Positions 1 through 64,000 of a DNA stretch of 64,000 bases are shown here, piece by piece (positions within the stretch are counted from its first letter, which is position 1; every line of letters begins with the position of its first letter). A model generated the notes under the pieces. That model did not search any database. It was not told the origin of the DNA and saw only the letters and a list, made by a program, of their open reading frames with translations. The position numbers and the translations under genes are program-made. The stretch is from Maribacter sp. PR1 (GTDB taxonomy: Bacteria; Bacteroidota; Bacteroidia; Flavobacteriales; Flavobacteriaceae): NCBI RefSeq assembly GCF_028464145.1, contig NZ_JAQPCG010000010.1, positions 1-64,000 of the forward strand, written 5' to 3'.

Positions 1-152
1 GATATGGCAAGCTGTTAAAACAATTGGCCTATAATTCAGAAGGGTGGGATGGTACCTATCAAGGGCAACCCATGCCCGCTTCGGATTACTGGTTTCGCTT
101 TGTTTACGACCAAGATCAGGTTTATACTGGGCACTTCACCTTAAAACGCTAA
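1..152 (+). CDS. C-terminal end of a T9SS type B exported protein (partial)
   Basis: The window opens inside a gene whose last 49 codons read in frame from base 3 to a TAA at 150-152. The tail has the pattern of the gliding-motility-associated (CHU_C, type B) sorting domain of the type 9 secretion system: a W-D-G-T-Y motif, then a Q-P-M-P-A-S-D-Y-W segment, and the terminal G-H-F-T-L-K-R. Proteins with this tail are exported across the outer membrane of Bacteroidota by T9SS, and many are large adhesins or repeat proteins. The body of the protein lies outside the window, so its function cannot be stated. It lies 78 bases upstream of the pilin-like operon on the same strand and could be co-transcribed with it. 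Confidence 0.85.
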   Translation, partial: YGKLLKQLAYNSEGWDGTYQGQPMPASDYWFRFVYDQDQVYTGHFTLKR

Positions 153-230
153 AGCTTACGCGTTATTCGTCGAAATACGTACAACACATTGTACGATTTT
201 TCGTTATAGATATCCAAATCGACCTAACCT

Positions 231-947
231 ATGAAACTAAAACTATTTTTGCTAGTGACAACGTTATGTTTTATGTCCTGTTCGCCCTTAAAAAAATGGC
301 AGAATGTAGAGAGTAAAACTGCGGGTTTAGGAGCCATTGGCGAAGCCACAGATGACCTATTCACCAAAGGATTCCGGAAAGTGGGAGAACCCAAACTCAG
401 CACACCTATTTCTGTGCATATACATTCGGTTCCCTTTACCAAATCCTCTTATTCAAAATATAAAAAGTATAAAGAACATTTGGGAGAGGAAGTAAATGTC
501 CAATTTAATGATAGTTTGGAATCTGCCCCACGCTTCTTTCAATTACGCATCACGGATATTGTACGGCTCAAACAGGATTTGAACCGGGAAATGAACCAGG
601 TCATGCTCGATTATCTTGAGGACGATCCAGGTTTGGAATTGTTGACGGAAATCTCCTTGGTTTCAGATACACCCCAGGAATCTATTCTGACCAAAGCTAC
701 CCAAGCACAGCTAATTCAAAAAGGGGATAGGGTATACCTTGAAGTAAGGAATAATGGTACGTTCATTCAGTTGGAAACCAGTATCATGGAAATTTTCGAC
801 TATGAAACGGCAGGGTTCTGTTGGCAATTGAATCAGCGAAGTCGACCTGAAATTTCCACCATCTTGGTAAATGGACAATCCTGTCCGAAAGGGACAGAGA
901 AAAAGGCCAAAAAACTGGATGTTTCCTTTGACTATTTAAAATTATAA
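231..947 (+). CDS. predicted lipoprotein, first gene of the pilin-like operon
   Basis: This 238-residue protein starts with a lipoprotein signal: a short basic N-terminus, a hydrophobic run and a lipobox-like F-M-S-C with the cysteine at residue 17. The rest is soluble and mixed in composition, and I recognise no family. It is followed after one base by another lipoprotein gene and then by pilus-type genes on the same strand. By position it could be an envelope anchor or pilotin-like accessory of that machine, but this is inference from context only. The start is chosen because it gives the signal peptide directly. Confidence 0.75.
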   Translation: MKLKLFLLVTTLCFMSCSPLKKWQNVESKTAGLGAIGEATDDLFTKGFRKVGEPKLSTPISVHIHSVPFTKSSYSKYKKYKEHLGEEVNVQFNDSLESAPRFFQLRITDIVRLKQDLNREMNQVMLDYLEDDPGLELLTEISLVSDTPQESILTKATQAQLIQKGDRVYLEVRNNGTFIQLETSIMEIFDYETAGFCWQLNQRSRPEISTILVNGQSCPKGTEKKAKKLDVSFDYLKL

Positions 948-948
948 T

Positions 949-1341
949 ATGAGACCATTTTTGTCCCTAATACTTCTTATAGGAATCATTTTCTTAAGTA
1001 GTTGCGAAGAGCTTTTGGAGGTAACGGATATTTCCGACCAAGAATTAAATTTATTGGCCCCTTCCGATAGCGTTGTGGTAACACAGAATGAAGTACGTTT
1101 CAGTTGGAACGAGGTTTTTGAGGCTAATAGCTATCATGTGCAAGTGGCCCAACCCAATTTTGAGAATGCTGTGCAAGTAGTAATCGATACCCTAGTGGTG
1201 GTAGACAGTACTTATTTGGGTTCAAGCTTTGTAAAACCCTTATCCGATAGTAGTTACGAGTGGCGTGTAAAGGCGATGAATAGTGATTTTGAAACTGAAT
1301 ATAAGACGCATGCCTTTTGGGTGGAAAGCACTAAAAACTAA
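949..1341 (+). CDS. small lipoprotein with a fibronectin-III-like domain
   Basis: This 130-residue protein has a lipoprotein signal with lipobox L-S-S-C (Cys19). The mature part looks like a single FN3-type beta sandwich: an L-L-A-P-S-D-S-V segment, an R-F-S-W-N-E-V strand, a Y-H-V-Q-V-A strand, and a late Y-E-W-R-V-K-A strand, all typical of Bacteroidota FN3-like lipoproteins. It starts one base after the previous stop and ends six bases before the next gene, so it belongs to the same operon. A role as a surface or periplasmic binding module of the pilin-like system is inferred from position alone. Confidence 0.75.
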   Translation: MRPFLSLILLIGIIFLSSCEELLEVTDISDQELNLLAPSDSVVVTQNEVRFSWNEVFEANSYHVQVAQPNFENAVQVVIDTLVVVDSTYLGSSFVKPLSDSSYEWRVKAMNSDFETEYKTHAFWVESTKN

Positions 1342-1347
1342 ATCAGG

Positions 1348-1815
1348 GTGAAGAAACAACATCGGACATACTTGCTATTGATTCTCGTCATAGGCATATG
1401 GGGCATTATCGGGTTTCGTTTGGTCAAGGCCATAAACCCTTCCAATGATTTGGAAAACACCGCTATGGATGTTCAAAAGTTCGTTCCTACTCAAATTAAA
1501 GAGCGCAAGAAATTTGATATTGTCGCCAATTATAGAGACCCTTTTTTAGGAACCTTTGAAACTCCAAAGTCAAAACCCAAGGTAAAAGCCATTAAAAAGG
1601 AGACCCCTCAAAAACCAAAGAAGAATATTGGCTATAAAGGTTTTATTTCAGGTGCTGACGCTAAAAACAGCATTTTCTTTGTCATCATAGACGGCACCCA
1701 ACACATGATGGAGATAAACGGGACCGCGCAAGAGGTAAAATTGCTTCAAGGTTCCAAGGATTATATACGGGTTCGTTACAATGGTATTACGGAAAAGGTA
1801 CTCTTGAGCGAATGA
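1348..1815 (+). CDS. PilP/GspC-like inner-membrane protein
   Basis: This 155-residue protein starts with GTG, which leaves a six-base gap after the previous gene. It has one N-terminal membrane helix (about residues 8-26), a charged linker with an R-D-P-F motif (63-66) like that in PilP proteins, a Lys/Pro-rich stretch, and a C-terminal small beta domain (about 92-155) with the layout of the PilP/GspC homology region. In type II secretion and type IV pilus systems these proteins link the inner-membrane platform to the outer-membrane secretin. The match is structural and weak at residue level, so an alternative small periplasmic beta-domain protein is possible. It overlaps the next gene by four bases. 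Confidence 0.6.
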   Translation: MKKQHRTYLLLILVIGIWGIIGFRLVKAINPSNDLENTAMDVQKFVPTQIKERKKFDIVANYRDPFLGTFETPKSKPKVKAIKKETPQKPKKNIGYKGFISGADAKNSIFFVIIDGTQHMMEINGTAQEVKLLQGSKDYIRVRYNGITEKVLLSE

Positions 1816-3092
1816 TGGTTTTTAGGAAAATACAGGCAGGGGCTTTGCAGTTCGTACTGTTCATTGGTGCGATAGTAGCCCTCCTATTATTATCCTTTTT
1901 ACTGCTCACCTATACCCAAAAACATTTTGAAAAGAAATCCGGTATCCTGGTCGAAGTACTGCAAGGAACGGATTACGGAATTAAAGCTTCCTTGACCAAT
2001 ACCGAGCAATCAGGCAAGGAATTATCCATTCAAAAACTAGGAGATTTGCCCATTGAAATCCGGGTGGAAAAAGGATTTTGGGGGCTTTTGGAAAAAAGAA
2101 CGGTTACCTCCTCCCATAAAAATACAACCTATACCAAATATGGATTGGTAGGAGGTAAGGATACCGAAGAGATACCTGCGCTGTATGTCAGCGACCATCA
2201 AAGACCGGTGGTACTGGCGGGAAACACAAAAATTACAGGTACGGCCTATTTGCCCAAACAAGGCTTGAAAATGGGCAATATAGGTGGAAACTCATATCCG
2301 TACCCACGGTTGTTGTATGGGAACAGTATTCCCAGCAAGGAAAAATTACCGGAGCTTTCGGGGGAATTTAAAGCTCGCTTACGGGAATTCAGTAACCCGA
2401 ATTACCGTCCTAATGGTATCCTTTTACAGGCCTTGCCAAGAGAGGGAATAAAAAACTCGTTTCAGGAGGAGACAAAAGTTTTTAAGAGCGGAAGTATTAC
2501 ACTGGAAAATATCGCCCTGACGGGTAACTTGATTATCGTCGCCGATAAAAAAATCACCGTGAGAAATACCGTCCAGTTGAGGGATGTTGTGCTATTGGCA
2601 CCTGAAATCATCATAGAGGATAGGGTTACCGGAAATTTTCAGGCGATTGCCACAGAAAAAATTGAAGTGGGACAGGGTTGTCAATTATTTTATCCTACGG
2701 TATTGGTGGTGGACAAATCCAATAAACGGTCAAACCAAAACACATCGGACCCTTCAAAAAATAGATCGCTGTTTGTAGACAAGTACACATTTATTAAGGG
2801 ATTTCTGATGTTTATGGAAGAAATCGAAGAAAAGCAATATTTCCCACAGGTAAAGGTGGAAACAAATGCCATTATCGAAGGGGAAATCTTTTGCTCACAA
2901 AACTTGGAATTGAAGGGAACTGTAAATGGGATGGTAACCACCGATGGTTTCATGGCCTTGGAAAATGGAAATATTTATCAGAACCATATTTACGGGGGCA
3001 TTATAAACAGTACGCAACTCTCTCCACATTACGTGGGTATTCCCTTGGAATCGAGGATCGGTAATAAAAAACTGATGCAATGGCTTTATTAA
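1812..3092 (+). CDS. GspK/PilX-like prepilin N-terminus fused to a beta-helix-like body
   Basis: The 426-residue protein begins with a short basic leader, K-I-Q-A at residues 6-9, then a long hydrophobic helix (about 10-34). This resembles a class III prepilin signal cleaved after Ala9. The residue at mature position +5 is Phe, not Glu; absence of Glu5 is typical of GspK-type minor pseudopilins. From about residue 130 on there are repeated short hydrophobic strands with turns, such as the runs around 240-300 and 370-420, suggesting a right-handed beta-helix or bactofilin-like fold. It overlaps both neighbours (4 and 13 bases) in the pilin operon. I know no named protein of this architecture; the GspK analogy is inference. 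Confidence 0.6.
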   Translation: MMVFRKIQAGALQFVLFIGAIVALLLLSFLLLTYTQKHFEKKSGILVEVLQGTDYGIKASLTNTEQSGKELSIQKLGDLPIEIRVEKGFWGLLEKRTVTSSHKNTTYTKYGLVGGKDTEEIPALYVSDHQRPVVLAGNTKITGTAYLPKQGLKMGNIGGNSYPYPRLLYGNSIPSKEKLPELSGEFKARLREFSNPNYRPNGILLQALPREGIKNSFQEETKVFKSGSITLENIALTGNLIIVADKKITVRNTVQLRDVVLLAPEIIIEDRVTGNFQAIATEKIEVGQGCQLFYPTVLVVDKSNKRSNQNTSDPSKNRSLFVDKYTFIKGFLMFMEEIEEKQYFPQVKVETNAIIEGEIFCSQNLELKGTVNGMVTTDGFMALENGNIYQNHIYGGIINSTQLSPHYVGIPLESRIGNKKLMQWLY

Positions 3093-3415
3093 AGAAAATA
3101 AAGGCATCCTCGTTGATGGAAACCTTGGTAGCCACGGTTTTGATTGTTATCATTTTCATGGTTTCAAGTATGGTATTGAACAATATCGTACATGAAAATA
3201 GGAGGTCCAACACCCAGAGGATAGAAAACTACTTGGGCCATTTGCACTATGAATGGAGCAATGGAGCTATTTCCGTTCCCCATGAAGAGCGCTTTATGGA
3301 TTGGGACATATCCATGGCCAATAAATCGGAAGGTCGGAAATCATTATTGGAAATAGAGGCTGTTCAGGAATCTACGGGAAAACGTTTGACTAAAACCATC
3401 ATCCATGCGGAATAA
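3080..3415 (+). CDS. type II/IV pseudopilin (minor, small)
   Basis: This 111-residue protein has a prepilin signature: basic leader ending K-I-K-A (residues 6-9), then S-S-L-M-E-T-L, giving Glu at mature position +5, then a roughly 20-residue hydrophobic helix and a short soluble head. Such proteins are processed by a prepilin peptidase and assembled into a pilus or pseudopilus in the periplasm. Alanine replaces the usual glycine before the cleavage site. The gene overlaps its neighbours by 13 and 11 bases, so translation is probably coupled. The length suggests a minor pseudopilin of the GspI/GspJ kind, but the exact subunit type cannot be assigned. Confidence 0.75.
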   Translation: MALLKKIKASSLMETLVATVLIVIIFMVSSMVLNNIVHENRRSNTQRIENYLGHLHYEWSNGAISVPHEERFMDWDISMANKSEGRKSLLEIEAVQESTGKRLTKTIIHAE

Positions 3416-3881
3416 GTCGGACTTAAAAATAAAGGCATTTTCCCTTCAGGAGATGATGGTCGTTCTGATTATAACAACGGTAATCGTTGGAATGGCCTTT
3501 GCAGTGCTGAACCTTGTGCAAAAACAAATGAACGGGATAGAACAGATATATCGTGTAAAGAACGATGTAAACGGATTACGACAAACCCTATGGATGGACT
3601 TCACCAAGTATACCTCTATCTATCTTGATCAAAAAAAGGGAGCCCTATATTTCAGCAATGCGAACGGGGAACGCACCTATTTCTTGGAGAACCAAACCAT
3701 TTCCAATGGAGACATTCTTGTGTTGGAATATGATTCCGTCACCTTTTATTTTGAGAACCGAGAAGTTTCCAATGGTGAAATAGATGCCATATCGATTGAA
3801 AGTAGTAAAGAAACTGGAGGAGCGAATATATTCGTTTTTAAGGAAAACACCCCGGAAACCTACATGAACCTTGTACCATGA
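3405..3881 (+). CDS. type II/IV pseudopilin
   Basis: This 158-residue protein has the prepilin N-terminal motif: a leader ending K-I-K-A (residues 8-11), then F-S-L-Q-E-M-M-V-V-L with Glu at mature +5, followed by the hydrophobic assembly helix and a soluble domain of about 115 residues rich in beta strands. It resembles the N-terminal methylation/cleavage family found in type II secretion and type IV pili. Alanine at -1 is the same variant seen in the two preceding genes. It overlaps the upstream gene by 11 bases and the downstream GspF-like gene by four bases (ATGA). GspJ- or GspH-like is the likeliest subtype, but this is not certain. Confidence 0.8.
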   Translation: MRNKSDLKIKAFSLQEMMVVLIITTVIVGMAFAVLNLVQKQMNGIEQIYRVKNDVNGLRQTLWMDFTKYTSIYLDQKKGALYFSNANGERTYFLENQTISNGDILVLEYDSVTFYFENREVSNGEIDAISIESSKETGGANIFVFKENTPETYMNLVP

Positions 3882-5011
3882 GCGGATTTAAACTAGAACA
3901 TACTATTACGACCCCTAAGGAAACCGAACAAAAGGATTGGCTTCAGGAGCTGCTCCAAAAGGAAGTGTCCTTTGGAAAGCTGTTTGGCAACAAACGAAAG
4001 GAAGACTTTTACTCGGAATTGGCGGTATTGCTCAAAGCGGGAATCCAGTTGAAAGATGCCATTACCCTGATTCAAGGGAGTCAAAAAAAAGAAAAGTACA
4101 TCGGCTTTTTTGAAGGAATGTCGAATTCCTTGATAGCCGGAAATAGCTTCCATGAAGTTCTCGAGCATATGAACGAGTTCACAGAGTATGAATATCATTC
4201 CATAAGAATAGGGGAGGAGACAGGCACCCTTCCCCGTATTGTGGAGGAATTGGGACAGTTCTATCAGCGTAAGAACGAACAGCGAAGGAATTTGCTAAAT
4301 GCATTGACGTATCCACTCATCATATTATGCACCGCTATTTTGGTTGTGGTCTTTATGTTGCGCATGGTGGTACCCATGTTCGAGGATATTTTTAAGCAGA
4401 ATGGCGTGGAATTGCCCGGGATTACCAAAATGATCATTAGTGCTTCCAATTTCATTAGGGATTATGGTTGGACCTTACCCGTAACGATACTCCTTCTTTT
4501 CGTATTGGGAAAAGTAAATTCAAAAAAGGATTGGTATAGGACAGGTAAAGACCGTATCATGAAGCGAATACCCTATTTAGGGTCCTTCATTACAACGGTG
4601 CACTTGGCCCAGTTCACCCAGGCTGTGGAGCTATTGACATCCTCCAAAGTTCCTATGCTAAATAGCATGCAACTGGTCAATAAAATGATTAGTTTTCAAC
4701 CTTTGAATCAGGCATTGACCCAGGTGGAGGAAAATATCCTAAAGGGAAAGAGCCTCCATGAGAGCATGGCCAAAAACCCAATTTTCGGCCCCAAAATGGT
4801 CTCTTTGGTCAAGGTGGCCGAGGAAACCAACCAAACCGAATATATTTTCAAAAGACTGAGTGATCAGTATGCTTTAGAGGTACAGCAAAAGTCAAAACTC
4901 CTCTCCACCTTGATGGAACCCTTAATAATTGTGGTCATTGGAATTTTTGTGGGGGTGATCTTAGTTTCTATGTACCTACCTATGTTCAAGTTGAGTAGTG
5001 TGGTGGGGTGA
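3878..5011 (+). CDS. GspF/PilC family platform protein
   Basis: The 377-residue protein has the family layout: an N-terminal cytoplasmic stretch, a first T2SF helical domain (about residues 40-150), a membrane pair around 140-210, a second T2SF domain (about 235-340) and a C-terminal membrane helix (about 345-370). Motifs such as F-Y-S-E-L-A-V-L-L-K-A-G-I and the repeated H-E-V-L/H-E-S-M segments are characteristic. GspF/PilC is the inner-membrane platform on which the ATPase drives pilus or pseudopilus assembly. It is the last gene of the overlapping operon. The ATPase, secretin and prepilin peptidase are not in the window and would be to the left or elsewhere. Confidence 0.9.
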   Translation: MSGFKLEHTITTPKETEQKDWLQELLQKEVSFGKLFGNKRKEDFYSELAVLLKAGIQLKDAITLIQGSQKKEKYIGFFEGMSNSLIAGNSFHEVLEHMNEFTEYEYHSIRIGEETGTLPRIVEELGQFYQRKNEQRRNLLNALTYPLIILCTAILVVVFMLRMVVPMFEDIFKQNGVELPGITKMIISASNFIRDYGWTLPVTILLLFVLGKVNSKKDWYRTGKDRIMKRIPYLGSFITTVHLAQFTQAVELLTSSKVPMLNSMQLVNKMISFQPLNQALTQVEENILKGKSLHESMAKNPIFGPKMVSLVKVAEETNQTEYIFKRLSDQYALEVQQKSKLLSTLMEPLIIVVIGIFVGVILVSMYLPMFKLSSVVG

Positions 5012-5141
5012 TTTTCATTCCCTCCAAATAAATATTTGGGTCAGTAGTGAACACCATTAAATTTTTGAAAACGATAGTCTTAATGATGTGTCCAACAGTT
5101 CATTTCATTGATAGTTTGCCTTTTAATCTCAAATTAACAGC

Positions 5142-5167
5142 AAAAGTACTGGGAATTGTACTTTTTT
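5142..5167 (+). terminator. probable terminator of the pilin-like operon
   Basis: An 8-bp stem (AAAAGTAC / GTACTTTT) encloses an 8-base loop and runs into a T-rich stretch. It lies about 130 bases after the GspF-like stop codon, in line with the end of that operon. Confidence 0.5.
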
Positions 5168-5621
5168 AAAATAGTATTGTTTTTTAACCGTTCAGCACAT
5201 TTCCCTTCATTCCGTTTCCCTCCATTTCAGAAAATGAGCTTCACTAAATAATCTTGGACACATACCCCGCTTTTAGCTTTTCATTCCGCTAACCCTTCCC
5301 GCCCCGATTGCGATTGGGACAAGAAAGGAGGACCTGTCTTGAGCGTTCTAGAAGAGCTTCATTCCAAAGCTAAAAGGAGGATTGAGTCCGCCTTACCGAT
5401 AGTAAAGCGATAAATTCGTTTTCTTGACGGGACTTTCTACAAGGACCTCTTTTATCCTTGAATGCAAACCCCTAAAAAACGAACAGCTCAACAAATTTTA
5501 ATTGGTCTATTATTAGGGAAGGCTACACCGTCCATAACATGGCCATAATCCAGATTGCTATACCGGAAATTATCTTTCAAAAGTCCGCCTTTTAACTGAA
5601 ATAAACATCATATTGAATATT
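5168..5621. other. non-coding stretch beside the recombinase
   Basis: With the preceding 130 bases this makes a gap of about 610 bases without a believable gene. It contains a GC-richer patch (about 5270-5460) holding imperfect repeats of an AGCTTTTCATTCC / AGCTTCATTCC kind near 5274 and 5356, and a CCCCGATTGCGATTGGGA segment near 5301. These look unlike the flanking intergenic DNA and could be relics of a mobile element end or of a lost gene. No tRNA gene was found in it. I see no clear promoter for a rightward gene. Confidence 0.4.
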
Positions 5622-6833
5622 TCACCATAACAATACTTCTACAGCCTCATCCAATACTTCAATGCCAAACTCGCGAACATACGCTTTTGTGGTCAGCACA
5701 CTTTTATGGCCAAGTGTCTCCCCGATTACATCAATGCCGATACCCTTCTCACGTAGGCACATAGCAAAACTATGACGTGCAACATAGCTAGTGACATTTT
5801 TGGCTATACCTGCTTTCTTAGCGAGTATTTTTAAACTTTTATTATAATGCCCGAGTGTTTTGTGTTTCCGGTTCTCGATTTGTATTGGTGTCATGCCTTC
5901 ATATAACAGAATAGGGAAGACATAGTTTGTATCTGTCCTGTTCTGATTGTAGAAATTCAAGATTTCTTTAACTGGAGGCAAAATCTTTATGGAAAAATTA
6001 CCTTGAGTTTTAGCCCGTGCGTAAGTGATTCGTTTTTTTGAAATATCGGACCATTTTAGTCGCATCATGTCGGCAAAGTTCATTCCTCTGGTATAAAAAC
6101 TAAATAAAAAATAGTTCTTGGCATGGATCAGCTGGATGTCTTCCTTGCAATCCACATTTTTGAAAGATTCGACTTCCGATATAGTTAAGGCGTGCTTGAT
6201 CCGTTTGCCGCGAAGCTTGGATATTTTGTATTTATGGAAAGGATATAGGTTTTGCTTAATTAAGTCTCTACGAATCGCCAAGTTAAAAATCGTCCGTATA
6301 CTTCTCATGCGCACAGAGATACCTCCATTTGAACCGCCTCTGCTCCTTAGAAAGACTTCATACTTATCCAAGAACGTAGTATTGATTTCACGCATATATA
6401 ATACGGGTCTGTTATGAAAGATTTTTAAAGAGTTTATAGTATCTCTATTTGTTCGGGCGTAACCCATTCTGCCGGATAATTCTAAATCCCTAACGACCGA
6501 ATTCCAAAATTCGAACAAATTGATTTTACTTCTTTTTGAACCAAATCGAAAACGGTTTTCAAATTCATTCAGGGTAAAATCAATATCGTCTATTTCAAAT
6601 TCAGAAATGATATTCCTCGCTTTGATTTTAATGGTGTCCAACAAACGATTGTTCTGCATCGAATTAGGATGTCTGGTTTTAAAACAATGTTCCTTTTCAT
6701 CCCAAAATATTTTTTTGACCAAAAGTCCAGTTGCAATAACTTTTTTCTGTCTATCTTTCAGTATTTGTAAAACAATAGAATGTTTGTCCTCAGCGTTTGA
6801 TTTGTTTTTCAATTTTAATTTAATACTTACCAT
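5622..6833 (-). CDS. tyrosine recombinase / phage-type integrase
   Basis: With the start at 6833 the protein has 403 residues, typical of Bacteroidota integrases with an arm-binding domain (about 1-90), a SAM-like core-binding domain (about 110-215) and a C-terminal catalytic domain. Catalytic residues can be seen: Arg249 in the F-Y-T-R-G-M segment, Lys275, the A-R-H-S-F-A box (Arg353, His354), the L-G-H box (374-376) and the nucleophile Tyr385. The HxxR histidine position is Tyr, as in many Bacteroidota members. The frame stays open to 6974, but the extra 47 residues are aromatic-rich and unlike the family, so the ATG at 6833 is preferred. A tRNA 3' fragment lies 150 bases upstream, fitting an integrated element that uses a tRNA gene. 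Confidence 0.9.
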   Translation of the reverse strand: MVSIKLKLKNKSNAEDKHSIVLQILKDRQKKVIATGLLVKKIFWDEKEHCFKTRHPNSMQNNRLLDTIKIKARNIISEFEIDDIDFTLNEFENRFRFGSKRSKINLFEFWNSVVRDLELSGRMGYARTNRDTINSLKIFHNRPVLYMREINTTFLDKYEVFLRSRGGSNGGISVRMRSIRTIFNLAIRRDLIKQNLYPFHKYKISKLRGKRIKHALTISEVESFKNVDCKEDIQLIHAKNYFLFSFYTRGMNFADMMRLKWSDISKKRITYARAKTQGNFSIKILPPVKEILNFYNQNRTDTNYVFPILLYEGMTPIQIENRKHKTLGHYNKSLKILAKKAGIAKNVTSYVARHSFAMCLREKGIGIDVIGETLGHKSVLTTKAYVREFGIEVLDEAVEVLLW

Positions 6834-6845
6834 GCTTTTCTCTTT

Positions 6846-6984
6846 AGGGGTGAAACATAGGTGAAACAAATTCCACCTTTTTTTGAAAACGCATGAAAGC
6901 AAGTAAAAATAAAAACCCAATAAATACAAGGGTTTCCAGAAATTGAAGAAAAATGAAAGTAAATGAAAACACAAATATTCGCGC
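6846..6984. other. possible recombinase arm-site region
   Basis: Between the integrase start and the tRNA fragment lie repeated GTGAAACA units (twice within 20 bases near 6850), several TGAAA repeats and an AAACCC...GGGTTT inverted repeat (6913-6918 with 6930-6935). Clustered short repeats beside the attachment core are what arm-type binding sites of tyrosine recombinases look like. This is inference from position and pattern only. Confidence 0.3.
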
Positions 6985-7025
6985 TTACAAGCAGGGGGTC
7001 ACTGGTTCGAATCCAGTAGGGCCCA
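6985..7025 (+). pseudogene. 3' fragment of a tRNA-Val-like gene (attachment site remnant)
   Basis: The fragment reads as the 3' part of a tRNA: an anticodon loop CTTACAA, the 3' strand of the anticodon stem, a variable loop, a T arm with TTCGAAT loop and CTGG/CCAG stem, and a short acceptor strand. The loop aligned in the usual way gives anticodon TAC (Val). It shares GGTCACTGGTTCGAATCCAGTA nearly in full with the intact tRNA-Val at 14511-14585. The 5' half is missing: upstream bases do not pair with the anticodon stem. This is the expected product when an element integrates into the 3' half of a tRNA gene. The acceptor strand looks one base short, so some decay is possible. Confidence 0.7.
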
Positions 7026-7033
7026 CATTAAGT

Positions 7034-7066
7034 AAAAAATCCATATCGTTAGATGTGGATTTTTTT
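7034..7066 (+). terminator. intrinsic terminator after the tRNA fragment
   Basis: A hairpin with arms AAAATCCATAT / ATGTGGATTTT (one G-T pair) and a 6-base loop is followed by a T run. It lies directly behind the tRNA fragment and presumably ended the original tRNA transcript. Confidence 0.75.
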
Positions 7067-7188
7067 ATTTTCCAATAATATGGAACTTAATAAATAGTTC
7101 TTTGAAAATATAAAGAAACAACCCATGCTTAGCCCATGGCTTACTGTTCTTAAATTTCAAAGTTACCCCAATTTCATTGTTTAGTCCT

Positions 7189-8568
7189 TTAGCCTTGGCC
7201 TATAATTACTTGAAGACCTTCTTTGCTTTCTTCCAATGATTTGGCATCGGAAGCATTGACTTTAGTTGCCCATAAATAAACTCTTTTAAGTCCTTCCATC
7301 TTGCCTATATCTGATAGACAATCATTCGTAACTTCCGTGCCGTATAGATTTAGGGCTTCTAGATGTTTTAGATTCGATATGGCTTTAACTCCTTTGTCAG
7401 ATATTTTAGTGTTTTCTAGTTGTAATCTTGTCAAGTTCTCAAACTTAGCAATTATTAAAAGTCCTTCGTCAGATATATTAGTTTTTCCCAACGATAGCCA
7501 CGTTATATGTTTCGCAGCAGGTTCTAGACTTTTTAGGAGTTCATTGGTCAATTCCTTTCCCGAATATTTTACATCCAATAGTGGGTTTTTACCCCCTAAG
7601 ACGTTAACGGTAAAACCCTTTTCTTCCAAAGCTTCTAACTGTATACTATCCATTGGTGCTATACTGACCATTTCATAATATGGTCTTGGACTGGTATCTA
7701 GATTATATTTTCGTATTAAAGCTGGTTTGATATCTTCCGCTACATTTACGTCTACTACTAATTTATCAAAAGATGCCCCTTGTTCTATCCACCATTCTAT
7801 TATTTTGATTTCATCATAGGTCAAAGGGTTACCAACTGGTGGCATAAACTTTAAATTATTATTCGGAAGGGTTATACGTCTAAATAACTCACTTTCTTGA
7901 GCGTTATTTGCCAATAATACCGATTCGCCATCACCCCCTGCTAACAAAGAATCTTTGAAAGCCATATTTAAACCTCCACGTTTCACTTTATTATTATGGC
8001 ATGCAAAACACTTTTCTTGAAAAATAGGCTTTACTAAATCATTGTATACAATAACTGAATCTGCCGTGGAGAGATCTACGGCTCTTTCTTTTTCACCCAA
8101 CACCATATTTCTTATTCCTTCAGGTGCATACTCAAATAAATATGCTTCGCCGTGTGTCAGATTTCCACCCAAATGTCCTTCGAAAGTAAGGATTGCAATT
8201 AGAAGAATATTTACGCAATGATGGATAATATTAGGATATTTTTTAGGAGTTTTCTTTATCCACCACCCTATGAAAGCTAATACTACTATTGCTATACCGA
8301 TCCAACGATGTAGAAATAGATCGTCCTCAAAATACAAACCGGACTCACCTAACCACCACCCACAGAAAGCTGCCAAAGCACCACCTAATCCTCCCAAAAG
8401 CCAGGTGTAGCTAATTAAGTTGCTCAATTTCTCGTTTTTACGGAATCTCTGGTACCATTCCATTAGAATGCCTAAAAGCAAAAATCCTATAGGGAGATGT
8501 ACAAAAAGTGGATGAAACCGACCAACAAAATTGGTGAAATCAAATACTAGGAATAGATTCATCCTCAA
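7189..8568 (-). CDS. DUF2231 membrane domain - cytochrome c - leucine-rich repeat fusion
   Basis: This 459-residue protein has three parts. The first 135 residues hold about four membrane helices of the DUF2231 type, starting with the F-H-P-L-F-V-H-L-P-I-G-F motif. A planctomycete-type cytochrome c domain follows (about 172-275) with the haem motif C-F-A-C-H (187-191) and a likely axial Met in an M-P-P segment. The C-terminus (about 340-455) holds leucine-rich repeats of the L-x-x-L-x-L-x-x-T-x-I-x-D-x-G kind. It is the last gene of a four-gene operon, eight bases after the preceding stop. Such proteins are probably membrane-bound electron carriers, but substrates are unknown. Confidence 0.85.
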   Translation of the reverse strand: MRMNLFLVFDFTNFVGRFHPLFVHLPIGFLLLGILMEWYQRFRKNEKLSNLISYTWLLGGLGGALAAFCGWWLGESGLYFEDDLFLHRWIGIAIVVLAFIGWWIKKTPKKYPNIIHHCVNILLIAILTFEGHLGGNLTHGEAYLFEYAPEGIRNMVLGEKERAVDLSTADSVIVYNDLVKPIFQEKCFACHNNKVKRGGLNMAFKDSLLAGGDGESVLLANNAQESELFRRITLPNNNLKFMPPVGNPLTYDEIKIIEWWIEQGASFDKLVVDVNVAEDIKPALIRKYNLDTSPRPYYEMVSIAPMDSIQLEALEEKGFTVNVLGGKNPLLDVKYSGKELTNELLKSLEPAAKHITWLSLGKTNISDEGLLIIAKFENLTRLQLENTKISDKGVKAISNLKHLEALNLYGTEVTNDCLSDIGKMEGLKRVYLWATKVNASDAKSLEESKEGLQVIIGQG

Positions 8569-8576
8569 TGGTGTTC

Positions 8577-9629
8577 TTAAATACGGTTTAATTTAATAGG
8601 ATAGGTTTTTCCGGATGCCCATTGTGGAACATAAAGATTCTCATCTTTATCTACGAGAACATCATGAGGATTTCTAAATGTGTTACCATCGAAAACTGGA
8701 GGTATTAATTTTCCATCTGTATATTCTGGAGTGCTTCCACCTGGTAATGAAATTACTTTATTGTCCCTATCTAGAACAGCAAGCATACCATCCCACGAAT
8801 CCCAAGTTTTGGTTACGATAACTGCGAAATAGATATTATCTCCATGGATTACGGGTCTACAAATAGAACATCCTGGGAGAGAAATTGTTTCTATGTGTTT
8901 TCCATCTAGCGAAAAACGTTTAAATTCCTGACTCGCACGAGATGTAATTAACAGAGTAGGTTTGGCACTATCTCTCGTATCTAAAGTTATACCGTGACAG
9001 CAATTAAATTGATCATTCTTGTTCCCACTTCCTCCAAAATGTCCTAGATATTTTCCATTGGCATTGTAGTGAATAATGAAGTTTTTACCATAACCATCAG
9101 CAACAAAGAAATCACCATTGGACATTATTGCCGTCTCAGTTGGTTTGAACTCCTCATTTTTAGCATACCCATTAATCTCTTTTGGTCGATTAAGCGTCAT
9201 AATAATTTTGCCGTCCAATGTGGTTTTATGTACTTGGTGTGTTTCTGGATCGGTAATAAATAAAAACTGGTCACTACCCTCACCTGCTATTGATAATCCA
9301 TGGGCTCCTGGAAATTGGGTGCCCCAAGAAGAAAGTACCTTTCCTGACTTGTTATAGATTATAACATTATTGTTATCAGTTCCTGTGGTGGTCATAAAAA
9401 TACGGCCTTGGGTGTCTAGTACCATTTCATGGCAGTCATTTACTGGAACTTTAGAAGGGTCTTGAACGCCCCACTCTTTATCCACGTAATATTTAAAGTC
9501 TCCATGGCCAACCACTTCTTTCATGTTTCTTCGATTTATAATCCCAAATGTATAATTGGGTAAAACAGCTCCTGCCGTTGCGGCAATAGCCGTTTTTTTA
9601 ATAAAATTTCTTCTTTTTTTACTGTACAT
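8577..9629 (-). CDS. Tat-exported NHL/6-bladed beta-propeller protein
   Basis: The 350-residue protein begins with a twin-arginine type signal (K-K-R-R-N-F-I-K-K followed by an alanine-rich hydrophobic run). The mature part is made of repeated blade-like segments such as D-T-Q-G-R-I-F-M, M-S-N-G-D-F-F-V-A-D-G-Y-G and a late F-R-N-P-H-D-V-L-V-D-K-D-E-N-L-Y-V, typical of NHL or 6-bladed propellers related to peptidylglycine monooxygenase/lyase propellers. It acts in the periplasm. No catalytic residues can be assigned. It lies between the DUF1501 gene (12 bases) and the cytochrome-LRR gene (8 bases), so it is part of that operon. Confidence 0.8.
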   Translation of the reverse strand: MYSKKRRNFIKKTAIAATAGAVLPNYTFGIINRRNMKEVVGHGDFKYYVDKEWGVQDPSKVPVNDCHEMVLDTQGRIFMTTTGTDNNNVIIYNKSGKVLSSWGTQFPGAHGLSIAGEGSDQFLFITDPETHQVHKTTLDGKIIMTLNRPKEINGYAKNEEFKPTETAIMSNGDFFVADGYGKNFIIHYNANGKYLGHFGGSGNKNDQFNCCHGITLDTRDSAKPTLLITSRASQEFKRFSLDGKHIETISLPGCSICRPVIHGDNIYFAVIVTKTWDSWDGMLAVLDRDNKVISLPGGSTPEYTDGKLIPPVFDGNTFRNPHDVLVDKDENLYVPQWASGKTYPIKLNRI

Positions 9630-9641
9630 GTTCTTTCTTTT

Positions 9642-11102
9642 TTAAGCGAGTATTTCCTTTACGACATCACCATGTACATCGGTAAGTCTATATCTTCTGC
9701 CTTGGGACTTAAAAGTGAGACGTTCGTGGTCAACCCCCAATAAATGCATAAGTGTGGCTTGAAAATCGTGAACATGAACAGGTCTTTGCACCACATTATA
9801 TCCAAAATCATCTGTAGCTCCCAAAGAAAATCCTTTTTTGATTCCGGCACCGGCCATAAAAATTGTAAAACATTTTGGATGATGATCACGGCCAAAGTTT
9901 GTATCCGTAAGCTGCCCTTGGGAATAGTTTGTTCTACCAAATTCACCTCCCCAAATCACCAAAGTATCTTCTAATAAACCCCGTTGCTTTAAATCGGTAA
10001 TCAGGGCGGCAGTCGCCTGGTCGGTTTCTTTACATTGAACCTTAATGGCATTCGGTAAATTTCCATGTTGATCCCAGCCTTGATGGTATAATTGAATAAA
10101 TTTGACATCACGTTCGGCAAGTCTTCTGGCAAGTAGACAATTGGCAGCAAAGGTTCCAGGCTTTCGGCTATCTTCCCCATATAATTCATAGGTGGCTTCG
10201 GACTCGTCGGAGGTATCCATAATTTCAGGTACGGACGTTTGCATACGAAATGCCATTTCATATTGGGCCATTCGGGCTAAAATTTCGGGATCACCAACAT
10301 CTTGGTGATTTAGTTTTTCGAGCTTTTGAAGATGGTCAAGTTGTGCCCTTCTACTTTTACCATCAATACCGGGAGGATTGGTTAAATAGAGTACGGGGTC
10401 TTTGCCTGATCTAAACTGCACACCCTGATGTTGAGAGGGCAAAAAACCATTTCCCCAAGTTCGGGAATATAAAGGCTGACCATATTTATCCTTAGTTACC
10501 AACACAACAAACTCAGGTAGGTTTTTATTATCCGTACCCAATCCGTAGCTTACCCAGGAACCAATGGAAGGTCTTCCTGGAAGTTGTGATCCTGTTTGAA
10601 AGAATGTTACCGCTGGATCATGGTTAATGGCCTCCGTATACATTGATTTTATAAAACAAAGTTCATCGGCAATTTTTGAGGTATATGGCATCAGCTCACT
10701 GACTAAAGCACCACTTTCCCCGTGCTGCTTGAAAGAAAAAGGAGACCCTGCAATAGGTAAAGTGGCTTGCCCTGATGACATTCCAGTAAGGCGTTGCCCT
10801 TGTTGTACACTTTCTGGTAAATTCTGGCCATTAAGTTTATTCAATAACGGTTTGTGGTCGAATAAATCCAACTGGGACGGTGCACCACTTTGAAATAAAT
10901 ATATTACCCGTTTAACTTTGGGCGGAAAATGAGGTTTACCTAAAACTCCTCCATTAATTGGATTGATCAACAATGGTTTTTCCTTGGCAAATAAACCCGT
11001 TGGGTCAATAATAGAAGCCAATGAAAGGGCTCCCATTCCTAAACTGGTTTTTGTAAGAAAATCACGTCTTGTATAATTTTTATTTTCGTTATGGGTACAC
11101 AT
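9642..11102 (-). CDS. DUF1501 family Tat-exported protein
   Basis: This 486-residue protein has a Tat signal (T-R-R-D-F-L-T-K at residues 11-18, then a hydrophobic segment). The mature part is a DUF1501 domain, a relative of sulfatase/alkaline phosphatase folds, with the typical segments V-I-Y-L-F-Q-S-G-A-P-S-Q-L-D-L-F-D, W-G-G-E-F-G-R-T near residue 390 and a G-R-D-H-H-P motif just after. In many bacteria DUF1501 genes sit directly beside a PSD1 (DUF1549/DUF1553) gene, as here, with only three bases between. The enzymatic activity of the family is not established. Export in folded state through Tat suggests a cofactor or metal. Confidence 0.9.
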   Translation of the reverse strand: MCTHNENKNYTRRDFLTKTSLGMGALSLASIIDPTGLFAKEKPLLINPINGGVLGKPHFPPKVKRVIYLFQSGAPSQLDLFDHKPLLNKLNGQNLPESVQQGQRLTGMSSGQATLPIAGSPFSFKQHGESGALVSELMPYTSKIADELCFIKSMYTEAINHDPAVTFFQTGSQLPGRPSIGSWVSYGLGTDNKNLPEFVVLVTKDKYGQPLYSRTWGNGFLPSQHQGVQFRSGKDPVLYLTNPPGIDGKSRRAQLDHLQKLEKLNHQDVGDPEILARMAQYEMAFRMQTSVPEIMDTSDESEATYELYGEDSRKPGTFAANCLLARRLAERDVKFIQLYHQGWDQHGNLPNAIKVQCKETDQATAALITDLKQRGLLEDTLVIWGGEFGRTNYSQGQLTDTNFGRDHHPKCFTIFMAGAGIKKGFSLGATDDFGYNVVQRPVHVHDFQATLMHLLGVDHERLTFKSQGRRYRLTDVHGDVVKEILA

Positions 11103-11105
11103 AAA

Positions 11106-14100
11106 TTATCGTTTCATATAAGCTTCGTCATGATTTAGCATAGTGTTCGCAACCATGGTCAAAGCTGCGGTTTTAGTTTTTTCTAGAGCCACGTCTATCT
11201 CTTTCTGCCCAACAGATAATAATTCCAGTGCTTCTCTTGGCTCCTTTCTAAATCGATTGGCTTGTTCCTGATAAAGTTCTTTCAGTATTCTCTTTTCTTC
11301 TGATTTAGGAAAACGACTAACAGCTAGTCGGAACCCGTATGAAATTTGTGCATCCAAGGATTCGCCACCTTCCTTTTGCATGCGCTCTGCCAATACTTTT
11401 GATGCTTCAACGAACTCTGTGTCATTGAGTAAAACCAATGCTTGCAAAGGTGTGTTTGTGTTTTCACGCTTTACAGTACAAATTTCCCTATTGGGAGCAT
11501 CAAAGGCAGTCATGGCCGGGTGAGGGGAATTTCGCCGAACAAAAGTATACATGGCTCTTCTGTATAGATTGTCACCTTTCGATTCTTCGTACTTCAATAA
11601 CATGTGGGAAAACGTATTTTTTTCCATCCAAAGATTGCCCGGTTGGTATGGTTTAACACTTTCACCTCCTAGCTTTTGAACCAACAATCCACTCGCAGCT
11701 AGGGCATTATCGCGTATCATTTCCGCAGGAAGACGATAACTATTACTTCTAGCCAAAAAAACGTTTTTAGGGTCTTTTTCTCGCATTTCAATAGGGACTT
11801 TAGACGATTGGCGATAGGTATGTGACATCACCATAGTTTTTAGCAAGGCTTTTACATCCCAACTACTTTCCATAAATGAAACTGCCAACCAGTCTAAAAG
11901 TTGTGGATGAGAAGGTAAATCCCCTTGAACGCCAAAATCTTGAGGTGTTCTTACCAGACCGTTACCAAACAACATCTGCCAATACCTATTCACGGTGACT
12001 CTTGCTGTAAGAGGGTTTTCTTTGGAAAAAAGCCATTTGGATAACCCAAGTCTATTTTTTGGATATTCATCCGGGAAGGCTGGTAGTACTTCTGGAGTCA
12101 AGGCTTTGACTTTATATATGGGCTTGGAATAATCTCCACGGTCATAGGCAAAGGCTTGCCTATTTTCAGGCATTTCCTCCATGACCATAACTTCCATTAC
12201 GGGCATCATTAACTGTAACCATTGATTTCTGAGGTTTTTTAGTTCTTTTTTTATCGTGTTTCCTTTTGGTGAATTCATTACTAAGAATTCCTTTGCGAGT
12301 TTTTGAGGTAATGGTTGCGAGGTATTTTCCGAAGAGGCTAACGCCAACATTTCTGCTTGGGATACTTCTCTTTCATATATTCGAATGTCATCCAGTGCAC
12401 CTTTGAAAATCCCGTTCTCCCCCGTAAAACCTCGGTAACTTTTAGCAACTTTTACGGGTTGATTATAAATCGTATGGATAGCTGATTTAATAGTTTTAAT
12501 TGATTTATATAATTTGTCATATCCTATTTCAATAGCTACTTTGCTTCCATCTATAAACAGGGATAATCCTTTGGCTTTTCCTGATCCATCATAACTAAAG
12601 CCTACATGTTTCCACTCATTTAACGGTATTGATTGTTTGGATTTTATGTGAATATAATTGTGGGGAAGTGAATGTATTAAACGAACATTTAAATAATTAA
12701 GGCTATCCAGATAAAAATCCCACCCCCGCCAGAAATTGTTCTTATCTCCAGATGTGCCTAAAAGTTGTTGTGTTTTGGAATTCTCACGTTTAGTTGTGTT
12801 TATCCAGAGTGCCCCTGAGAAAGTATCTGTCCATTCGAAATTTGGAATATTTCGAAGATATATTTCGTCATATTCTCCAGTGAATTCCATCGCATTTCCA
12901 TGCTTTCCTGCTACAATTTTTGGAGCTTTATTAGCGGTAGCTTTTTTATTATTGTCAATCAAAAATGTGTTGCCACTTTTCATTAATATATCCAAAGGGT
13001 AATGATCAATTAAACCATCGTCTTTTAGACTATTAGGTAACCGTTCTATAAACGTATCTAAGTCAGCAATTTCTTTTCTGGTAAGTTGTAATTGTTTTTC
13101 TTTCTTCTGGATTGAATCTTCAAGGGTTTGTAGTTTCTTTTCAGTTTGCTTATCCGGTAGGGACAGCATGGGTCCGTAATTACCGTCATCACCTGTCATA
13201 CCCAGTTCTTTAACGTTATTGAAAAAGGCGGTCAGTTGATAATAATCTTTTTGTGAAATGGGATCAAATTTATGGTCATGGCAGCGTGCACAGGCTACAG
13301 TCAGGCCCAATAAGGCGGTTCCAACTGTTTCTGCCCTGTCCCAAACATAATTTAGACGAAATTCTTCTTCTATGGCCCCACCTTCTGCTGTCATTGGGTG
13401 GTTTCTATTAAAGGCTGTAGCTAACTTTTGCTCTTTTGTGGCATTGGGTAATAAATCCCCGGCCAATTGCCAAGTTACGAACCGATCATATGGCATATTA
13501 TCCTTAAAGGCATTGATGACCCAGTCTCGCCATGGCCACATAAGACGCCAACCATCGGCATGTAAACCATGTGAATCGGCATAACGGGAAATATCTAGCC
13601 AATCCAAAGCAAGACGTTCTGCGTTGGCATCGGTTTGTAATAGTCTATCAACTACTTTTTCATAGGCGTTGGGGCTTTCATTCTTTACAAATGCATCAAT
13701 TTCTGAAAGGGTAGGGGGCAATCCCGTTAAATCCATGGTAACCCTTCTAATTAATCTTTCCTTGTCGGCCTCTGGTGAGGGCTCGAATCCGTTTTGTTGA
13801 AGTTGCTGTTGAACGAATTGGTCAATTTTATTATTAGATGGCCAAATTTTATTCTCAACAGGTTTAGGTTTGCTTTTTTCTGGTTTTGCAAAAGCCCAAT
13901 GTGACTTCCATTCGGAACCCTGTTCAATCCATTTTATAAGCATAGCCTTCTCCCTTGGTGTAAGAGATAAATTAGATTCGGGCGGAGGCATTTGTATTTC
14001 TGGTTCAGTACTTAAGATTCTTACTATACTCTCACTATTCCCAGGATTACCAGGAACAAAGGCATTATTTCCGCTAGATAATTTTTTAAAAGCTTCTTGT

Positions 14101-14324
14101 TCAATGTCCAAGCGAAGTCCAGCTTTACGGGTATTGGGGTCAGGTCCATGACAGCTATAGCAACGATCGGAGAGAATGGGTTTTACATGAAAATTAAAAT
14201 CTACCTTGTCAGGTAATTCTTGGTAGGCAATTTCCACAGGCTCCGGCATGTCGGTACCACAAGACACAAGGAATAGTATCAGACAAGTAAATCCAATATT
14301 CAGTAATTCATTATTTTTCAGCAT
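11106..14324 (-). CDS. PSD1 lipoprotein: cytochrome c - DUF1549 - LamG - DUF1553
   Basis: This 1072-residue protein is the first gene of the operon. It begins with a lipoprotein signal (L-V-S-C, Cys22), followed by a planctomycete cytochrome c domain with C-Y-S-C-H (55-59) and an M-P-P-P segment, then DUF1549 (about 165-375), a coiled linker (about 390-425), a LamG/concanavalin-like domain (about 455-650) and DUF1553/PSD1 (about 745-1010), which contains the R-V-T-V-N-R-Y-W segment. It is predicted to be a periplasmic lipid-anchored, haem-binding protein. Pairs of PSD1 and DUF1501 genes are abundant in Planctomycetes and present in some Bacteroidota; they often lie near carbohydrate degradation genes, but the reaction is unknown. 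Confidence 0.9.
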   Translation of the reverse strand: MLKNNELLNIGFTCLILFLVSCGTDMPEPVEIAYQELPDKVDFNFHVKPILSDRCYSCHGPDPNTRKAGLRLDIEQEAFKKLSSGNNAFVPGNPGNSESIVRILSTEPEIQMPPPESNLSLTPREKAMLIKWIEQGSEWKSHWAFAKPEKSKPKPVENKIWPSNNKIDQFVQQQLQQNGFEPSPEADKERLIRRVTMDLTGLPPTLSEIDAFVKNESPNAYEKVVDRLLQTDANAERLALDWLDISRYADSHGLHADGWRLMWPWRDWVINAFKDNMPYDRFVTWQLAGDLLPNATKEQKLATAFNRNHPMTAEGGAIEEEFRLNYVWDRAETVGTALLGLTVACARCHDHKFDPISQKDYYQLTAFFNNVKELGMTGDDGNYGPMLSLPDKQTEKKLQTLEDSIQKKEKQLQLTRKEIADLDTFIERLPNSLKDDGLIDHYPLDILMKSGNTFLIDNNKKATANKAPKIVAGKHGNAMEFTGEYDEIYLRNIPNFEWTDTFSGALWINTTKRENSKTQQLLGTSGDKNNFWRGWDFYLDSLNYLNVRLIHSLPHNYIHIKSKQSIPLNEWKHVGFSYDGSGKAKGLSLFIDGSKVAIEIGYDKLYKSIKTIKSAIHTIYNQPVKVAKSYRGFTGENGIFKGALDDIRIYEREVSQAEMLALASSENTSQPLPQKLAKEFLVMNSPKGNTIKKELKNLRNQWLQLMMPVMEVMVMEEMPENRQAFAYDRGDYSKPIYKVKALTPEVLPAFPDEYPKNRLGLSKWLFSKENPLTARVTVNRYWQMLFGNGLVRTPQDFGVQGDLPSHPQLLDWLAVSFMESSWDVKALLKTMVMSHTYRQSSKVPIEMREKDPKNVFLARSNSYRLPAEMIRDNALAASGLLVQKLGGESVKPYQPGNLWMEKNTFSHMLLKYEESKGDNLYRRAMYTFVRRNSPHPAMTAFDAPNREICTVKRENTNTPLQALVLLNDTEFVEASKVLAERMQKEGGESLDAQISYGFRLAVSRFPKSEEKRILKELYQEQANRFRKEPREALELLSVGQKEIDVALEKTKTAALTMVANTMLNHDEAYMKR

Positions 14325-14510
14325 ACCGTCTTAAAAATACAATATTTAAGTCAGTTTTATAACAGTAGTTTTGGAAATACAGAAATTTCAGTTGAATTAT
14401 AAAAAATGGTTCAAATCTTGGGAGCAAAGCCATTAAAAATCTTGGTAAGCACTATATCGGCTAAAATAAGTTTTCAGAATAGTAAATAAATTTTACCTTA
14501 GCCCTGTTTT
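14325..14510. promoter_or_regulatory. intergenic region with the promoter of the PSD1 operon and of tRNA-Val
   Basis: This 186-base AT-rich gap separates the leftward four-gene operon from the rightward tRNA gene, so both promoters should be in it. I see no clear -33/-7 pair on either strand and name none. Confidence 0.4.
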
Positions 14511-14585
14511 GGGATATTAGCTCAGTTGGTTTAGAGCGCTGCCTTGACAGGGCAGAGGTCACTGGTTCGAATCCAGTATATCCCA
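14511..14585 (+). tRNA. tRNA-Val (anticodon GAC)
   Basis: A complete 75-base cloverleaf is present: acceptor GGGATAT / ATATCCC with discriminator A, D arm with GCTCAGTTGG, anticodon stem CTGCC/GGCAG with loop TTGACAG (anticodon GAC), variable loop AGGTC and T arm ACTGG-TTCGAAT-CCAGT. CCA is not fully encoded. It lies on the opposite strand to murF. Confidence 0.95.
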
Positions 14586-14622
14586 CAACCTTTTAAATGA
14601 AAGACTACCTTAAAGTAATTAT

Positions 14623-15897
14623 TTATAGCAATTCCAGTATTCTTTCTAGTGCCATTCCCCTGGACCCCTTTATGAAAATGGAAGAATTTGTAATTGTTTT
14701 GTTTTTGAGTAGATGGGTTTTCAAATCATCGAAAGATTCGAATATCAAGTAGTTACTTTCAATTTCATTAAAGTTTTTGCCAATTAGATATACTTTTTCA
14801 AAGTCTAGTTTTCTTGCCAATAAAGCGATTTCTTGATGCTCGTCTTTTGCAGAATCACCGAGTTCAAACATATCGCCCAAAAAAAGCACTTTATTTTCAG
14901 ATTTCATTTTGGCAAAATTCAGAATTGCTGCGCTCATGCTCGTGGGGTTTGCATTATAAGCATCCAAGATAATATGATTCCCGTTTTTCTTAATAATCTG
15001 GGATCTGTTGTTCGAGGGTGTATAGCCTTCAATACCTGATTTTATTTTTTGCAAGGTTACATTGAAATATTTACCTATAAGGATAGCAGCGCAGCAATTT
15101 GTAAAATTATAATCTCCAATTAAGTTGGAATATATTTTGGTTTGTTCTGCCTCCGCAACTACAAAGGGATTTGCGCTAACCAGTTTTATTTGATAGAATT
15201 TGGGATTCGAAGTACTAAACCCATATTTTTTTATATATCCTTTTAATTTTTTTTGCTGAATGGAGTCATCCGCATTCATGAAAACTCCTTTATCCTCGGA
15301 GATTAGATAATCATATAATTCACTTTTACCTTTAATAACGCCATCTACTCCGCCGAAGCCCTCTAAGTGGGCTTTGCCAAAATTTGTAATGTACCCAAAA
15401 TCTGGTTCCGTAAGTTTACTTAAAAAATCAATTTCTTTTTGATGGTTGGCTCCCATCTCTACTATTGCAATTTCGGTATCTTTTTTAATGGATAACAATG
15501 TCAGTGGAACTCCAATATGATTGTTTAGATTCCCGGAAGTTGCTATGGTCTTATATTTTTGAGATAACACTGCATTGATTAATTCTTTTGTTGTTGTTTT
15601 ACCATTGCTCCCCGTTAATCCAATGACTTTAGCTTTGCTGAATTTTCTATGGAATTTTGCTAGTTCTTGTAGTGTACTTAAGACATCTTTTACCAATATT
15701 TTTTGGTCACCGTAGAACTTCTTTTCATCAATTATAGCAAAAGAGGCACCTTTATTCAAAGCTTCATCAGCATATTTGTTGCCATTGAAGTTATCTCCTT
15801 TCAGGGCAAAAAAAATATCATTTTTTTTAATTTTTCTTGTGTCCGTACATATGTTGGGGTAATCAAGAAAAATCTTGTGGAGTTCAATTATTTTCAT
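14623..15897 (-). CDS. murF: UDP-N-acetylmuramoyl-tripeptide--D-Ala-D-Ala ligase
   Basis: MurF adds D-Ala-D-Ala to UDP-MurNAc-tripeptide in the cytoplasm, the last soluble step of peptidoglycan precursor synthesis. The protein has 424 residues from the ATG at 15897, with an N-terminal Mur-type substrate domain containing C-T-D-T-R-K, the ATP loop G-S-N-G-K-T-T-T (96-103), the Mur central motif A-I-V-E-M-G-A-N and a C-terminal ligase domain with D-A-Y-N-A-N-P. The frame is open for 45 more codons upstream, but they cross the gldJ terminator hairpin and do not match the family. It follows gldJ on the same strand; the terminator between them suggests partly separate transcription. Confidence 0.95.
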   Translation of the reverse strand: MKIIELHKIFLDYPNICTDTRKIKKNDIFFALKGDNFNGNKYADEALNKGASFAIIDEKKFYGDQKILVKDVLSTLQELAKFHRKFSKAKVIGLTGSNGKTTTKELINAVLSQKYKTIATSGNLNNHIGVPLTLLSIKKDTEIAIVEMGANHQKEIDFLSKLTEPDFGYITNFGKAHLEGFGGVDGVIKGKSELYDYLISEDKGVFMNADDSIQQKKLKGYIKKYGFSTSNPKFYQIKLVSANPFVVAEAEQTKIYSNLIGDYNFTNCCAAILIGKYFNVTLQKIKSGIEGYTPSNNRSQIIKKNGNHIILDAYNANPTSMSAAILNFAKMKSENKVLFLGDMFELGDSAKDEHQEIALLARKLDFEKVYLIGKNFNEIESNYLIFESFDDLKTHLLKNKTITNSSIFIKGSRGMALERILELL

Positions 15898-15908
15898 AAA
15901 ATCGAAGA

Positions 15909-15940
15909 TAAAAAAAAGCCCTTTATTAAAAGGGCTTTTG
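15909..15940 (-). terminator. terminator of gldJ
   Basis: Read on the minus strand, a hairpin with AAAAGCCCTTT / AAAGGGCTTTT arms and a 3-base loop is followed by a run of eight T. It lies 22 bases after the gldJ stop codon. Confidence 0.85.
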
Positions 15941-15961
15941 TAGTTATCTCTTGAAGAAAAG

Positions 15962-17626
15962 TTATTTAGCTTTTTTCCCTCTAACGGTTTTGTTTTTAGT
16001 TTTAGATTTAGAACCAACTCTGGACATGGCACATCTGAAACCGATATAGTCGGTGGCCATATATTGTGGCAAATATCTTCTTTGTGCTGGGTCTAACCAG
16101 TAGGCTCTATCTCTCCAAGAACCACCTTTGTAAACACGGACCTCATCATTGATCAACGAAGTTCTATTGTTAGACTGATCGTATTGTCTAATCAACTTTC
16201 CAGTAGAGTCTCTCTCGACTTTATGCTTAGGTGAATTATACATAGACTGTTTTTCATCTTCTTCTTCGTCGCTAAAACGGTCAAAGAATCTAGAAGAACC
16301 CGGGTCCCCATCCCTATATCCTCTGTTGTCACTTGAGGAGAAATTGGTTCTAAGATAGGTTTCCTCCTCATCAACAGGAACCATTTTTATTTCGCCAGGT
16401 AAATTTACCGCAACAACTTTTCCGTTTGGTAAAGTGTCATAAACAATGGAGTCTCTAAGAATATTTACTTTCCCATCTTCTCCTATTGCTGTTTTCATGT
16501 AAATGTTACCTCTATAATAGTTAAAATCACTTACTTCATCATCAACTATTGGTCTATATACGTCGGCAACCCATTCGGCTACGTTACCGGCCATATCATA
16601 AAGACCTAGGTCATTTGGTTTGTAGGACATAACTTCTGCGGTAATGTCTGCACCGTCGTCCGACCAACCTGCAATTCCGCCGTAATCACCTTTTCCTTGT
16701 TTAAAGTTGGCAAGTTGATCACCTCGGCCAACTCTTTGGCCATTTCTTGTGTAATCTCCCTCCCAAGGATATTTTTTCCGACCTCTGTAGTTGTTATACT
16801 CTCGTTGTCCTACTTGAGCCTGTGCAGCATATTCCCACTCCGTTTCCGTTGGTAGTCTGTATTCTGGCATAATTATACCACTACTCCTTTTGGCGAATGT
16901 GGAAACACTGTCCTTTTTCATTTTACCTTGAAGGGAGTCAATCTGTCCGTTATAAACAGATTCTGGTCTATTGAGATAGGCTTCTGTACTAAAGGTTCCA
17001 GCGACCTCACCATTTATGGCCTGATATTTTGCATCTTCGGATAGATATCCTTCTCTTTCCAACATTACTTCGTTTACACGATCCGTTCTCCATTCTGCAA
17101 ATTGCGTTGCCTGAATCCAATTTACACCTACCACAGGATACTCCGCATAAGCTGGGTGTCTCAAATAGTTATTGGTCATGGTTTCGTTAAAACCTAACCT
17201 GTTTCTCCAAACCAGTGTATCCGGTAATGCACCCTTATATATATTGGCATATTTTGGATTTTCCGGTGGGTAAACACTTTTTAGGTAATCCAAATACTCC
17301 AAGTACATCAGATTGGTCACCTCAGTTTCATCCATATAAAAGGATTGAACATGTTGGGATGTAGGCGTGTTGTTCCAGTCATGCATTACATCATCCTGTA
17401 CTTTTCCTTTTGTAAAGGTTCCACCTTCCACAAACACCAAACCAGGAGCTGTTTCCTGTTCTTTGAAATCTGTATTGTATTGAAAACCACCTTCCTTTTC
17501 ATTTATCTTCCAACCTGTAGCTCTTGACACATTTTTGGAGGATGAAGATTTGGAACAGCTGGTTACTGTAAAACCTCCCGCAATTACGGTGCATGAGAGT
17601 AAAACTTTAATAAACTGTTTTTTCAT
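15962..17626 (-). CDS. gldJ: gliding motility / T9SS lipoprotein GldJ
   Basis: This 554-residue protein is a lipoprotein (signal ending T-V-T-S-C, Cys24) with a formylglycine-generating-enzyme-like (SUMF1) fold: F-V-E-G-G-T-F-T-K-G near residue 64, M-D-E-T-E-V-T-N, R-L-P-T-E-T-E-W-E-Y-A-A, and near the end V-Y-K-G-G-S-W-R-D-R and the G-F-R-C-A box. Length, insertions and the basic C-terminal tail match GldJ, which is needed in Flavobacteria for gliding and stabilises the GldK-type components of T9SS. Neighbours murF on one side and porV on the other also match the known gldJ locus. The enzyme residues of true FGE are not expected to be conserved here. Confidence 0.95.
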   Translation of the reverse strand: MKKQFIKVLLSCTVIAGGFTVTSCSKSSSSKNVSRATGWKINEKEGGFQYNTDFKEQETAPGLVFVEGGTFTKGKVQDDVMHDWNNTPTSQHVQSFYMDETEVTNLMYLEYLDYLKSVYPPENPKYANIYKGALPDTLVWRNRLGFNETMTNNYLRHPAYAEYPVVGVNWIQATQFAEWRTDRVNEVMLEREGYLSEDAKYQAINGEVAGTFSTEAYLNRPESVYNGQIDSLQGKMKKDSVSTFAKRSSGIIMPEYRLPTETEWEYAAQAQVGQREYNNYRGRKKYPWEGDYTRNGQRVGRGDQLANFKQGKGDYGGIAGWSDDGADITAEVMSYKPNDLGLYDMAGNVAEWVADVYRPIVDDEVSDFNYYRGNIYMKTAIGEDGKVNILRDSIVYDTLPNGKVVAVNLPGEIKMVPVDEEETYLRTNFSSSDNRGYRDGDPGSSRFFDRFSDEEEDEKQSMYNSPKHKVERDSTGKLIRQYDQSNNRTSLINDEVRVYKGGSWRDRAYWLDPAQRRYLPQYMATDYIGFRCAMSRVGSKSKTKNKTVRGKKAK

Positions 17627-17998
17627 AATTAGGACTTGAGTTCAATCTGTTTAAACTAATGGTTTGTTAGTCTAATTGATTTGGATTTTAATTAATTTAT
17701 GTCGCTTTCGCTGGTTAAAACGATGTTTTGGTTATAATATTTCATCGAGCAAAACATTTTTAACTTCAACATGGTAAGTTGCATTTTTAAATGGTTCTAT
17801 CTAACAGGAATAACGTACCAAACGCTGTAATAGTATATTAATGGGTAAACTAGATTTAATTAAAGTGTAGAAAGTGATAAATCATAACCTAAAAGAGAAG
17901 TACTAAGAAAAATAAATGTATTTGGAGCAAGATTATATGGAAAATAACGTTTACCTATAAAATTGAAAATTAATTTGACCTACTTTATATAATTCGAA
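17627..17998. promoter_or_regulatory. divergent promoter region between gldJ and porV
   Basis: This 372-base AT-rich gap holds no gene and is far too short for porU. It contains an inverted repeat ATGTTTTG (17723-17730) and CAAAACAT (17750-17757), separated by 19 bases, which could be an operator. Both divergent genes need promoters here, but no strong consensus box could be fixed. Confidence 0.5.
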
Positions 17999-19147
17999 AT
18001 GAAAAAACTTCCAATTATTTTATTGTTATTGTTTTTAGTGAAAACAAGTGCCCAGGAAGATCAAAGGGTGATAACAACGGCAGTTCCATTTTTAACAATA
18101 GCCGCTGATGCCCGTTCTGCTGGCATGGGTGATATGGGTGTAGCCACCTCTACAGATGCTTTTTCCCAGCAATGGAACCCTGCAAAGTTCGCCTTTGCTG
18201 AACGTAAAATGGGAATCGGTGTAAGTTATACGCCATATTTAGAAAGTATAATCACTGATATATCACTGCTTAACGCCAGTTTTTACAATAAAATAGATGA
18301 GCAAAGTGCCTTCGCAGTTAGTTTACGATATTTTACATTAGGCGAAATAGAGTTAAGGCAATTTGCAAATGACCCAGGCACTCTGGCCAAACCGAACGAA
18401 TTGGCTTTGGATGGCTCTTATTCCTTAAAATTGAGTCCAACTTTTTCCATGGCCGTTGCAGGTAGGTTTATTAGATCTAACTTGAAGTTGCCTCAAAATG
18501 GAACTGTGGATTCCCAAGCCGCCAGTTCCTTTGCTGTTGACGTGGCAGGTTACTATAGGTCAAGAGAAATAGCCTATAATAACTTCGATGGTCGTTGGAG
18601 GGCAGGTTTCAATATTTCCAATATAGGTGGAAAAATACAGTATGATGAGGGTGGTCAAGAAAATTTTCTACCGAGTAATTTAAAATTTGGAGCTGGTTTT
18701 GATTTTATTTTGGACCAAGATAATGTTATAGGAATAACCACGGAGTTCAATAAATTGTTGGTTCCAACTCCTCAAGATTTTGATGGTGATGGTGATATTG
18801 ATTCTGCGGATAATGATATTTACCAGAATGAAACAGGTTTTAGCGGAATCTTTGGATCTTTCGGGGATGCTCCTGATGGTTTCAGTGAGGAGTTAAAAGA
18901 GTTTACATGGGCGCTGGGTGCAGAGTACAGCTACCAAGATTCGTTTATGGTAAGGACTGGATATTTTAACGAGAGTGAGGAAAAGGGTTCTAGGAAGTTC
19001 TTTACTTTAGGAGCGGGCTTCAAATTTAAAGCCGCTCAAATAGATCTGTCCTATCTGTTCTCTACTTCACAAGTTAGAAATCCATTGGAAAACACATTGA
19101 GATTTGCCTTAACGTTTAGTTTGGGCGAAGAATACTATAACGATTAA
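17999..19147 (+). CDS. porV: T9SS outer-membrane shuttle protein PorV (LptO)
   Basis: The 382-residue protein has a Sec signal peptide (first 18 residues, ending T-S-A-Q) and an outer-membrane beta-barrel of the FadL-like PorV/LptO family. The N-terminal signature T-I-A-A-D-A-R-S-A-G-M-G-D-M-G with N-P-A-K shortly after is characteristic, and strand-like alternation continues to the C-terminal aromatic end. PorV carries T9SS cargo from the Sov/SprA translocon to the PorU attachment complex. It lies divergently from gldJ and upstream of cdd and pyruvate dehydrogenase genes, which is the usual flavobacterial order except that porU is missing from its normal place in front. Confidence 0.93.
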   Translation: MKKLPIILLLLFLVKTSAQEDQRVITTAVPFLTIAADARSAGMGDMGVATSTDAFSQQWNPAKFAFAERKMGIGVSYTPYLESIITDISLLNASFYNKIDEQSAFAVSLRYFTLGEIELRQFANDPGTLAKPNELALDGSYSLKLSPTFSMAVAGRFIRSNLKLPQNGTVDSQAASSFAVDVAGYYRSREIAYNNFDGRWRAGFNISNIGGKIQYDEGGQENFLPSNLKFGAGFDFILDQDNVIGITTEFNKLLVPTPQDFDGDGDIDSADNDIYQNETGFSGIFGSFGDAPDGFSEELKEFTWALGAEYSYQDSFMVRTGYFNESEEKGSRKFFTLGAGFKFKAAQIDLSYLFSTSQVRNPLENTLRFALTFSLGEEYYND

Positions 19148-19161
19148 TAGTAAAATTTTAA

Positions 19162-19198
19162 AAACAAAGGAACCCGCATATTGCGGGTTCCTTTGTTT
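19162..19198 (+). terminator. terminator after porV
   Basis: A perfect 17-bp stem (arms AAACAAAGGAACCCGCA and its complement) with a 3-base loop lies 15 bases after porV. The T-rich 3' arm makes it a strong intrinsic terminator. It also rules out start codons for cdd inside this hairpin. Confidence 0.9.
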
Positions 19199-19225
19199 AA
19201 GTCAATAATAAATTACCTTAGCAAC

Positions 19226-19714
19226 ATGGCAGAGATTAAAAAAATTAGTTTTGATATTGTTGTGTATGACGCATTGGTAGATTTGGCCGAGCATGATAGG
19301 AAATTGATTGAAATGTCAGTGGAAGCGAGAGCAAATGCCTATGCACCATATTCCAATTTCCAAGTAGGTGCTGCAGTTTTATTGCGAAATGGTGAAATTG
19401 TAATCGGTAGCAACCAAGAGAACGCCTCTTACCCGTCCGGACTTTGTGCTGAGCGCGTTGCGGTATTTCAAGCGGGTGCTAAATTTCCTGGAATTACTAT
19501 AGAGGCAATAGCTATAACGGCTTCATCTAAAGATTATCAGGTAAGTGAGCCTGCTGCACCCTGTGGTAATTGTAGACAATCCATTTTTGAGTATGAGTTC
19601 AAGCAAGAAAAACCTATTAAGATATTGATGATGGGTGCCCAAGGTAAGATTATTCAATGTAATTCCATAGCAGATATTTTACCCCTAGGATTCAATAATA
19701 CCTATTTAAAATAA
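19226..19714 (+). CDS. cdd: cytidine deaminase
   Basis: The protein has 162 residues from the ATG at 19226. It carries the zinc deaminase signature: a C-A-E motif in Y-P-S-G-L-C-A-E-R and the P-C-G-N-C-R-Q motif, both supplying zinc ligands, and the substrate-binding A-P-Y-S-N-F-Q-V-G-A segment. It converts cytidine/deoxycytidine to uridine/deoxyuridine in pyrimidine salvage in the cytoplasm. An upstream in-frame ATG at 19181 lies within the porV terminator hairpin and is not used. A TACCTTAG box just before the start may be part of a promoter. Downstream is the E1-alpha gene after 183 bases. Confidence 0.95.
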   Translation: MAEIKKISFDIVVYDALVDLAEHDRKLIEMSVEARANAYAPYSNFQVGAAVLLRNGEIVIGSNQENASYPSGLCAERVAVFQAGAKFPGITIEAIAITASSKDYQVSEPAAPCGNCRQSIFEYEFKQEKPIKILMMGAQGKIIQCNSIADILPLGFNNTYLK

Positions 19715-19897
19715 CCAATTGATTTAGTCTTTCGTTAAAACAAGGAATTGGCTATTTTTGTTAAGGCTATAATTTCTTCTAGCTTTTATTTCTATTATTT
19801 TTATCCATTCATTTATATGTGTATTTTTGTTCACTTGTGATGTACTTCTTGAACATTACTTTTGAGTCCGATTAATTTGTTTTAATTTTATAAATCG

Positions 19898-20896
19898 ATG
19901 GAAAAAATCACCAAGGAAACTTATTTGAAATGGTACGAGGACATGCTGTTTTGGCGAAAGTTTGAGGATAAGCTCGCAGCTGTATACATTCAACAAAAAG
20001 TAAGAGGTTTTCTTCACTTATATAATGGTCAGGAAGCGGTATTGGCGGGAGCCCTGCATGCGATGGACCTTACAAAGGACAGAATGATTACTGCCTATAG
20101 GAACCACGTGCAACCCATTGGCATGGGAGTGGATCCAAAGAGAGTTATGGCTGAATTATATGGAAAAGTAACGGGAACGTCTAAAGGAATGGGCGGTTCC
20201 ATGCATATTTTTTCCAAAGAGCATCGTTTTCATGGTGGACATGGTATTGTAGGGGGACAAATCCCTTTAGGTGCAGGTATGGCATTTGGCGATAAATATC
20301 ATGGTAGTGATGCGGTAACTTTGTGCTATATGGGAGATGGAGCGGTAAGGCAAGGGTCACTTCACGAAACCTTCAACTTGGCCATGCTATGGCAACTACC
20401 GGTCGTTTTCATTTGTGAGAATAATGGATATGCCATGGGTACTTCAGTTGCAAGAACCTCCTTTTCTACGGATATCTGGAAATTAGGTTTAGGTTACGAG
20501 ATGCCATGCGGTCCCGTGGATGGAATGAATCCCGTTACCGTAGCCCAAGAAATGAGTAAAGCTATAGAAAGGGCGCGTACGGGTGGAGGACCTACCTTCT
20601 TGGAGATGAAGACCTACAGATATAGAGGTCATTCCATGTCAGATGCACAACATTACAGGACAAAGGATGAAGTAGAGGAATATAAAAAGATAGATCCGAT
20701 AACGCAGGTGTTGGATATAATAAAAGAGAAAAAATACGCTACCGACGAGGAAATTAAAAAAATTGACAAAAAAGTCAAGGAATCGGTTAAGGAGTGCGAA
20801 GAGTTTGCAGAGAAATCGGATTATCCACCCGTACAGCAATTGTACGATATGGTTTATGAGCAAGAAGATTTTCCATTCGTTCAACATAAATTGTAA
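19898..20896 (+). CDS. pdhA: pyruvate dehydrogenase E1 component, alpha subunit
   Basis: This 332-residue protein matches thiamine-diphosphate-dependent E1-alpha: the R-G-F-L-H-L-Y-N-G-Q-E-A motif, G-G-S-M-H, the TPP motif starting G-D-G-A-V-R-Q-G (about 145-175) and ending E-N-N, and the phosphorylation-loop-like Y-R-Y-R-G-H-S-M-S-D. With E1-beta it decarboxylates pyruvate and reductively acetylates lipoyl-E2. The E2 gene follows after four bases, so the two are one operon, while E1-beta is encoded separately at 44374. Branched-chain dehydrogenase alpha is the alternative, but the sequence and E2 architecture favour pyruvate. Confidence 0.93.
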   Translation: MEKITKETYLKWYEDMLFWRKFEDKLAAVYIQQKVRGFLHLYNGQEAVLAGALHAMDLTKDRMITAYRNHVQPIGMGVDPKRVMAELYGKVTGTSKGMGGSMHIFSKEHRFHGGHGIVGGQIPLGAGMAFGDKYHGSDAVTLCYMGDGAVRQGSLHETFNLAMLWQLPVVFICENNGYAMGTSVARTSFSTDIWKLGLGYEMPCGPVDGMNPVTVAQEMSKAIERARTGGGPTFLEMKTYRYRGHSMSDAQHYRTKDEVEEYKKIDPITQVLDIIKEKKYATDEEIKKIDKKVKESVKECEEFAEKSDYPPVQQLYDMVYEQEDFPFVQHKL

Positions 20897-20900
20897 TTAA

Positions 20901-22544
20901 ATGGCAGAAATAATAAACATGCCGCGATTAAGCGATACCATGGAAGAAGGTACCGTTGCAAAGTGGTTGAAAAATGTAGGTGATAAAGTTGAGGAAGGCG
21001 ATATCTTGGCAGAGATTGAAACGGATAAGGCTACCATGGAGTTCGAATCCTTTCATGAAGGGACCTTGCTCCATATTGGTATTAAAGAAGGAGATGGTGC
21101 CCCTGTTGATACGTTGCTGGCCATAATTGGTGAAGAAGGTGAGGATATTTCCGGTATGTTGAACGGTGAAGGTGATAGTCAAGAAAAAAAGGAAGAAACA
21201 ACTGAAGAAGAATCAAGTGATTCTTCAAGTGATGAGGTAGAGGAGTCTGCAGGTGGTGAGATTCCCGAAGGAGTTGAAATTGTAAAGATGCCTCGTCTTA
21301 GTGACACCATGGAAGAGGGAACGGTTGCCAGCTGGTTAAAGCAAGTAGGGGACGATGTTGAGGAAGGTGATATTTTGGCAGAAATCGAAACGGATAAGGC
21401 CACGATGGAATTTGAGTCCTTCTATTCCGGTAAGTTACTTTATATAGGGATACAAGAAGGTGAGTCATCTCCAGTAGATGCTGTATTGGCGGTAATAGGA
21501 CCGGAAGGAACCGACGTTGACGCCGTGTTAAATTCCAAACCTAAGGAATCCAATAAAAGTTCCGATTCCGAAACAAAAAAAGAAGAAGCACCAAAGCAAA
21601 AAGAAACTGAAGATAAATCTTCTACAGATTCGAAATCGGTGACATCTGATGGCAATCGAATTTTTGCATCGCCCTTGGCCAAAAAAATAGCGGAGGATAA
21701 AGGTATAGATTTGTCCAAAGTTTCCGGTACCGGTGATAATGGGAGGATCATTAAAAAGGACATAGAAAACTTTAAGCCGGAAGAAGCTCCAAAAGCTGTA
21801 GCCCAAACTGATAAGGCAGCTGCAACGGCACCTGCAGTCTCCATGGCAATTCCATCCGGTGAAGAAGGTGTGGAAGAAACCAAGAATTCTAATATGCGAA
21901 AGGCAATTGCCAAGGCGTTGGGCAATTCCAAATTCGCGGCTCCACATTTTTACCTGACTATAGAAGTGGATATGGACAATGCCATAGCCTCCAGAGCGCA
22001 AATAAACAGTTTGCCGGATATTAAGGTGTCCTTTAACGATATGGTTCTTAAAGCCTGTGCGATGGCCTTAAGAAAACATCCGCAGGTCAATACGACATGG
22101 AACGGAGATACCACAAAACAGTATACCCATATACATATGGGAGTGGCCGTAGCGGTCGACGAAGGCTTGGTAGTCCCAGTGGTAAAACATGCCGATTTAC
22201 TTGGACTGACCCAGATAGGGGCTGCTGTTAAAGATTTGGCAGGGAAAGCGCGGAGCAAGAAAATTGCCCCTTCGGAAATGGAAGGTAGCACCTTTACAGT
22301 ATCTAATTTGGGTATGTTTGGTATACAAGAGTTTACCTCGATCATAAATCAGCCCAATTCTGCAATTTTATCCGTAGGTGCAATTGTAGAGAAACCCGTG
22401 GTTAAGAATGGGGAGATTGTAGTTGGTAATACCATGAAACTGACCTTGGCCTGTGACCATAGAACCGTAGATGGCGCAGTGGGGGCTCAATTTTTACAGA
22501 CACTAAGATATTTTGTTGAAAACCCGGTTACTATGCTTGCATAA
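20901..22544 (+). CDS. pdhC: pyruvate dehydrogenase E2, dihydrolipoamide acetyltransferase
   Basis: The 547-residue protein has two lipoyl domains (lipoylated lysines K43 and K166, each in E-T-D-K-A-T-M-E-F-E-S), acidic Ser/Glu-rich linkers, a peripheral subunit-binding domain (about 253-290, starting I-F-A-S-P-L-A-K-K) and a C-terminal catalytic domain with the D-H-R-T-V-D-G-A active-site motif. It forms the core of the pyruvate dehydrogenase complex and transfers acetyl to CoA. The two lipoyl modules are near copies of each other, even at DNA level, suggesting internal duplication. It is followed by a terminator, and no E3 gene is adjacent. Confidence 0.95.
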   Translation: MAEIINMPRLSDTMEEGTVAKWLKNVGDKVEEGDILAEIETDKATMEFESFHEGTLLHIGIKEGDGAPVDTLLAIIGEEGEDISGMLNGEGDSQEKKEETTEEESSDSSSDEVEESAGGEIPEGVEIVKMPRLSDTMEEGTVASWLKQVGDDVEEGDILAEIETDKATMEFESFYSGKLLYIGIQEGESSPVDAVLAVIGPEGTDVDAVLNSKPKESNKSSDSETKKEEAPKQKETEDKSSTDSKSVTSDGNRIFASPLAKKIAEDKGIDLSKVSGTGDNGRIIKKDIENFKPEEAPKAVAQTDKAAATAPAVSMAIPSGEEGVEETKNSNMRKAIAKALGNSKFAAPHFYLTIEVDMDNAIASRAQINSLPDIKVSFNDMVLKACAMALRKHPQVNTTWNGDTTKQYTHIHMGVAVAVDEGLVVPVVKHADLLGLTQIGAAVKDLAGKARSKKIAPSEMEGSTFTVSNLGMFGIQEFTSIINQPNSAILSVGAIVEKPVVKNGEIVVGNTMKLTLACDHRTVDGAVGAQFLQTLRYFVENPVTMLA

Positions 22545-22570
22545 ACAGGTTTTCGAATTAAGTAATAGGT

Positions 22571-22600
22571 AAAAGCATCCCTTTTCGGGGATGCTTTTTT
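22571..22600 (+). terminator. terminator after the E2 gene
   Basis: An 11-bp stem (AAAAGCATCCC / GGGATGCTTTT) with a short loop is followed by a T run, 27 bases after the E2 stop. Confidence 0.85.
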
Positions 22601-22626
22601 TATCTTTATCCTTATAAAATCATGCT

Positions 22627-23676
22627 ATGAAATATTTCCTAAGCTTACTTTTTGTCGTTTTATTATCCTCTTGCGGTTCCAAAAAGGTGAATACTGAAAC
22701 TGTACTAAATCCTGATGGGCCCGAGGGTCATAAAGGAAGGGTTGTTTCAAGTGAAAATAATTCCTCCAACGAAGAAATGCCACCAAAAAGTGGAAAAGGA
22801 ACAAACGAGGATTTTTCAAACGCAGCGGATATAGCAGTACTCATGGATTATTTGGCTTCGGATGCGTTGCAGGGTAGGGGAACTGGTAGTGAGGGCATTG
22901 CCAAGGCAGCCATGTTTATAGCGGATATTCTGGATTCCAATGGTATCAATCCATATTTTGAGACCTATAAGGATACCTTAGAAAATTTTGATGATATCGC
23001 TTTTAATGTCGTTGGAATTTTAGAGGGAACCGACCCCAAGTTGAAAAATGAGTATGTTGTTTTGGGAGCTCATTATGATCACTTGGGCATTGTAAACCCG
23101 GAGAACGGGGACGATATAGCCAATGGGGCCAACGACAATGCATCGGGAACTTCAACTTTATTGGAATTGGCTAGATATTTCGGAAATGAAAAATCAAATA
23201 AAAGAAGTTTGATTTTTGCTTTTTTCAGTGCAGAGGAAAAGGGGCTGTTAGGCTCTAAACATTTAGCAAAAAAACTTAAGGAACAGGGTATTGATGTTTA
23301 CGCAATGCTTAATTACGAAATGATGGGTGTTCCAATGGTCGCTAAGGATCATTTGGTTTATTTAACGGGATATGACCTGTCTAACCTGGCTGAGGTTAGT
23401 AATAGGTATGCGGGCGAAAAAGTGGTTGGTTTTCTTCCAAAGGCCAAAGAATTTAATCTATTCAAAAGGTCGGATAATTATGCTTTTCACCAAGAATTCA
23501 ATATACCCTCGCAGACCTATAGTACATTCGATTTTACCAATTTCCCCTATTATCACAATGTGGACGATGAATCGACAGAAATGGACTATGAGCACATGGC
23601 AAGGGTAGTCAACAAAATGATTCCCATCGTAGAAGGTATGGCCAATGCAAACACTAGAGAAATAAAATATAAGTAA
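22627..23676 (+). CDS. M28 family zinc aminopeptidase, lipoprotein
   Basis: The 349-residue protein has a lipoprotein signal (L-L-S-S-C, Cys16) and an M28 metallopeptidase domain. Zinc-binding and catalytic segments are visible: A-H-Y-D-H-L-G, N-D-N-A-S-G-T-S, S-A-E-E-K-G-L-L-G-S, and a late Y-H-N-V-D-D histidine. It is predicted to be a periplasmic or surface-anchored exopeptidase that removes N-terminal amino acids from peptides. It lies behind the E2 terminator and is coupled to the next gene by an overlapping TAATG, so both are translated from one message. Confidence 0.9.
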   Translation: MKYFLSLLFVVLLSSCGSKKVNTETVLNPDGPEGHKGRVVSSENNSSNEEMPPKSGKGTNEDFSNAADIAVLMDYLASDALQGRGTGSEGIAKAAMFIADILDSNGINPYFETYKDTLENFDDIAFNVVGILEGTDPKLKNEYVVLGAHYDHLGIVNPENGDDIANGANDNASGTSTLLELARYFGNEKSNKRSLIFAFFSAEEKGLLGSKHLAKKLKEQGIDVYAMLNYEMMGVPMVAKDHLVYLTGYDLSNLAEVSNRYAGEKVVGFLPKAKEFNLFKRSDNYAFHQEFNIPSQTYSTFDFTNFPYYHNVDDESTEMDYEHMARVVNKMIPIVEGMANANTREIKYK

Positions 23677-24356
23677 TGGCGAACATAATCATAACAGGGA
23701 CCAGCAGGGGTATTGGTTTTGAAATGGCAAAATTATTTGCCGATGAAGGGCACTCCGTTTTGGCACTTTCAAGAAATGAACAAACGATTGAAAATCTAGA
23801 CCATAAAAATATAACCGCGTTTTCCTTCGACCTTTCCAAAGCGTCCGACTTTGATCGTGTGGAACAATTTTTAGTTGATGATTGGAAAAAAGTAGATATA
23901 TTAATTAATAATGCGGGTGCGCTACTGAACAAACCTTTTTCCGAAACTACTTTAGAAGAATTTAAAAAAGTGTATGAGGTCAATGTTTTTGGTGTAACGG
24001 CCATGAACAAATTGGTAATTCCTTTTATGACAAAGTCAGGTCATATCGTTACTGTTAGTTCAATGGGCGGTGTTCAGGGTAGTGCAAAGTTTCCCGGGCT
24101 TTCCGCTTATAGTTCCAGTAAGGGGGGCGTCATCACATTAACCGAGCTTTTGGCGGAGGAATATAAGGAAACGGGTCCTTCATTTAATGTACTCGCCCTT
24201 GGTGCGGTTCAGACCGAAATGCTCGAAGAGGCTTTTCCAGGCTATCAGGCTCCGGTAACCCCATTGGAAATGGCGCGCTACATCAAGGATTTTGCATTGA
24301 ACGCCAACAAACTTTTTAACGGTAAATTAATTCAAGTATCCAGCTCCACACCATAG
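23676..24356 (+). CDS. short-chain dehydrogenase/reductase
   Basis: This 226-residue protein is a classical SDR: a G-x-x-x-G-I-G cofactor motif in T-S-R-G-I-G-F-E at the N-terminus, N-N-A-G near residue 78, a catalytic serine in V-S-S-M-G-G and the Y-S-S-S-K active-site motif. It is an NAD(P)-dependent cytoplasmic oxidoreductase; the substrate cannot be told from the sequence. The start codon overlaps the stop of the M28 peptidase gene by one base, indicating translational coupling. Confidence 0.9.
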   Translation: MANIIITGTSRGIGFEMAKLFADEGHSVLALSRNEQTIENLDHKNITAFSFDLSKASDFDRVEQFLVDDWKKVDILINNAGALLNKPFSETTLEEFKKVYEVNVFGVTAMNKLVIPFMTKSGHIVTVSSMGGVQGSAKFPGLSAYSSSKGGVITLTELLAEEYKETGPSFNVLALGAVQTEMLEEAFPGYQAPVTPLEMARYIKDFALNANKLFNGKLIQVSSSTP

Positions 24357-24473
24357 TTTGTTGTAATGTCTAACCGTTTCCTATTCTTGTAAAAAATTCC
24401 CATGATGTTTGATGGAGGTAAGTTTTTATATCCGTCGAAAACCAACATTTCAAAATAAATAAAAATTTTCAGG

Positions 24474-24481
24474 TATTTTTG
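24474..24481 (+). promoter_or_regulatory. -7 box of the sprT-like gene, close to its start codon
   Basis: TATTTTTG matches the Bacteroidota -7 consensus TAnnTTTG. Only five bases separate it from the ATG at 24487, so transcription would begin at or next to the start codon. No clear TTG box is present upstream. Confidence 0.5.
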
Positions 24482-24486
24482 TTTGG

Positions 24487-25089
24487 ATGGAACAGGTCCT
24501 TGGAAAATATTTACCGGAACGCGCTGTAAATTCATGTATGGAACTGATTAAAGTAAATGCCGTCCACTTGAAAATAGTGAATGAAAGAGTTACCAGACAT
24601 GGGGACTACAGAAGACTTTCCAATGGTAAACATTTGATCACCGTTAATGCCACCTTAAACAAATATCGTTTCTTAATTACCTTGGTACATGAGATTGCCC
24701 ATTTGGTAGCATTTGAAAAATATGGACGAAGAATAAAGCCACATGGAATAGAGTGGAAGCGAACTTTTCAAGTTTTGATGCTGCCTTTGCTAAGACCTGA
24801 AATATTTCCATCCAAACTCTTGCCTCTATTAGCGCTACACTTTAAAAATCCTAAGGCAAGTAGTAGTACGGATGCTAGATTGTCCATAGCTTTACAACAA
24901 TTTGATAAACAACAAACCGATAAAACCTACGTTTTTCAACTACCTTTCGGAAGTGTTTTTAGAATTTACAACGGAAAGTTTTTTAGGAAAGGTAATAAGA
25001 AAGTGAAAAGGTTTGAATGTGTTGAGATTAAAACAGGAAAGGTATACCTGTTTCAACCCAATGCCGAAGTTGAACTTATAAATAGTTGA
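24487..25089 (+). CDS. SprT-like zinc protease domain protein
   Basis: The 200-residue protein carries an SprT-like domain with the zinc motif H-E-I-A-H (68-72), preceded by T-V-N-A-T-L-N-K-Y and followed by H-G-I-E-W-K, as in the SprT/Spartan group. The C-terminal part has a basic region and a small beta segment, but no zinc-ribbon cysteines are obvious. Family relatives in eukaryotes cleave DNA-protein crosslinks; the bacterial role is not established. It is followed after one base by the guanylyltransferase gene, so it probably shares its transcript. Confidence 0.85.
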   Translation: MEQVLGKYLPERAVNSCMELIKVNAVHLKIVNERVTRHGDYRRLSNGKHLITVNATLNKYRFLITLVHEIAHLVAFEKYGRRIKPHGIEWKRTFQVLMLPLLRPEIFPSKLLPLLALHFKNPKASSSTDARLSIALQQFDKQQTDKTYVFQLPFGSVFRIYNGKFFRKGNKKVKRFECVEIKTGKVYLFQPNAEVELINS

Positions 25090-25090
25090 G

Positions 25091-26170
25091 ATGAACAAAA
25101 ATTATTATGCCGTTTTGATGGCCGGTGGCGTGGGATCAAGATTTTGGCCCATCAGTACCACAGAGTATCCAAAGCAGTTCCATGATATGTTGGGAACGGG
25201 AACAACATTGATTCAGAAAACCTTTCAACGACTAAATAAGTTTATTCCCACCGAGAATATATTGATTCTTACCAATGAACGGTACAATGAATTGGTTTTG
25301 GAGCAATTACCTTTGGTAAAACAAGATCGGATAGTTTTAGAACCTGCCATGCGCAACACGGCTCCTTGTATTTTGTATGCGGCACTGAAAATTCAGAAAA
25401 TGAATCCCAATGGTGTTATGATCGTGGCACCCAGTGATCATTGGATAGAGGATGAAGAAGCTTTTGCCGCAAATGTAACCGCTTGTTTTGAAAAATGTGA
25501 AAAGGAAGATGTTCTTTGTACTTTGGGAATTAAACCTACTTTTCCCAATACCGGATTTGGTTATATTGAATTTGATAAATCGGACGAAAATCAAATTAAA
25601 AAAGTAAGTCAATTCCGGGAAAAACCGGATTACGAAACTGCAAAAGACTTTTTGGTACAAGGAAATTTCTTATGGAATGCGGGTATTTTTATGTGGAGTG
25701 TTTCCACAATTGTAAATGCCTTTAAAGCATATCAGCCTAGCCAATTCAAACTCTTTAATGACGGTACCTCTCATTTGAACACAGCAGGGGAAAAAGGGTT
25801 TATAGCCGAAAACTACCCCAAAGCTGAAAATATTTCCATTGATTACGCCATATTGGAAAAATCCGAAGCAATTTATGTTTTGGGGGCTACCTTTGATTGG
25901 AATGATTTGGGTACATGGGGTTCGTTATTCGATAAGTTGGATAAAGATGATACTGGGAATGCAGTAGTCAACGCCAAGTTGTTATCAGAAAACGCTACCG
26001 GTAATATGATACGTTCACCAAAAGGGAAAATAGTTGTTGTGGACGGATTAAAAGATTATATCATAGTTGATAAGGAAGACGTACTTTTAATCTATCCTAA
26101 AGCTAAGGAACAAGACATAAAAAAGGTGCTAAATTCGGTCAAGGAAAAATTTGGTGATAATTACGCTTAA
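25091..26170 (+). CDS. manC: mannose-1-phosphate guanylyltransferase
   Basis: The 359-residue protein has the nucleotidyltransferase signature G-G-V-G-S-R-F-W-P-I-S with P-K-Q-F shortly after, the A-P-S-D-H-W-I metal/substrate motif and the later E-K-P and W-N-A-G-I-F-M-W segments. It makes GDP-mannose from GTP and mannose-1-phosphate for polysaccharides and GDP-fucose. It lacks the C-terminal phosphomannose isomerase domain of bifunctional ManC, so it is the single-function type. It lies tightly between the SprT-like gene and the DUF389 gene (gaps of one and two bases). Confidence 0.93.
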   Translation: MNKNYYAVLMAGGVGSRFWPISTTEYPKQFHDMLGTGTTLIQKTFQRLNKFIPTENILILTNERYNELVLEQLPLVKQDRIVLEPAMRNTAPCILYAALKIQKMNPNGVMIVAPSDHWIEDEEAFAANVTACFEKCEKEDVLCTLGIKPTFPNTGFGYIEFDKSDENQIKKVSQFREKPDYETAKDFLVQGNFLWNAGIFMWSVSTIVNAFKAYQPSQFKLFNDGTSHLNTAGEKGFIAENYPKAENISIDYAILEKSEAIYVLGATFDWNDLGTWGSLFDKLDKDDTGNAVVNAKLLSENATGNMIRSPKGKIVVVDGLKDYIIVDKEDVLLIYPKAKEQDIKKVLNSVKEKFGDNYA

Positions 26171-26172
26171 CT

Positions 26173-27642
26173 ATGCAAGATAAATTTGGTCAAGACAATG
26201 TAACCCCAACCGATAATTCCCAAGATAGCGGTGACGAGGTAAAAAAGGATTTTCAAGGTTTGCTCGGAAGTGTCAAAAAGTTTCTATCTGAACTTTTGGA
26301 CATAAGAACGAATACCGATCAAGATGCTACCAAAGAGGCCATAATTGCCGACATTCCCTTTAAGGGGCATACTTCCTGGATTCTTATTTGCTCCATTTTC
26401 ATTGCATCCATTGGTTTGAATGCAAACTCCACCGCGGTGGTAATAGGCGCCATGTTAATTTCTCCGCTAATGGGACCCATTTTGGGGATAGGGATGTCCG
26501 TGGGGATCAATGATATAGACACCTTAAAAAGATCCTTGAAAAACTTTGGGGTTATGGTGGTCCTAAGTGTCTTGACCGCTTTTCTCTTTTTTAAATTTTT
26601 TCCTTTACAGGACGAATCATCAGAGCTATTGGCAAGAACTGCCCCAGATATACGGGATGTACTTATTGCCTTTTTTGGTGGTTTGGCACTTGTCATAGCC
26701 AGAGCAAAAAAGGGTACCATAGCCAGTGTTATTTTTGGTGTGGCCATTGCCACCGCTTTAATGCCACCCTTATGTACGGTTGGCTTCGGTTTGGCCATCG
26801 GTAATTGGGATTATGCGGGCGGTGCCATGTATTTATTTACCATTAATACCATTTTTATTGCTTTGGCCACCTTTTTGGTCATTAAGTTGCTCAAGTTTCC
26901 AATGGTACGCTATGTAAATTCCAAAAGGCGTAGGCTCATTGCTAGATTGGCATCCGTTGTTGCTATCGCAGTGATGATACCGGCTGGTATCACGTTTTGG
27001 AATGCATTACAAGAATCCTTATTTAGGAAGCAAGCGAATATTTTCATAGACGAAAACGTTGCACCCTATCAATTTTCGGGACAGGGCCGATTTTTGGAGG
27101 ACTTTACGGATTTAGAATATAATAATGGGAATAATTCAATAATCGAATTGGTCTTTATGGGAAATGAAGCTATTCCAGAAAATATAATTGCTACCTGGCG
27201 TGGTAAAATGACCGACAACCCAAGACTAAAAAATACGGAATTGGAAATAATCCAAGGCGGTCAGAATGAGGAAATTGATCAACTTAAGTATGTAAACGAG
27301 TTGTATGAGACCCAGAAAAATCAATTGAACAGCAAGGATGAAAAAATCGCCTTTTTGGAAGGTGAACTGTCTAGGTTGAATAAAAGTGCATCAGGTCAAA
27401 TCCCATTTAAGGATATTAGCTTGGAAGCTAAAACGAACTACGAAAACTTATCGCGTTTGGGATATTCCTATCTCATATCTACGGACTTTGAAAAAACAGA
27501 TACAATTCCTGTATTTGAAATAACATGGAAAAAGGAGGCTAGAAGGAATCAGACCGAAAAAGACGCCCAAAAATTACAGGATTGGCTTAAGCTCCGCTTG
27601 AACAATGACAAGATTCAAATTAAGGAAGTAATTGCAGACTAA
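26173..27642 (+). CDS. DUF389 membrane protein
   Basis: This 489-residue protein has an N-terminal cytoplasmic stretch, about six membrane helices (residues 65-280) carrying the DUF389 signature (A-N-S-T-A-V-V-I-G-A-M-L-I-S-P-L-M-G-P) and a C-terminal domain with a predicted coiled coil (about 375-410). The family is widespread and its transport or signalling function is unknown. It starts two bases after manC, and its last four bases overlap the end of the convergent ABC ATPase gene, leaving no room for a separate terminator. Confidence 0.88.
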   Translation: MQDKFGQDNVTPTDNSQDSGDEVKKDFQGLLGSVKKFLSELLDIRTNTDQDATKEAIIADIPFKGHTSWILICSIFIASIGLNANSTAVVIGAMLISPLMGPILGIGMSVGINDIDTLKRSLKNFGVMVVLSVLTAFLFFKFFPLQDESSELLARTAPDIRDVLIAFFGGLALVIARAKKGTIASVIFGVAIATALMPPLCTVGFGLAIGNWDYAGGAMYLFTINTIFIALATFLVIKLLKFPMVRYVNSKRRRLIARLASVVAIAVMIPAGITFWNALQESLFRKQANIFIDENVAPYQFSGQGRFLEDFTDLEYNNGNNSIIELVFMGNEAIPENIIATWRGKMTDNPRLKNTELEIIQGGQNEEIDQLKYVNELYETQKNQLNSKDEKIAFLEGELSRLNKSASGQIPFKDISLEAKTNYENLSRLGYSYLISTDFEKTDTIPVFEITWKKEARRNQTEKDAQKLQDWLKLRLNNDKIQIKEVIAD

Positions 27643-28406
27643 TTACGTTCTTCAATATACATTTGTCTAACCTTTTTGAAGAGATCGGAGGAATAAACAA
27701 AATTGGTGACGGCTTCGTTATCGGTTTTAAAGATTTCATTCTTGGTGCCTTCCCATTCTTTGAGTCCATCTTTAAGAAAGAGGATTTTTTCACCTATTTG
27801 CATTACGGAATTCATATCGTGCGTGTTGATGATGGTGGTAATATTATATTCTTCCGTGATTTCCTTTATAAGGTCATCAATTAAAATGGCCGTTTTAGGA
27901 TCTAGACCAGAATTAGGTTCATCACAAAAAAGATATTTGGGATTCATGACGATGGCCCTTGCTATGGCGACTCTTTTTTGCATACCCCCTGAAATTTCAG
28001 CTGGAAATTTATTATGGGCGTCTACCAAATTTACTCGGGCCAAAACAGTATTCACCCGATCTTCCATTTCTGAGTTGGATTGTTTGGTAAACATTTCCAA
28101 CGGAAACTTTACATTGCCTTCTACGGTCATACTATCAAACAAGGCACTCCCTTGAAAAACCATGCCCATTTCTTGTCGTAAATCTCTTTTTTCATTTTCC
28201 GTAAGACTTGAATATGCCTTACCATCGTAAACGATACTACCTTCTTCTGGCGAGAACAATCCCAAAAGACATTTAAGAAAAACAGTCTTTCCGGATCCAC
28301 TTTGACCTATAATGAGATTTGTTTTTCCTTTTTCAAATACGGTGGTTATACCCTTTAGAATATGGGATTTACCGAATGATTTGTGTATGTCGTTCACCTC
28401 TATCAT
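27639..28406 (-). CDS. MlaF-type ABC transporter ATP-binding protein
   Basis: The protein has 255 residues from the ATG at 28406, whose bases overlap the stop of the permease gene. ABC motifs are present in order: Walker A G-Q-S-G-S-G-K-T, the Q-loop M-V-F-Q-G-S-A, signature I-S-G-G-M-Q-K-R, Walker B F-C-D-E-P and the H-loop N-T-H-D. Together with the MlaE-like permease it resembles the phospholipid/organic-solvent transport (Mla/Ttg2) family that moves lipids between membranes. The MlaD-type substrate-binding protein is not in the window. The longer frame start at 28466 lies inside the permease gene and is rejected. Confidence 0.92.
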   Translation of the reverse strand: MIEVNDIHKSFGKSHILKGITTVFEKGKTNLIIGQSGSGKTVFLKCLLGLFSPEEGSIVYDGKAYSSLTENEKRDLRQEMGMVFQGSALFDSMTVEGNVKFPLEMFTKQSNSEMEDRVNTVLARVNLVDAHNKFPAEISGGMQKRVAIARAIVMNPKYLFCDEPNSGLDPKTAILIDDLIKEITEEYNITTIINTHDMNSVMQIGEKILFLKDGLKEWEGTKNEIFKTDNEAVTNFVYSSDLFKKVRQMYIEERN

Positions 28407-29143
28407 TAGCCCAGTAACAATTGTGTTAGTAAATAGTTTAAGATAATAATTACAACACTGGTCCATACAAAAGATGTTGTACTGGCCTTACCAACTTCAA
28501 GTGCACCACCTTTCATATAATATCCATGGAAAGAAGGAATGGTAGCAATAATAAAGGCAAAAATTAAGGTTTTTATAAAGGCATAGGCGATATGAAATGG
28601 AACAAAATCGGTCTGGAGACCAGTAACAAAATCGGCACTGGTTAAAAATCCTCCAAATACACCTGCCAACCACCCTCCAAATATTCCTACATACATGGAG
28701 ATTGCAATGGCAAAGGGATAGAATAACATCGCGATTATTTTAGGAAATACTAAATAGTTAAGGGAGTTGACCCCCATAACCTCCAAAGCATCGATTTGTT
28801 CCGTTACTCTCATGGTTCCAATACTCGAGGTAATGTAAGAACCTACTTTCCCCGCCATAATTATGGATACAAAGGTTGGAGCAAACTCTAATATTACGGA
28901 TTGTCTTGTAGCAAACCCAATAAGACTTCGTGGTATTATTGGACTGGTCAGGTTTAAAGCAGTTTGTATGGCTACAACCGCACCAATAAAGAAGGAGATA
29001 AAAATAATGATGCCAAGTGACCCATAAACCAATTCATCTATTTCCTTTAAAATCAGGGATTTCATTATACGCCATTTGGTGGGCTTTCTAAAAACCTCTA
29101 CGATCATTATGGAATAGCTGCCAATCGACGCTAAATAGTTCAT
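28406..29143 (-). CDS. MlaE/YrbE-type ABC transporter permease
   Basis: The 245-residue integral membrane protein has about five to six hydrophobic helices and the MlaE family core, including the E-F-A-P-T segment, A-G-K-V-G-S-Y-I-T-S-S-I-G-T-M-R-V-T-E-Q-I-D-A-L and the L-V-F-P-K-I-I-A segment. It is the membrane subunit of a lipid-transporting ABC system with the ATPase encoded next. Its stop overlaps the ATPase start, so the two are translationally coupled. It is divergent from the PafA-type phosphatase gene with a 111-base gap that must hold both promoters. Confidence 0.92.
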   Translation of the reverse strand: MNYLASIGSYSIMIVEVFRKPTKWRIMKSLILKEIDELVYGSLGIIIFISFFIGAVVAIQTALNLTSPIIPRSLIGFATRQSVILEFAPTFVSIIMAGKVGSYITSSIGTMRVTEQIDALEVMGVNSLNYLVFPKIIAMLFYPFAIAISMYVGIFGGWLAGVFGGFLTSADFVTGLQTDFVPFHIAYAFIKTLIFAFIIATIPSFHGYYMKGGALEVGKASTTSFVWTSVVIIILNYLLTQLLLG

Positions 29144-29254
29144 TTACTAAAAATAGATTTCTTATCGTAAAAATAACAATAAAGGATTTGATTTAACTTC
29201 CATTTCATTTTTTAAGGGCTATTTTCTTTATTTTTACACTACAATATTTTAAGT

Positions 29255-30925
29255 ATGAAAATTAGTCTACCATCAATTTCCCTCACATTTTTATTAAGTA
29301 TTTTATCTTTTTCATTTTGCTATTCGCAGCGAAGAAATAACGTTGAGGATGATGCAAAATTAAGGTCGCGACCCAAATTGGTGGTCGGTATAGTTGTGGA
29401 CCAAATGCGATACGATTATCTGACACGTTTTTATGATCAATTTGAAGAAGGGGGTTTTAAAAGAATGGTAAAAGAAGGTTTCAATTGTAAAAACAATCAC
29501 TTTAATTATGCACCAACAAGTACGGGACCCGGACATACATCAGTTTATACGGGAACGACACCAGCTACCCATGGAATTATAGGTAACAATTGGTACGATA
29601 AAGAAAACGATATCGAAGTTTATTGTGCCTCCGATGATACCTATGCATCGGTAGGTACAACTTCAGATGCCGGACAAATGTCACCGCATCGCATGAATGT
29701 AACCACGGTTACGGACGAATTAAGATTACATACCCAGATGCGTGGTAAGACTATTGCCATTGCCTTAAAGGATCGGGGGGCAGTGCTCCCTGGCGGACAT
29801 ACGGCCAACGCTGCTTATTGGTTTTATGGGGGTAATGAAGGAAAATGGATTACGAGTACCTATTATATGGATGCTTTGCCGAAATGGGTAAATGAATTTA
29901 ATAGTTCTGGAACCGTACAGTCCTATAAAAAAGCTTGGAACACGCTGCGGGATATTAATACGTATGTGGAAAGTGGATTGGATGAGAATACTTTTGAAGG
30001 TCTATTTGATGACGAGACCACTTCAACTTTTCCTCACAACCCACAAAACTTATTGGATAAAACCAAAGATTTTGATGTTATTAAAGATACGCCTTATGGC
30101 AATAGTTTAACCGCCGATTTTGCAATTGAAGCGCTTAAACAGGAAGAATTGGGAAAAGATAACATAACTGATTTTTTGGCCATAAGCTTTTCCAGTACGG
30201 ATTATGTAGGGCATATGTTCGGTGTTAATTCCAAAGAAGTAGAAGATACTTATATAAGGTTAGATTTGGATTTGGAACGTGTATTCAAAGCACTTGACAA
30301 AAATGTGGGAGAAGGGGAGTACACCGTGTTTTTAACTGCGGATCACGGAGCTATTGATGTACCTTCGTATTTGCTATCAACAAGAATTCCTGCGGGCTAT
30401 GTTGATAATACTGCGACCAAGAATAGGTTCTCGGAATTTTTAAAGTATAAATACGGGACCGAGGATATCATCAAGAATTTTTCCAATTACCAATTTTTCT
30501 TGGACCATAAAATTATAAAGAATCTGGATTTGGATGTTAGTGAGGTTCAAGAGGATATAGCTAAAGAATTTTTAAGTTACGATTATATAGATAGGGTGTA
30601 CACAGGATATCAAATGTGGCAGAATAACTATACAACAGGAATTCCTTATATCTTACAAAACGGCTATAACCAGAAAAGATCAGGAGATGTTTTATTAGTT
30701 CTAAAGCCGGGTACAATAAGCTATTCCAAAACAGGTTCCACACATGGTTCTCCCCAGATATACGATACACATGCCCCTTTACTCTTTTTTGGAAAGGGAA
30801 TTAAAAGTGGTAGTACAGTGGAACGAACCGAAATTCCCGATATAGCTCCTACCATATCTGCTTTATTAGGAATTTCGTTCCCTAGCGGAACTACAGGTAA
30901 ACCAATTTCAGAGGTGTTGCGATAA
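29255..30925 (+). CDS. pafA: PafA-type alkaline phosphatase
   Basis: This 556-residue protein has a Sec signal peptide (first about 23 residues) and an alkaline phosphatase superfamily domain related to PafA, the phosphate-irrepressible phosphatase of Bacteroidota. Visible features are V-G-I-V-V-D-Q-M-R, the catalytic threonine segment A-P-T-S-T-G-P-G-H-T-S, a later S-S-T-D-Y-V-G-H, L-T-A-D-H-G-A and T-H-G-S, which together provide the two-zinc site. It is predicted to cleave phosphomonoesters in the periplasm. It is followed eight bases later by murI. Confidence 0.88.
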   Translation: MKISLPSISLTFLLSILSFSFCYSQRRNNVEDDAKLRSRPKLVVGIVVDQMRYDYLTRFYDQFEEGGFKRMVKEGFNCKNNHFNYAPTSTGPGHTSVYTGTTPATHGIIGNNWYDKENDIEVYCASDDTYASVGTTSDAGQMSPHRMNVTTVTDELRLHTQMRGKTIAIALKDRGAVLPGGHTANAAYWFYGGNEGKWITSTYYMDALPKWVNEFNSSGTVQSYKKAWNTLRDINTYVESGLDENTFEGLFDDETTSTFPHNPQNLLDKTKDFDVIKDTPYGNSLTADFAIEALKQEELGKDNITDFLAISFSSTDYVGHMFGVNSKEVEDTYIRLDLDLERVFKALDKNVGEGEYTVFLTADHGAIDVPSYLLSTRIPAGYVDNTATKNRFSEFLKYKYGTEDIIKNFSNYQFFLDHKIIKNLDLDVSEVQEDIAKEFLSYDYIDRVYTGYQMWQNNYTTGIPYILQNGYNQKRSGDVLLVLKPGTISYSKTGSTHGSPQIYDTHAPLLFFGKGIKSGSTVERTEIPDIAPTISALLGISFPSGTTGKPISEVLR

Positions 30926-30933
30926 CAATTAAT

Positions 30934-31722
30934 ATGAGCAAAAGCCCCATAGGTATTTTTGATTCTGGAGTAGGTGGTACTTCTATATGGAAGGAGATTA
31001 ACAAACAGATGCCTTATGAAAGTTGTATTTATTTGGCAGATAGTAAAAATGCTCCATATGGAGAAAAATCCCCTAGGGAAATACTGGATTTGAGCATCAA
31101 GAATTCAGAATTGCTTATTGCACAAAACTGTAAAATAATAGTTGTGGCTTGCAATACGGCTACGACTAATGCCATAGACTATTTAAGACAAAATTACCCA
31201 GTTCCATTTATTGGAATTGAACCGGCAATTAAACCAGCGGCCTTAAACTCAAAATCAAAGAAAGTTGGTGTTTTGGCTACTCGAGGTACCTTAACAAGTG
31301 CACTTTTTCATAGTACTAGTCAAAACCATGCCGCGGGTATTGAAATCATTGAAAGGCAAGGAAAGGGCTTAGTGGAATTAATAGAAAAAGGAGACTTGAA
31401 AAGTGATGCTCTTAAATCACTATTGATTGAATTTGTTCAACCCATGCTGGATAAGGGAATCGATTATTTGGTCTTGGGCTGTACCCATTATCCTTATTTA
31501 ATTCCGATTTTAAAAGAATTACTGCCAGAGGATGTCCTAATTATTGATTCTGGAGAAGCGGTTGCCAGACAAACCATGGCCATTCTTAAGAAGCAAAAAT
31601 TATTGAGCAGCAGTGTTGAGGTCGGTACACATCAGTTTTATACAAATACAGGTACAGAAGTTTTAGAACGTTTTGTAAAAACGAGTGCCTCGGAGGTAAC
31701 TACAAGCTACTTGGATTTTTAG
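30934..31722 (+). CDS. murI: glutamate racemase
   Basis: This 262-residue protein interconverts L- and D-glutamate to supply D-Glu for peptidoglycan. Its motifs are the N-terminal I-F-D-S-G-V-G-G-T-S, A-P-Y-G, the first catalytic cysteine in A-C-N-T-A-T-T and the second in G-C-T-H-Y-P. Length and order agree with MurI. It lies closely behind the phosphatase gene on the same strand and converges with folA, from which it is separated by 23 bases. Confidence 0.95.
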   Translation: MSKSPIGIFDSGVGGTSIWKEINKQMPYESCIYLADSKNAPYGEKSPREILDLSIKNSELLIAQNCKIIVVACNTATTNAIDYLRQNYPVPFIGIEPAIKPAALNSKSKKVGVLATRGTLTSALFHSTSQNHAAGIEIIERQGKGLVELIEKGDLKSDALKSLLIEFVQPMLDKGIDYLVLGCTHYPYLIPILKELLPEDVLIIDSGEAVARQTMAILKKQKLLSSSVEVGTHQFYTNTGTEVLERFVKTSASEVTTSYLDF

Positions 31723-31745
31723 AATTAATTCAAAAACCTTGAAAA

Positions 31746-32249
31746 TTATGGCCTTCTCTCATAAGTGACATATGTAAAATCGAATTTGTGCTTTTCATCT
31801 TTGGGGTGATATTCTTTTTCAATCACTTCCCAAATGTCTTCATCAATTTCAGGAAAATAGGTGTCCGCTTCAAATTGCCCATGAACTCGGGTTAACTCAA
31901 TGAAGTCGGAGTATTCTTCTCCTTGCTTATAGATTTCACCACCGCCGATTATATAGGCTTCTTCGTTGGATATTAGATTTAATGCATCCTCAATGGAGTG
32001 TACCACAATACAATGGTCATAGTTTGTAGTATAGTTTTCATCTCTTGTAATAATGATATGTGTACGGTTGGGTAGCGGTTTTGGAAAACTTTCAAACGTT
32101 TTTCTTCCCATAATAATTTTATGGCCAGAAGTTAATCGTTTAAATCGTTTAAAATCATCAGGTAGATGCCATAATAGGTCATTGTCCTTTCCAAGTGAGT
32201 TGTCCTCACCGGCAGCAGCTATCATAATAATTTTTTTCACGGTTTTCAT
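31746..32249 (-). CDS. folA: dihydrofolate reductase
   Basis: This 167-residue protein reduces dihydrofolate to tetrahydrofolate with NADPH. It has the N-terminal M-I-A-A-A-G-E-D-N-S-L-G-K-D-N-D-L-L-W-H-L-P-D-D segment split here as cofactor and substrate loops, the acidic substrate-binding residue in P-D-D, G-R-K-T-F-E-S and the I-G-G-G-E-I-Y motif. ThyA, which regenerates dihydrofolate, is encoded about 4 kb away on the same strand but not in an operon with it. Start at M-K-T-V is chosen because the family core begins within ten residues. Confidence 0.95.
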   Translation of the reverse strand: MKTVKKIIMIAAAGEDNSLGKDNDLLWHLPDDFKRFKRLTSGHKIIMGRKTFESFPKPLPNRTHIIITRDENYTTNYDHCIVVHSIEDALNLISNEEAYIIGGGEIYKQGEEYSDFIELTRVHGQFEADTYFPEIDEDIWEVIEKEYHPKDEKHKFDFTYVTYERRP

Positions 32250-32375
32250 TTTTAATCAATCAACAAAAAGCGGACCATATAAATTGCTATGGCTATCTTT
32301 AGAGAGCAAAGTTAATTAAATGTGGAAAGAGATATTCGCTATTGATGCAAAGACATCTTTTTCAAAATATAAGCT

Positions 32376-33461
32376 ATGGAAAAAATTGCAAAGGAATTTC
32401 CTGTCCTTAGAAAAAGTACCTATTTAAATACCGCCGTCTATGGTCCACTATATGATTCCTTAATAGACTGGAGACAGGAACATGATTTGGATTTTCTTCT
32501 GCATGGAAGTGAATTGTGGGAGCATACACTAAAAACTTTGACCGATACCAGAGCAACCATCGGTAGTTTTTTTAATTGCAAGAAAGAAAATGTGGCCTTG
32601 GTTTATAACTTTTCAATAGGGTTGAACTTACTCTTGGAAGGGTTGGACACCAAAAAAAAAGTACTGCTTCTAGAGAATGATTACCCATCACTAAATTGGC
32701 CTTTTGAAAGTAGGAAATTCAAGACCAAGGTCTTAAAGATTACTTCCGATGTCGAGGCAGAAATTGAGGAAGCCGTGAAAAGCGAAAACATAGATGTTTT
32801 TGCCTTCAGCATTGTGCAATGGTTAGACGGGTTTTTCATTGATCTGGAATTTATTAAACGTTTAAAAAAAGCCAATCCTGATGTATTGATAATTGCCGAT
32901 GGCACTCAATTTTGTGGTGCCTCGGCATTTGATTTTAAGACTTCCGGTATCGATGTTTTAGGTGCTAGTGGATATAAATGGTTATTGTCCGGTTATGGCA
33001 ATGGTTTTATGCTTTTAGGTGAGAATGCTGCGGAGGAATTTTCGGTACCTACTATAGGTTTTAATGCCGCCAACGGAAATTACAAGAATAAAGATACTTT
33101 AACGCTAGCCAAGAAATTAGAACCTGGTCATTTGTCCAGTCTTAATTTTGGTAGTTTAAAATTCTCACTTGACTATTTAAATGGTATAGGGATGGATAAC
33201 ATTACCGATCACAATGAGATTTTGTCCAAAAAAGTTAAAAAGGAGTTAGCGGCACTGGGAGTATTGGACGAAAATATCGTAGAACGGAAAGTACATAGTA
33301 CCATCTTTAACATCAAGGCGGATGAAAAAATGTACAAGAAGCTAACTGATAACGATATACTCTGTTCGCAAAGAGGCCACGGAATAAGAATCAGTTTCAA
33401 CTTTTACAATAATGAGGATGATTTGGCATCCTTGGTAAGAATTTTAAAAAAAGAGAAGTAG
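32376..33461 (+). CDS. class V aminotransferase-fold PLP enzyme
   Basis: This 361-residue protein has the fold of class V aminotransferases: N-terminal Y-L-N-T-A-V-Y-G-P, a V-Y-N-F-S-I-G segment, D-G-T-Q-F-C-G-A where the aspartate should pair with the PLP ring nitrogen, and the likely Schiff-base lysine in G-A-S-G-Y-K-W-L-L-S-G-Y-G. It is a cytoplasmic enzyme acting perhaps as cysteine desulfurase-like or other lyase; the substrate is not clear. It stands alone between folA and the CBM48 gene. Confidence 0.88.
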   Translation: MEKIAKEFPVLRKSTYLNTAVYGPLYDSLIDWRQEHDLDFLLHGSELWEHTLKTLTDTRATIGSFFNCKKENVALVYNFSIGLNLLLEGLDTKKKVLLLENDYPSLNWPFESRKFKTKVLKITSDVEAEIEEAVKSENIDVFAFSIVQWLDGFFIDLEFIKRLKKANPDVLIIADGTQFCGASAFDFKTSGIDVLGASGYKWLLSGYGNGFMLLGENAAEEFSVPTIGFNAANGNYKNKDTLTLAKKLEPGHLSSLNFGSLKFSLDYLNGIGMDNITDHNEILSKKVKKELAALGVLDENIVERKVHSTIFNIKADEKMYKKLTDNDILCSQRGHGIRISFNFYNNEDDLASLVRILKKEK

Positions 33462-33556
33462 GAATTATTTACTTCGAATAAATCCAAGATAAAATTTTAA
33501 TACCAAAGTGAAACTAAGCTAAATTTTTGTCATATTGATAAAAATGACATTAAGCA

Positions 33557-33588
33557 TTGACAATGAGGATTTTAATGTATTAGTTTTG
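33557..33588 (+). promoter_or_regulatory. Bacteroidota-type promoter of the CBM48 gene
   Basis: TTG at 33557-33559 and TAGTTTTG at 33581-33588, 21 bases apart, match the flavobacterial TTG-N17-23-TAnnTTTG promoter. Transcription would start about 20 bases before the ATG at 33612. Confidence 0.65.
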
Positions 33589-33611
33589 CTAGGAATTTAA
33601 AAACTAAAATC

Positions 33612-33908
33612 ATGGCAATTGCAAAACAATATTTGAAAACAAAACCAGTGTGCAAGGTTACTTTTACCGTTCCCGCTGAAGACGCTAAAAAAGTAGCTGT
33701 AGTTGGAGACTTTAACGATTGGAGCCCAAAAGGAAGCACTTTGAAAAAATTGAAGAACGGTACCTTTAAAGGTACTTTCGATTTACCTAAGGAGAGTACT
33801 TATGAGTTTAAGTATTTGGTAGATGGTGAATTCATAAACGAAACCGAAGCTGATGGTTATCAGTGGAATGATTATGCAGGTTCTGAGAACGCTGTTTTAG
33901 CTTTGTAA
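33612..33908 (+). CDS. single-domain CBM48 / isoamylase early-set protein
   Basis: The 98-residue protein consists almost wholly of one glycogen-binding early-set (E-set/CBM48) domain: V-A-V-V-G-D-F-N-D-W near residue 35, then a strand with T-F-K-G-T-F-D-L, Y-E-F-K-Y-L-V-D-G and an ending D-Y-A-G-S-E-N. Such domains bind alpha-glucans and usually occur fused to branching enzymes or AMPK beta subunits. Here no enzyme is attached, so it may be a small glucan-binding or regulatory protein. It has its own promoter and terminator and is thus monocistronic. Confidence 0.88.
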   Translation: MAIAKQYLKTKPVCKVTFTVPAEDAKKVAVVGDFNDWSPKGSTLKKLKNGTFKGTFDLPKESTYEFKYLVDGEFINETEADGYQWNDYAGSENAVLAL

Positions 33909-33930
33909 CTATTGTTCTTGAAGGAAATAA

Positions 33931-33960
33931 AAAAGGCATGCCATTAGCATGCCTTTTTTT
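33931..33960 (+). terminator. terminator between the CBM48 gene and egtD
   Basis: An 11-bp stem (AAAAGGCATGC / GCATGCCTTTT) with a 5-base loop is followed by T residues. As A runs flank the other side, it probably serves the convergent egtD as well. Confidence 0.88.
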
Positions 33961-34924
33961 ATATTGTAAAAACGTAATCTTTAAATGCCTTTGAGTGGTT
34001 TTGAAAGGATTCTTGTATTTTGAGACCGGCCTCCTTACCCAACCAGTTTACCATATCATCATCATATTTTTGGGAAATTTCTGTATGTATGGTTTCCCAA
34101 GCCTTAAAGTGGATCGAAACATCTAATTTTCTCAAAAACACTTTTTGTTCCACTTTTGAGACCAAATAACTTTTCGCAGTACCATTTTCAGGGTCGTAAT
34201 TTTCCCAGTGCATAAATTTATTCAAATCAAAATCTGCTTGTAACTCCTTATTTATTCTATTCAAAATATTTTTATTGAATTGGGACGTAATACCTTCTTT
34301 ATCATTGTAGGCATCCAATATAGACTGAGGATTCTTTTTTTGGTCAACTCCAATAAATAGGATATCGTTGGGTTGCATGAGCTGCCTAATTTCACTTAAA
34401 AAATGAATAGCTTGATCATGTTTCAAATTGCCGATATTGGAGCCAAGAAAGAGGATAACTTTTCTTTTGTGGTTTCGACTATCAAGTTCCTTTAAGGCTT
34501 CAAAATAGGTCCCTTGGAATCCATCTATTTTCACTTTAGGTAATTCAGAGGTAACCGAAGCTGTCAATTTTTTTAATGAATTTTTACTTATATCAATAGG
34601 AATATAGGTAAACTCACAATTTTGCTCGCATAATTCCTGTAGTAACACTTTAGTTTTCTTTCCATCACCAGCTCCGAGTTCAATTAGGTCAAAGTCCCCG
34701 TTACTCTTGAACATTGCGGCAATCTCTTTCTTGTGATTGTTTAAAATATCATATTCCGATTGCGTTAGATAATAGGTTGGCATTGCCATTATCTTCTGAA
34801 AAAGTACATCCCCAATCTCATCATAAAAATATTTAGAGGATAAATGTTTTGGAAAGTCATTTAGCCCTTCACATACTTCTTGTTCAAAATCGGTTAGTTT
34901 AATTGTTTTTGGAGGTTGTTGCAT
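33959..34924 (-). CDS. egtD: L-histidine N(alpha)-methyltransferase (ergothioneine synthesis)
   Basis: The 321-residue protein belongs to the EgtD family of SAM-dependent methyltransferases that trimethylate histidine to hercynine. Motifs include Y-F-Y-D-E-I-G, Y-L-T-Q-S-E-Y, the SAM site L-I-E-L-G-A-G-D-G-K-K-T-K, F-L-G-S-N-I-G-N and a late F-I-G-V-D sequence. It is the second gene of a two-gene operon with egtB, 15 bases downstream of it. This gives a complete minimal route from histidine to the sulfoxide stage; egtC and egtE are not adjacent. Confidence 0.93.
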   Translation of the reverse strand: MQQPPKTIKLTDFEQEVCEGLNDFPKHLSSKYFYDEIGDVLFQKIMAMPTYYLTQSEYDILNNHKKEIAAMFKSNGDFDLIELGAGDGKKTKVLLQELCEQNCEFTYIPIDISKNSLKKLTASVTSELPKVKIDGFQGTYFEALKELDSRNHKRKVILFLGSNIGNLKHDQAIHFLSEIRQLMQPNDILFIGVDQKKNPQSILDAYNDKEGITSQFNKNILNRINKELQADFDLNKFMHWENYDPENGTAKSYLVSKVEQKVFLRKLDVSIHFKAWETIHTEISQKYDDDMVNWLGKEAGLKIQESFQNHSKAFKDYVFTI

Positions 34925-34939
34925 ATTGAAAAGAGTATG

Positions 34940-36100
34940 TTATTTGGCCAACCTAATTCCCGTGAATTGCCACCTTAAATGGGGATGGAAAAAATTCCGG
35001 TAGGTTGGTCTGGAGTGTTTTATGGGAGTTGCAATGGAGCTTCCGCGAAGTACTTTCTGATTTACCATGAACTTGCCATTGTATTCCCCAAGGGCACCTT
35101 TGGCTTTTTTATAATTGGGATAGGGGAGATAGGCACTCTCCGTCCATTCCCACCTTTGACCCCAAGAAAAGTGTTGTTGGGCTACTTCCCATTCGAATTC
35201 TGTGGGTAGTCTACAGTTTTTAAATTGTGCAAAGGCAAAGGCTTCAAAATAAGAGACGTGGCTAACTGGGGCTTCCATATCGATGGGGTGTAGACCGCTC
35301 AAAGTATATTGATGCCACTTACCATGAATTTTATGCCAATAGTAAGGCGCTTTTATTTTGTTCTGTTTCACCCAATCCCAACCTTCGGCGTGCCACAGTT
35401 CAAAATTTTTATATCCATCTGAATCGATGAATTCTGTAAACTCAGCATTTGTAACCAGTTTATTGGAGATTTGAAAATTATGTAAGAAGACTTTATGTCT
35501 ACTTAACTCGTTGTCAAAGCAAAATTCATTGGTTTTATGGCCAATCGAGTATACGTTTTCTTCAACGGATATCCATTCTTTTTCTGTGACCTCAATTTCA
35601 TTTTCTTTATAAAAATCAGAATACTTTGGAAAAACAGGGTTGTTTCCTAAAATGTATTTTATGTCCGTTAGCAAAAGTTCCTGATGTTGCTTTTCATGAT
35701 GTATTCCTATTTCCAAAATTTCGAGTACTTCACCAGAATTGACCTTTTCTAAAAGAATTTTCATATGATCATCCACATGCTCCCGGTAAGCATATATTTT
35801 ACCGACGGAAGGTCTGGATAGATTTCCCCTTTTGGCCCTGATTACGCGTTCGCCTATAGTTTCGTAATAGCTATTGAAAATAAATGAGAAATCCTCATCA
35901 TACGTCTTATAACTGTCCAGAAAAACGTTTAAAATGAATTCTTCGAAGAACCAAGTAGTGTGCCCTAGATGCCATTTGGGCGGGGATACATCTTCAATAG
36001 GCTGTACCACGTAATCCTCAATTTCTAAAGGGGCACAAATGGCTTCGGTTTGTTCCCTTGTTTCAATAAAAAAATCTAAAAGGGAGTCGGTTATAATCAT
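34940..36100 (-). CDS. egtB: EgtB-type sulfoxide synthase (ergothioneine synthesis)
   Basis: This 386-residue protein combines an N-terminal DinB-like helical domain with a C-terminal formylglycine-generating-like domain. The iron-binding histidines are seen in W-H-L-G-H-T-T and H-H-E-K-Q-H-Q-E. The C-terminal part has H-K-V-F-L-H-N-F-Q-I, R-L-P-T-E-F-E-W-E and G-I-R-L-A-K. The enzyme joins a thiol to hercynine using oxygen. The exact sulfur donor (cysteine or gamma-glutamylcysteine) cannot be told from the sequence. Downstream egtD supports the assignment to ergothioneine rather than ovothiol. Confidence 0.9.
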   Translation of the reverse strand: MIITDSLLDFFIETREQTEAICAPLEIEDYVVQPIEDVSPPKWHLGHTTWFFEEFILNVFLDSYKTYDEDFSFIFNSYYETIGERVIRAKRGNLSRPSVGKIYAYREHVDDHMKILLEKVNSGEVLEILEIGIHHEKQHQELLLTDIKYILGNNPVFPKYSDFYKENEIEVTEKEWISVEENVYSIGHKTNEFCFDNELSRHKVFLHNFQISNKLVTNAEFTEFIDSDGYKNFELWHAEGWDWVKQNKIKAPYYWHKIHGKWHQYTLSGLHPIDMEAPVSHVSYFEAFAFAQFKNCRLPTEFEWEVAQQHFSWGQRWEWTESAYLPYPNYKKAKGALGEYNGKFMVNQKVLRGSSIATPIKHSRPTYRNFFHPHLRWQFTGIRLAK

Positions 36101-36169
36101 CTTACCAATTTTGTGAAAGATAATTATTACAGCTTAAAATTTTTAACTTAAGAAGTAAAGAAATTGATA

Positions 36170-36994
36170 CTATACAGCAACGATACCTTTAATATGGGGG
36201 TGCGGATTATAGTCGAGCAAAGTAAAATCCTCAAATTTAAAATCGAAAATATCCTTCACGTCCGTATTCAAAACCATTTTGGGTAAAGGCCTAGGTTCCC
36301 TACTCAGTTGAAGCTCCACTTGCTCCATATGATTGTTATAAATATGGGCGTCACCAAAAGTATGTACAAAATCTCCAGGTTCATAATCACATACTTGTGC
36401 CATCATCATGGTAAAAAGGGCATAGGAAGCTATATTGAAGGGTACGCCTAAAAAGATGTCCGCACTTCTTTGATAGAGTTGGCAGGATAGTTTGCCATCT
36501 GCCACATAAAATTGAAAAAAGGCATGGCAAGGAGGTAGGGCTGCCTTTCCATTAGACACATTTTCGGAAAATGATTTAGAAGTATCTGGAAGTACGCTCG
36601 GATTCCAAGCGGAAACCAACATCCTTCTACTGTTCGGATTGTTTTTTAAATCGGCTATAACTTCTTTTATTTGGTCTATCTCATCATTGTTCCAATTTCT
36701 CCATTGATGACCGTATACGGGTCCTAAATCTCCATTTTCATCGGCCCACTCGTTCCAAATACGAACACCATTTTCTTTTAAATAATCGATATTCGTATCC
36801 CCTTTCAAAAACCATAATAACTCATAGATTATAGATTTAAGGTGAAGTTTTTTTGTAGTAACCATGGGAAACCCATCGCTGAGGTCAAAACGCATTTGAT
36901 AACCGAAAACACTTTTGGTTCCGGTTCCGGTTCTATCTCCCTTTTGGTTTCCTTCTTTTAATACATGCCTTAATAAATCGTGATATTGTTTCAT
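36170..36994 (-). CDS. thyA: thymidylate synthase
   Basis: This 274-residue protein makes dTMP from dUMP with methylene-tetrahydrofolate. It has the N-terminal G-D-R-T-G-T-G-T segment with the phosphate-binding Arg, the W-F-L-K-G-D-T-N segment, the catalytic cysteine in [20 protein letters not shown] and the H-I-Y-N-N-H motif. Length is typical for ThyA. It lies upstream of egtB on the same strand, with a 69-base gap. Confidence 0.96.
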
Positions 36995-37126
36995 TTCTTG
37001 AATATTGGGCCACCTTTTTTAAAGGAAACCGTCATAAAGACAAAAATAGAATTTAAGGATAATTTTTTGTTACTAAAATAGAGGTAGTTTATAAAAAATT
37101 ATCAACCAAATGGTGTAGGTATTTGG

Positions 37127-40099
37127 TTAGCGCTTTATTATTTTCTTTGAACTGATGTATCCTTGTTGGTCATTCAAGTATAGGAAATAGATGCCAGAAG
37201 AAATTTGGATTAACTCAATCTCAATAATTCTTTTATTGTCAAAGGTATTTTTCAGTACCAATTGATTGTTGGAATTTACAATTGTTAAATTGACCAAGGG
37301 GTAGACTTTGACTAAATCAATTTCGATAGCCTCAGTTGTCGGATTTGGATAGACAATAACCTGTGTTTCTAAGGACAACGTTGCAGGGTCTATATTGGAA
37401 TAGCCCTCTCCTGGCTTTTTACAGGCCATTATGATTTTTTCGGAATCTGGAATTCCACTTTCATTTAAATTCAAATACCAAATGGTTTCAGGATTTATAA
37501 ATGGATTACTATCGTCGCAATCCGTTGTCGGTAATATATTTTTTGTGTAACCCAACCCTGGCGAGTTACAGCTCTCCATCGTTGGTTGAACCGCATAGCC
37601 GTCACCATCACCGTCCAGATACCATGTAGATACTTCAAAAACATTGGGGTCGGTATCGTCACAGTCCGTTATCGGTAGTATATTTTGAGTATAACTAGTT
37701 CCCGGGGAGCTACAGCTCTCCACGGTAGGTAGAACGGCATAACCGTCACCATCCGCGTCGAGGTACCAAGTGGTAACTTCGAATACGTTAGGATCAGTAT
37801 CATCACAATCGGTCGTTGGCAATACAATTTTTGTATACCCAAAACCGGGCGAGTTACAGCTTTCCAGAGTAGGTAGAACGGCATAACCGTCGCCATCTGC
37901 GTCGAGGTACCAGGTGGTAACTTCGAACACGTTAGAATCAGTATCATCACAATCGGTCGTTGGCAATTCATTTAATGTGTACCCCGTTCCAGGCGAGTTA
38001 CAGCTTTCCACAGTTGGTAGAACGGCATAGCCATCACCGTCAGCATCCAGATACCATGTGGTCACCTTGAACACATTTGGGTCGGTATCGTCACAATCGG
38101 TCGTGGGTAAAACGTTTTGGGTATAACCAGCTCCGGGCGAGTTACAGCTTTCCACAGTTGGCAGAACGGCATAGCCATCACCGTCGGCATCGAGGTACCA
38201 AGTGGTAACTTCAAAAACATTGGGGTCCGTATTGTCACAATCGGTCGTTGGCAATTCATTTAATGTATACCCCGTTCCGGGCGAGTTACAGCTCTCCACC
38301 GTTGGTAGAACGGCATAACCGTCACCATCTTCGTCCAGATACCAAGTGGTTACTTCGAACATATTAGGGTCACTATCGTCGCAATCCGTTGTGGGTAGTA
38401 TGTTTTGAGTATAGCCCGTTCCCGGGGAGTCACAGCTCTCCACAGTTGGTAGAACGGCATAACCGTCACCATCCGCATCCAGATACCAAGTAGAAACCTC
38501 AAAAACATTGGGGTCCGTATCGTCACAATCGGTCGTGGGTAAAACGTTTTGGGTATAACCAGCTCCGGGCGAGTTACAGCTTTCTATGGTGGGTAGAACG
38601 GCATAGCCATCACTGTCGGCATCCAGGTACCAAGTAGATACTTCAAAAACATTGGGGTCGGAATCATTACAGTCGGTAGTTGGCAAAACCTCTATGGTAT
38701 ATCCCGGTCCTGGACTAATAGCACTAGAAACGGTGGGTAGAATTGCATAACCGTCGCCATCTGCATCCAAATACCAGGTATATTCGGTTGAACTACCAAG
38801 GTTCTCTTTTAATGCAATTACTATGGCGGTGTCTTTATCAAAACTAACTTCGACTCCAGCTGCATCTGTCTGTGTTGAAGACGAATTGCCTGAGTTTGGA
38901 TGTTGAATTGACATAAAGAGGAATCTATTGTCTGGACTAAAGGTTATTCCGGTGGGTTCGGAACCTGCAGGAGTTGTACCAAATATTTCTACGCGTGGGT
39001 TAGCTTGTGTATGACCATTTTTAACTACCCAGATATAGTTGTTGTCACCATCTTGAAGTACCCAAAGGTTGCCTTCATTGTCAAAAGCCATATTATCATT
39101 ACCGTATCCCCAATTTACATTTGTATTGCCATTTTGGTGTTGAATAGTATAGCTGGCATTCCCTACAAAGGTTTCCATATTTATTACCGTTGTACCTGAA
39201 ACTGGGTCTGAATCTTGAAATCGGTAAACCCTGTTTTCATTCTTGACCGCAAAATATATGAATCCATTAGGGCCAATTTCTACGTCTTCGATTCCGCTAA
39301 ATACGGTAGCTCCAACCGTCGCACTTTGTTCATTGGTGGTATTTCGCTCCTCTGGGGTTGTATTGTTTAAAAGAACCCATTCTCCAGACCCATTTTTAGA
39401 GCCTCGATAAACATAAAGTTTGCCACTACCTAAGTCTTGTTGGTTATCCGCTACAAATTTAAATAAGTATCCTACCGTGGCATCTGCGCCTTGGTATGCC
39501 GTTCTTTGATTATTATGGATTACTAAGTTTTCATGTTTGAAATTACCGAGTGCCCATCTTTTATCGATAACCGTTTTTGTGACAGGATCAATTTCAACGG
39601 CCCAACCAAAATCATCGTACCCGTCGCCATTGCTATCAATTGGAAAGGGATACTGGTCGGCTATTTCTTGAGAAGTATATTCCTCACAAGTAATAATGGT
39701 GTTCCATGGTGTTACGGTACCAGAACAATTCGCTATGGTGCCTACTACACCACTGAAATCTACTTTGGATGAAAAGGAAGTTGACCATAATCCTGTAACT
39801 GTATTGAAGTTAATATCCAAAATGGATACCCCTCCCGGTACAGTTTCTGAGTTGAGGCTTAAATATCCTTTTTCATTGCTATTATTGATAGGTACATAGC
39901 CCGTAAAATCAATGTAGCCAGGTAAATTTCCACCTTGAGAAAGAGGGTCGTCCCTACTGATAATTTTTTGAAAGGTATGGGAAGAAGGAATAATCAAATC
40001 AGTATTTTGACCCGTAGGCACTAAGGATTGAAAATCGCCAATATTTTGACCTACAACTACTTGCGTGATCAATAGAACGAACAATATAGAAAGTCTCAT
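37127..40099 (-). CDS. secreted PhoX-like phosphatase with 48-residue repeats and T9SS sorting domain
   Basis: The 990-residue protein has a Sec signal (first about 17 residues), a PhoX/DUF839 beta-propeller domain (about 20-435) with T-P-W-N-T-I-I-T-C-E-E-Y, G-I-E-D-V-E-I-G-P-N-G and E-P-T-G-I-T-F-S-P-D motifs, nine tandem repeats of 48 residues (about 441-872; each starts T-W-Y-L-D-A-D-G-D-G-Y and has two cysteines and a D-C-D-D-T-D-P-N segment), a degenerate tenth unit and a type A T9SS sorting domain starting near V-Y-P-N-P-T. The Asp-rich repeats resemble calcium-binding thrombospondin-3/MopE-like modules. PhoX enzymes use Ca and Fe. The function as surface phosphatase is inferred; some DUF839 proteins lack activity. 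Confidence 0.85.
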   Translation of the reverse strand: MRLSILFVLLITQVVVGQNIGDFQSLVPTGQNTDLIIPSSHTFQKIISRDDPLSQGGNLPGYIDFTGYVPINNSNEKGYLSLNSETVPGGVSILDINFNTVTGLWSTSFSSKVDFSGVVGTIANCSGTVTPWNTIITCEEYTSQEIADQYPFPIDSNGDGYDDFGWAVEIDPVTKTVIDKRWALGNFKHENLVIHNNQRTAYQGADATVGYLFKFVADNQQDLGSGKLYVYRGSKNGSGEWVLLNNTTPEERNTTNEQSATVGATVFSGIEDVEIGPNGFIYFAVKNENRVYRFQDSDPVSGTTVINMETFVGNASYTIQHQNGNTNVNWGYGNDNMAFDNEGNLWVLQDGDNNYIWVVKNGHTQANPRVEIFGTTPAGSEPTGITFSPDNRFLFMSIQHPNSGNSSSTQTDAAGVEVSFDKDTAIVIALKENLGSSTEYTWYLDADGDGYAILPTVSSAISPGPGYTIEVLPTTDCNDSDPNVFEVSTWYLDADSDGYAVLPTIESCNSPGAGYTQNVLPTTDCDDTDPNVFEVSTWYLDADGDGYAVLPTVESCDSPGTGYTQNILPTTDCDDSDPNMFEVTTWYLDEDGDGYAVLPTVESCNSPGTGYTLNELPTTDCDNTDPNVFEVTTWYLDADGDGYAVLPTVESCNSPGAGYTQNVLPTTDCDDTDPNVFKVTTWYLDADGDGYAVLPTVESCNSPGTGYTLNELPTTDCDDTDSNVFEVTTWYLDADGDGYAVLPTLESCNSPGFGYTKIVLPTTDCDDTDPNVFEVTTWYLDADGDGYAVLPTVESCSSPGTSYTQNILPITDCDDTDPNVFEVSTWYLDGDGDGYAVQPTMESCNSPGLGYTKNILPTTDCDDSNPFINPETIWYLNLNESGIPDSEKIIMACKKPGEGYSNIDPATLSLETQVIVYPNPTTEAIEIDLVKVYPLVNLTIVNSNNQLVLKNTFDNKRIIEIELIQISSGIYFLYLNDQQGYISSKKIIKR
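37484..38779 (-). repeat. nine tandem 144-bp coding repeats
   Basis: Nine in-frame units of 144 bases (48 codons) lie head to tail inside the PhoX-like gene, with periodic spacing that holds exactly across the array (for instance the Thr-Trp codons at 37627 and 38779, eight units apart). The units are very similar in DNA as well as protein, which points to duplication or gene-conversion homogenisation. Outer units (first and last) differ most. Confidence 0.93.
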
Positions 40100-40257
40100 T
40101 TATATGTTTCGATTAGAATGATAGCCTTTATCATTAAGATTAAGTATCTGTGAACAAGGTAGTTAATAGAAAATTCTAAAAGAGGGAAAGAGGGGTAAAA
40201 TGTATCATTTCTCGGTGAATGATATAATGAGGGTAGAGATGGTCATTAACTCAATGC

Positions 40258-41721
40258 CTACCCCAAAATCATGCCCGCTATAGTTGCAGATAATAAAGAA
40301 GCAAGTGAACCACCCAATACAGCCTTCATTCCAAACTCGGATAGTGTTTTTCTTTGACCTGGAGCCAAGGAACCAATTCCTCCAATTTGAATGCCAATAG
40401 AAGCAAAGTTTGCGAATCCACAGAGCATATAAGTCGCCATGATTATGGATTTTTGGTACCCTAAACTTGGGGCAATGGATAGATTTTTTAATTCTGCCAA
40501 TTGCGTATAGGCTACAAACTCACTTGAGGCTAACTTAATTCCCAATAGTTGACCCATTAAGGCTATATCTTCATTCGCAACCCCGATAAGCCACATTAAT
40601 GGGGCAAAAATGGTTCCCAATATAGCTTCCAAGGATAATTTTTCAAACGAAGAATGCTCGGCGACGAACTGATTTAGATGGGTTACATCGCCAATTAACC
40701 CAAAAATACCGTTTAGCATGGCAATGAAAGCAACGAATACCAATAACATGGCCCCTACATTAACCGCTAATTTTAAGCCTTCGGTCGTCCCATTAGCGAT
40801 GGCATCCAACAAATTGGTTCCTATTTTTTCTGTAGAAACCTTTATGTTGGTATCCACTTCTTCGGTCTGAGGACATAATATTTTTGATATTACAATGGCA
40901 CCTGGGGCGGCCATTACCGAAGCGGCAATAAGATGGCGTGCAAATTCCAGGCGCAAGGCTTCATCATTTCCTCCTAAAAAACCAATGTAGGCTGCCAATA
41001 CCCCTCCGGCCACGGTGGCCATACCCCCGATCATGACCAGGAGAATTTCCGAACGGGTCATTTTTTCCAAATAGGCTTTGATCATTAAGGGAGCCTCTGT
41101 CTGACCTAAAAAAATATTTCCCGCGACCGATAAGCTTTCAGGCCCAGATATTCCCAAGGATTTTGTGAGTAACCAGGCTAGGCCTTTCACTACTTTTTGA
41201 ATAATGCCCAAATAAAAAAGGACAGAGGTTAAAGCAGAAAAGAATATAATGGTCGGTAAAATTTGAAATGCGAATACATAGCCAATATTCGGGTTGTCAA
41301 GATTCATAAGATTCCCCAATAGGAATTCACTTCCGGCAACGGTAAAATTCAAAATTTCATTGAAAAGCTTTCCTAATACCGTAAAGATGGACCTAATAAA
41401 AGGAACCTTTAATATTCCTACGGCCAGTGAGAGTTGAATGGCAAGACCTATGCCTACCGTTTTCCAATTGATAGCTCTTCTATTAGAACTAAACAAAAAT
41501 GCCAAGGCGAGCAACACCAACATTCCAAGGACGCCTCTCCATAGACTATGGAACGAAAAGCCCTCGTTGGGTAGGGCAGATGATATCCCAGCTTCTGAAA
41601 CATCATTCAAAACGGTAGTGTCAACCGAGTTGGTTAAAACCGCTGTGGTGTCTGGGGTTTGGGAAAAAATTATTAAAGTGAAAAAGAAAAGAAAAATGGA
41701 CAGGCAGGTGTTTTTTTTCAT
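40258..41721 (-). CDS. concentrative nucleoside transporter (NupC/CNT family)
   Basis: This 487-residue inner-membrane protein has a cleavable-looking N-terminal signal segment, a polar stretch and then CNT-type membrane helices. Diagnostic parts are a G-Q-T-E-A-P-L-M-I-K-A-Y-L motif, E-I-L-L-V-M-I-G-G-M-A-T-V-A-G-G, the A-P-G-A-I-V-I-S-K segment and the C-terminal C-G-F-A-N-F-A-S-I-G-I-Q motif. CNT proteins import nucleosides with Na+ or H+. It may work with cdd, the deoxynucleoside kinase and thyA of this window in nucleoside salvage, though they are unlinked. The bifunctional nuclease gene lies upstream on the same strand. Confidence 0.92.
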   Translation of the reverse strand: MKKNTCLSIFLFFFTLIIFSQTPDTTAVLTNSVDTTVLNDVSEAGISSALPNEGFSFHSLWRGVLGMLVLLALAFLFSSNRRAINWKTVGIGLAIQLSLAVGILKVPFIRSIFTVLGKLFNEILNFTVAGSEFLLGNLMNLDNPNIGYVFAFQILPTIIFFSALTSVLFYLGIIQKVVKGLAWLLTKSLGISGPESLSVAGNIFLGQTEAPLMIKAYLEKMTRSEILLVMIGGMATVAGGVLAAYIGFLGGNDEALRLEFARHLIAASVMAAPGAIVISKILCPQTEEVDTNIKVSTEKIGTNLLDAIANGTTEGLKLAVNVGAMLLVFVAFIAMLNGIFGLIGDVTHLNQFVAEHSSFEKLSLEAILGTIFAPLMWLIGVANEDIALMGQLLGIKLASSEFVAYTQLAELKNLSIAPSLGYQKSIIMATYMLCGFANFASIGIQIGGIGSLAPGQRKTLSEFGMKAVLGGSLASLLSATIAGMILG

Positions 41722-41739
41722 GCGTAAGGGTTTGACCTT

Positions 41740-42369
41740 TCAATTCCTTTTGGATATTTCATCCCTTAATTTCGCAGCTTTTTCGTAATCTTCGTTAGCA
41801 ACTGCCTTTTTTAATTCTTGTTCAAGCTCATCTATGCTTAATTCTGTATAGCCGTCGGTGGCGCCTGAATCGATTTCAACCGTTTCACCTTCCTGAAGAA
41901 TTTCATCAACTACAATACTTTCATCGTTTTCCTTCTTTTCGGTATCCTTCGCCGAAAACTTTAAGAAAATACCAGCCTTGTCCAAAATGGTCTTATAGGT
42001 AAATATGGGCGCATTGAAGCGTAGCGCCAAGGCAATAGCATCACTGGTCCTAGCATCGATAATCTCCTCTATGCCATCCCTTTCGCAAATAATACTGGAA
42101 TAAAATACACCATCTACCAATTTGTGGATGATAACCTGTTTTATAACAATGTCAAAGCGGTCCGCAAAATTTTTAAAAAGGTCATGCGTTAAGGGCCTGG
42201 GAGGTTTAATTTCCTTTTCCAGCGCTATGGCAATGGATTGCGCCTCAAATGCTCCAATAACTATGGGTAATTTTCTATCCCCTTCCACTTCATTCAATAT
42301 AAGGGCGTAGGCGCCATTTTGTGTTTGGCTATATGAAATCCCTTTTATTTTCAGTCGTACTAAACTCAT
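41740..42369 (-). CDS. bifunctional nuclease family protein (DUF151) with UVR motif
   Basis: The 209-residue protein has an N-terminal DUF151/BFN domain (about 1-130) with G-A-F-E-A-Q-S-I-A-I-A-L, R-P-L-T-H-D-L and A-R-T-S-D-A-I-A-L-A-L motifs, an acidic linker, and a C-terminal UvrB/UvrC-type motif (about 175-207) with L-K-K-A-V-A-N-E-D-Y-E-K-A-A-K-L-R-D. In plants a BFN protein has DNase and RNase activity; the bacterial role is unclear. It lies between the ETF terminator and the nucleoside transporter gene, 18 bases upstream of the latter, and probably forms an operon with it. Confidence 0.9.
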   Translation of the reverse strand: MSLVRLKIKGISYSQTQNGAYALILNEVEGDRKLPIVIGAFEAQSIAIALEKEIKPPRPLTHDLFKNFADRFDIVIKQVIIHKLVDGVFYSSIICERDGIEEIIDARTSDAIALALRFNAPIFTYKTILDKAGIFLKFSAKDTEKKENDESIVVDEILQEGETVEIDSGATDGYTELSIDELEQELKKAVANEDYEKAAKLRDEISKRN

Positions 42370-42383
42370 AAATATTATAAACT

Positions 42384-42427
42384 AAAAAAGCTGTTCAAAC
42401 ACTTGGGACTCCAACTATTTGAACAGC
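42384..42427 (-). terminator. terminator of the etfBA operon
   Basis: Read on the minus strand, GCTGTTCAAA and TTTGAACAGC pair over an 18-base loop and are followed by a T run. It lies about 28 bases after the etfA stop. Confidence 0.8.
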
Positions 42428-42454
42428 CCTTTGTGGGGCACAAATTAACAAAAA

Positions 42455-43420
42455 TTAGCTGTTTTGAGCTTTAAATTCCTTTAATTTTTCGATTAACTCC
42501 GGTACTACTTCGAATGCATCGCCCACAATTCCGTAGTCGGCAGCCTTGAAAAATGGGGCCTCCGGGTCGTTATTAATGACCACTTTTGTTTTAGAAGCAC
42601 TAACACCGGCAAGGTGCTGAATCGCTCCAGAAATTCCTATAGCTATATAAAGATTACTGGCAACAGGTTTACCTGTTTGTCCAACATGCTCACCATGAGG
42701 TCTCCAACCTAAATCGGATACTGGTTTGGAACAAGCTGTGGCCGCTCCCAACACATCTGCCAACTCTTCTATCATTCCCCAATTCTCCGGACCTTTTAGT
42801 CCTCTACCGGCCGATACCACGATGTCGGCATCGGCAATGGTGGCTTTACCGACCACTTTATCTATATTGGTGGATTTGGTCTTAAAATTGCTATCCACAT
42901 CAACAGAAAAGTCTTCTACGGTAATATCGGTTTTGTTCTCTATGGTGCCAAAAGCATTGTTTGAAACTCCGATAATTTTTATTTCCGTTGTAATCTCGGT
43001 ATGTGCAAATCCTTTGTTACTGAAAGCCGTTCTTTTAACTTGAAATGGTGAAGTGCTTTCCGGTGCCGTCACTACGTTTGGTACATAACCTGCTTTTAGT
43101 TTAGCAGCTAGTAGCGGTGCCATATATTTAGCATCGGAACTGGAACTCACGATAAGTACGGTTGCGTTTTCTGAGGAAATAGCACTTGCCAATACATCGG
43201 CAAAGGCCTTGGCATTGAAAGGTTTTAAGCTATCGTCCTGTACGTTTAAAACTTTAGAAATACCATAATCGCCCAAAGTCTCATTTTCCGAACAATTGAT
43301 GGAAACGGCAGTTGCCGTAGTTCCCATTTGTTGTGCTACCTTAGTCGCATAAGATGCAACCTCATGGGCATTTTTTTTGAATTTTCCGTTTTCGGATTCT
43401 GTATATACTATAACTGACAT
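42455..43420 (-). CDS. etfA: electron transfer flavoprotein, alpha subunit
   Basis: This 321-residue protein is ETF-alpha: an N-terminal nucleotide-binding-like domain and a C-terminal FAD domain with the signatures V-V-S-A-G-R-G-L-K-G-P-E-N-W, D-L-G-W-R-P-H-G-E-H-V-G-Q-T-G, Y-I-A-I-G-I-S-G-A-I-Q-H and I-N-N-D-P-E-A-P-F-F. With ETF-beta it passes electrons from acyl-CoA and other dehydrogenases to the quinone pool. It follows etfB by 34 bases on the same strand and is closed by a terminator. Confidence 0.95.
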   Translation of the reverse strand: MSVIVYTESENGKFKKNAHEVASYATKVAQQMGTTATAVSINCSENETLGDYGISKVLNVQDDSLKPFNAKAFADVLASAISSENATVLIVSSSSDAKYMAPLLAAKLKAGYVPNVVTAPESTSPFQVKRTAFSNKGFAHTEITTEIKIIGVSNNAFGTIENKTDITVEDFSVDVDSNFKTKSTNIDKVVGKATIADADIVVSAGRGLKGPENWGMIEELADVLGAATACSKPVSDLGWRPHGEHVGQTGKPVASNLYIAIGISGAIQHLAGVSASKTKVVINNDPEAPFFKAADYGIVGDAFEVVPELIEKLKEFKAQNS

Positions 43421-43454
43421 TGTTCTTGTTTTTTAAATTGTGCTTAAGAAGCTA

Positions 43455-44195
43455 CTATATTACTTTGGCCTCATTATGAAGAAGTGTGACAAGTTCATCA
43501 ACGTTATCGGCTAATTTAATATCACCCTTGGGTGCAGGCTTGTCAAACTTTTTATCATCAGTGGCGTGAATCCCTTCTATGGGCTCTACCACATTTAATG
43601 CTTTTTTTCTGGCCATCATGATACCGCGCATATTGGGGATACGAAGGTCACTCTCTTCTACCAGTCCTTTTTGACCACCTACAACTAGAGGTAAGGACGT
43701 GCTTAAAGTCTCTTTTCCACCATCAATTTCCCTAACAGCGGTAATTGTTTCTCCATCGATCTCTAACTTTATACAGGTATTTACAAAATTCATATCTAAT
43801 AAAGAGGCAAGAATGCCAGGTACCATCCCACCGTTGTAATCGATGGACTCCCTGCCTCCGATAACAAGATCATATCCTCCTTTTTTAACGACTTCGGCTA
43901 ATTGTTGTGCTACAAAAAAGCCATCGGTCGGAACGGCGTTTATTCTTATGGCCTCATCGGCACCAATGGCCAAGGCTTTTCTCATGGTAGGTTCTACATT
44001 GGCCTCGCCAACGGTGGCAACATGAACGGTAGCGCCCTGTTTTTCTTTTAACCACATGGCCCTCGTAAGTCCAAATTCATCGTTGGGGTTAATAACGAAT
44101 TGTACACCGTTGGTGTCGAATTTAGTATCCCCGTCGGTGAAATTTATTTTTGATGTAGTATCGGGTACATTACTTATACAAACTAATACTTTCAT
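43455..44195 (-). CDS. etfB: electron transfer flavoprotein, beta subunit
   Basis: This 246-residue ETF-beta protein has the N-terminal M-K-V-L-V-C-I-S-N-V-P-D-T segment, N-P-N-D-E-F-G-L-T-R-A, G-A-D-E-A-I-R-I, V-I-G-G-R-E-S-I-D-Y-N-G-G and the recognition loop L-P-L-V-V-G-G-Q-K-G-L. It binds AMP and joins with ETF-alpha to form the FAD-containing electron carrier. It is the first gene of the etfBA operon and is divergent from the E1-beta gene; the 178-base gap has to hold both promoters. Confidence 0.95.
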   Translation of the reverse strand: MKVLVCISNVPDTTSKINFTDGDTKFDTNGVQFVINPNDEFGLTRAMWLKEKQGATVHVATVGEANVEPTMRKALAIGADEAIRINAVPTDGFFVAQQLAEVVKKGGYDLVIGGRESIDYNGGMVPGILASLLDMNFVNTCIKLEIDGETITAVREIDGGKETLSTSLPLVVGGQKGLVEESDLRIPNMRGIMMARKKALNVVEPIEGIHATDDKKFDKPAPKGDIKLADNVDELVTLLHNEAKVI

Positions 44196-44373
44196 TTAGT
44201 AAAATCTTTTTTAGATGACAGGAACGAAGATAACCAATAATTTCCAAATTTACTATGCATGCATAGTAAATTTTATAACTTTTTTTAAAACTACCATCCG
44301 CTAATTTGACATATAATTTCCTATTTTTGCTTGCTTTCAAATGAAAGGTTAAAGACTAATATTTCTTACTAAG

Positions 44374-45351
44374 ATGAAAACACTACAGTTTAGGGAAGCT
44401 ATTGCGGAGGCTATGTCCGAAGAGATGCGCAAGGATGAATCGATTTATCTAATGGGTGAAGAGGTAGCGGAATATAATGGCGCTTATAAAGCTTCTAAGG
44501 GTATGTTGGACGAGTTCGGGGCCAAAAGGGTAATTGATACGCCTATTTCCGAACTTGGTTTTGCGGGAGTAGCAGTTGGTTCTACCATGACCGGAAACAG
44601 GCCCATTGTAGAGTTTATGACCTTTAACTTTGCCTTGGTCGGTATCGATCAAATTATTAATAATGCCGCGAAGATTCGGCAGATGTCCGGTGGACAATTT
44701 CCATGTCCAATTGTCTTCAGAGGGCCTACAGCTTCTGCAGGTCAATTAGCTGCCACGCATTCACAAGCCTTTGAAAGTTGGTATGCCAATTGTCCAGGAT
44801 TAAAGGTGATAGTTCCTTCCAATCCCGCAGATGCCAAGGGATTATTGAAATCTGCCATTCGGGATGATGATCCGGTAATCTTTATGGAGTCGGAACAGAT
44901 GTATGGTGATAAAGGGGAAGTTCCGGAAGGTGAATATACCATTCCTATTGGTGTGGCCGATATACGCAGGGAAGGAAAAGATGTAACTATAGTATCCTTT
45001 GGAAAGATTATTAAAGAGGCGGACAAAGCTGCCGATGAACTTGAGAAAGAAGGAATAAGTTGTGAAATTATAGATTTACGTACGGTTAAACCTATGGATT
45101 ATGAGGCTATCGTAAAGTCCGTCAAAAAGACGAATAGACTGGTAGTGCTGGAGGAGGCATGGCCATTTGGAAATGTGGCGACCGAAATTACTTATCACAT
45201 TCAGGCGAACGCTTTCGATTATTTGGATGCCCCGATTATAAAAATAAATACTGCCGATACGCCAGCGCCATATTCTCCCGTTCTATTGGAAGAATGGCTA
45301 CCTAACTATAAGGACGTTGTAAAGGCCGTTAAAAAAGTGTTATATAAGTAA
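44374..45351 (+). CDS. pdhB: pyruvate dehydrogenase E1 component, beta subunit
   Basis: The 325-residue protein has the transketolase pyrimidine-binding domain (about 1-175; F-R-E-A-I-A-E-A-M, M-G-E-E-V-A-E-Y-N-G-A-Y, H-S-Q-A-F-E) and the C-terminal transketolase domain (about 195-315) of E1-beta. It completes the TPP active site with E1-alpha. Unlike the usual operon, E1-alpha and E2 are encoded about 22 kb away at 19898-22544. A TATTTTTG -7-like box is found at 44322-44329 and a strong terminator follows at 45377, so it is expressed singly. Confidence 0.93.
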   Translation: MKTLQFREAIAEAMSEEMRKDESIYLMGEEVAEYNGAYKASKGMLDEFGAKRVIDTPISELGFAGVAVGSTMTGNRPIVEFMTFNFALVGIDQIINNAAKIRQMSGGQFPCPIVFRGPTASAGQLAATHSQAFESWYANCPGLKVIVPSNPADAKGLLKSAIRDDDPVIFMESEQMYGDKGEVPEGEYTIPIGVADIRREGKDVTIVSFGKIIKEADKAADELEKEGISCEIIDLRTVKPMDYEAIVKSVKKTNRLVVLEEAWPFGNVATEITYHIQANAFDYLDAPIIKINTADTPAPYSPVLLEEWLPNYKDVVKAVKKVLYK

Positions 45352-45376
45352 TAGTTGAACGTTGTAAAGGTATCTT

Positions 45377-45410
45377 AGCTTCTTCGACCAATGTTGAAGA
45401 AGCTTTTTTT
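45377..45410 (+). terminator. terminator after pdhB
   Basis: AGCTTCTTC and GAAGAAGCT form a 9-bp stem around a 10-base loop, followed by seven T. It lies 26 bases after the stop codon. Confidence 0.88.
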
Positions 45411-45456
45411 ATTGGTACGTTATTTGTTACGTGCCTTGAGGAGAACAACTTGTTAA

Positions 45457-47958
45457 ATGAAAAAAATCTTTTTCTATTTTCTACTTTTTTTGGGCATAAG
45501 TGCTGCAGGTCAAACCAAGGTTGGCGGTCTGGTTATCGATGAAAGTGGAGAACCCGTTGCTTTTGCAAACATTCTATTTAAAAACTCCACCGAAGGTACC
45601 ATAACCAATGATAATGGAAGATTCTATCTGGAATCGGACAATAACCATGAGGTCCTTGTCGTATCTTTTATTGGATATGAAAATAAAGAGATTCCCTTGT
45701 TATCCAAGGTCAATTATGATATGGAGGTGGTACTTGCCGAGGCGGCAGAACAGCTGAACGAAGTGGTATTGATATCCGGAAAGCAATCCAAAAAAAATAA
45801 TCCGGCTGTAGATATTCTTAGGAAAATTTGGTCCAAGAAGCGTGAGAATGGTATTCGAAAGTTTGATCAGTATGCCTTTGATAAGTATGAAAAAGTAGAA
45901 TTCGATTTAAATACTATCGACAGTGCCCTTATGAAGCGCAAGATATTCAAAGGCCTAGAGTTTGTTTTTCAGGATTTGGATACTTCAAGAATTACCGGTA
46001 AAACATATCTCCCTATCTTTTTAAATGAAACTTTTTCTAAAGTTTACGGTGACAATAATCTAAATGAAGAGAAAGTGGATGTTTTAGGAAACAAAAACTC
46101 AGGTTTTGAAAATAATCAGGCCATCATAGCGTTTGTGCAGGATTTGTATCAGAGTTATGATATCTATGACAATTACTTAAAGTTTTTTGATAAGAGTTTT
46201 ACCAGTCCATTGTCCAGAACGGGGATAGATACTTATAATTATGCGCTTAGGGATAGTGCCTTTATAGATAACAAGTGGTGCTATAATATCGTGTACTATC
46301 CAAGGAGGAAAAACGAGCTTACCTTTAAGGGGGATTTCTGGGTCAATGACTCTACGTGGGCGGTAAAAAACATCAACTTAGAGGTCACTAAAAGTGCAAA
46401 TATCAACTGGGTCAAAGAAATCTATATCGAGCAGGATTTTGAGGTGGTCAATGATTCTTTATTCCTGTTAAAAAGGGATTACATGCTGAGTGATTTCAGT
46501 TTTCAGAAGAAGGAAGAATCAAGAGGGGTATATGGTAAGCGTACCACGGTTTACGACAACTATAACTTCGACAATAAGAGGCCCAGAGAGTTCTATAGAA
46601 AGGAAATAAACCCACTGGACATAAATACAATAGTGAAGGATGAAGCCTTCTGGCAAGAGAATCGTCTTGAAGCTCTGAATAAGGACGAATCCGGGATTTA
46701 TAAATTATTAGATACCTTAAAAACAGTGCCTAAATTCAAGACCTACTACAACGTGGCAAGTATACTTGGTTCCGGTTATGTAGAGATAGATAAATGGGAC
46801 TTGGATATTGGAACTTTTTATGACTTTTTTGGTTATAACCAGGCCGAGGGTCCAAGGGTTAGAATTGGGGCACGGACCTATCGAGGACAGAATGATTTGT
46901 GGCGATTGGAAGGCTATGTCGCCTATGGTTTTACTGATCGGAAAATGAAGCACGGATTAAGTGGTAAGTTTTTGATAGACCCCAAAACGAGATTAATTGT
47001 CTCCGGTGGTAATCGGCGCGATATTGAACAATTGGGCGTAAGCCTAACCGCGACGAACGACGTATTAGGCAGAAGTGTGGCTTCATCCTCTCTTTTAACG
47101 GTAGGTGCCAATAATCGGTTGACCAACATTAATTTAAGTGCCTTGAACTTCGAAGTTGAACCCATTACCAATTTTAGGATTTCTTTGGGTGGTACCTTTA
47201 GAACCTTGAGTTCCGCATTACCCAACGATTTTAGTTTGGAGTACGTAGATCCAGAATCCCCTTCAGGAATTTCTTCGGAAATAAGACAATTTGATTTTAA
47301 TACTTTACTGATCTATACACCAGGGAAGAAAACAATAGGTTACGGTGTGGAACGTCGAGATGTCAATGATACCTACAGTACATTACTTCTTAACTATACA
47401 AAGGGAACGGATGGCGTATTGGATAGTGATTTCAATTATCAAAAACTACAGTTTTCATATAGTCAACCGTGGCAATTGGGTGGGTTCGGTAGGCTATTAA
47501 GTACCGTAGAACTGGGTAAAACATTTGGGGAGGTGCCTTTGGGGCTATTAAGTGTTGTTCCGGGTAACCAGACATTCTTCTCCAACTATGGAACATTTCC
47601 AAATTTGGATTTTTATGAATTTGTCACGGATACATATGCTTCTGTCCATTTAGAGCATAATTTTAATGGAAGACTCTTCTCTAGAATTCCTTTTTTGCGT
47701 AAATTAAATTTGAGGGAAATCGTTGGCCTGAGAGGAGTATGGGGCGACCTATCTGATGAAAATATAGCCTTAAGCGCACCAGCAACCGTAAATACACCTT
47801 TGCGGGCTCCATCAGAAAAAATATACTATGAGTACTCTTTTGGAATTGGAAACATATTTAAGATTTTTAGAATAGACTTTAACTTTCGAGGTAATTATTT
47901 GGATAATCCAAATGCGAGACCCTTTGGGGTAACCGGTACTTTCGGTTTTAATTTTTAA
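45457..47958 (+). CDS. DUF5686 outer-membrane protein with carboxypeptidase-like regulatory domain
   Basis: This 833-residue protein has a signal peptide (first about 19 residues), an N-terminal carboxypeptidase-like/CarboxypepD_reg domain (about 22-105) with G-L-V-I-D-E-S-G-E-P-V-A-F-A-N-I and the S-F-I-G-Y strand, then the DUF5686 region and a C-terminal beta-barrel ending in an aromatic residue (G-T-F-G-F-N-F). Similar genes are common in Bacteroidota and resemble small SusC-like/TonB-linked proteins without a plug; the transported substrate is unknown. It stands alone between pdhB and ppa. Confidence 0.88.
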   Translation: MKKIFFYFLLFLGISAAGQTKVGGLVIDESGEPVAFANILFKNSTEGTITNDNGRFYLESDNNHEVLVVSFIGYENKEIPLLSKVNYDMEVVLAEAAEQLNEVVLISGKQSKKNNPAVDILRKIWSKKRENGIRKFDQYAFDKYEKVEFDLNTIDSALMKRKIFKGLEFVFQDLDTSRITGKTYLPIFLNETFSKVYGDNNLNEEKVDVLGNKNSGFENNQAIIAFVQDLYQSYDIYDNYLKFFDKSFTSPLSRTGIDTYNYALRDSAFIDNKWCYNIVYYPRRKNELTFKGDFWVNDSTWAVKNINLEVTKSANINWVKEIYIEQDFEVVNDSLFLLKRDYMLSDFSFQKKEESRGVYGKRTTVYDNYNFDNKRPREFYRKEINPLDINTIVKDEAFWQENRLEALNKDESGIYKLLDTLKTVPKFKTYYNVASILGSGYVEIDKWDLDIGTFYDFFGYNQAEGPRVRIGARTYRGQNDLWRLEGYVAYGFTDRKMKHGLSGKFLIDPKTRLIVSGGNRRDIEQLGVSLTATNDVLGRSVASSSLLTVGANNRLTNINLSALNFEVEPITNFRISLGGTFRTLSSALPNDFSLEYVDPESPSGISSEIRQFDFNTLLIYTPGKKTIGYGVERRDVNDTYSTLLLNYTKGTDGVLDSDFNYQKLQFSYSQPWQLGGFGRLLSTVELGKTFGEVPLGLLSVVPGNQTFFSNYGTFPNLDFYEFVTDTYASVHLEHNFNGRLFSRIPFLRKLNLREIVGLRGVWGDLSDENIALSAPATVNTPLRAPSEKIYYEYSFGIGNIFKIFRIDFNFRGNYLDNPNARPFGVTGTFGFNF

Positions 47959-48030
47959 TTAAGTAAATTTCACAATTAATATATGGAAGTCACGTTCCAT
48001 AAACCAACATTATAATCTAAACGAAAAATT

Positions 48031-48558
48031 ATGGCTGCGAAAAATGGACAGACTTTCGATGTATTAATAGAGATTCCAAAAGGGAGTAGAAATAAATACG
48101 AGTATGATTTTACATTACATAAGATACGATTCGATAGAATGTTATTTTCTTCAATGATGTACCCTGGTGATTATGGGTTTATTCCTGAAACTTTGGCATT
48201 GGACAAGGATCCTTTGGATGTATTGGTTATGGGTACGGAACCTACCTATCCTATGACGGTTATGGAAGTAAAGCCGATTGGTGTTTTCCATATGACCGAT
48301 GAAAAGGGCCCAGATGAAAAAATTATCTGTGTGCCGATTTCGGACCCTATTTGGAGTAAGAATAATGATATAAGTGATTTAAACCCACACCGTTTAAAAG
48401 AAATTGAACATTTTTTTCAGGTGTATAAGGATTTGGAAGAGAAGAAGGTAGACACCGGAGGTTGGGGTAACGCTCAGGAGGCCATAAAGATTTATAAGGA
48501 GTGCGTAAAGCGATACGAGGAAAGTGACCATAAGGATAAACGCACTTTTATGATTTAA
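48031..48558 (+). CDS. ppa: soluble inorganic pyrophosphatase (family I)
   Basis: This 175-residue enzyme hydrolyses pyrophosphate in the cytoplasm. The metal-binding signature is clear: Y-P-G-D-Y-G-F-I-P-E-T and D-K-D-P-L-D-V-L-V, with the substrate-binding lysine/arginine segment near the N-terminus (E-I-P-K-G-S-R-N-K-Y-E-Y). It lies directly upstream of a membrane pyrophosphatase gene, but a terminator at 48578-48613 and a promoter box beyond it show that the two are separate transcription units. Confidence 0.95.
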   Translation: MAAKNGQTFDVLIEIPKGSRNKYEYDFTLHKIRFDRMLFSSMMYPGDYGFIPETLALDKDPLDVLVMGTEPTYPMTVMEVKPIGVFHMTDEKGPDEKIICVPISDPIWSKNNDISDLNPHRLKEIEHFFQVYKDLEEKKVDTGGWGNAQEAIKIYKECVKRYEESDHKDKRTFMI

Positions 48559-48577
48559 CCAAAATAATTAGAATATA

Positions 48578-48613
48578 AGGCCACCTTTGTTAATAATATA
48601 GGTGGCTTTTTTT
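48578..48613 (+). terminator. terminator after ppa
   Basis: GCCACCT (48580-48586) and AGGTGGC (48600-48606) form a stem that is followed by seven T. It ends the ppa transcript 20 bases after its stop. Confidence 0.85.
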
Positions 48614-48638
48614 GTTATGTTCTATTTTACTACTTTTG
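48612..48638 (+). promoter_or_regulatory. probable promoter of hppA
   Basis: TACTTTTG at 48631-48638 matches TAnnTTTG. A TTG at 48612-48614 is 16 bases upstream, slightly shorter than the usual spacing. The ATG is 37 bases downstream. Confidence 0.5.
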
Positions 48639-48674
48639 CCCGGCTAAAGTAATAACTATCAAACAACAAATTAA

Positions 48675-51101
48675 ATGGAATCACTTATGATTTATATGCC
48701 AATAGCTATGGCAGTATTGGGTCTAATTTACATGGGAGTAAAAAGATCTTGGGTAATGAAACAAAATGCCGGCGATGGAAAAATGAAGGAGATTTCAGAT
48801 TACATCTACGAGGGTGCCCTTGCATTTTTAAGTGCCGAGTACAAACTCTTATCGATATTTGTAATTGTAGTAAGTGTCCTGTTGGCTGTCGTTTCATTTG
48901 TAGTTCCAACAACGCATTGGCTAATTGTTGTCTCTTTTATTTTTGGTGCAATTTTTTCTGCTTTTGCAGGGAATATAGGAATGAAAATAGCTACCAAGAC
49001 AAATGTAAGGACCACCCAAGCGGCACGAACTAGTTTGCCCAATGCCTTAAAAATATCTTTTGGTGGTGGTACTGTTATGGGACTTGGTGTAGCTGGATTG
49101 GCAGTATTAGGTCTTACGACATTTTTTATCGTATTCTTTCAATTTTTCATGGGAGGTGTTTGGACCTCGACTATGGATATGACCATTGTATTGGAAACTT
49201 TGGCTGGATTTTCTTTAGGAGCTGAATCTATCGCTCTTTTTGCAAGAGTTGGTGGTGGAATCTACACAAAGGCTGCCGATGTTGGTGCGGATTTGGTCGG
49301 TAAGGTTGAGGCCGGTATTCCGGAGGATGACCCAAGAAACCCCGCAACTATTGCGGATAATGTAGGTGATAATGTCGGGGATGTTGCCGGTATGGGGGCT
49401 GATTTGTTCGGTTCTTATGTAGCGACGGTATTGGCCGCCATGGTGCTGGGCAACTATGTAATTAAGGATATGGGAGGTAGTATTACCGATGCCTTCGGAG
49501 GAATAGGTCCTATATTGTTACCCATGGCAATTGCAGGTGCGGGAATAGTTATTTCCATTATAGGTACCATGTTGGTGAAAATTAAAAATAATGAAGCGAA
49601 AGAGGCTCAAGTAATGGGTGCACTGAATGTTGGTAACTGGACCTCTATCATTTTAGTTGCGGTTTCTTGTTATGCTTTGGTTACTTGGATGCTTCCTGAA
49701 ACCATGAAGATGGAATTTTTTGGAGAAGGTTTACAAGAAATTTCCTCACTTAGGGTCTTCTTGGCTACTTTGGTGGGCTTGGTCGTAGGTGCTGTGATAT
49801 CTTCCGTAACCGAATACTATACAGGACTTGGTAAAAAACCAATTTTAAAGATTGTACAACAGTCTTCTACAGGCGCTGGGACCAATATCATTGCAGGTTT
49901 GGCAACAGGTATGATATCTACTTTTCCATCCGTGCTTTTATTTGCAGGAGCCATTTGGGCATCATATGCCTTCGCAGGCTTCTATGGAGTGGCATTGGCA
50001 GCTTCGGCAATGATGGCGACTACGGCTATGCAGTTGGCTATAGACGCTTTTGGCCCAATTTCCGATAATGCTGGTGGTATCGCCGAGATGAGTGAGCAAG
50101 AGCCAATTGTCAGAGAAAGGACAGATATCTTGGATTCCGTTGGGAATACCACGGCAGCTACAGGAAAAGGCTTTGCAATAGCATCTGCAGCTTTGACATC
50201 CTTAGCTCTTTTTGCGGCTTATGTGACCTTTACCGGTATCGATGGAATTAATATTTTTAAGGCACCTGTATTGTCTATGTTGTTTGTAGGGGGAATGGTT
50301 CCCGTTGTTTTTTCCGCTTTGGCAATGAATGCTGTTGGAAAAGCTGCTATGGAAATGGTACAGGAGGTTAGACGCCAATTCAAGGCAATTCCAGGTATTA
50401 TGGAAGGAACTGGTAAACCGGAATATGACAAATGTGTGGCTATCTCAACACAAGCTTCCTTAAAGGAAATGATGTTGCCGGGATTATTGACTATCGGTTT
50501 TCCGTTGTTAATTGCTTTTGTTCCGATGATCTTTGGAATGAACAGTTTGGCCATTGCAGAAATGTTAGGGGGATATATGGCCGGTGTAACCGTTTCCGGA
50601 GTTTTATGGGCCATTTTCCAGAATAATGCTGGTGGTGCATGGGATAACGCTAAAAAATCGTTTGAGGCTGGTGTGGAAATCAACGGACAAATGACGTACA
50701 AAGGTTCCGATGCCCATAAAGCGGCCGTAACTGGTGATACGGTAGGTGACCCATTTAAGGATACTTCCGGTCCTTCCATGAACATTCTAATTAAGTTAAC
50801 TTGTTTAATTGGACTGGTCATAGCTCCTATACTAGGCGGACATACAGAGGATGAGGGTATGGCTTTGAATACTCAAACTAAGGAGATTATGGTAAACCTT
50901 GATATTGATAATTCAGATGAGGCCAATGCTACCGTAACTTATACCACAACTGTCGATGGAATTTCAGAAACTGAAGAAGTCACTTTTGAAGGTACACAGG
51001 AAGAGGTTGAGGAGCAATTGAAGGCATTTGAGAATACAACAATAGACAAAAAAGGAACTAAAACGGAAGTTACTATTGAAAAGGTGGACATCCGTAAGTA
51101 A
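48675..51101 (+). CDS. hppA: membrane-bound proton/sodium-pumping pyrophosphatase
   Basis: This 808-residue protein couples pyrophosphate hydrolysis to H+ or Na+ pumping across the inner membrane. It has about 15-16 helices, the pyrophosphate-binding G-G-G-I-Y-T-K-A-A-D-V-G-A-D-L-V-G-K-V-E sequence, D-D-P-R-N, D-N-V-G-D-N-V-G-D-V-A-G-M-G-A-D and further Asp clusters. At the potassium switch it has G-N-T-T-A-A, an Ala-Ala type that in the family marks potassium-dependent enzymes. After the last helix there is an unusual acidic tail of about 75 residues (about 735-808). Family members normally end soon after the last helix. Confidence 0.95.
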   Translation: MESLMIYMPIAMAVLGLIYMGVKRSWVMKQNAGDGKMKEISDYIYEGALAFLSAEYKLLSIFVIVVSVLLAVVSFVVPTTHWLIVVSFIFGAIFSAFAGNIGMKIATKTNVRTTQAARTSLPNALKISFGGGTVMGLGVAGLAVLGLTTFFIVFFQFFMGGVWTSTMDMTIVLETLAGFSLGAESIALFARVGGGIYTKAADVGADLVGKVEAGIPEDDPRNPATIADNVGDNVGDVAGMGADLFGSYVATVLAAMVLGNYVIKDMGGSITDAFGGIGPILLPMAIAGAGIVISIIGTMLVKIKNNEAKEAQVMGALNVGNWTSIILVAVSCYALVTWMLPETMKMEFFGEGLQEISSLRVFLATLVGLVVGAVISSVTEYYTGLGKKPILKIVQQSSTGAGTNIIAGLATGMISTFPSVLLFAGAIWASYAFAGFYGVALAASAMMATTAMQLAIDAFGPISDNAGGIAEMSEQEPIVRERTDILDSVGNTTAATGKGFAIASAALTSLALFAAYVTFTGIDGINIFKAPVLSMLFVGGMVPVVFSALAMNAVGKAAMEMVQEVRRQFKAIPGIMEGTGKPEYDKCVAISTQASLKEMMLPGLLTIGFPLLIAFVPMIFGMNSLAIAEMLGGYMAGVTVSGVLWAIFQNNAGGAWDNAKKSFEAGVEINGQMTYKGSDAHKAAVTGDTVGDPFKDTSGPSMNILIKLTCLIGLVIAPILGGHTEDEGMALNTQTKEIMVNLDIDNSDEANATVTYTTTVDGISETEEVTFEGTQEEVEEQLKAFENTTIDKKGTKTEVTIEKVDIRK

Positions 51102-51123
51102 TTCCTACGTTTATAAATTATTG

Positions 51124-51149
51124 AAGGCATCAACTCGAGTTGATGCCTT
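51124..51149 (+). terminator. terminator between hppA and tonB
   Basis: A perfect palindrome with arms AAGGCATCAACTC and GAGTTGATGCCTT runs into a T-rich stretch, 22 bases after the hppA stop. It may also act on the convergent tonB gene. Confidence 0.88.
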
Positions 51150-51155
51150 TTTCTT

Positions 51156-51857
51156 TTACTGTAGTTTAAAATTAATCGGGATACTGAAAGATACTTTTAC
51201 TGGGGTTCCCCGTTGTTTTCCCGGCGTCATTTTTGGTAGTTTCGAAAGAATTCTGGTTGCTTCTTCCTCTAAAATTGTATGGGGCCCTCTTTTTAGAATG
51301 GCTCCGATACTACCGTCGTTTTTGATTACGAATTGTGTGCTCACTCTTCCTTGAATGCCCATTTCTTGTGCTATTTCGGGATAACGAAAGTTTTTTTGGA
51401 TGTGCTTTTGAATCATTTCGTTGAAACAGGCTCGTTTATCTTTGGCGTTTTCACATCCCGGGAAAACAGGAACTTCCTCAATGGTAATCCAATTTACATG
51501 TACTTCCTCCTCAGCTTCTTCTACTTCAATATCTTCCGGTTCTAATATCTTAGTATCCTTGTTTACTTCCGAAGATAAAATTTCAGTCTCCTCGATTTCA
51601 ACGTTATCTTCTTCTATTTTAATCTCCGGTGGTAAAACTTGTTTTATTTTTGGCTTTTCAACTTTGAATTTTTCTATAGGGTCTTCCTCTATTTCACTAG
51701 GGGTAATGTTCATGCTTATGTCGTATATGTTCTCTGAGTCATACGTTTTCCATTCCAAGGCTATTAAGGCCAAGCACATCACAAGTAAAAGTCCAAGTAC
51801 AAAATACAGACTGCTTCTATTGTTGAGGTCTTTTTTAGGATTTTTTTTCGGTTCCAT
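51156..51857 (-). CDS. energy transducer TonB
   Basis: The 233-residue protein has one N-terminal membrane helix (about 16-33), a long acidic and proline-bearing periplasmic linker and a C-terminal TonB domain (about 140-233) with V-P-V-F-P-G-C-E, F-R-Y-P-E-I-A-Q-E-M-G-I-Q-G-R-V and F-V-I-K-N-D-G-S-I-G. It transmits proton-motive energy to outer-membrane transporters. No exbB/exbD genes are adjacent, so it is an extra TonB copy of the kind common in Flavobacteriia. It is convergent with hppA. Confidence 0.9.
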   Translation of the reverse strand: MEPKKNPKKDLNNRSSLYFVLGLLLVMCLALIALEWKTYDSENIYDISMNITPSEIEEDPIEKFKVEKPKIKQVLPPEIKIEEDNVEIEETEILSSEVNKDTKILEPEDIEVEEAEEEVHVNWITIEEVPVFPGCENAKDKRACFNEMIQKHIQKNFRYPEIAQEMGIQGRVSTQFVIKNDGSIGAILKRGPHTILEEEATRILSKLPKMTPGKQRGTPVKVSFSIPINFKLQ

Positions 51858-52100
51858 CTTTTTAAAATTTGTGGCTTCTTAGTTTAAAGCCTGGTTCAAC
51901 TTTAGTTTTATGCTTACCATGAAACTAAACGCTTTAATGAGAATTGGCAATCGGCAATGAGGGAGACCTACGTATCAATGAGGGAAGTTGAGATATTTAG
52001 GCTGTCTCGGTATTAAATGGTTAACATGTTTTAATAAGAGTTAAATTATTAAGTTTTTGCTCCATCATTTTTTTGGTAATTATAGTATATTCATGGTGCT

Positions 52101-53366
52101 ATGGACTACAGTGATTTGTCAACCTTGGGAATTGCTTTTGGATTGGGGCTTTTGGTCGGTTTGCAAAGGCAACGAACCGATAACAAAATGGCCGGGGTTC
52201 GTACATTTACACTCATTGCCATATTAGGGGTGTTATCGGCTTTTTTGACACGTGATTTTGAAAACCCCTATATACTTCCCGTGTTGGGCTTAAGTTTAAC
52301 TGGACTTTTAATTGTTGCCAACATAATAAAACTCAAAAAGTTTGAAGATGCCGATGTAGGGCAAACCACAGAGGTAGCGGCATTACTGATGTTTGCAATT
52401 GGTGCATATTTGGTGTTGGGAAATCAGGTCATTGGTATTATTGTCGGTGGCTTAATGGCCGTCTTACTTTATGCCAAAGAGCATTTGCACGATTTTATTG
52501 AAAATTTAATGGAAAAGGATTTGGCCGCAATAATGACTTTTGCCGGAATATCCTTAATCATTCTACCCATACTACCGAATCAAACCTATGGTCCCTATGA
52601 TGTTCTAAACCCTCACAATATTTGGCTCATGGTGGTCCTTATTGTCGGGATAAGTGTAGTGGGCTATTTTATCTATAAATTTTTGGGAAAAAAGGCCGGC
52701 ATTATTTCCAATGGGGTTTTGGGTGGGCTTATCAGCAGTACGGCAACTACGGTCAGTTACGCAAAAAAAACCAAAAATGCCAAGAATGTCGATTTAATTG
52801 CGGCATTCATCATTACAACGGCCTCTGCTATTGCACTGGTACGTATAATGTTCGAAGTGGGAGTAGTGATTCCAGAAAAGTTGAACTTCATCGCACTACC
52901 ACTTATTTTCGAGTTGGTCTGTATGGCATTATTGTGCGTAGGCTTGTTTTACTTGATTAACAAAGAAAATAATGATGATAAAATGCCCGAACCCGATAAT
53001 CCTGCACAGTTCAAAAGTGCTTTGGTATTTGGACTTCTTTATGGTTTTATATTATTAGCGGTTGCCTTTACCAAAGAAAAATTTGGAAATGAAGGGCTCT
53101 ATATAGTGGCAATTATAAGTGGTCTAACGGATGTGGATGCCATTACATTATCCATTTCGAATTTAATGAAAGGTGACGGCTTGGCGACAACGACGGGGTG
53201 GCGTTTAATATTATTGGCTTCCTTGTCTAATTTGTTTTTTAAGGGTATAATGGCAGCCGTTTTGGGTACAAAAAAAATGATGAAATGGATAGGTATCGCA
53301 TTCGGTATTTCCATTGTCATTGGGTTATTAATTATGTGGTTATGGCCAGAAAATTGGCATTTTTAG
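52101..53366 (+). CDS. MgtC/SapB family membrane protein with DUF4010
   Basis: This 421-residue integral membrane protein has an N-terminal MgtC/SapB-like domain (about 10-145; G-L-L-V-G-L-Q-R-Q-R and G-V-R-T-F-T-L-I-A) and a C-terminal DUF4010 domain (about 175-405; G-L-I-S-S-T-A-T-T-V and S-G-L-T-D-V-D-A-I-T). About eleven to twelve helices can be counted. The family is thought to act in ion or magnesium homeostasis, but substrates are not proven. One base separates it from the following App1-like gene, so the two form an operon. Confidence 0.9.
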   Translation: MDYSDLSTLGIAFGLGLLVGLQRQRTDNKMAGVRTFTLIAILGVLSAFLTRDFENPYILPVLGLSLTGLLIVANIIKLKKFEDADVGQTTEVAALLMFAIGAYLVLGNQVIGIIVGGLMAVLLYAKEHLHDFIENLMEKDLAAIMTFAGISLIILPILPNQTYGPYDVLNPHNIWLMVVLIVGISVVGYFIYKFLGKKAGIISNGVLGGLISSTATTVSYAKKTKNAKNVDLIAAFIITTASAIALVRIMFEVGVVIPEKLNFIALPLIFELVCMALLCVGLFYLINKENNDDKMPEPDNPAQFKSALVFGLLYGFILLAVAFTKEKFGNEGLYIVAIISGLTDVDAITLSISNLMKGDGLATTTGWRLILLASLSNLFFKGIMAAVLGTKKMMKWIGIAFGISIVIGLLIMWLWPENWHF

Positions 53367-53367
53367 T

Positions 53368-54375
53368 ATGAATGGATTCTGGAAAAAGGATAAGCTACAA
53401 ATCATTGCTTTTAACGGATATGGAACTAAAAACAGGTTTTATGTAAGGGGTAGAGCACTTGAGGATGAGAATATAGACCTTGGAAATAAAGGTGCTTTTA
53501 GGCTTTTGGTGAATACTTGGAAACGATTTGAAACGGATGAAATCAGAAACACACCTATAAAAATTCTATTTGAGGATAACAAGGCATTGGAAGGAAAGAC
53601 TGATGATGAGGGCTACTATCGTATTAATGAAAATATCAAAAATCTTTCTCTATATATGAATGGGGAAGGATGGGTGAAATTCGAAACCTCTTTTTTGGAC
53701 ACGAACCTGAAGCGTGAAATTTTAAACCAAAATCGGTTCCCGGGTGAGATGTTAATTCCCGGTGATAAAGCTCGTTTTGGGGTCATTAGTGATATAGATG
53801 ATACCATTCTTCATACTGGGGTAGTCTCCTCATTAAAATGGAAAGTAATACTTAATACTATTTTTAAAAGGGCAACGAACAGAAAGCCCTTGGAAGGGGC
53901 TGCGGATTTTTATCATCAGTTACATCGGGGAAAGGCAGGAAATGAAGCAAACCCTATTTTTTATGTAAGCCATAGCCCCTGGAACTTATATAGGTACTTG
54001 GAACTTTTTTTAACGACCAACGATTTCCCTAAAGGCCCTATTTTATTAAGAAGTATGTCGAGCTTTAGGAGAAGATATCAGAGTGACGATAAACCGCAAA
54101 AGCAAAAGGAGATAATCAATATTTTTAATACCTATCCAGAATTGTCATTTATTCTCATTGGCGATAGTGGTGAACGAGATGCCGATATTTATATCGAAAT
54201 ATCCAACATGTTCCCAAATAGGGTCAAGGCCATTTATTTACGAAGTGTCTCACATGTCAGGAGAATGACGCGGGTTTCCAATCTTTTTGTCGGTTTTAAA
54301 AGTATACCTTTTCTAATGGTCAAAAAGACTGAGCAGGCCATAGAACATGCAAGGAAGCATGGATTTATTGAGTAG
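53368..54375 (+). CDS. App1-like phosphatidate phosphatase domain protein (DUF2183)
   Basis: The 335-residue protein has a DUF2183 domain with the HAD-like catalytic motif D-I-D-D-T-I-L-H-T-G (about residues 142-151), Y-V-S-H-S-P-W-N-L-Y and the late G-D-S-G-E-R-D-A-D motif. Yeast App1 relatives are Mg-dependent phosphatidate phosphatases. The N-terminal 130 residues contain a beta-rich region. It has no clear signal or membrane helix, so it is probably cytoplasmic. It is co-transcribed with the upstream MgtC-like gene and converges with the deoxynucleoside kinase gene (seven-base gap). Confidence 0.88.
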   Translation: MNGFWKKDKLQIIAFNGYGTKNRFYVRGRALEDENIDLGNKGAFRLLVNTWKRFETDEIRNTPIKILFEDNKALEGKTDDEGYYRINENIKNLSLYMNGEGWVKFETSFLDTNLKREILNQNRFPGEMLIPGDKARFGVISDIDDTILHTGVVSSLKWKVILNTIFKRATNRKPLEGAADFYHQLHRGKAGNEANPIFYVSHSPWNLYRYLELFLTTNDFPKGPILLRSMSSFRRRYQSDDKPQKQKEIINIFNTYPELSFILIGDSGERDADIYIEISNMFPNRVKAIYLRSVSHVRRMTRVSNLFVGFKSIPFLMVKKTEQAIEHARKHGFIE

Positions 54376-54382
54376 ATTCTAT

Positions 54383-54997
54383 TTAAAAGAGACCATTGAT
54401 TTCAGCGTCAATTTTGTTGATTACGCGACCTAAGTCTTCCGGGTCGTCTACAAAATCCATTTCATCCACATCTATGACCAATAGTTTGCCTTTTTGATAA
54501 CCATGTACCCAAGCCTCATAGCGTTCGTTAAGTCTGCTTAAATAGTCAATAGAAATACTATTTTCATATTCCCTTCCACGTTTATGTATTTGCTTTACCA
54601 GGTTGGGAATAGAGCTTCTTAAATATATGAGAAGTTCCGGGGGTTCCACCAAGGATTCCATGAGCTCAAATAGACTGGAGTAGTTTTTGAAGTCCCTATT
54701 GGTCATCAATCCCATAGCGTGTAGATTGGGGGCAAAAATATGGGCATCCTCGTAAATGGTTCGGTCCTGGATAACATCTTTTCCTGTTTCTCGAATCTGA
54801 ACTATTTGCCGGTAACGACTGTTCAAAAAGTAGATTTGCAGATTAAAACTCCAACGTTCCATTTGGGTGTAAAAATCATCCAAATATGGATTGTCTACAA
54901 CGTCTTCAAAGTGCGCTTCCCACTTATAATGTTTGGCCAATAATCGTGTTAAAGTGGTTTTACCAGCTCCAATGTTTCCAGCAACGGCAATGTGCAT
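54383..54997 (-). CDS. deoxynucleoside kinase
   Basis: The protein has 204 residues from the ATG at 54997. It belongs to the dNK family: P-loop G-N-I-G-A-G-K-T-T-L, an E-D-V-V-D-N-P-Y-L segment, the D-R-T-I-Y-E-D-A motif and the lid R-G-R-E-Y-E. It phosphorylates deoxynucleosides for salvage. In bacteria such enzymes usually act on deoxyadenosine or deoxyguanosine, but specificity is not visible here. Sixteen further upstream codons are open but precede the P-loop without family support. Confidence 0.92.
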   Translation of the reverse strand: MHIAVAGNIGAGKTTLTRLLAKHYKWEAHFEDVVDNPYLDDFYTQMERWSFNLQIYFLNSRYRQIVQIRETGKDVIQDRTIYEDAHIFAPNLHAMGLMTNRDFKNYSSLFELMESLVEPPELLIYLRSSIPNLVKQIHKRGREYENSISIDYLSRLNERYEAWVHGYQKGKLLVIDVDEMDFVDDPEDLGRVINKIDAEINGLF

Positions 54998-55172
54998 TTT
55001 GGTCGTATTTACGGTTAGGTTATTCGAAAAAGTTGTAGCGTACAATATACGAAGTATATTAAGTTTTAGAAAAAATAGTAGTTGAAATACCCTTAATAAC
55101 TTTTGAAGGTTTCAGGAGTAGTCCTAGATTTATAAAAAGCCGTTAAATCATTTTAAAAAGAAACTATTTTCA

Positions 55173-55180
55173 TACTTTTG
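55173..55180 (+). promoter_or_regulatory. -7 box of the metK transcript
   Basis: TACTTTTG fits TAnnTTTG and lies 12 bases before the riboswitch, so the transcript would start at about 55187, just upstream of the aptamer. No clear TTG box is present at the usual distance. Confidence 0.6.
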
Positions 55181-55191
55181 CCGAGTAAATT

Positions 55192-55242
55192 AAGAGGAAG
55201 GATTTGACTGATTGCAACCTCGTTAAAAATGCTAAAGCAGTT
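55192..55242 (+). promoter_or_regulatory. SAM-II riboswitch upstream of metK
   Basis: The sequence follows the SAM-II (RF00521) pattern: GAGG (55194-55197) pairs with CCTC (55218-55221) for P1; the loop GATTTGACTGATTGCAA matches the conserved GAUUUAACCGUAUUGCAA type; and ACTG (55207-55210) can pair with CAGT (55238-55241) to make the pseudoknot, with GCTAAAGC in the 3' part. SAM-II represses methionine/SAM genes when SAM is bound. It lies 90 bases before metK, which makes SAM. Confidence 0.88.
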
Positions 55243-55245
55243 TTG

Positions 55246-55315
55246 TATCGAATTCGATTCGATAACTCTTCAAGAGAAAGCAACGCTACCTTTAGTACTT
55301 ACTTGTAAATCCTTC
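55246..55315 (+). promoter_or_regulatory. putative expression platform between riboswitch and metK
   Basis: A perfect inverted repeat TATCGAAT-TCG-ATTCGATA lies at 55246-55264. AAATCCTTC at 55307-55315 is an exact 9-base complement to GAAGGATTT at 55197-55205 in the aptamer, and lies 16 bases before the metK ATG. Alternative pairing of these segments could connect SAM binding with translation. This is inference. Confidence 0.45.
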
Positions 55316-55331
55316 AAAAAAAGAATAAAAA

Positions 55332-56588
55332 ATGGCGTATTTATTTACATCAGAATCTGTTAGTGAAGGGCATCCGGACAAAGTGGCGGACCAAATTAGT
55401 GATGCTTTATTAGATCATTTTTTGGCCTTCGATCCAGAAAGCAAAGTAGCCTGTGAGACCTTGGTCACTACCGGTCAAGTAGTTTTAGCCGGTGAGGTTA
55501 AGAGCCACACCTATTTGGACGTGCAAAACATTGCTCGAGAAGTCATAAATAACATAGGTTATACCAAAGGGGAATATCAATTTAGTGGTGATTCCTGTGG
55601 AGTTATATCGCTTATCCACGAACAATCGCAGGACATAAACCAAGGAGTCGATAGAGGTTCCAAAGAAGAACAGGGAGCGGGTGACCAAGGAATGATGTTT
55701 GGCTATGCGACGAAGGAAACCGAGAACTACATGCCCTTGGCCTTGGACATATCCCATAAGATTTTGCATACGCTATCGGTATTACGAAAAGATGGTAAAG
55801 AAATTAATTACCTAAGACCGGATGCCAAGGCACAGGTCACCATTGAATATTCCGATGAGAATGTGCCTCAGCGAATAGATACGATTGTGGTTTCTACACA
55901 GCACGACGCCTTTGATAGGAACGATGAGGTCATGTTGGATAAAATAAAATCTGACATTATATCCATCCTTATGCCTAAAGTAAAGGCTCAGTTACCGGAA
56001 GATATCCAGAAATTGTTCGATGATCAGATTACGTATCATATTAACCCTACAGGTAAATTTGTTATCGGTGGACCTCATGGAGATACCGGGCTTACTGGTA
56101 GAAAGATTATTGTGGACACTTACGGTGGAAAAGGAGCACATGGTGGCGGAGCCTTTAGTGGGAAGGATCCCAGCAAGGTAGACCGTAGTGCTGCATACGC
56201 CGCGAGGCATATTGCAAAAAACCTGGTTGCTGCAGGCGTGGCAGATGAAATTTTGGTACAGGTAAGTTATGCCATAGGTGTAGTTGAACCTACCTCTATT
56301 TTTGTGGAAACGTATGGAACTTCAAATGTTCAATTGAGTGATGGGGATATTGCTAGAAAGGTACGCCAGTTGTTTGACTTAAGACCTTTTGCCGTAGAAG
56401 AACGTTTAAAACTTAGAAATCCAATTTATCTGGAAACCGCGGCATATGGACATATGGGCAAGGAACCGAAAATGGTAGTCAAGGTATTTGAATCGCCCTA
56501 CAATGGTAGGATAGAGAAAGAGGTAGAGTTGTTCACTTGGGAAAAATTGGACATGGTCAATGATGTAAAAGTGGCGTTTGGAATTTAA
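55332..56588 (+). CDS. metK: S-adenosylmethionine synthetase
   Basis: This 418-residue enzyme makes SAM from methionine and ATP. It has the three-domain MetK pattern: [13 protein letters not shown] at the start, G-E-V-K-S, the [14 protein letters not shown] segment, [14 protein letters not shown] and G-G-G-A-F-S-G-K-D. The 743 or so bases upstream hold a SAM-II riboswitch and its promoter, giving direct feedback by the product. A terminator follows at 56610. Confidence 0.97.
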
Positions 56589-56609
56589 TCTTCGAATTAT
56601 AAAGAATAA

Positions 56610-56643
56610 AAAAAGGGAACCTGATGTGGTTCCCTTTTTTTAT
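56610..56643 (+). terminator. terminator after metK
   Basis: AAAAAAGGGAACC and GGTTCCCTTTTTT pair around a 6-base loop and run into further T, 22 bases after the metK stop. Confidence 0.9.
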
Positions 56644-56689
56644 TTTAAAGAGTAATCATTCTTTGTTAGCTTTATCATTAAAATTCACC

Positions 56690-58636
56690 ATGATGCCAAA
56701 ATCCATTTTTAAAACCCTTTTTGCCCTTTTTATTCTTGTATCCCTTAGTTATTCTTGTAAAAGAACGACCCAAACGGGAGAAGCGGAAATCGCATCTGAT
56801 ACCTATGTGGAAGATAACTATACCAAACAGGAAGTGGATATAGCAATGCGCGACGGTAAAACGTTACACACCACGATTTATTCCCCCAAGGATACTTCAG
56901 TGCAATATCCCATTATTATGCAGCGTACGCCCTACAGTTCACGGCCATATGGTGAAGGTGAATTTAAGGAGAAAATTGCACCCAATGTACATATGATGAA
57001 AGAGGGGTATATTGTTGTGTATCAAGATGTGCGGGGAAGATGGTTGAGTGAAGGAAATTATGAAAACATGAGGGCCTACATACCTTTTAAAAGTTCAGAT
57101 CAGGATGTTGACGAAAGTTCGGATACGTACGATACCATAGAGTGGTTAGTCAATAATGTCGAGAACAATAATGGTAGGGTAGGTATTTGGGGTATTTCGT
57201 ATCCCGGTTTCTATTCAACCTATGCTACTGTAGATGCCCATCCGGCGTTAAAGGCTGCTTCTCCACAGGCAAGTATCGGTGATTTCTTTTTTGACGACTT
57301 TCACCACAATGGGGCCTATCTGTTGAGTTATTTTAGGGCAACCAGCTTGTTTGGTACTCCTAGACCCGATGGAGATCAACCTATTGATACAGCCTGGTAT
57401 AACTTACCGGATTTAGGAACGGAGGATCAATACCAGTTCTTTTTGGATGCCGGGCCATTAAAGAATTTAGATTCCTACTTTGAGTATGAAACAGGCGATT
57501 CCCCAAGAATGGCCATGGATGGAAAAACGGATGATTATTTCTGGAATGAATTAAAAGAACATCCAAATTATGATGAGCTTTGGCAAAGTAGAGGCTTAAT
57601 TCAGCACTTAAAGAATGTAAAAAGCCATGTGGCAACTATGGTCGTTGCAGGAGAATTTGATGCTGAAGACCTTTACGGTCCCTTGGAAACGTATAAAACC
57701 ATTGAAAAATACAATAAGGATAATTATAACACTTTGGTCTTTGGACCTTGGGACCACGGCGGATGGGCAAGAAGTAGAGGCAAGAATATTGTCGGGAATT
57801 ATTATTTCGGGGATGGAATTTCGGAATTTTTTCAGGAAAATATTGAGACCAAGTTTTTTAATCATTTTCTTAAGGGAGAAGGGGATATGGAGAGCGGTTT
57901 GCCGGAAGCCTATGTGTTCGATTCTGGTAGGAAAGAGTGGAAACAGTTTGATGCTTGGCCACCCAAAGGTGTTCAGAAACGGGATATGTATCTATCCGAA
58001 AATCAGGAGTTGACTAAGGAAATGGTTTCTGAAACTGGAATACAGTTCATTAGTGATGTTAAGAAGCCCGTACCGTATTCTGAGGATATAAAATCGGTAT
58101 TTACACCAAGAAAATATATGACAGACGACCAAAGGTTTGCCGCAAGACGTTCTGATGTTTTGGTCTTTGAAACCGACGTTTTGCAGGAGGATTTGACCTT
58201 GGCCGGGGATATAATGGCCAATTTAAATGTAGCTACCACGGGAACCGCGGCGGATTGGGTCGTAAAAGTTATCGATGTACACCCTGCGGACGAAGAGACT
58301 CATGAGGACATGCAGGGTCACCTTAAAATGAGTAACTACCATTTAATGGTACGTAGTGAAGTCTTACGAGGAAGGTTTCGGAATAGTTTCTCGGATCCAG
58401 AACCTTTTGTTCCCAATCAAAAGACGGCCGTAAACATCAAATTACAGGATGTTTTCCATACCATTAAAAAAGGCCATAAATTACAGATTCAGGTGCAGAG
58501 TACGTGGTTTCCTTTAATCGATTTAAATCCACAGACCTATGTGGAAAATATCTTTGAAGCGGACGCAGAGGACTTTAAGACCCAAACACACACCGTCTTT
58601 TCAGATTCCAAAATTGAGTTTACGGTGTTGGAGTAA
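56690..58636 (+). CDS. CocE/NonD family hydrolase, lipoprotein
   Basis: From the ATG at 56690 the protein has 648 residues. It starts with a lipoprotein signal whose hydrophobic segment ends L-S-Y-S-C. The alpha/beta-hydrolase part resembles X-Pro dipeptidyl-peptidase/CocE: the nucleophile elbow G-I-S-Y-P-G, G-E-F-D-A-E-D with the acid, and W-D-H-G-G-W with the histidine, followed by a C-terminal jelly-roll domain (about 430-645). Such enzymes cleave peptides, esters or beta-lactam acyl groups. The upstream open frame to 56624 begins in the metK terminator and is discarded. Confidence 0.9.
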   Translation: MMPKSIFKTLFALFILVSLSYSCKRTTQTGEAEIASDTYVEDNYTKQEVDIAMRDGKTLHTTIYSPKDTSVQYPIIMQRTPYSSRPYGEGEFKEKIAPNVHMMKEGYIVVYQDVRGRWLSEGNYENMRAYIPFKSSDQDVDESSDTYDTIEWLVNNVENNNGRVGIWGISYPGFYSTYATVDAHPALKAASPQASIGDFFFDDFHHNGAYLLSYFRATSLFGTPRPDGDQPIDTAWYNLPDLGTEDQYQFFLDAGPLKNLDSYFEYETGDSPRMAMDGKTDDYFWNELKEHPNYDELWQSRGLIQHLKNVKSHVATMVVAGEFDAEDLYGPLETYKTIEKYNKDNYNTLVFGPWDHGGWARSRGKNIVGNYYFGDGISEFFQENIETKFFNHFLKGEGDMESGLPEAYVFDSGRKEWKQFDAWPPKGVQKRDMYLSENQELTKEMVSETGIQFISDVKKPVPYSEDIKSVFTPRKYMTDDQRFAARRSDVLVFETDVLQEDLTLAGDIMANLNVATTGTAADWVVKVIDVHPADEETHEDMQGHLKMSNYHLMVRSEVLRGRFRNSFSDPEPFVPNQKTAVNIKLQDVFHTIKKGHKLQIQVQSTWFPLIDLNPQTYVENIFEADAEDFKTQTHTVFSDSKIEFTVLE

Positions 58637-58657
58637 ACTGGCTTTTTAAAGCAGTTT
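58635..58657. terminator. weak hairpin between convergent genes
   Basis: AAACTG-GCTTT can pair with AAAGC-AGTTT with one bulge. It lies at the end of the hydrolase gene and may serve as a weak terminator. Confidence 0.35.
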
Positions 58658-58692
58658 GTTTTCCTATCAAAAATTTTTTACAAAAAAAGATG

Positions 58693-61600
58693 TTATTTAT
58701 TAGCTTTTTGTGCAGCAATTTTAGCCGTTGGCAGAATAAGTTTAAAAGTTGTTCCTTTTCCCTTGCCTTCTGACTCGGCAATTATGGTTCCGCCATGGGA
58801 AACAGCAATTTGTTTTATCATGTAGAGGCCAAGGCCAGTTCCCTTGACATCGGAGTGAAAACGTTCAAATGCAGAAAATACCTTTTTTAAGGAATGTTTA
58901 TCCATTCCCGAGCCATTGTCACGTACCAAAAAACTGTTGGTGTCACCATTTTCTTCTACCGATATAGTAATTATAGGATTGGGCTGTTCGCCCATATATT
59001 TAATTGCATTATCCAAAAGATTACCAAAAACTTGAATTATTCTTTTTCGATCGCCATATATGTCAGGTAAATTATCGGCAATATTGAGTTGTATGTTTCC
59101 GGTACGTAGTTTAGCACTTATGAGATTCCTTTCCAATTTCAAAAGTTTATTGGTGTTCAATACCTCATTTTTATTTTCAATTTTACCAAGTCTTGCAATT
59201 TCAGTGATATCAGAAATCAATTCGTTCATATTATTACATGAAACATCAATAAACCCTAAATACTCTTCAATATTTGGAAAATCTTTCATCTCAATTTCCA
59301 TTGGTATTAGACTTGCAATTCCTTGGATATTACTAAGAGGGCTTTTCAAATCGTGGGAAACCGCAAACGTAAACCGTTGAATTTCTTCATTTTTTGATTC
59401 CAGCTCATTTGCAGCTTCTACAAGTTTATCTTTTTGATGTTGCAATTCTTTAGTGCGTTCAGCAATTTTACTTTCTAACCTTCTTTGGTTTTTCTTAATA
59501 TTTCTCAATTTTATGTTATAGGCGCTGTAAAAGGATAGCAAGACCAAGGCTGCCACCAATGTCCGGAACCACCACGTTCCCCAAAATGGCGGTAAAATTT
59601 CAATATGAATATCTAACTCATTATCAACCCAAACTCCATCAGAATTGGTAGATTTCATTCTTAGTGTATACTCGCCAGGATCTAAGTTTGTATAGGTTGC
59701 ACTTGGGTTATTACCTACATAATTCCATTTCGTTTCAAAACCATCCAAAAAATAAGCATAATGCACCCTCTCCGGGTGACGAAATGTTAGGGCTTTAAAA
59801 TTAATATTAATTACAGATTGCTTATAATTGAACATTAGTGAATCTACCTGACTAACTGCTTTTTTTAAAATACCAGAATCATCATTAGGCAAAACGTGTT
59901 TATTGAATACTTTCAATTCTGAAATGAATAATGGTGGTTTGTCCTTTCGTTTTTCGACTTTGCTGGCAGTAAATATGTTAAAACCTCTTATGCCGCCGAA
60001 CACATACTCTCCACTACTGGTAGTCAAAAATGAATTTGCGTTAAATTCGTTCGACTGTACACCGTCCCCAACACCATAATCAATTGTTTTACCACTAATC
60101 GTATTATACCTAGTAATACCAAATTCCGTACTTAACCACAAGTGGTTGTTTTTATCGGCTATGATTCCTTTAATGGCATCATTTCTTAGCCCATCCGATT
60201 TTGTGATGGCTTGGAAAGAATCACTTTCGGGCAAATATTTATTAAGTCTTGCTTGAGTACCCACCCAAATAATACTGCTGCTATCCTGGACAATCGTATT
60301 GACAAAATTATTGCTTAATGACCTTTTAGTATTTACATTATTGTATTGAACAATTTTCCATCCGCTGTCACTTTCAGTCAATTTAAATAAACCTGAATTT
60401 AGTGTGCCGATCCATATATGGCCTTTGTTATCTTCAAATATGTGATACATTGAATTAATTTCGGTGCCATCGATTTCGGATACTAGGTTAATAGTCTCAT
60501 GACTTTTTGTTTGTGGATTATATATTTGTACACCGCCAAAAAAATTTATGATCCAGATTCTGTCCTTCTTGTCCTTCAAAAGGCCGCTAATGTTATTCGA
60601 TATTAAAAATGAATTTTGAGTGTTCAGCTCTTTGAATTTCTTACTCTCAGTATTAAAAATGGTTATACCATTTGCCCATGTACCCGCCCATAGTTCATCT
60701 TTTTTATTTTGGAGTATTGAAAGAACTACGTTACTACCAAAATTTTTGTCTTTTAATGAATAATGTTCAAATGTATCTAGTGTCCTGTCCCAATAATTTA
60801 ATCCACCACCATCAGTCCCAATCCATAGATTTCCCTTAGTGTCCTCAGTAAAACAATTCACTAAATTATTGCTTAAGGACTGGGGATTAAATGGGTCCGT
60901 ATTAATGTGTTTGAATTTGATTAATTCTGGATCATAAAAATTAAGGCCACTTTTATAAGGTGCTACCCACATAACACCATTGCGGGTACTTAATAGTGAC
61001 CAAATAGAATTACCCGAAAGGGAATTTGGACGAGTTACACTGTGTTCTATGTGTCTTATACTATTCAAGGCCTTTGAATAGATGAATAGACCATTATTTT
61101 CTGTGCCTATCCACAATTCATCATTGCCATTTTCTGCTAAAGAACGAATGCTGAATCCAGGGCTTATATTCTTTTTTTTGGTAAGTAGGTCGGACGCAGC
61201 ACTTACGTTCAATTCAATTAATAATCCGTTACTGGTACCCAATGAAAAGTTGTTATTGTCCAACTGTATGGCAGTGGTAATTTCGTCTGTTTCTGGAGTC
61301 TTGGTTAGGATTTTCATATCCTTACTTATTATAAAAAAATAGTAAGAAGATATAACAAGTATTCGTTTATCATCCAAAGGCATTACATTGATAATTTTGT
61401 CGGCCTTAGGATTTTTAAAATTTAAAAGTTCGCGTGTGATCAAGAAATGTTTTAATTCTCCTGTTTCTGTGTTATAGCTATACAGGCCGTCCGTTTCCGT
61501 ACCCAACCATAATATTCCATTTATTCTAGTTATTGATTCAAACCTTTTGGAATCCATCTCATTTCCTCCATTCTTAAACTTATAAGGTCTCACGATATTT

Positions 61601-61947
61601 AAACCACGGTCATATAGACTTAAGCCATGGTTAGTCCCAATTAATAGATTTTCATCATCCTCATATAAAGAGACTATATATTCATCAGTAAGACCTTCAA
61701 AATTATCTAAACTTTTATCGAATATTTCAAAATCTTTTCCATCGTATCTGTTTAGACCATTTCGGGTTCCAATCCAAATAAAACCAAAACTGTCTTCTAA
61801 AAGAACAGTCGCCGTACTTTGTGATATCCCATTTTTTATTTTATGAAAAGTAAGAGGTTCTTTCTTTTGCGATTGAACTTTGCAAATGGAAAGAATAAGA
61901 GTGAATAAAATAACGGTGTTAAAAATATACTTGGACATAATTGCCAT
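58693..61947 (-). CDS. Reg_prop/Y_Y_Y sensor histidine kinase
   Basis: The 1084-residue protein has an N-terminal signal (about 1-26), two seven-bladed-propeller-like blocks of Reg_prop repeats (for example F-G-F-I-W-I-G-T-R-N-G-L-N-R-Y-D and several I-W-I-G-T segments, about 40-660), a Y_Y_Y domain (about 690-770, with L-D-P-G-E-Y-T-L-R-M-K), a membrane helix (about 785-805), a coiled coil and a histidine kinase unit with phosphoacceptor F-A-V-S-H-D-L-K-S-P (about 855), N-box L-L-D-N-A-I-K-Y and G-boxes. Classical hybrid HTCS proteins also have a receiver and an AraC-type helix-turn-helix; these are missing here. It faces away from the sulfatase gene and may regulate glycan use. ATG at 61938 is an alternative start. 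Confidence 0.92.
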   Translation of the reverse strand: MAIMSKYIFNTVILFTLILSICKVQSQKKEPLTFHKIKNGISQSTATVLLEDSFGFIWIGTRNGLNRYDGKDFEIFDKSLDNFEGLTDEYIVSLYEDDENLLIGTNHGLSLYDRGLNIVRPYKFKNGGNEMDSKRFESITRINGILWLGTETDGLYSYNTETGELKHFLITRELLNFKNPKADKIINVMPLDDKRILVISSYYFFIISKDMKILTKTPETDEITTAIQLDNNNFSLGTSNGLLIELNVSAASDLLTKKKNISPGFSIRSLAENGNDELWIGTENNGLFIYSKALNSIRHIEHSVTRPNSLSGNSIWSLLSTRNGVMWVAPYKSGLNFYDPELIKFKHINTDPFNPQSLSNNLVNCFTEDTKGNLWIGTDGGGLNYWDRTLDTFEHYSLKDKNFGSNVVLSILQNKKDELWAGTWANGITIFNTESKKFKELNTQNSFLISNNISGLLKDKKDRIWIINFFGGVQIYNPQTKSHETINLVSEIDGTEINSMYHIFEDNKGHIWIGTLNSGLFKLTESDSGWKIVQYNNVNTKRSLSNNFVNTIVQDSSSIIWVGTQARLNKYLPESDSFQAITKSDGLRNDAIKGIIADKNNHLWLSTEFGITRYNTISGKTIDYGVGDGVQSNEFNANSFLTTSSGEYVFGGIRGFNIFTASKVEKRKDKPPLFISELKVFNKHVLPNDDSGILKKAVSQVDSLMFNYKQSVININFKALTFRHPERVHYAYFLDGFETKWNYVGNNPSATYTNLDPGEYTLRMKSTNSDGVWVDNELDIHIEILPPFWGTWWFRTLVAALVLLSFYSAYNIKLRNIKKNQRRLESKIAERTKELQHQKDKLVEAANELESKNEEIQRFTFAVSHDLKSPLSNIQGIASLIPMEIEMKDFPNIEEYLGFIDVSCNNMNELISDITEIARLGKIENKNEVLNTNKLLKLERNLISAKLRTGNIQLNIADNLPDIYGDRKRIIQVFGNLLDNAIKYMGEQPNPIITISVEENGDTNSFLVRDNGSGMDKHSLKKVFSAFERFHSDVKGTGLGLYMIKQIAVSHGGTIIAESEGKGKGTTFKLILPTAKIAAQKANK

Positions 61948-62223
61948 ATGTACAGGGGGTATGCTTAAATTAAAACGTAAATTTATATGATAAATTACTT
62001 TAATTAGAATTTAAACAACCGCAAGACTTAGAAAATAAATGTATGAAATTATATATTTATAAATCCTAATAAGTCTAAAACCAGATTATTAAATAGAACT
62101 AGAATAATACAAAAAAAACCATACACAACGCGCTGCCAAAGACACTAAGCGTACAGCTATCGTTGGCGTAAACTCGACACAACCCTTTTGATATTTTCAG
62201 ATCTATTTAATAAAAAGAGATAA
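61948..62223. other. intergenic region before the decayed lipoprotein gene
   Basis: This AT-rich stretch contains no gene. It must hold the promoter of the sensor kinase on the minus strand. A GC-richer segment (about 62125-62190) with a CGTTGGCG motif stands out but has no recognised function. Confidence 0.5.
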
Positions 62224-62595
62224 AAAATACTTATTTTAATTATTTCAATTTCAATGAGTTGGCCGGGTGACGACGATAGCAAAACGTCTGAATTGAATAT
62301 TCGGTTATCAAATGTTAGTCAATATAATTTTCAAAATATTATTGCAAACACTGGAACTGGAAATACTAATTTCGAAAACATTAATTCTTAGGAAATAACA
62401 GGCTACAAAACCTTTGAAACTGCTTATAGGTATGCATTTGTAGAATTAGAAATTGATGGAGAAAGGTACACTCTAAAGCCAATAGTTTAAGTTGGAGAAA
62501 TACTTCTTGAAAATGGAAATTACACTTATGAAATTGATGCAAACGACTCTCAAGAACAATATGGAAAAGTAACTTTAATATTAATTGGGCAATAA
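62224..62595 (+). pseudogene. decayed small lipoprotein gene
   Basis: A frame of about 120 codons can be read through two in-frame stops, TAG at 62389 and TAA at 62488, to a final TAA at 62593-62595. The start looks like a signal peptide (K-I-L-I-L-I-I-S-I-S-M-S) with no ATG before it, and the lipobox cysteine seems replaced by Trp (TGG at 62260) before P-G-D-D-D-S-K. The later part reads coherently (T-F-E-T-A-Y-R-Y-A-F-V-E-L-E-I-D-G and E-N-G-N-Y-T-Y-E-I-D-A). This resembles small lipoproteins common in Flavobacteriia. Multiple independent lesions make a dead gene likelier than a sequencing error. Confidence 0.75.
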
Positions 62596-62870
62596 AAACG
62601 ATTTGTCAACACCATAAAATATATTGCTAGTTCTAGCCTACTTACGAAAATCCGAGAGGATTTTCTATTCGGTTTGTATTTGCCTAATTGGGTACTTAAA
62701 ATACGGAAAAAATTATATAGCTAAACGTCACGCAATTTTACCATGGGTTAACTTATTTGTTATCTCCTGAATTGTAATGCCTAAGGATAATCATCAAATG
62801 GGTTACTATATAAAAAGTATAATTTCCTTACTTTTAGTACAAATCAACTCACTAATTAACAATCCTTAAA
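62596..62870. other. intergenic region between the pseudogene and the sulfatase
   Basis: No gene is seen. A perfect hairpin GAAAATCC-GAGA-GGATTTTC lies at 62646-62665 without a following T run. The promoter of the sulfatase gene should lie near 62800-62870, but no clear consensus was found. Confidence 0.5.
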
Positions 62871-64000
62871 ATGAAATACATATCACTTATCGCAGTAGTG
62901 CTTTTATTTCTTTCGCCACTTGAAGGACAAACCCAAGAAAATAAAATCAAACGACCTAACATTATTTTTATAATGTCAGATGATCATGCCTACCAAGCCA
63001 TAAGCGCGTACGATAATAAACTTATTGAAACGCCTAACATAGATCGCCTGGCAAAGGAGGGGATGTTGTTTACAAATGCCAGCGTAACCAATTCCATATG
63101 TGCGCCATCTAGGGCTACTATTTTAACCGGCAAGCACACACATATCAATGGGAAAATAGATAATCACTTTCCTTTTGATACCACTCAGGTAACTTTTCCA
63201 CAGCTATTTAAGAAAAACGGATATAAAACGGCCATGTTCGGGAAACTTCATTTTGGTAATAATCCTAAAGGGGTTGATGAATTTATGATTTTACCGGGTC
63301 AGGGGAATTATATTAATCCGGACTTTATTGTGACCAGTGGTGATACCATAAGAAAGCAAGGGTATGTTACCGATATAATTACCGATGTCTCCTTGGACTG
63401 GTTAAAGAGAGAAGGAACCTCGGATGAGCCTTTTATGATGATGTATCTGCATAAGGCACCCCATAGGCCATGGTGGCCAAGACCGGATAAGTTTAAGGAA
63501 TTTACACAAAAAACCTTCCCTGAACCTGCTACACTTTTTGATGATTATAAGAATAGGGGCACTGCAGCCAAAACCGCTGAAATGAATTTGCTTCAGCATA
63601 TGATGTATAGCCATGACAGCAAAATTAGACCTGAAACCTTAGAAAAAATGAAAGGTAAGGTACTACCGGTTGTAGAGGAATATCCTAATAGTTTTTATGG
63701 TCCTTATAATAGGGCTACGGCAGAACAAAAGGCACAATATGACCCTGTTTTGGATTCAATTAACAACTTTTTCTATGAAAATTGGCCCAAAATGACCGAT
63801 AGGGAAAAAATGAAGTGGAAGTATCAGCGCTATATGCAAGACTATCTGGGTAGTATTTCTTCCGTTGATGATAATGTGGGTAGATTGTTGAATTACTTAG
63901 ATGAAAGCGGACTGGCTGAAAATACAATCGTTATATATACCTCAGACCAAGGTTTTTATTTGGGTGAGCATGGTTGGTTTGATAAACGTTTTATTTATGA
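62871..64000 (+). CDS. sulfatase (partial, runs off the window)
   Basis: The first 376 codons of a sulfatase are present and the frame is open at the window edge. It begins with a Sec signal peptide (about 1-22, ending in E-G-Q-T-Q). Sulfatase motifs are N-I-I-F-I-M-S-D-D-H with metal-binding Asp, the formylglycine motif C-A-P-S-R with L-T-G following, F-G-K-L-H-F-G and Y-T-S-D-Q-G-F-Y-L-G-E-H-G. The cysteine type needs a maturation enzyme. It would remove sulfate from polysaccharides or glycosaminoglycan-like substrates in the periplasm. It stands near the divergent Reg_prop sensor kinase, fitting a glycan-use locus that goes on to the right. Confidence 0.93.
   Translation, partial: MKYISLIAVVLLFLSPLEGQTQENKIKRPNIIFIMSDDHAYQAISAYDNKLIETPNIDRLAKEGMLFTNASVTNSICAPSRATILTGKHTHINGKIDNHFPFDTTQVTFPQLFKKNGYKTAMFGKLHFGNNPKGVDEFMILPGQGNYINPDFIVTSGDTIRKQGYVTDIITDVSLDWLKREGTSDEPFMMMYLHKAPHRPWWPRPDKFKEFTQKTFPEPATLFDDYKNRGTAAKTAEMNLLQHMMYSHDSKIRPETLEKMKGKVLPVVEEYPNSFYGPYNRATAEQKAQYDPVLDSINNFFYENWPKMTDREKMKWKYQRYMQDYLGSISSVDDNVGRLLNYLDESGLAENTIVIYTSDQGFYLGEHGWFDKRFIY

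What the first reader, a model, noticed from the sequence alone, without database searches (positions are those of the whole stretch)
231..5011. Overlapping operon for a type II secretion / type IV pilus-like machine in a T9SS bacterium
The sequence shows two lipoproteins, a PilP/GspC-like protein, three proteins with prepilin-like N-termini and one GspF/PilC platform protein, joined by overlaps of 4-13 bases from 1812 on. Flavobacteriia export most proteins by T9SS, and pilin-type systems in them are poorly described. The body of the 426-residue protein and both lipoproteins have no counterpart I can name. Function (secretion, adhesion, DNA uptake) is open.
Basis: partly seen in the sequence, partly recalled or inferred. 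Interest (0 to 1): 0.75.

Follow-up and report, generated by a model that had tools for sequence, protein, structure and literature searches.

The report
Toxin-linked type II-like secretion machine
The genes are one half of a protein-export machine of the type II secretion / type IV pilus kind, and in its bacterial family this machine is found together with genes for large toxin-like RHS proteins, which suggests what it exports.

Summary
The seven-gene operon at 231-5011 is real. The missing ATPase, secretin, major pilin, peptidase and PilM/N/O-like genes lie on contig C4, whose left end breaks in the gene that the window opens with. In relatives the halves lie 14-52 kb apart and divergent (19 of 34) or 4-7 kb apart (15). 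So it is a type II-like machine, without a PilT ATPase. Such clusters are in print (Wang 2017; Duchaud 2018).

What I add: among 199 Flavobacteriaceae genomes the ATPase and the 426-residue pilin occur in the same 43. RHS-core proteins occur in 43 of 43 with the machine and 30 of 156 without; DUF6443-type RHS proteins in 38 of 43 and 3 of 156. RHS genes lie within 40 kb of the machine in 36 of 43 (7.9 expected). They have Sec-like N-termini, no type IX tail by model scan, and unrelated C-terminal tails, mostly followed by a small unshared gene: the pattern of polymorphic toxins. I propose that the machine exports them. The 426-residue pilin is a predicted beta-solenoid, nearest (weakly) to the tip pilin ComZ. 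Against: RHS proteins occur in other Bacteroidia without this machine; nothing here is experimental.

The parts
3..152 (+). C-terminal end of a large protein with a T9SS type-B (CHU_C-like) tail (family F11), last gene of the cargo island; its N-terminal part runs off the left end of contig C4
   Evidence: Frame-3 translation resembles the C-termini of F11 proteins that sit directly before lip1 in relatives; CHU_C found in the two F11 relatives scanned
231..947 (+). lip1: lipoprotein of 238 aa, conserved cysteines C197 and C218
   Evidence: Lipobox and alignment A2; found in 22 of 34 loci; model pLDDT 83
949..1341 (+). lip2: lipoprotein with an FN3/Ig-like domain (weak matches); acidic motif C-E-[ED]-[LI]-[LI]-E...DIS after the lipid cysteine
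   Evidence: Found in 33 of 34 loci; motif in 30 of 33 sequences, 1 to 3 domains per protein by length; FN3 chain 1k85 in profile search, E 6e-4, covering the second domain of longer relatives; Ig_Rha78A_N below cut-off
1348..1815 (+). GspC/PilP-like inner membrane protein, 155 aa
   Evidence: Hydrophobic N-terminal segment, invariant DPFL motif, small conserved C-terminal region; no usable Pfam or PDB match, so assignment by gene order and shape
1812..3092 (+). K-type pilin, 426 aa: prepilin-like N-terminus without Glu5, beta-solenoid-like body, C-terminal WLY
   Evidence: (Bactofilin hit in 23 of 30 members)
3080..3415 (+). I-type minor pilin, 111 aa
   Evidence: ComGE model E 7e-5, below cut-off; Glu5 in 33 of 33 parsed, 1 not parsed
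3405..3881 (+). J-type minor pilin, 158 aa
   Evidence: N_methyl/ComGD/GspH models, below cut-off; Glu5 in 31 of 31
3878..5011 (+). GspF/PilC inner membrane platform protein, 377 aa
   Evidence: PF00482 E 1e-46; TIGR02120 E 5e-70, below equivalog cut-off

Best explanation
The operon is half B of a type II-secretion-like machine descended from type IV pili; half A (response regulator, major pilin G, prepilin peptidase O, ATPase E, secretin D, L, M) is on contig C4. Between the halves lies a cargo island dominated by two giant YD/RHS-type proteins. Proposed mechanism: the RHS proteins enter the periplasm by Sec (hydrophobic N-termini seen), are helped by the island's OmpH/Skp-like chaperone (gene seen), fold there into an RHS shell around their variable C-terminal tail (inferred from known RHS structures, recalled), are recognised by the C protein and the lipoproteins (inferred), and are pushed through the secretin by a short pseudopilus of G capped by the I/J/K tip, of which the solenoid pilin K is the cap (inferred). 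There is no PilT-type ATPase, so the filament would act as a piston without powered retraction. Shown: machine parts, synteny, co-occurrence and linkage with RHS genes, tail/neighbour variability. Not shown: transport, toxicity.
For: ATPase and K in the same 43 of 199 genomes. RHS core in 43 of 43 against 30 of 156 (Fisher 3e-24); DUF6443 in 38 of 43 against 3 of 156 (9e-32); in genomes of at least 4.0 Mb still 24 of 27 against 1 of 32. RHS core within 40 kb of E or K in 36 of 43, 7.9 expected by random placement; in 19 of the 34 genomes with E and K on one contig it lies between them, the other 15 having the halves 4-7 kb apart; in all 8 genomes with a single RHS core, the own one included, it is within 29 kb. 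Hydrophobic, signal-peptide-like N-termini in 12 of 12 F0 taken as full length (no signal-peptide predictor). No T9SS tail model in 16 F0 and 15 F8/F12 proteins. F0 trunks alike in 101 of 105 pairs, tails in 0 of 105. One PF00437 match over cut-off in the own genome, so no PilT. OmpH neighbour.
Against: RHS-core proteins occur in 30 machine-less Flavobacteriaceae genomes, and DUF6443 proteins in 19 genomes of other families of the class that lack this ATPase at E<=1e-50: RHS proteins do not generally need the machine. 7 of 43 genomes show no linkage (5 have no RHS on a contig with E or K; G076 250 kb, G165 114 kb). The statistics treat genera as independent; no phylogenetic correction was made. 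The own RHS protein does not reach the DUF6443 threshold. Secretin pore against RHS shell size was not examined. The experimental work that I saw (C. hutchinsonii, PMC5553014) links the system to cellulose use.
Confidence: 0.55

Rival explanations
1. A general type II-like system for hydrolases and surface proteins, as proposed in Cytophaga hutchinsonii; RHS genes sit there because the locus is a hot spot for variable genes.
For: Mutants in C. hutchinsonii t2s genes are defective in cellulose use (PMC5553014, passages). The own island also holds LamG, malectin and other exported proteins and F11, whose relatives carry a T9SS tail.
Against: A hot spot alone does not explain why every machine-bearing genome in the sample has RHS cores and why DUF6443 proteins are nearly absent from machine-less genomes of the family.
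Confidence: 0.22
2. A type IV pilus-like filament for adhesion or DNA uptake, with K as a tip receptor like ComZ of Thermus.
For: Best PDB fold match of K is ComZ, a beta-solenoid pilin proposed to sit at the tip of a DNA-uptake pilus (PMC6561018 abstract). In print these systems cluster with T4aP (PMC6668835, passages).
Against: Match is weak (E 7e-3, TM 0.23). No PilT-like ATPase. No DNA-uptake gene was recognised among the genes scanned at the locus, though competence genes were not searched for genome-wide. RHS linkage unexplained.
Confidence: 0.13
3. RHS proteins leave by another route (T9SS, T6SS) and only share an antagonism island with the machine.
For: RHS genes without the machine in other Bacteroidia. 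T9SS is present. In print, TANFOR polymorphic toxins of Bacteroidetes are suspected T9SS cargo (PMC7073777, passages).
Against: No T9SS tail model found in the F0, F8 or F12 proteins. No VipB/TssC match in any of 43 genomes, though sensitivity for the subtype iii T6SS of Bacteroidetes was not checked (only E. coli rang among the controls).
Confidence: 0.1

Closest known systems
F. psychrophilum CC-ST10 T2S cluster, FPSM_02418-02439 (Duchaud et al. 2018, PMC5808330; passages and section 17 read; author name recalled)
   Same: Two T2S loci in opposite directions; within the same ~35 kb cluster exported proteins, two with domains of an ABC toxin, an adhesin and an OmpH-type chaperone. The authors already suggest a dedicated translocation role.
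   Different: One clonal complex only; no statement on K, lip2, co-occurrence or tail variability in the parts read.
Putative T2SS of Cytophaga hutchinsonii and F. johnsoniae Fjoh_0611-0622 (Wang et al. 2017, PMC5553014; passages read; author name recalled)
   Same: Same part list: F, C, L, M, D, E, G, O and minor pseudopilins; divergence from the proteobacterial prototype noted.
   Different: Single locus in C. hutchinsonii; proposed role in cellulose use; no RHS link in the passages seen, and the search listing counts no occurrence of 'rhs' in that paper.
Type IVa pilus
   Same: PilQ-, PilB- and PilC-like core; literature places Bacteroidetes T2SS with T4aP (PMC6668835, passages).
   Different: No PilT/PilU; L is a long protein with a PilN domain at its end, as in GspL (recalled).
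ComZ (Thermus thermophilus, 6QVI)
   Same: Large pilin with a beta-solenoid body.
   Different: No sequence match in the PDB search; weak fold score; DNA binding untested for K.
Signal-peptide RHS polymorphic toxins (Zhang et al. 2012, PMC3482391; passages read; author name recalled)
   Same: RHS trunk, variable tail, small following gene; Hint-like domain in one partner protein.
   Different: There the 'T2SS/Sec-dependent' label rests on a signal peptide with no signature neighbourhood gene (Table 1); here a defined outer-membrane machine is linked.

Membership tests
Type II secretion system | Secretin GspD | tested here: met
   PF00263 E 4e-35 on the 730-aa protein; PilQ, GspD and MshL models score alike and below cut-off
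Type II secretion system | ATPase GspE | tested here: met
   PF00437 E 6e-129; PilB and GspE models both below equivalog cut-off
Type II secretion system | Platform GspF | tested here: met
   PF00482 E 1e-46
Type II secretion system | GspL and GspM | tested here: inconclusive
   402-aa protein with PilN domain E 3e-6; 173-aa protein without a hit
Type II secretion system | GspC with HR domain | tested here: inconclusive
   No usable Pfam or PDB match; position and shape fit
Type II secretion system | Major pseudopilin and tip pseudopilins, with K lacking Glu5 | tested here: met
   G, I, J with Glu5; K with Phe/Leu/Tyr at +5 in 30 of 30; no H counterpart recognised
Type II secretion system | Prepilin peptidase GspO with GxGD aspartates | tested here: inconclusive
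   161-aa membrane protein; Dx[KR]xR and GxGD both in 5 of 5 and 13 of 14 relatives, own included, but no Pfam hit
Type II secretion system | No retraction ATPase | tested here: met
   One PF00437 match over cut-off in the genome
Type II secretion system | Phylogenetic place within the T2SS clade | not tested
   No tree built; literature says it is not met for Bacteroidetes (PMC6668835)
Type II secretion system | Secretes proteins | not testable with these tools
   Experiment needed
Type IVa pilus | Retraction ATPase PilT | tested here: not met
RHS polymorphic toxin (linked F0 proteins) | RHS core | tested here: met
   16 of 16 scanned, of 20 family members; four fragments left out
RHS polymorphic toxin (linked F0 proteins) | Variable C-terminal tail with a variable small gene right after it | tested here: met
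   Tails alike in 0 of 105 pairs; an ORF of 100-250 aa within 39 bases either side of the F0 end in 14 of 16, none of them in a shared family
RHS polymorphic toxin (linked F0 proteins) | Toxic activity | not testable with these tools
   Only sequence signs: AHH and HNH nuclease matches, one member each; HExxH motif in the own protein

The most novel reading that the evidence does not exclude
Flavobacteriaceae carry a secretion machine dedicated to RHS polymorphic toxins: a pilus-derived, non-retracting secretin system, with a solenoid-pilin tip and a surface FN3 lipoprotein, that exports folded RHS shells for fights between bacteria, and that has co-evolved with DUF6443 RHS proteins across the family.
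Probability: 0.38. Interest if true: 0.85.

Novelty: new variant of a known kind. Interest (0 to 1): 0.6.

Why it matters
What the type II-like systems of Bacteroidetes export is open, and RHS toxins of bacteria without a known injector have no assigned way across the outer membrane (both as far as I know). A near-exclusive pairing of the two inside one family makes both questions testable with one gene deletion. It would also show a type IV filament system specialised for giant polymorphic proteins.

Tried and rejected
Looked for a second ATPase (PilT): none over cut-off in the own genome; in the family, the other PF00437 matches in the part listed score about 20-26 bits and were set aside as P-loop noise. 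Profile searches of C, lip2 and K against PDB sequences gave only FN3-type and chance hits. lip1 fold search gives gasdermins on top (E 8e-4, TM 0.3); too weak to use. T6SS as exporter of the RHS proteins: no VipB match in 43 genomes. Genome-size confounding: tested and not enough (one search had left out G146 by mistake). Universal dependence of RHS on the machine: rejected by the phylum sample. Rows dropped: one I protein whose N-terminus my pattern did not parse (the four G proteins missed there were read); one lip2 (L032) with a wrongly placed start, counted as a miss; one F0 protein (L043) in which my core pattern was not found; the genome G053, whose best PF00437 match (26 bits) is over the cut-off but covers 63 positions only and is not counted as an assembly ATPase. 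L038 holds only pieces of the platform gene and was left out of operon counts. L004, L061 and L062 were fetched and not analysed.
Full report
1. Observation. The seven ORFs of the finding are present at the stated coordinates. From 1812 on, neighbours overlap by 4, 13, 11 and 4 bases. The last gene is a clear GspF/PilC. The small proteins give only weak pilin hits here, but the six genes from lip2 to GspF recur in the same order in 33 of 34 loci found in genome contigs with the platform protein as query, and lip1 before them in 22 of 34; the 34th (L038) has only pieces of the platform gene. The operon is therefore conserved.

2. The other half. The window is the left end of contig C2 of a 23-contig draft. 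The only GspE/PilB-type ATPase over cut-off in the genome is on contig C4, in a row: response regulator, major pilin, 161-residue membrane protein with the GxGD signature, ATPase, secretin, a 402-residue protein ending in a PilN domain, and a 173-residue protein. In four loci with a full half B (L021, L024, L028, L033) both halves lie in one fetched stretch, and in L024 all genes run in one direction. The left end of C4 breaks inside a large gene (F11), and the window opens with the last 49 codons of a protein that resembles F11 C-termini; in the relative G183 the order is RHS gene, small gene, F15, F11, lip1, lip2, C, as in the two own contigs taken together.

3. Parts. K (426 residues) has a prepilin-like pattern but Phe, Leu or Tyr instead of Glu at +5 in 30 of 30, and ends in WLY (twice WLYY) in 30 of 30. 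The residue before the presumed cleavage site is Ala in most: K 28 of 30, I 26 of 33 parsed, J 30 of 31, G 12 of 14; Gly is the usual residue there (recalled). K's body matches Pfam Bactofilin weakly in 23 of 30. The AlphaFold2 model is confident (mean pLDDT 90.3): a 60-residue helix and a beta body. The best PDB fold match is ComZ, a beta-solenoid pilin of Thermus, followed by beta-helix ice-binding proteins, all weak (best E 7e-3, TM 0.23). ComZ is proposed as part of a tip-associated DNA receptor (abstract of PMC6561018). By position and lack of Glu5, K resembles the cap pseudopilin GspK (recalled). lip2 is FN3/Ig-like by weak matches, with one to three domains by length (19, 11 and 3 of 33) and an acidic motif after the cysteine in 30 of 33. 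The F. johnsoniae surface-export signal is SDDFE (PMC5080379, passages); the lip2 motif is acidic but not the same, so surface exposure is a guess. lip1 has no usable relative.

4. Distribution. In 199 Flavobacteriaceae genomes (198 genera) the ATPase (E<1e-100) and the K family (E<=1e-5) each occur in 43, and these are the same 43. Two genomes (G121, G128) have two of each.

5. The cargo island. I fetched the stretch between the halves in 13 genomes, picked because both halves lie on one contig at some distance (13 of the 19 such genomes), and read the own one. All 14 hold a giant RHS protein (F0). A YD-type protein of family F8 is in 8 and of F12 in 6; G050 has both and G196 neither. Other families: F7 in 10, an OmpH-like chaperone (F9) in 7, F11 in 6. 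Of 20 F0 members I used 16 (fragments left out), from 14 genomes. F0 proteins have a signal-peptide-like N-terminus in 12 of 12 taken as full length (hydrophobicity only), an RHS core in 16 of 16, and DUF6443 in 12 of 16. No T9SS tail model matched in 16 F0 and 15 F8/F12 proteins. Among 15 F0 proteins with a located core, the roughly 430 residues up to and including the core motif are alike in 101 of 105 pairs, the tails in none; right after F0 comes a small gene in 14 of 16, none of them in a family shared between loci. In the own genome that gene (C4:3934-4464) codes for a lipoprotein-like product and its start overlaps the end of F0. This is the pattern of polymorphic toxins and immunity genes described in PMC3482391 (passages).

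6. Co-occurrence and linkage. RHS core: 43 of 43 genomes with the machine, 30 of 156 without. DUF6443: 38 of 43 and 3 of 156. Among genomes of 4.0 Mb or more: 27 of 27 against 12 of 32, and 24 of 27 against 1 of 32. RHS cores lie within 40 kb of the machine in 36 of 43 genomes; random placement predicts 7.9, and 200,000 simulations never exceeded 19. In 19 of 34 genomes with E and K on one contig an RHS core lies between them; in the other 15 the halves are 4-7 kb apart. In the 8 genomes with one RHS core, it lies within 29 kb of E or K. Genera were treated as independent.

7. Contrary results. In a phylum sample of 296 genomes, 10 Flavobacteriaceae genomes and one other genome of the class (G448) have the ATPase, and all 11 have RHS cores; four of them (G000, G109, G111, G134) were also in the family sample. 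DUF6443 is in 10 of these 11, the own genome being the exception. But DUF6443 proteins also occur in 19 genomes of other families of the class without the ATPase, and in 3 Flavobacteriaceae genomes of that sample without it (G252, G279, G432). The 20 genomes with DUF6443 from other classes were not analysed. So these RHS proteins have other ways out, or stay inside, in other bacteria. Seven of 43 genomes show no linkage within 40 kb.

8. What is known. PMC5553014 (passages) lists the machine in F. johnsoniae and others and ties it to cellulose use in Cytophaga. PMC6668835 (passages) reports that Bacteroidetes T2SS cluster with T4aP. PMC5808330 (passages and section 17) describes in F. psychrophilum two opposite T2S loci in a ~35 kb cluster with ABC-toxin-like proteins, an adhesin and an OmpH-type chaperone, whose locus numbers lie between those of the two loci, and suggests a dedicated translocation role. 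The island in one species is thus in print. I did not find the family-wide pairing in print in my searches (open-licence papers only, listings mostly).

9. Verdict. The machine is ordinary in kind and known. The family-wide pairing with RHS polymorphic toxins, the solenoid-like tip pilin and the conserved second lipoprotein make it a variant worth testing. The mended counts of this version did not change any odds.

Noticed in passing
window 5622-6974 (-): Tyrosine recombinase (Phage_int_SAM_5, Phage_integrase, Arm-DNA-bind_5) just after the operon; no tRNA beside it, the only tRNA found in the window is Val at 14511-14586.
   Followed up: partly
L003 15277-19515 (-), contig C4 beside half A: A 1412-residue protein with weak nSTAND/NACHT, HEAT and DUF4062 matches, all below cut-off, of the kind seen in defence proteins (recalled).
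   Followed up: no
window 231-947: The lip1 model gives gasdermin-type structures as the five best PDB fold matches (best E 8e-4, TM 0.3); may be chance, but odd beside toxin-like genes.
   Followed up: partly
L041 9375-13523: The YD partner protein of G109 ends in an AXH match with weak Hint and intein matches, as in self-processing polymorphic toxins (recalled).
   Followed up: no
L003 2710-7146 (-): Four proteins in a row (family F7) share a C-terminal stretch that looks like a phage-tail-fibre end; of the three scanned, one has a LamG and one a malectin domain. Possible further cargo.
   Followed up: partly
G185 C15:240-1376: A second GspE-type ATPase (E 2e-141) in a genome with one K match.
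   Followed up: no
window 7189-9629 (-): An ORF with a twin-arginine-like N-terminus (RRNFIKKTA, 8577-9629) lies directly before an ORF with a CxxCH haem-type motif (7189-8568) on the minus strand.
   Followed up: no
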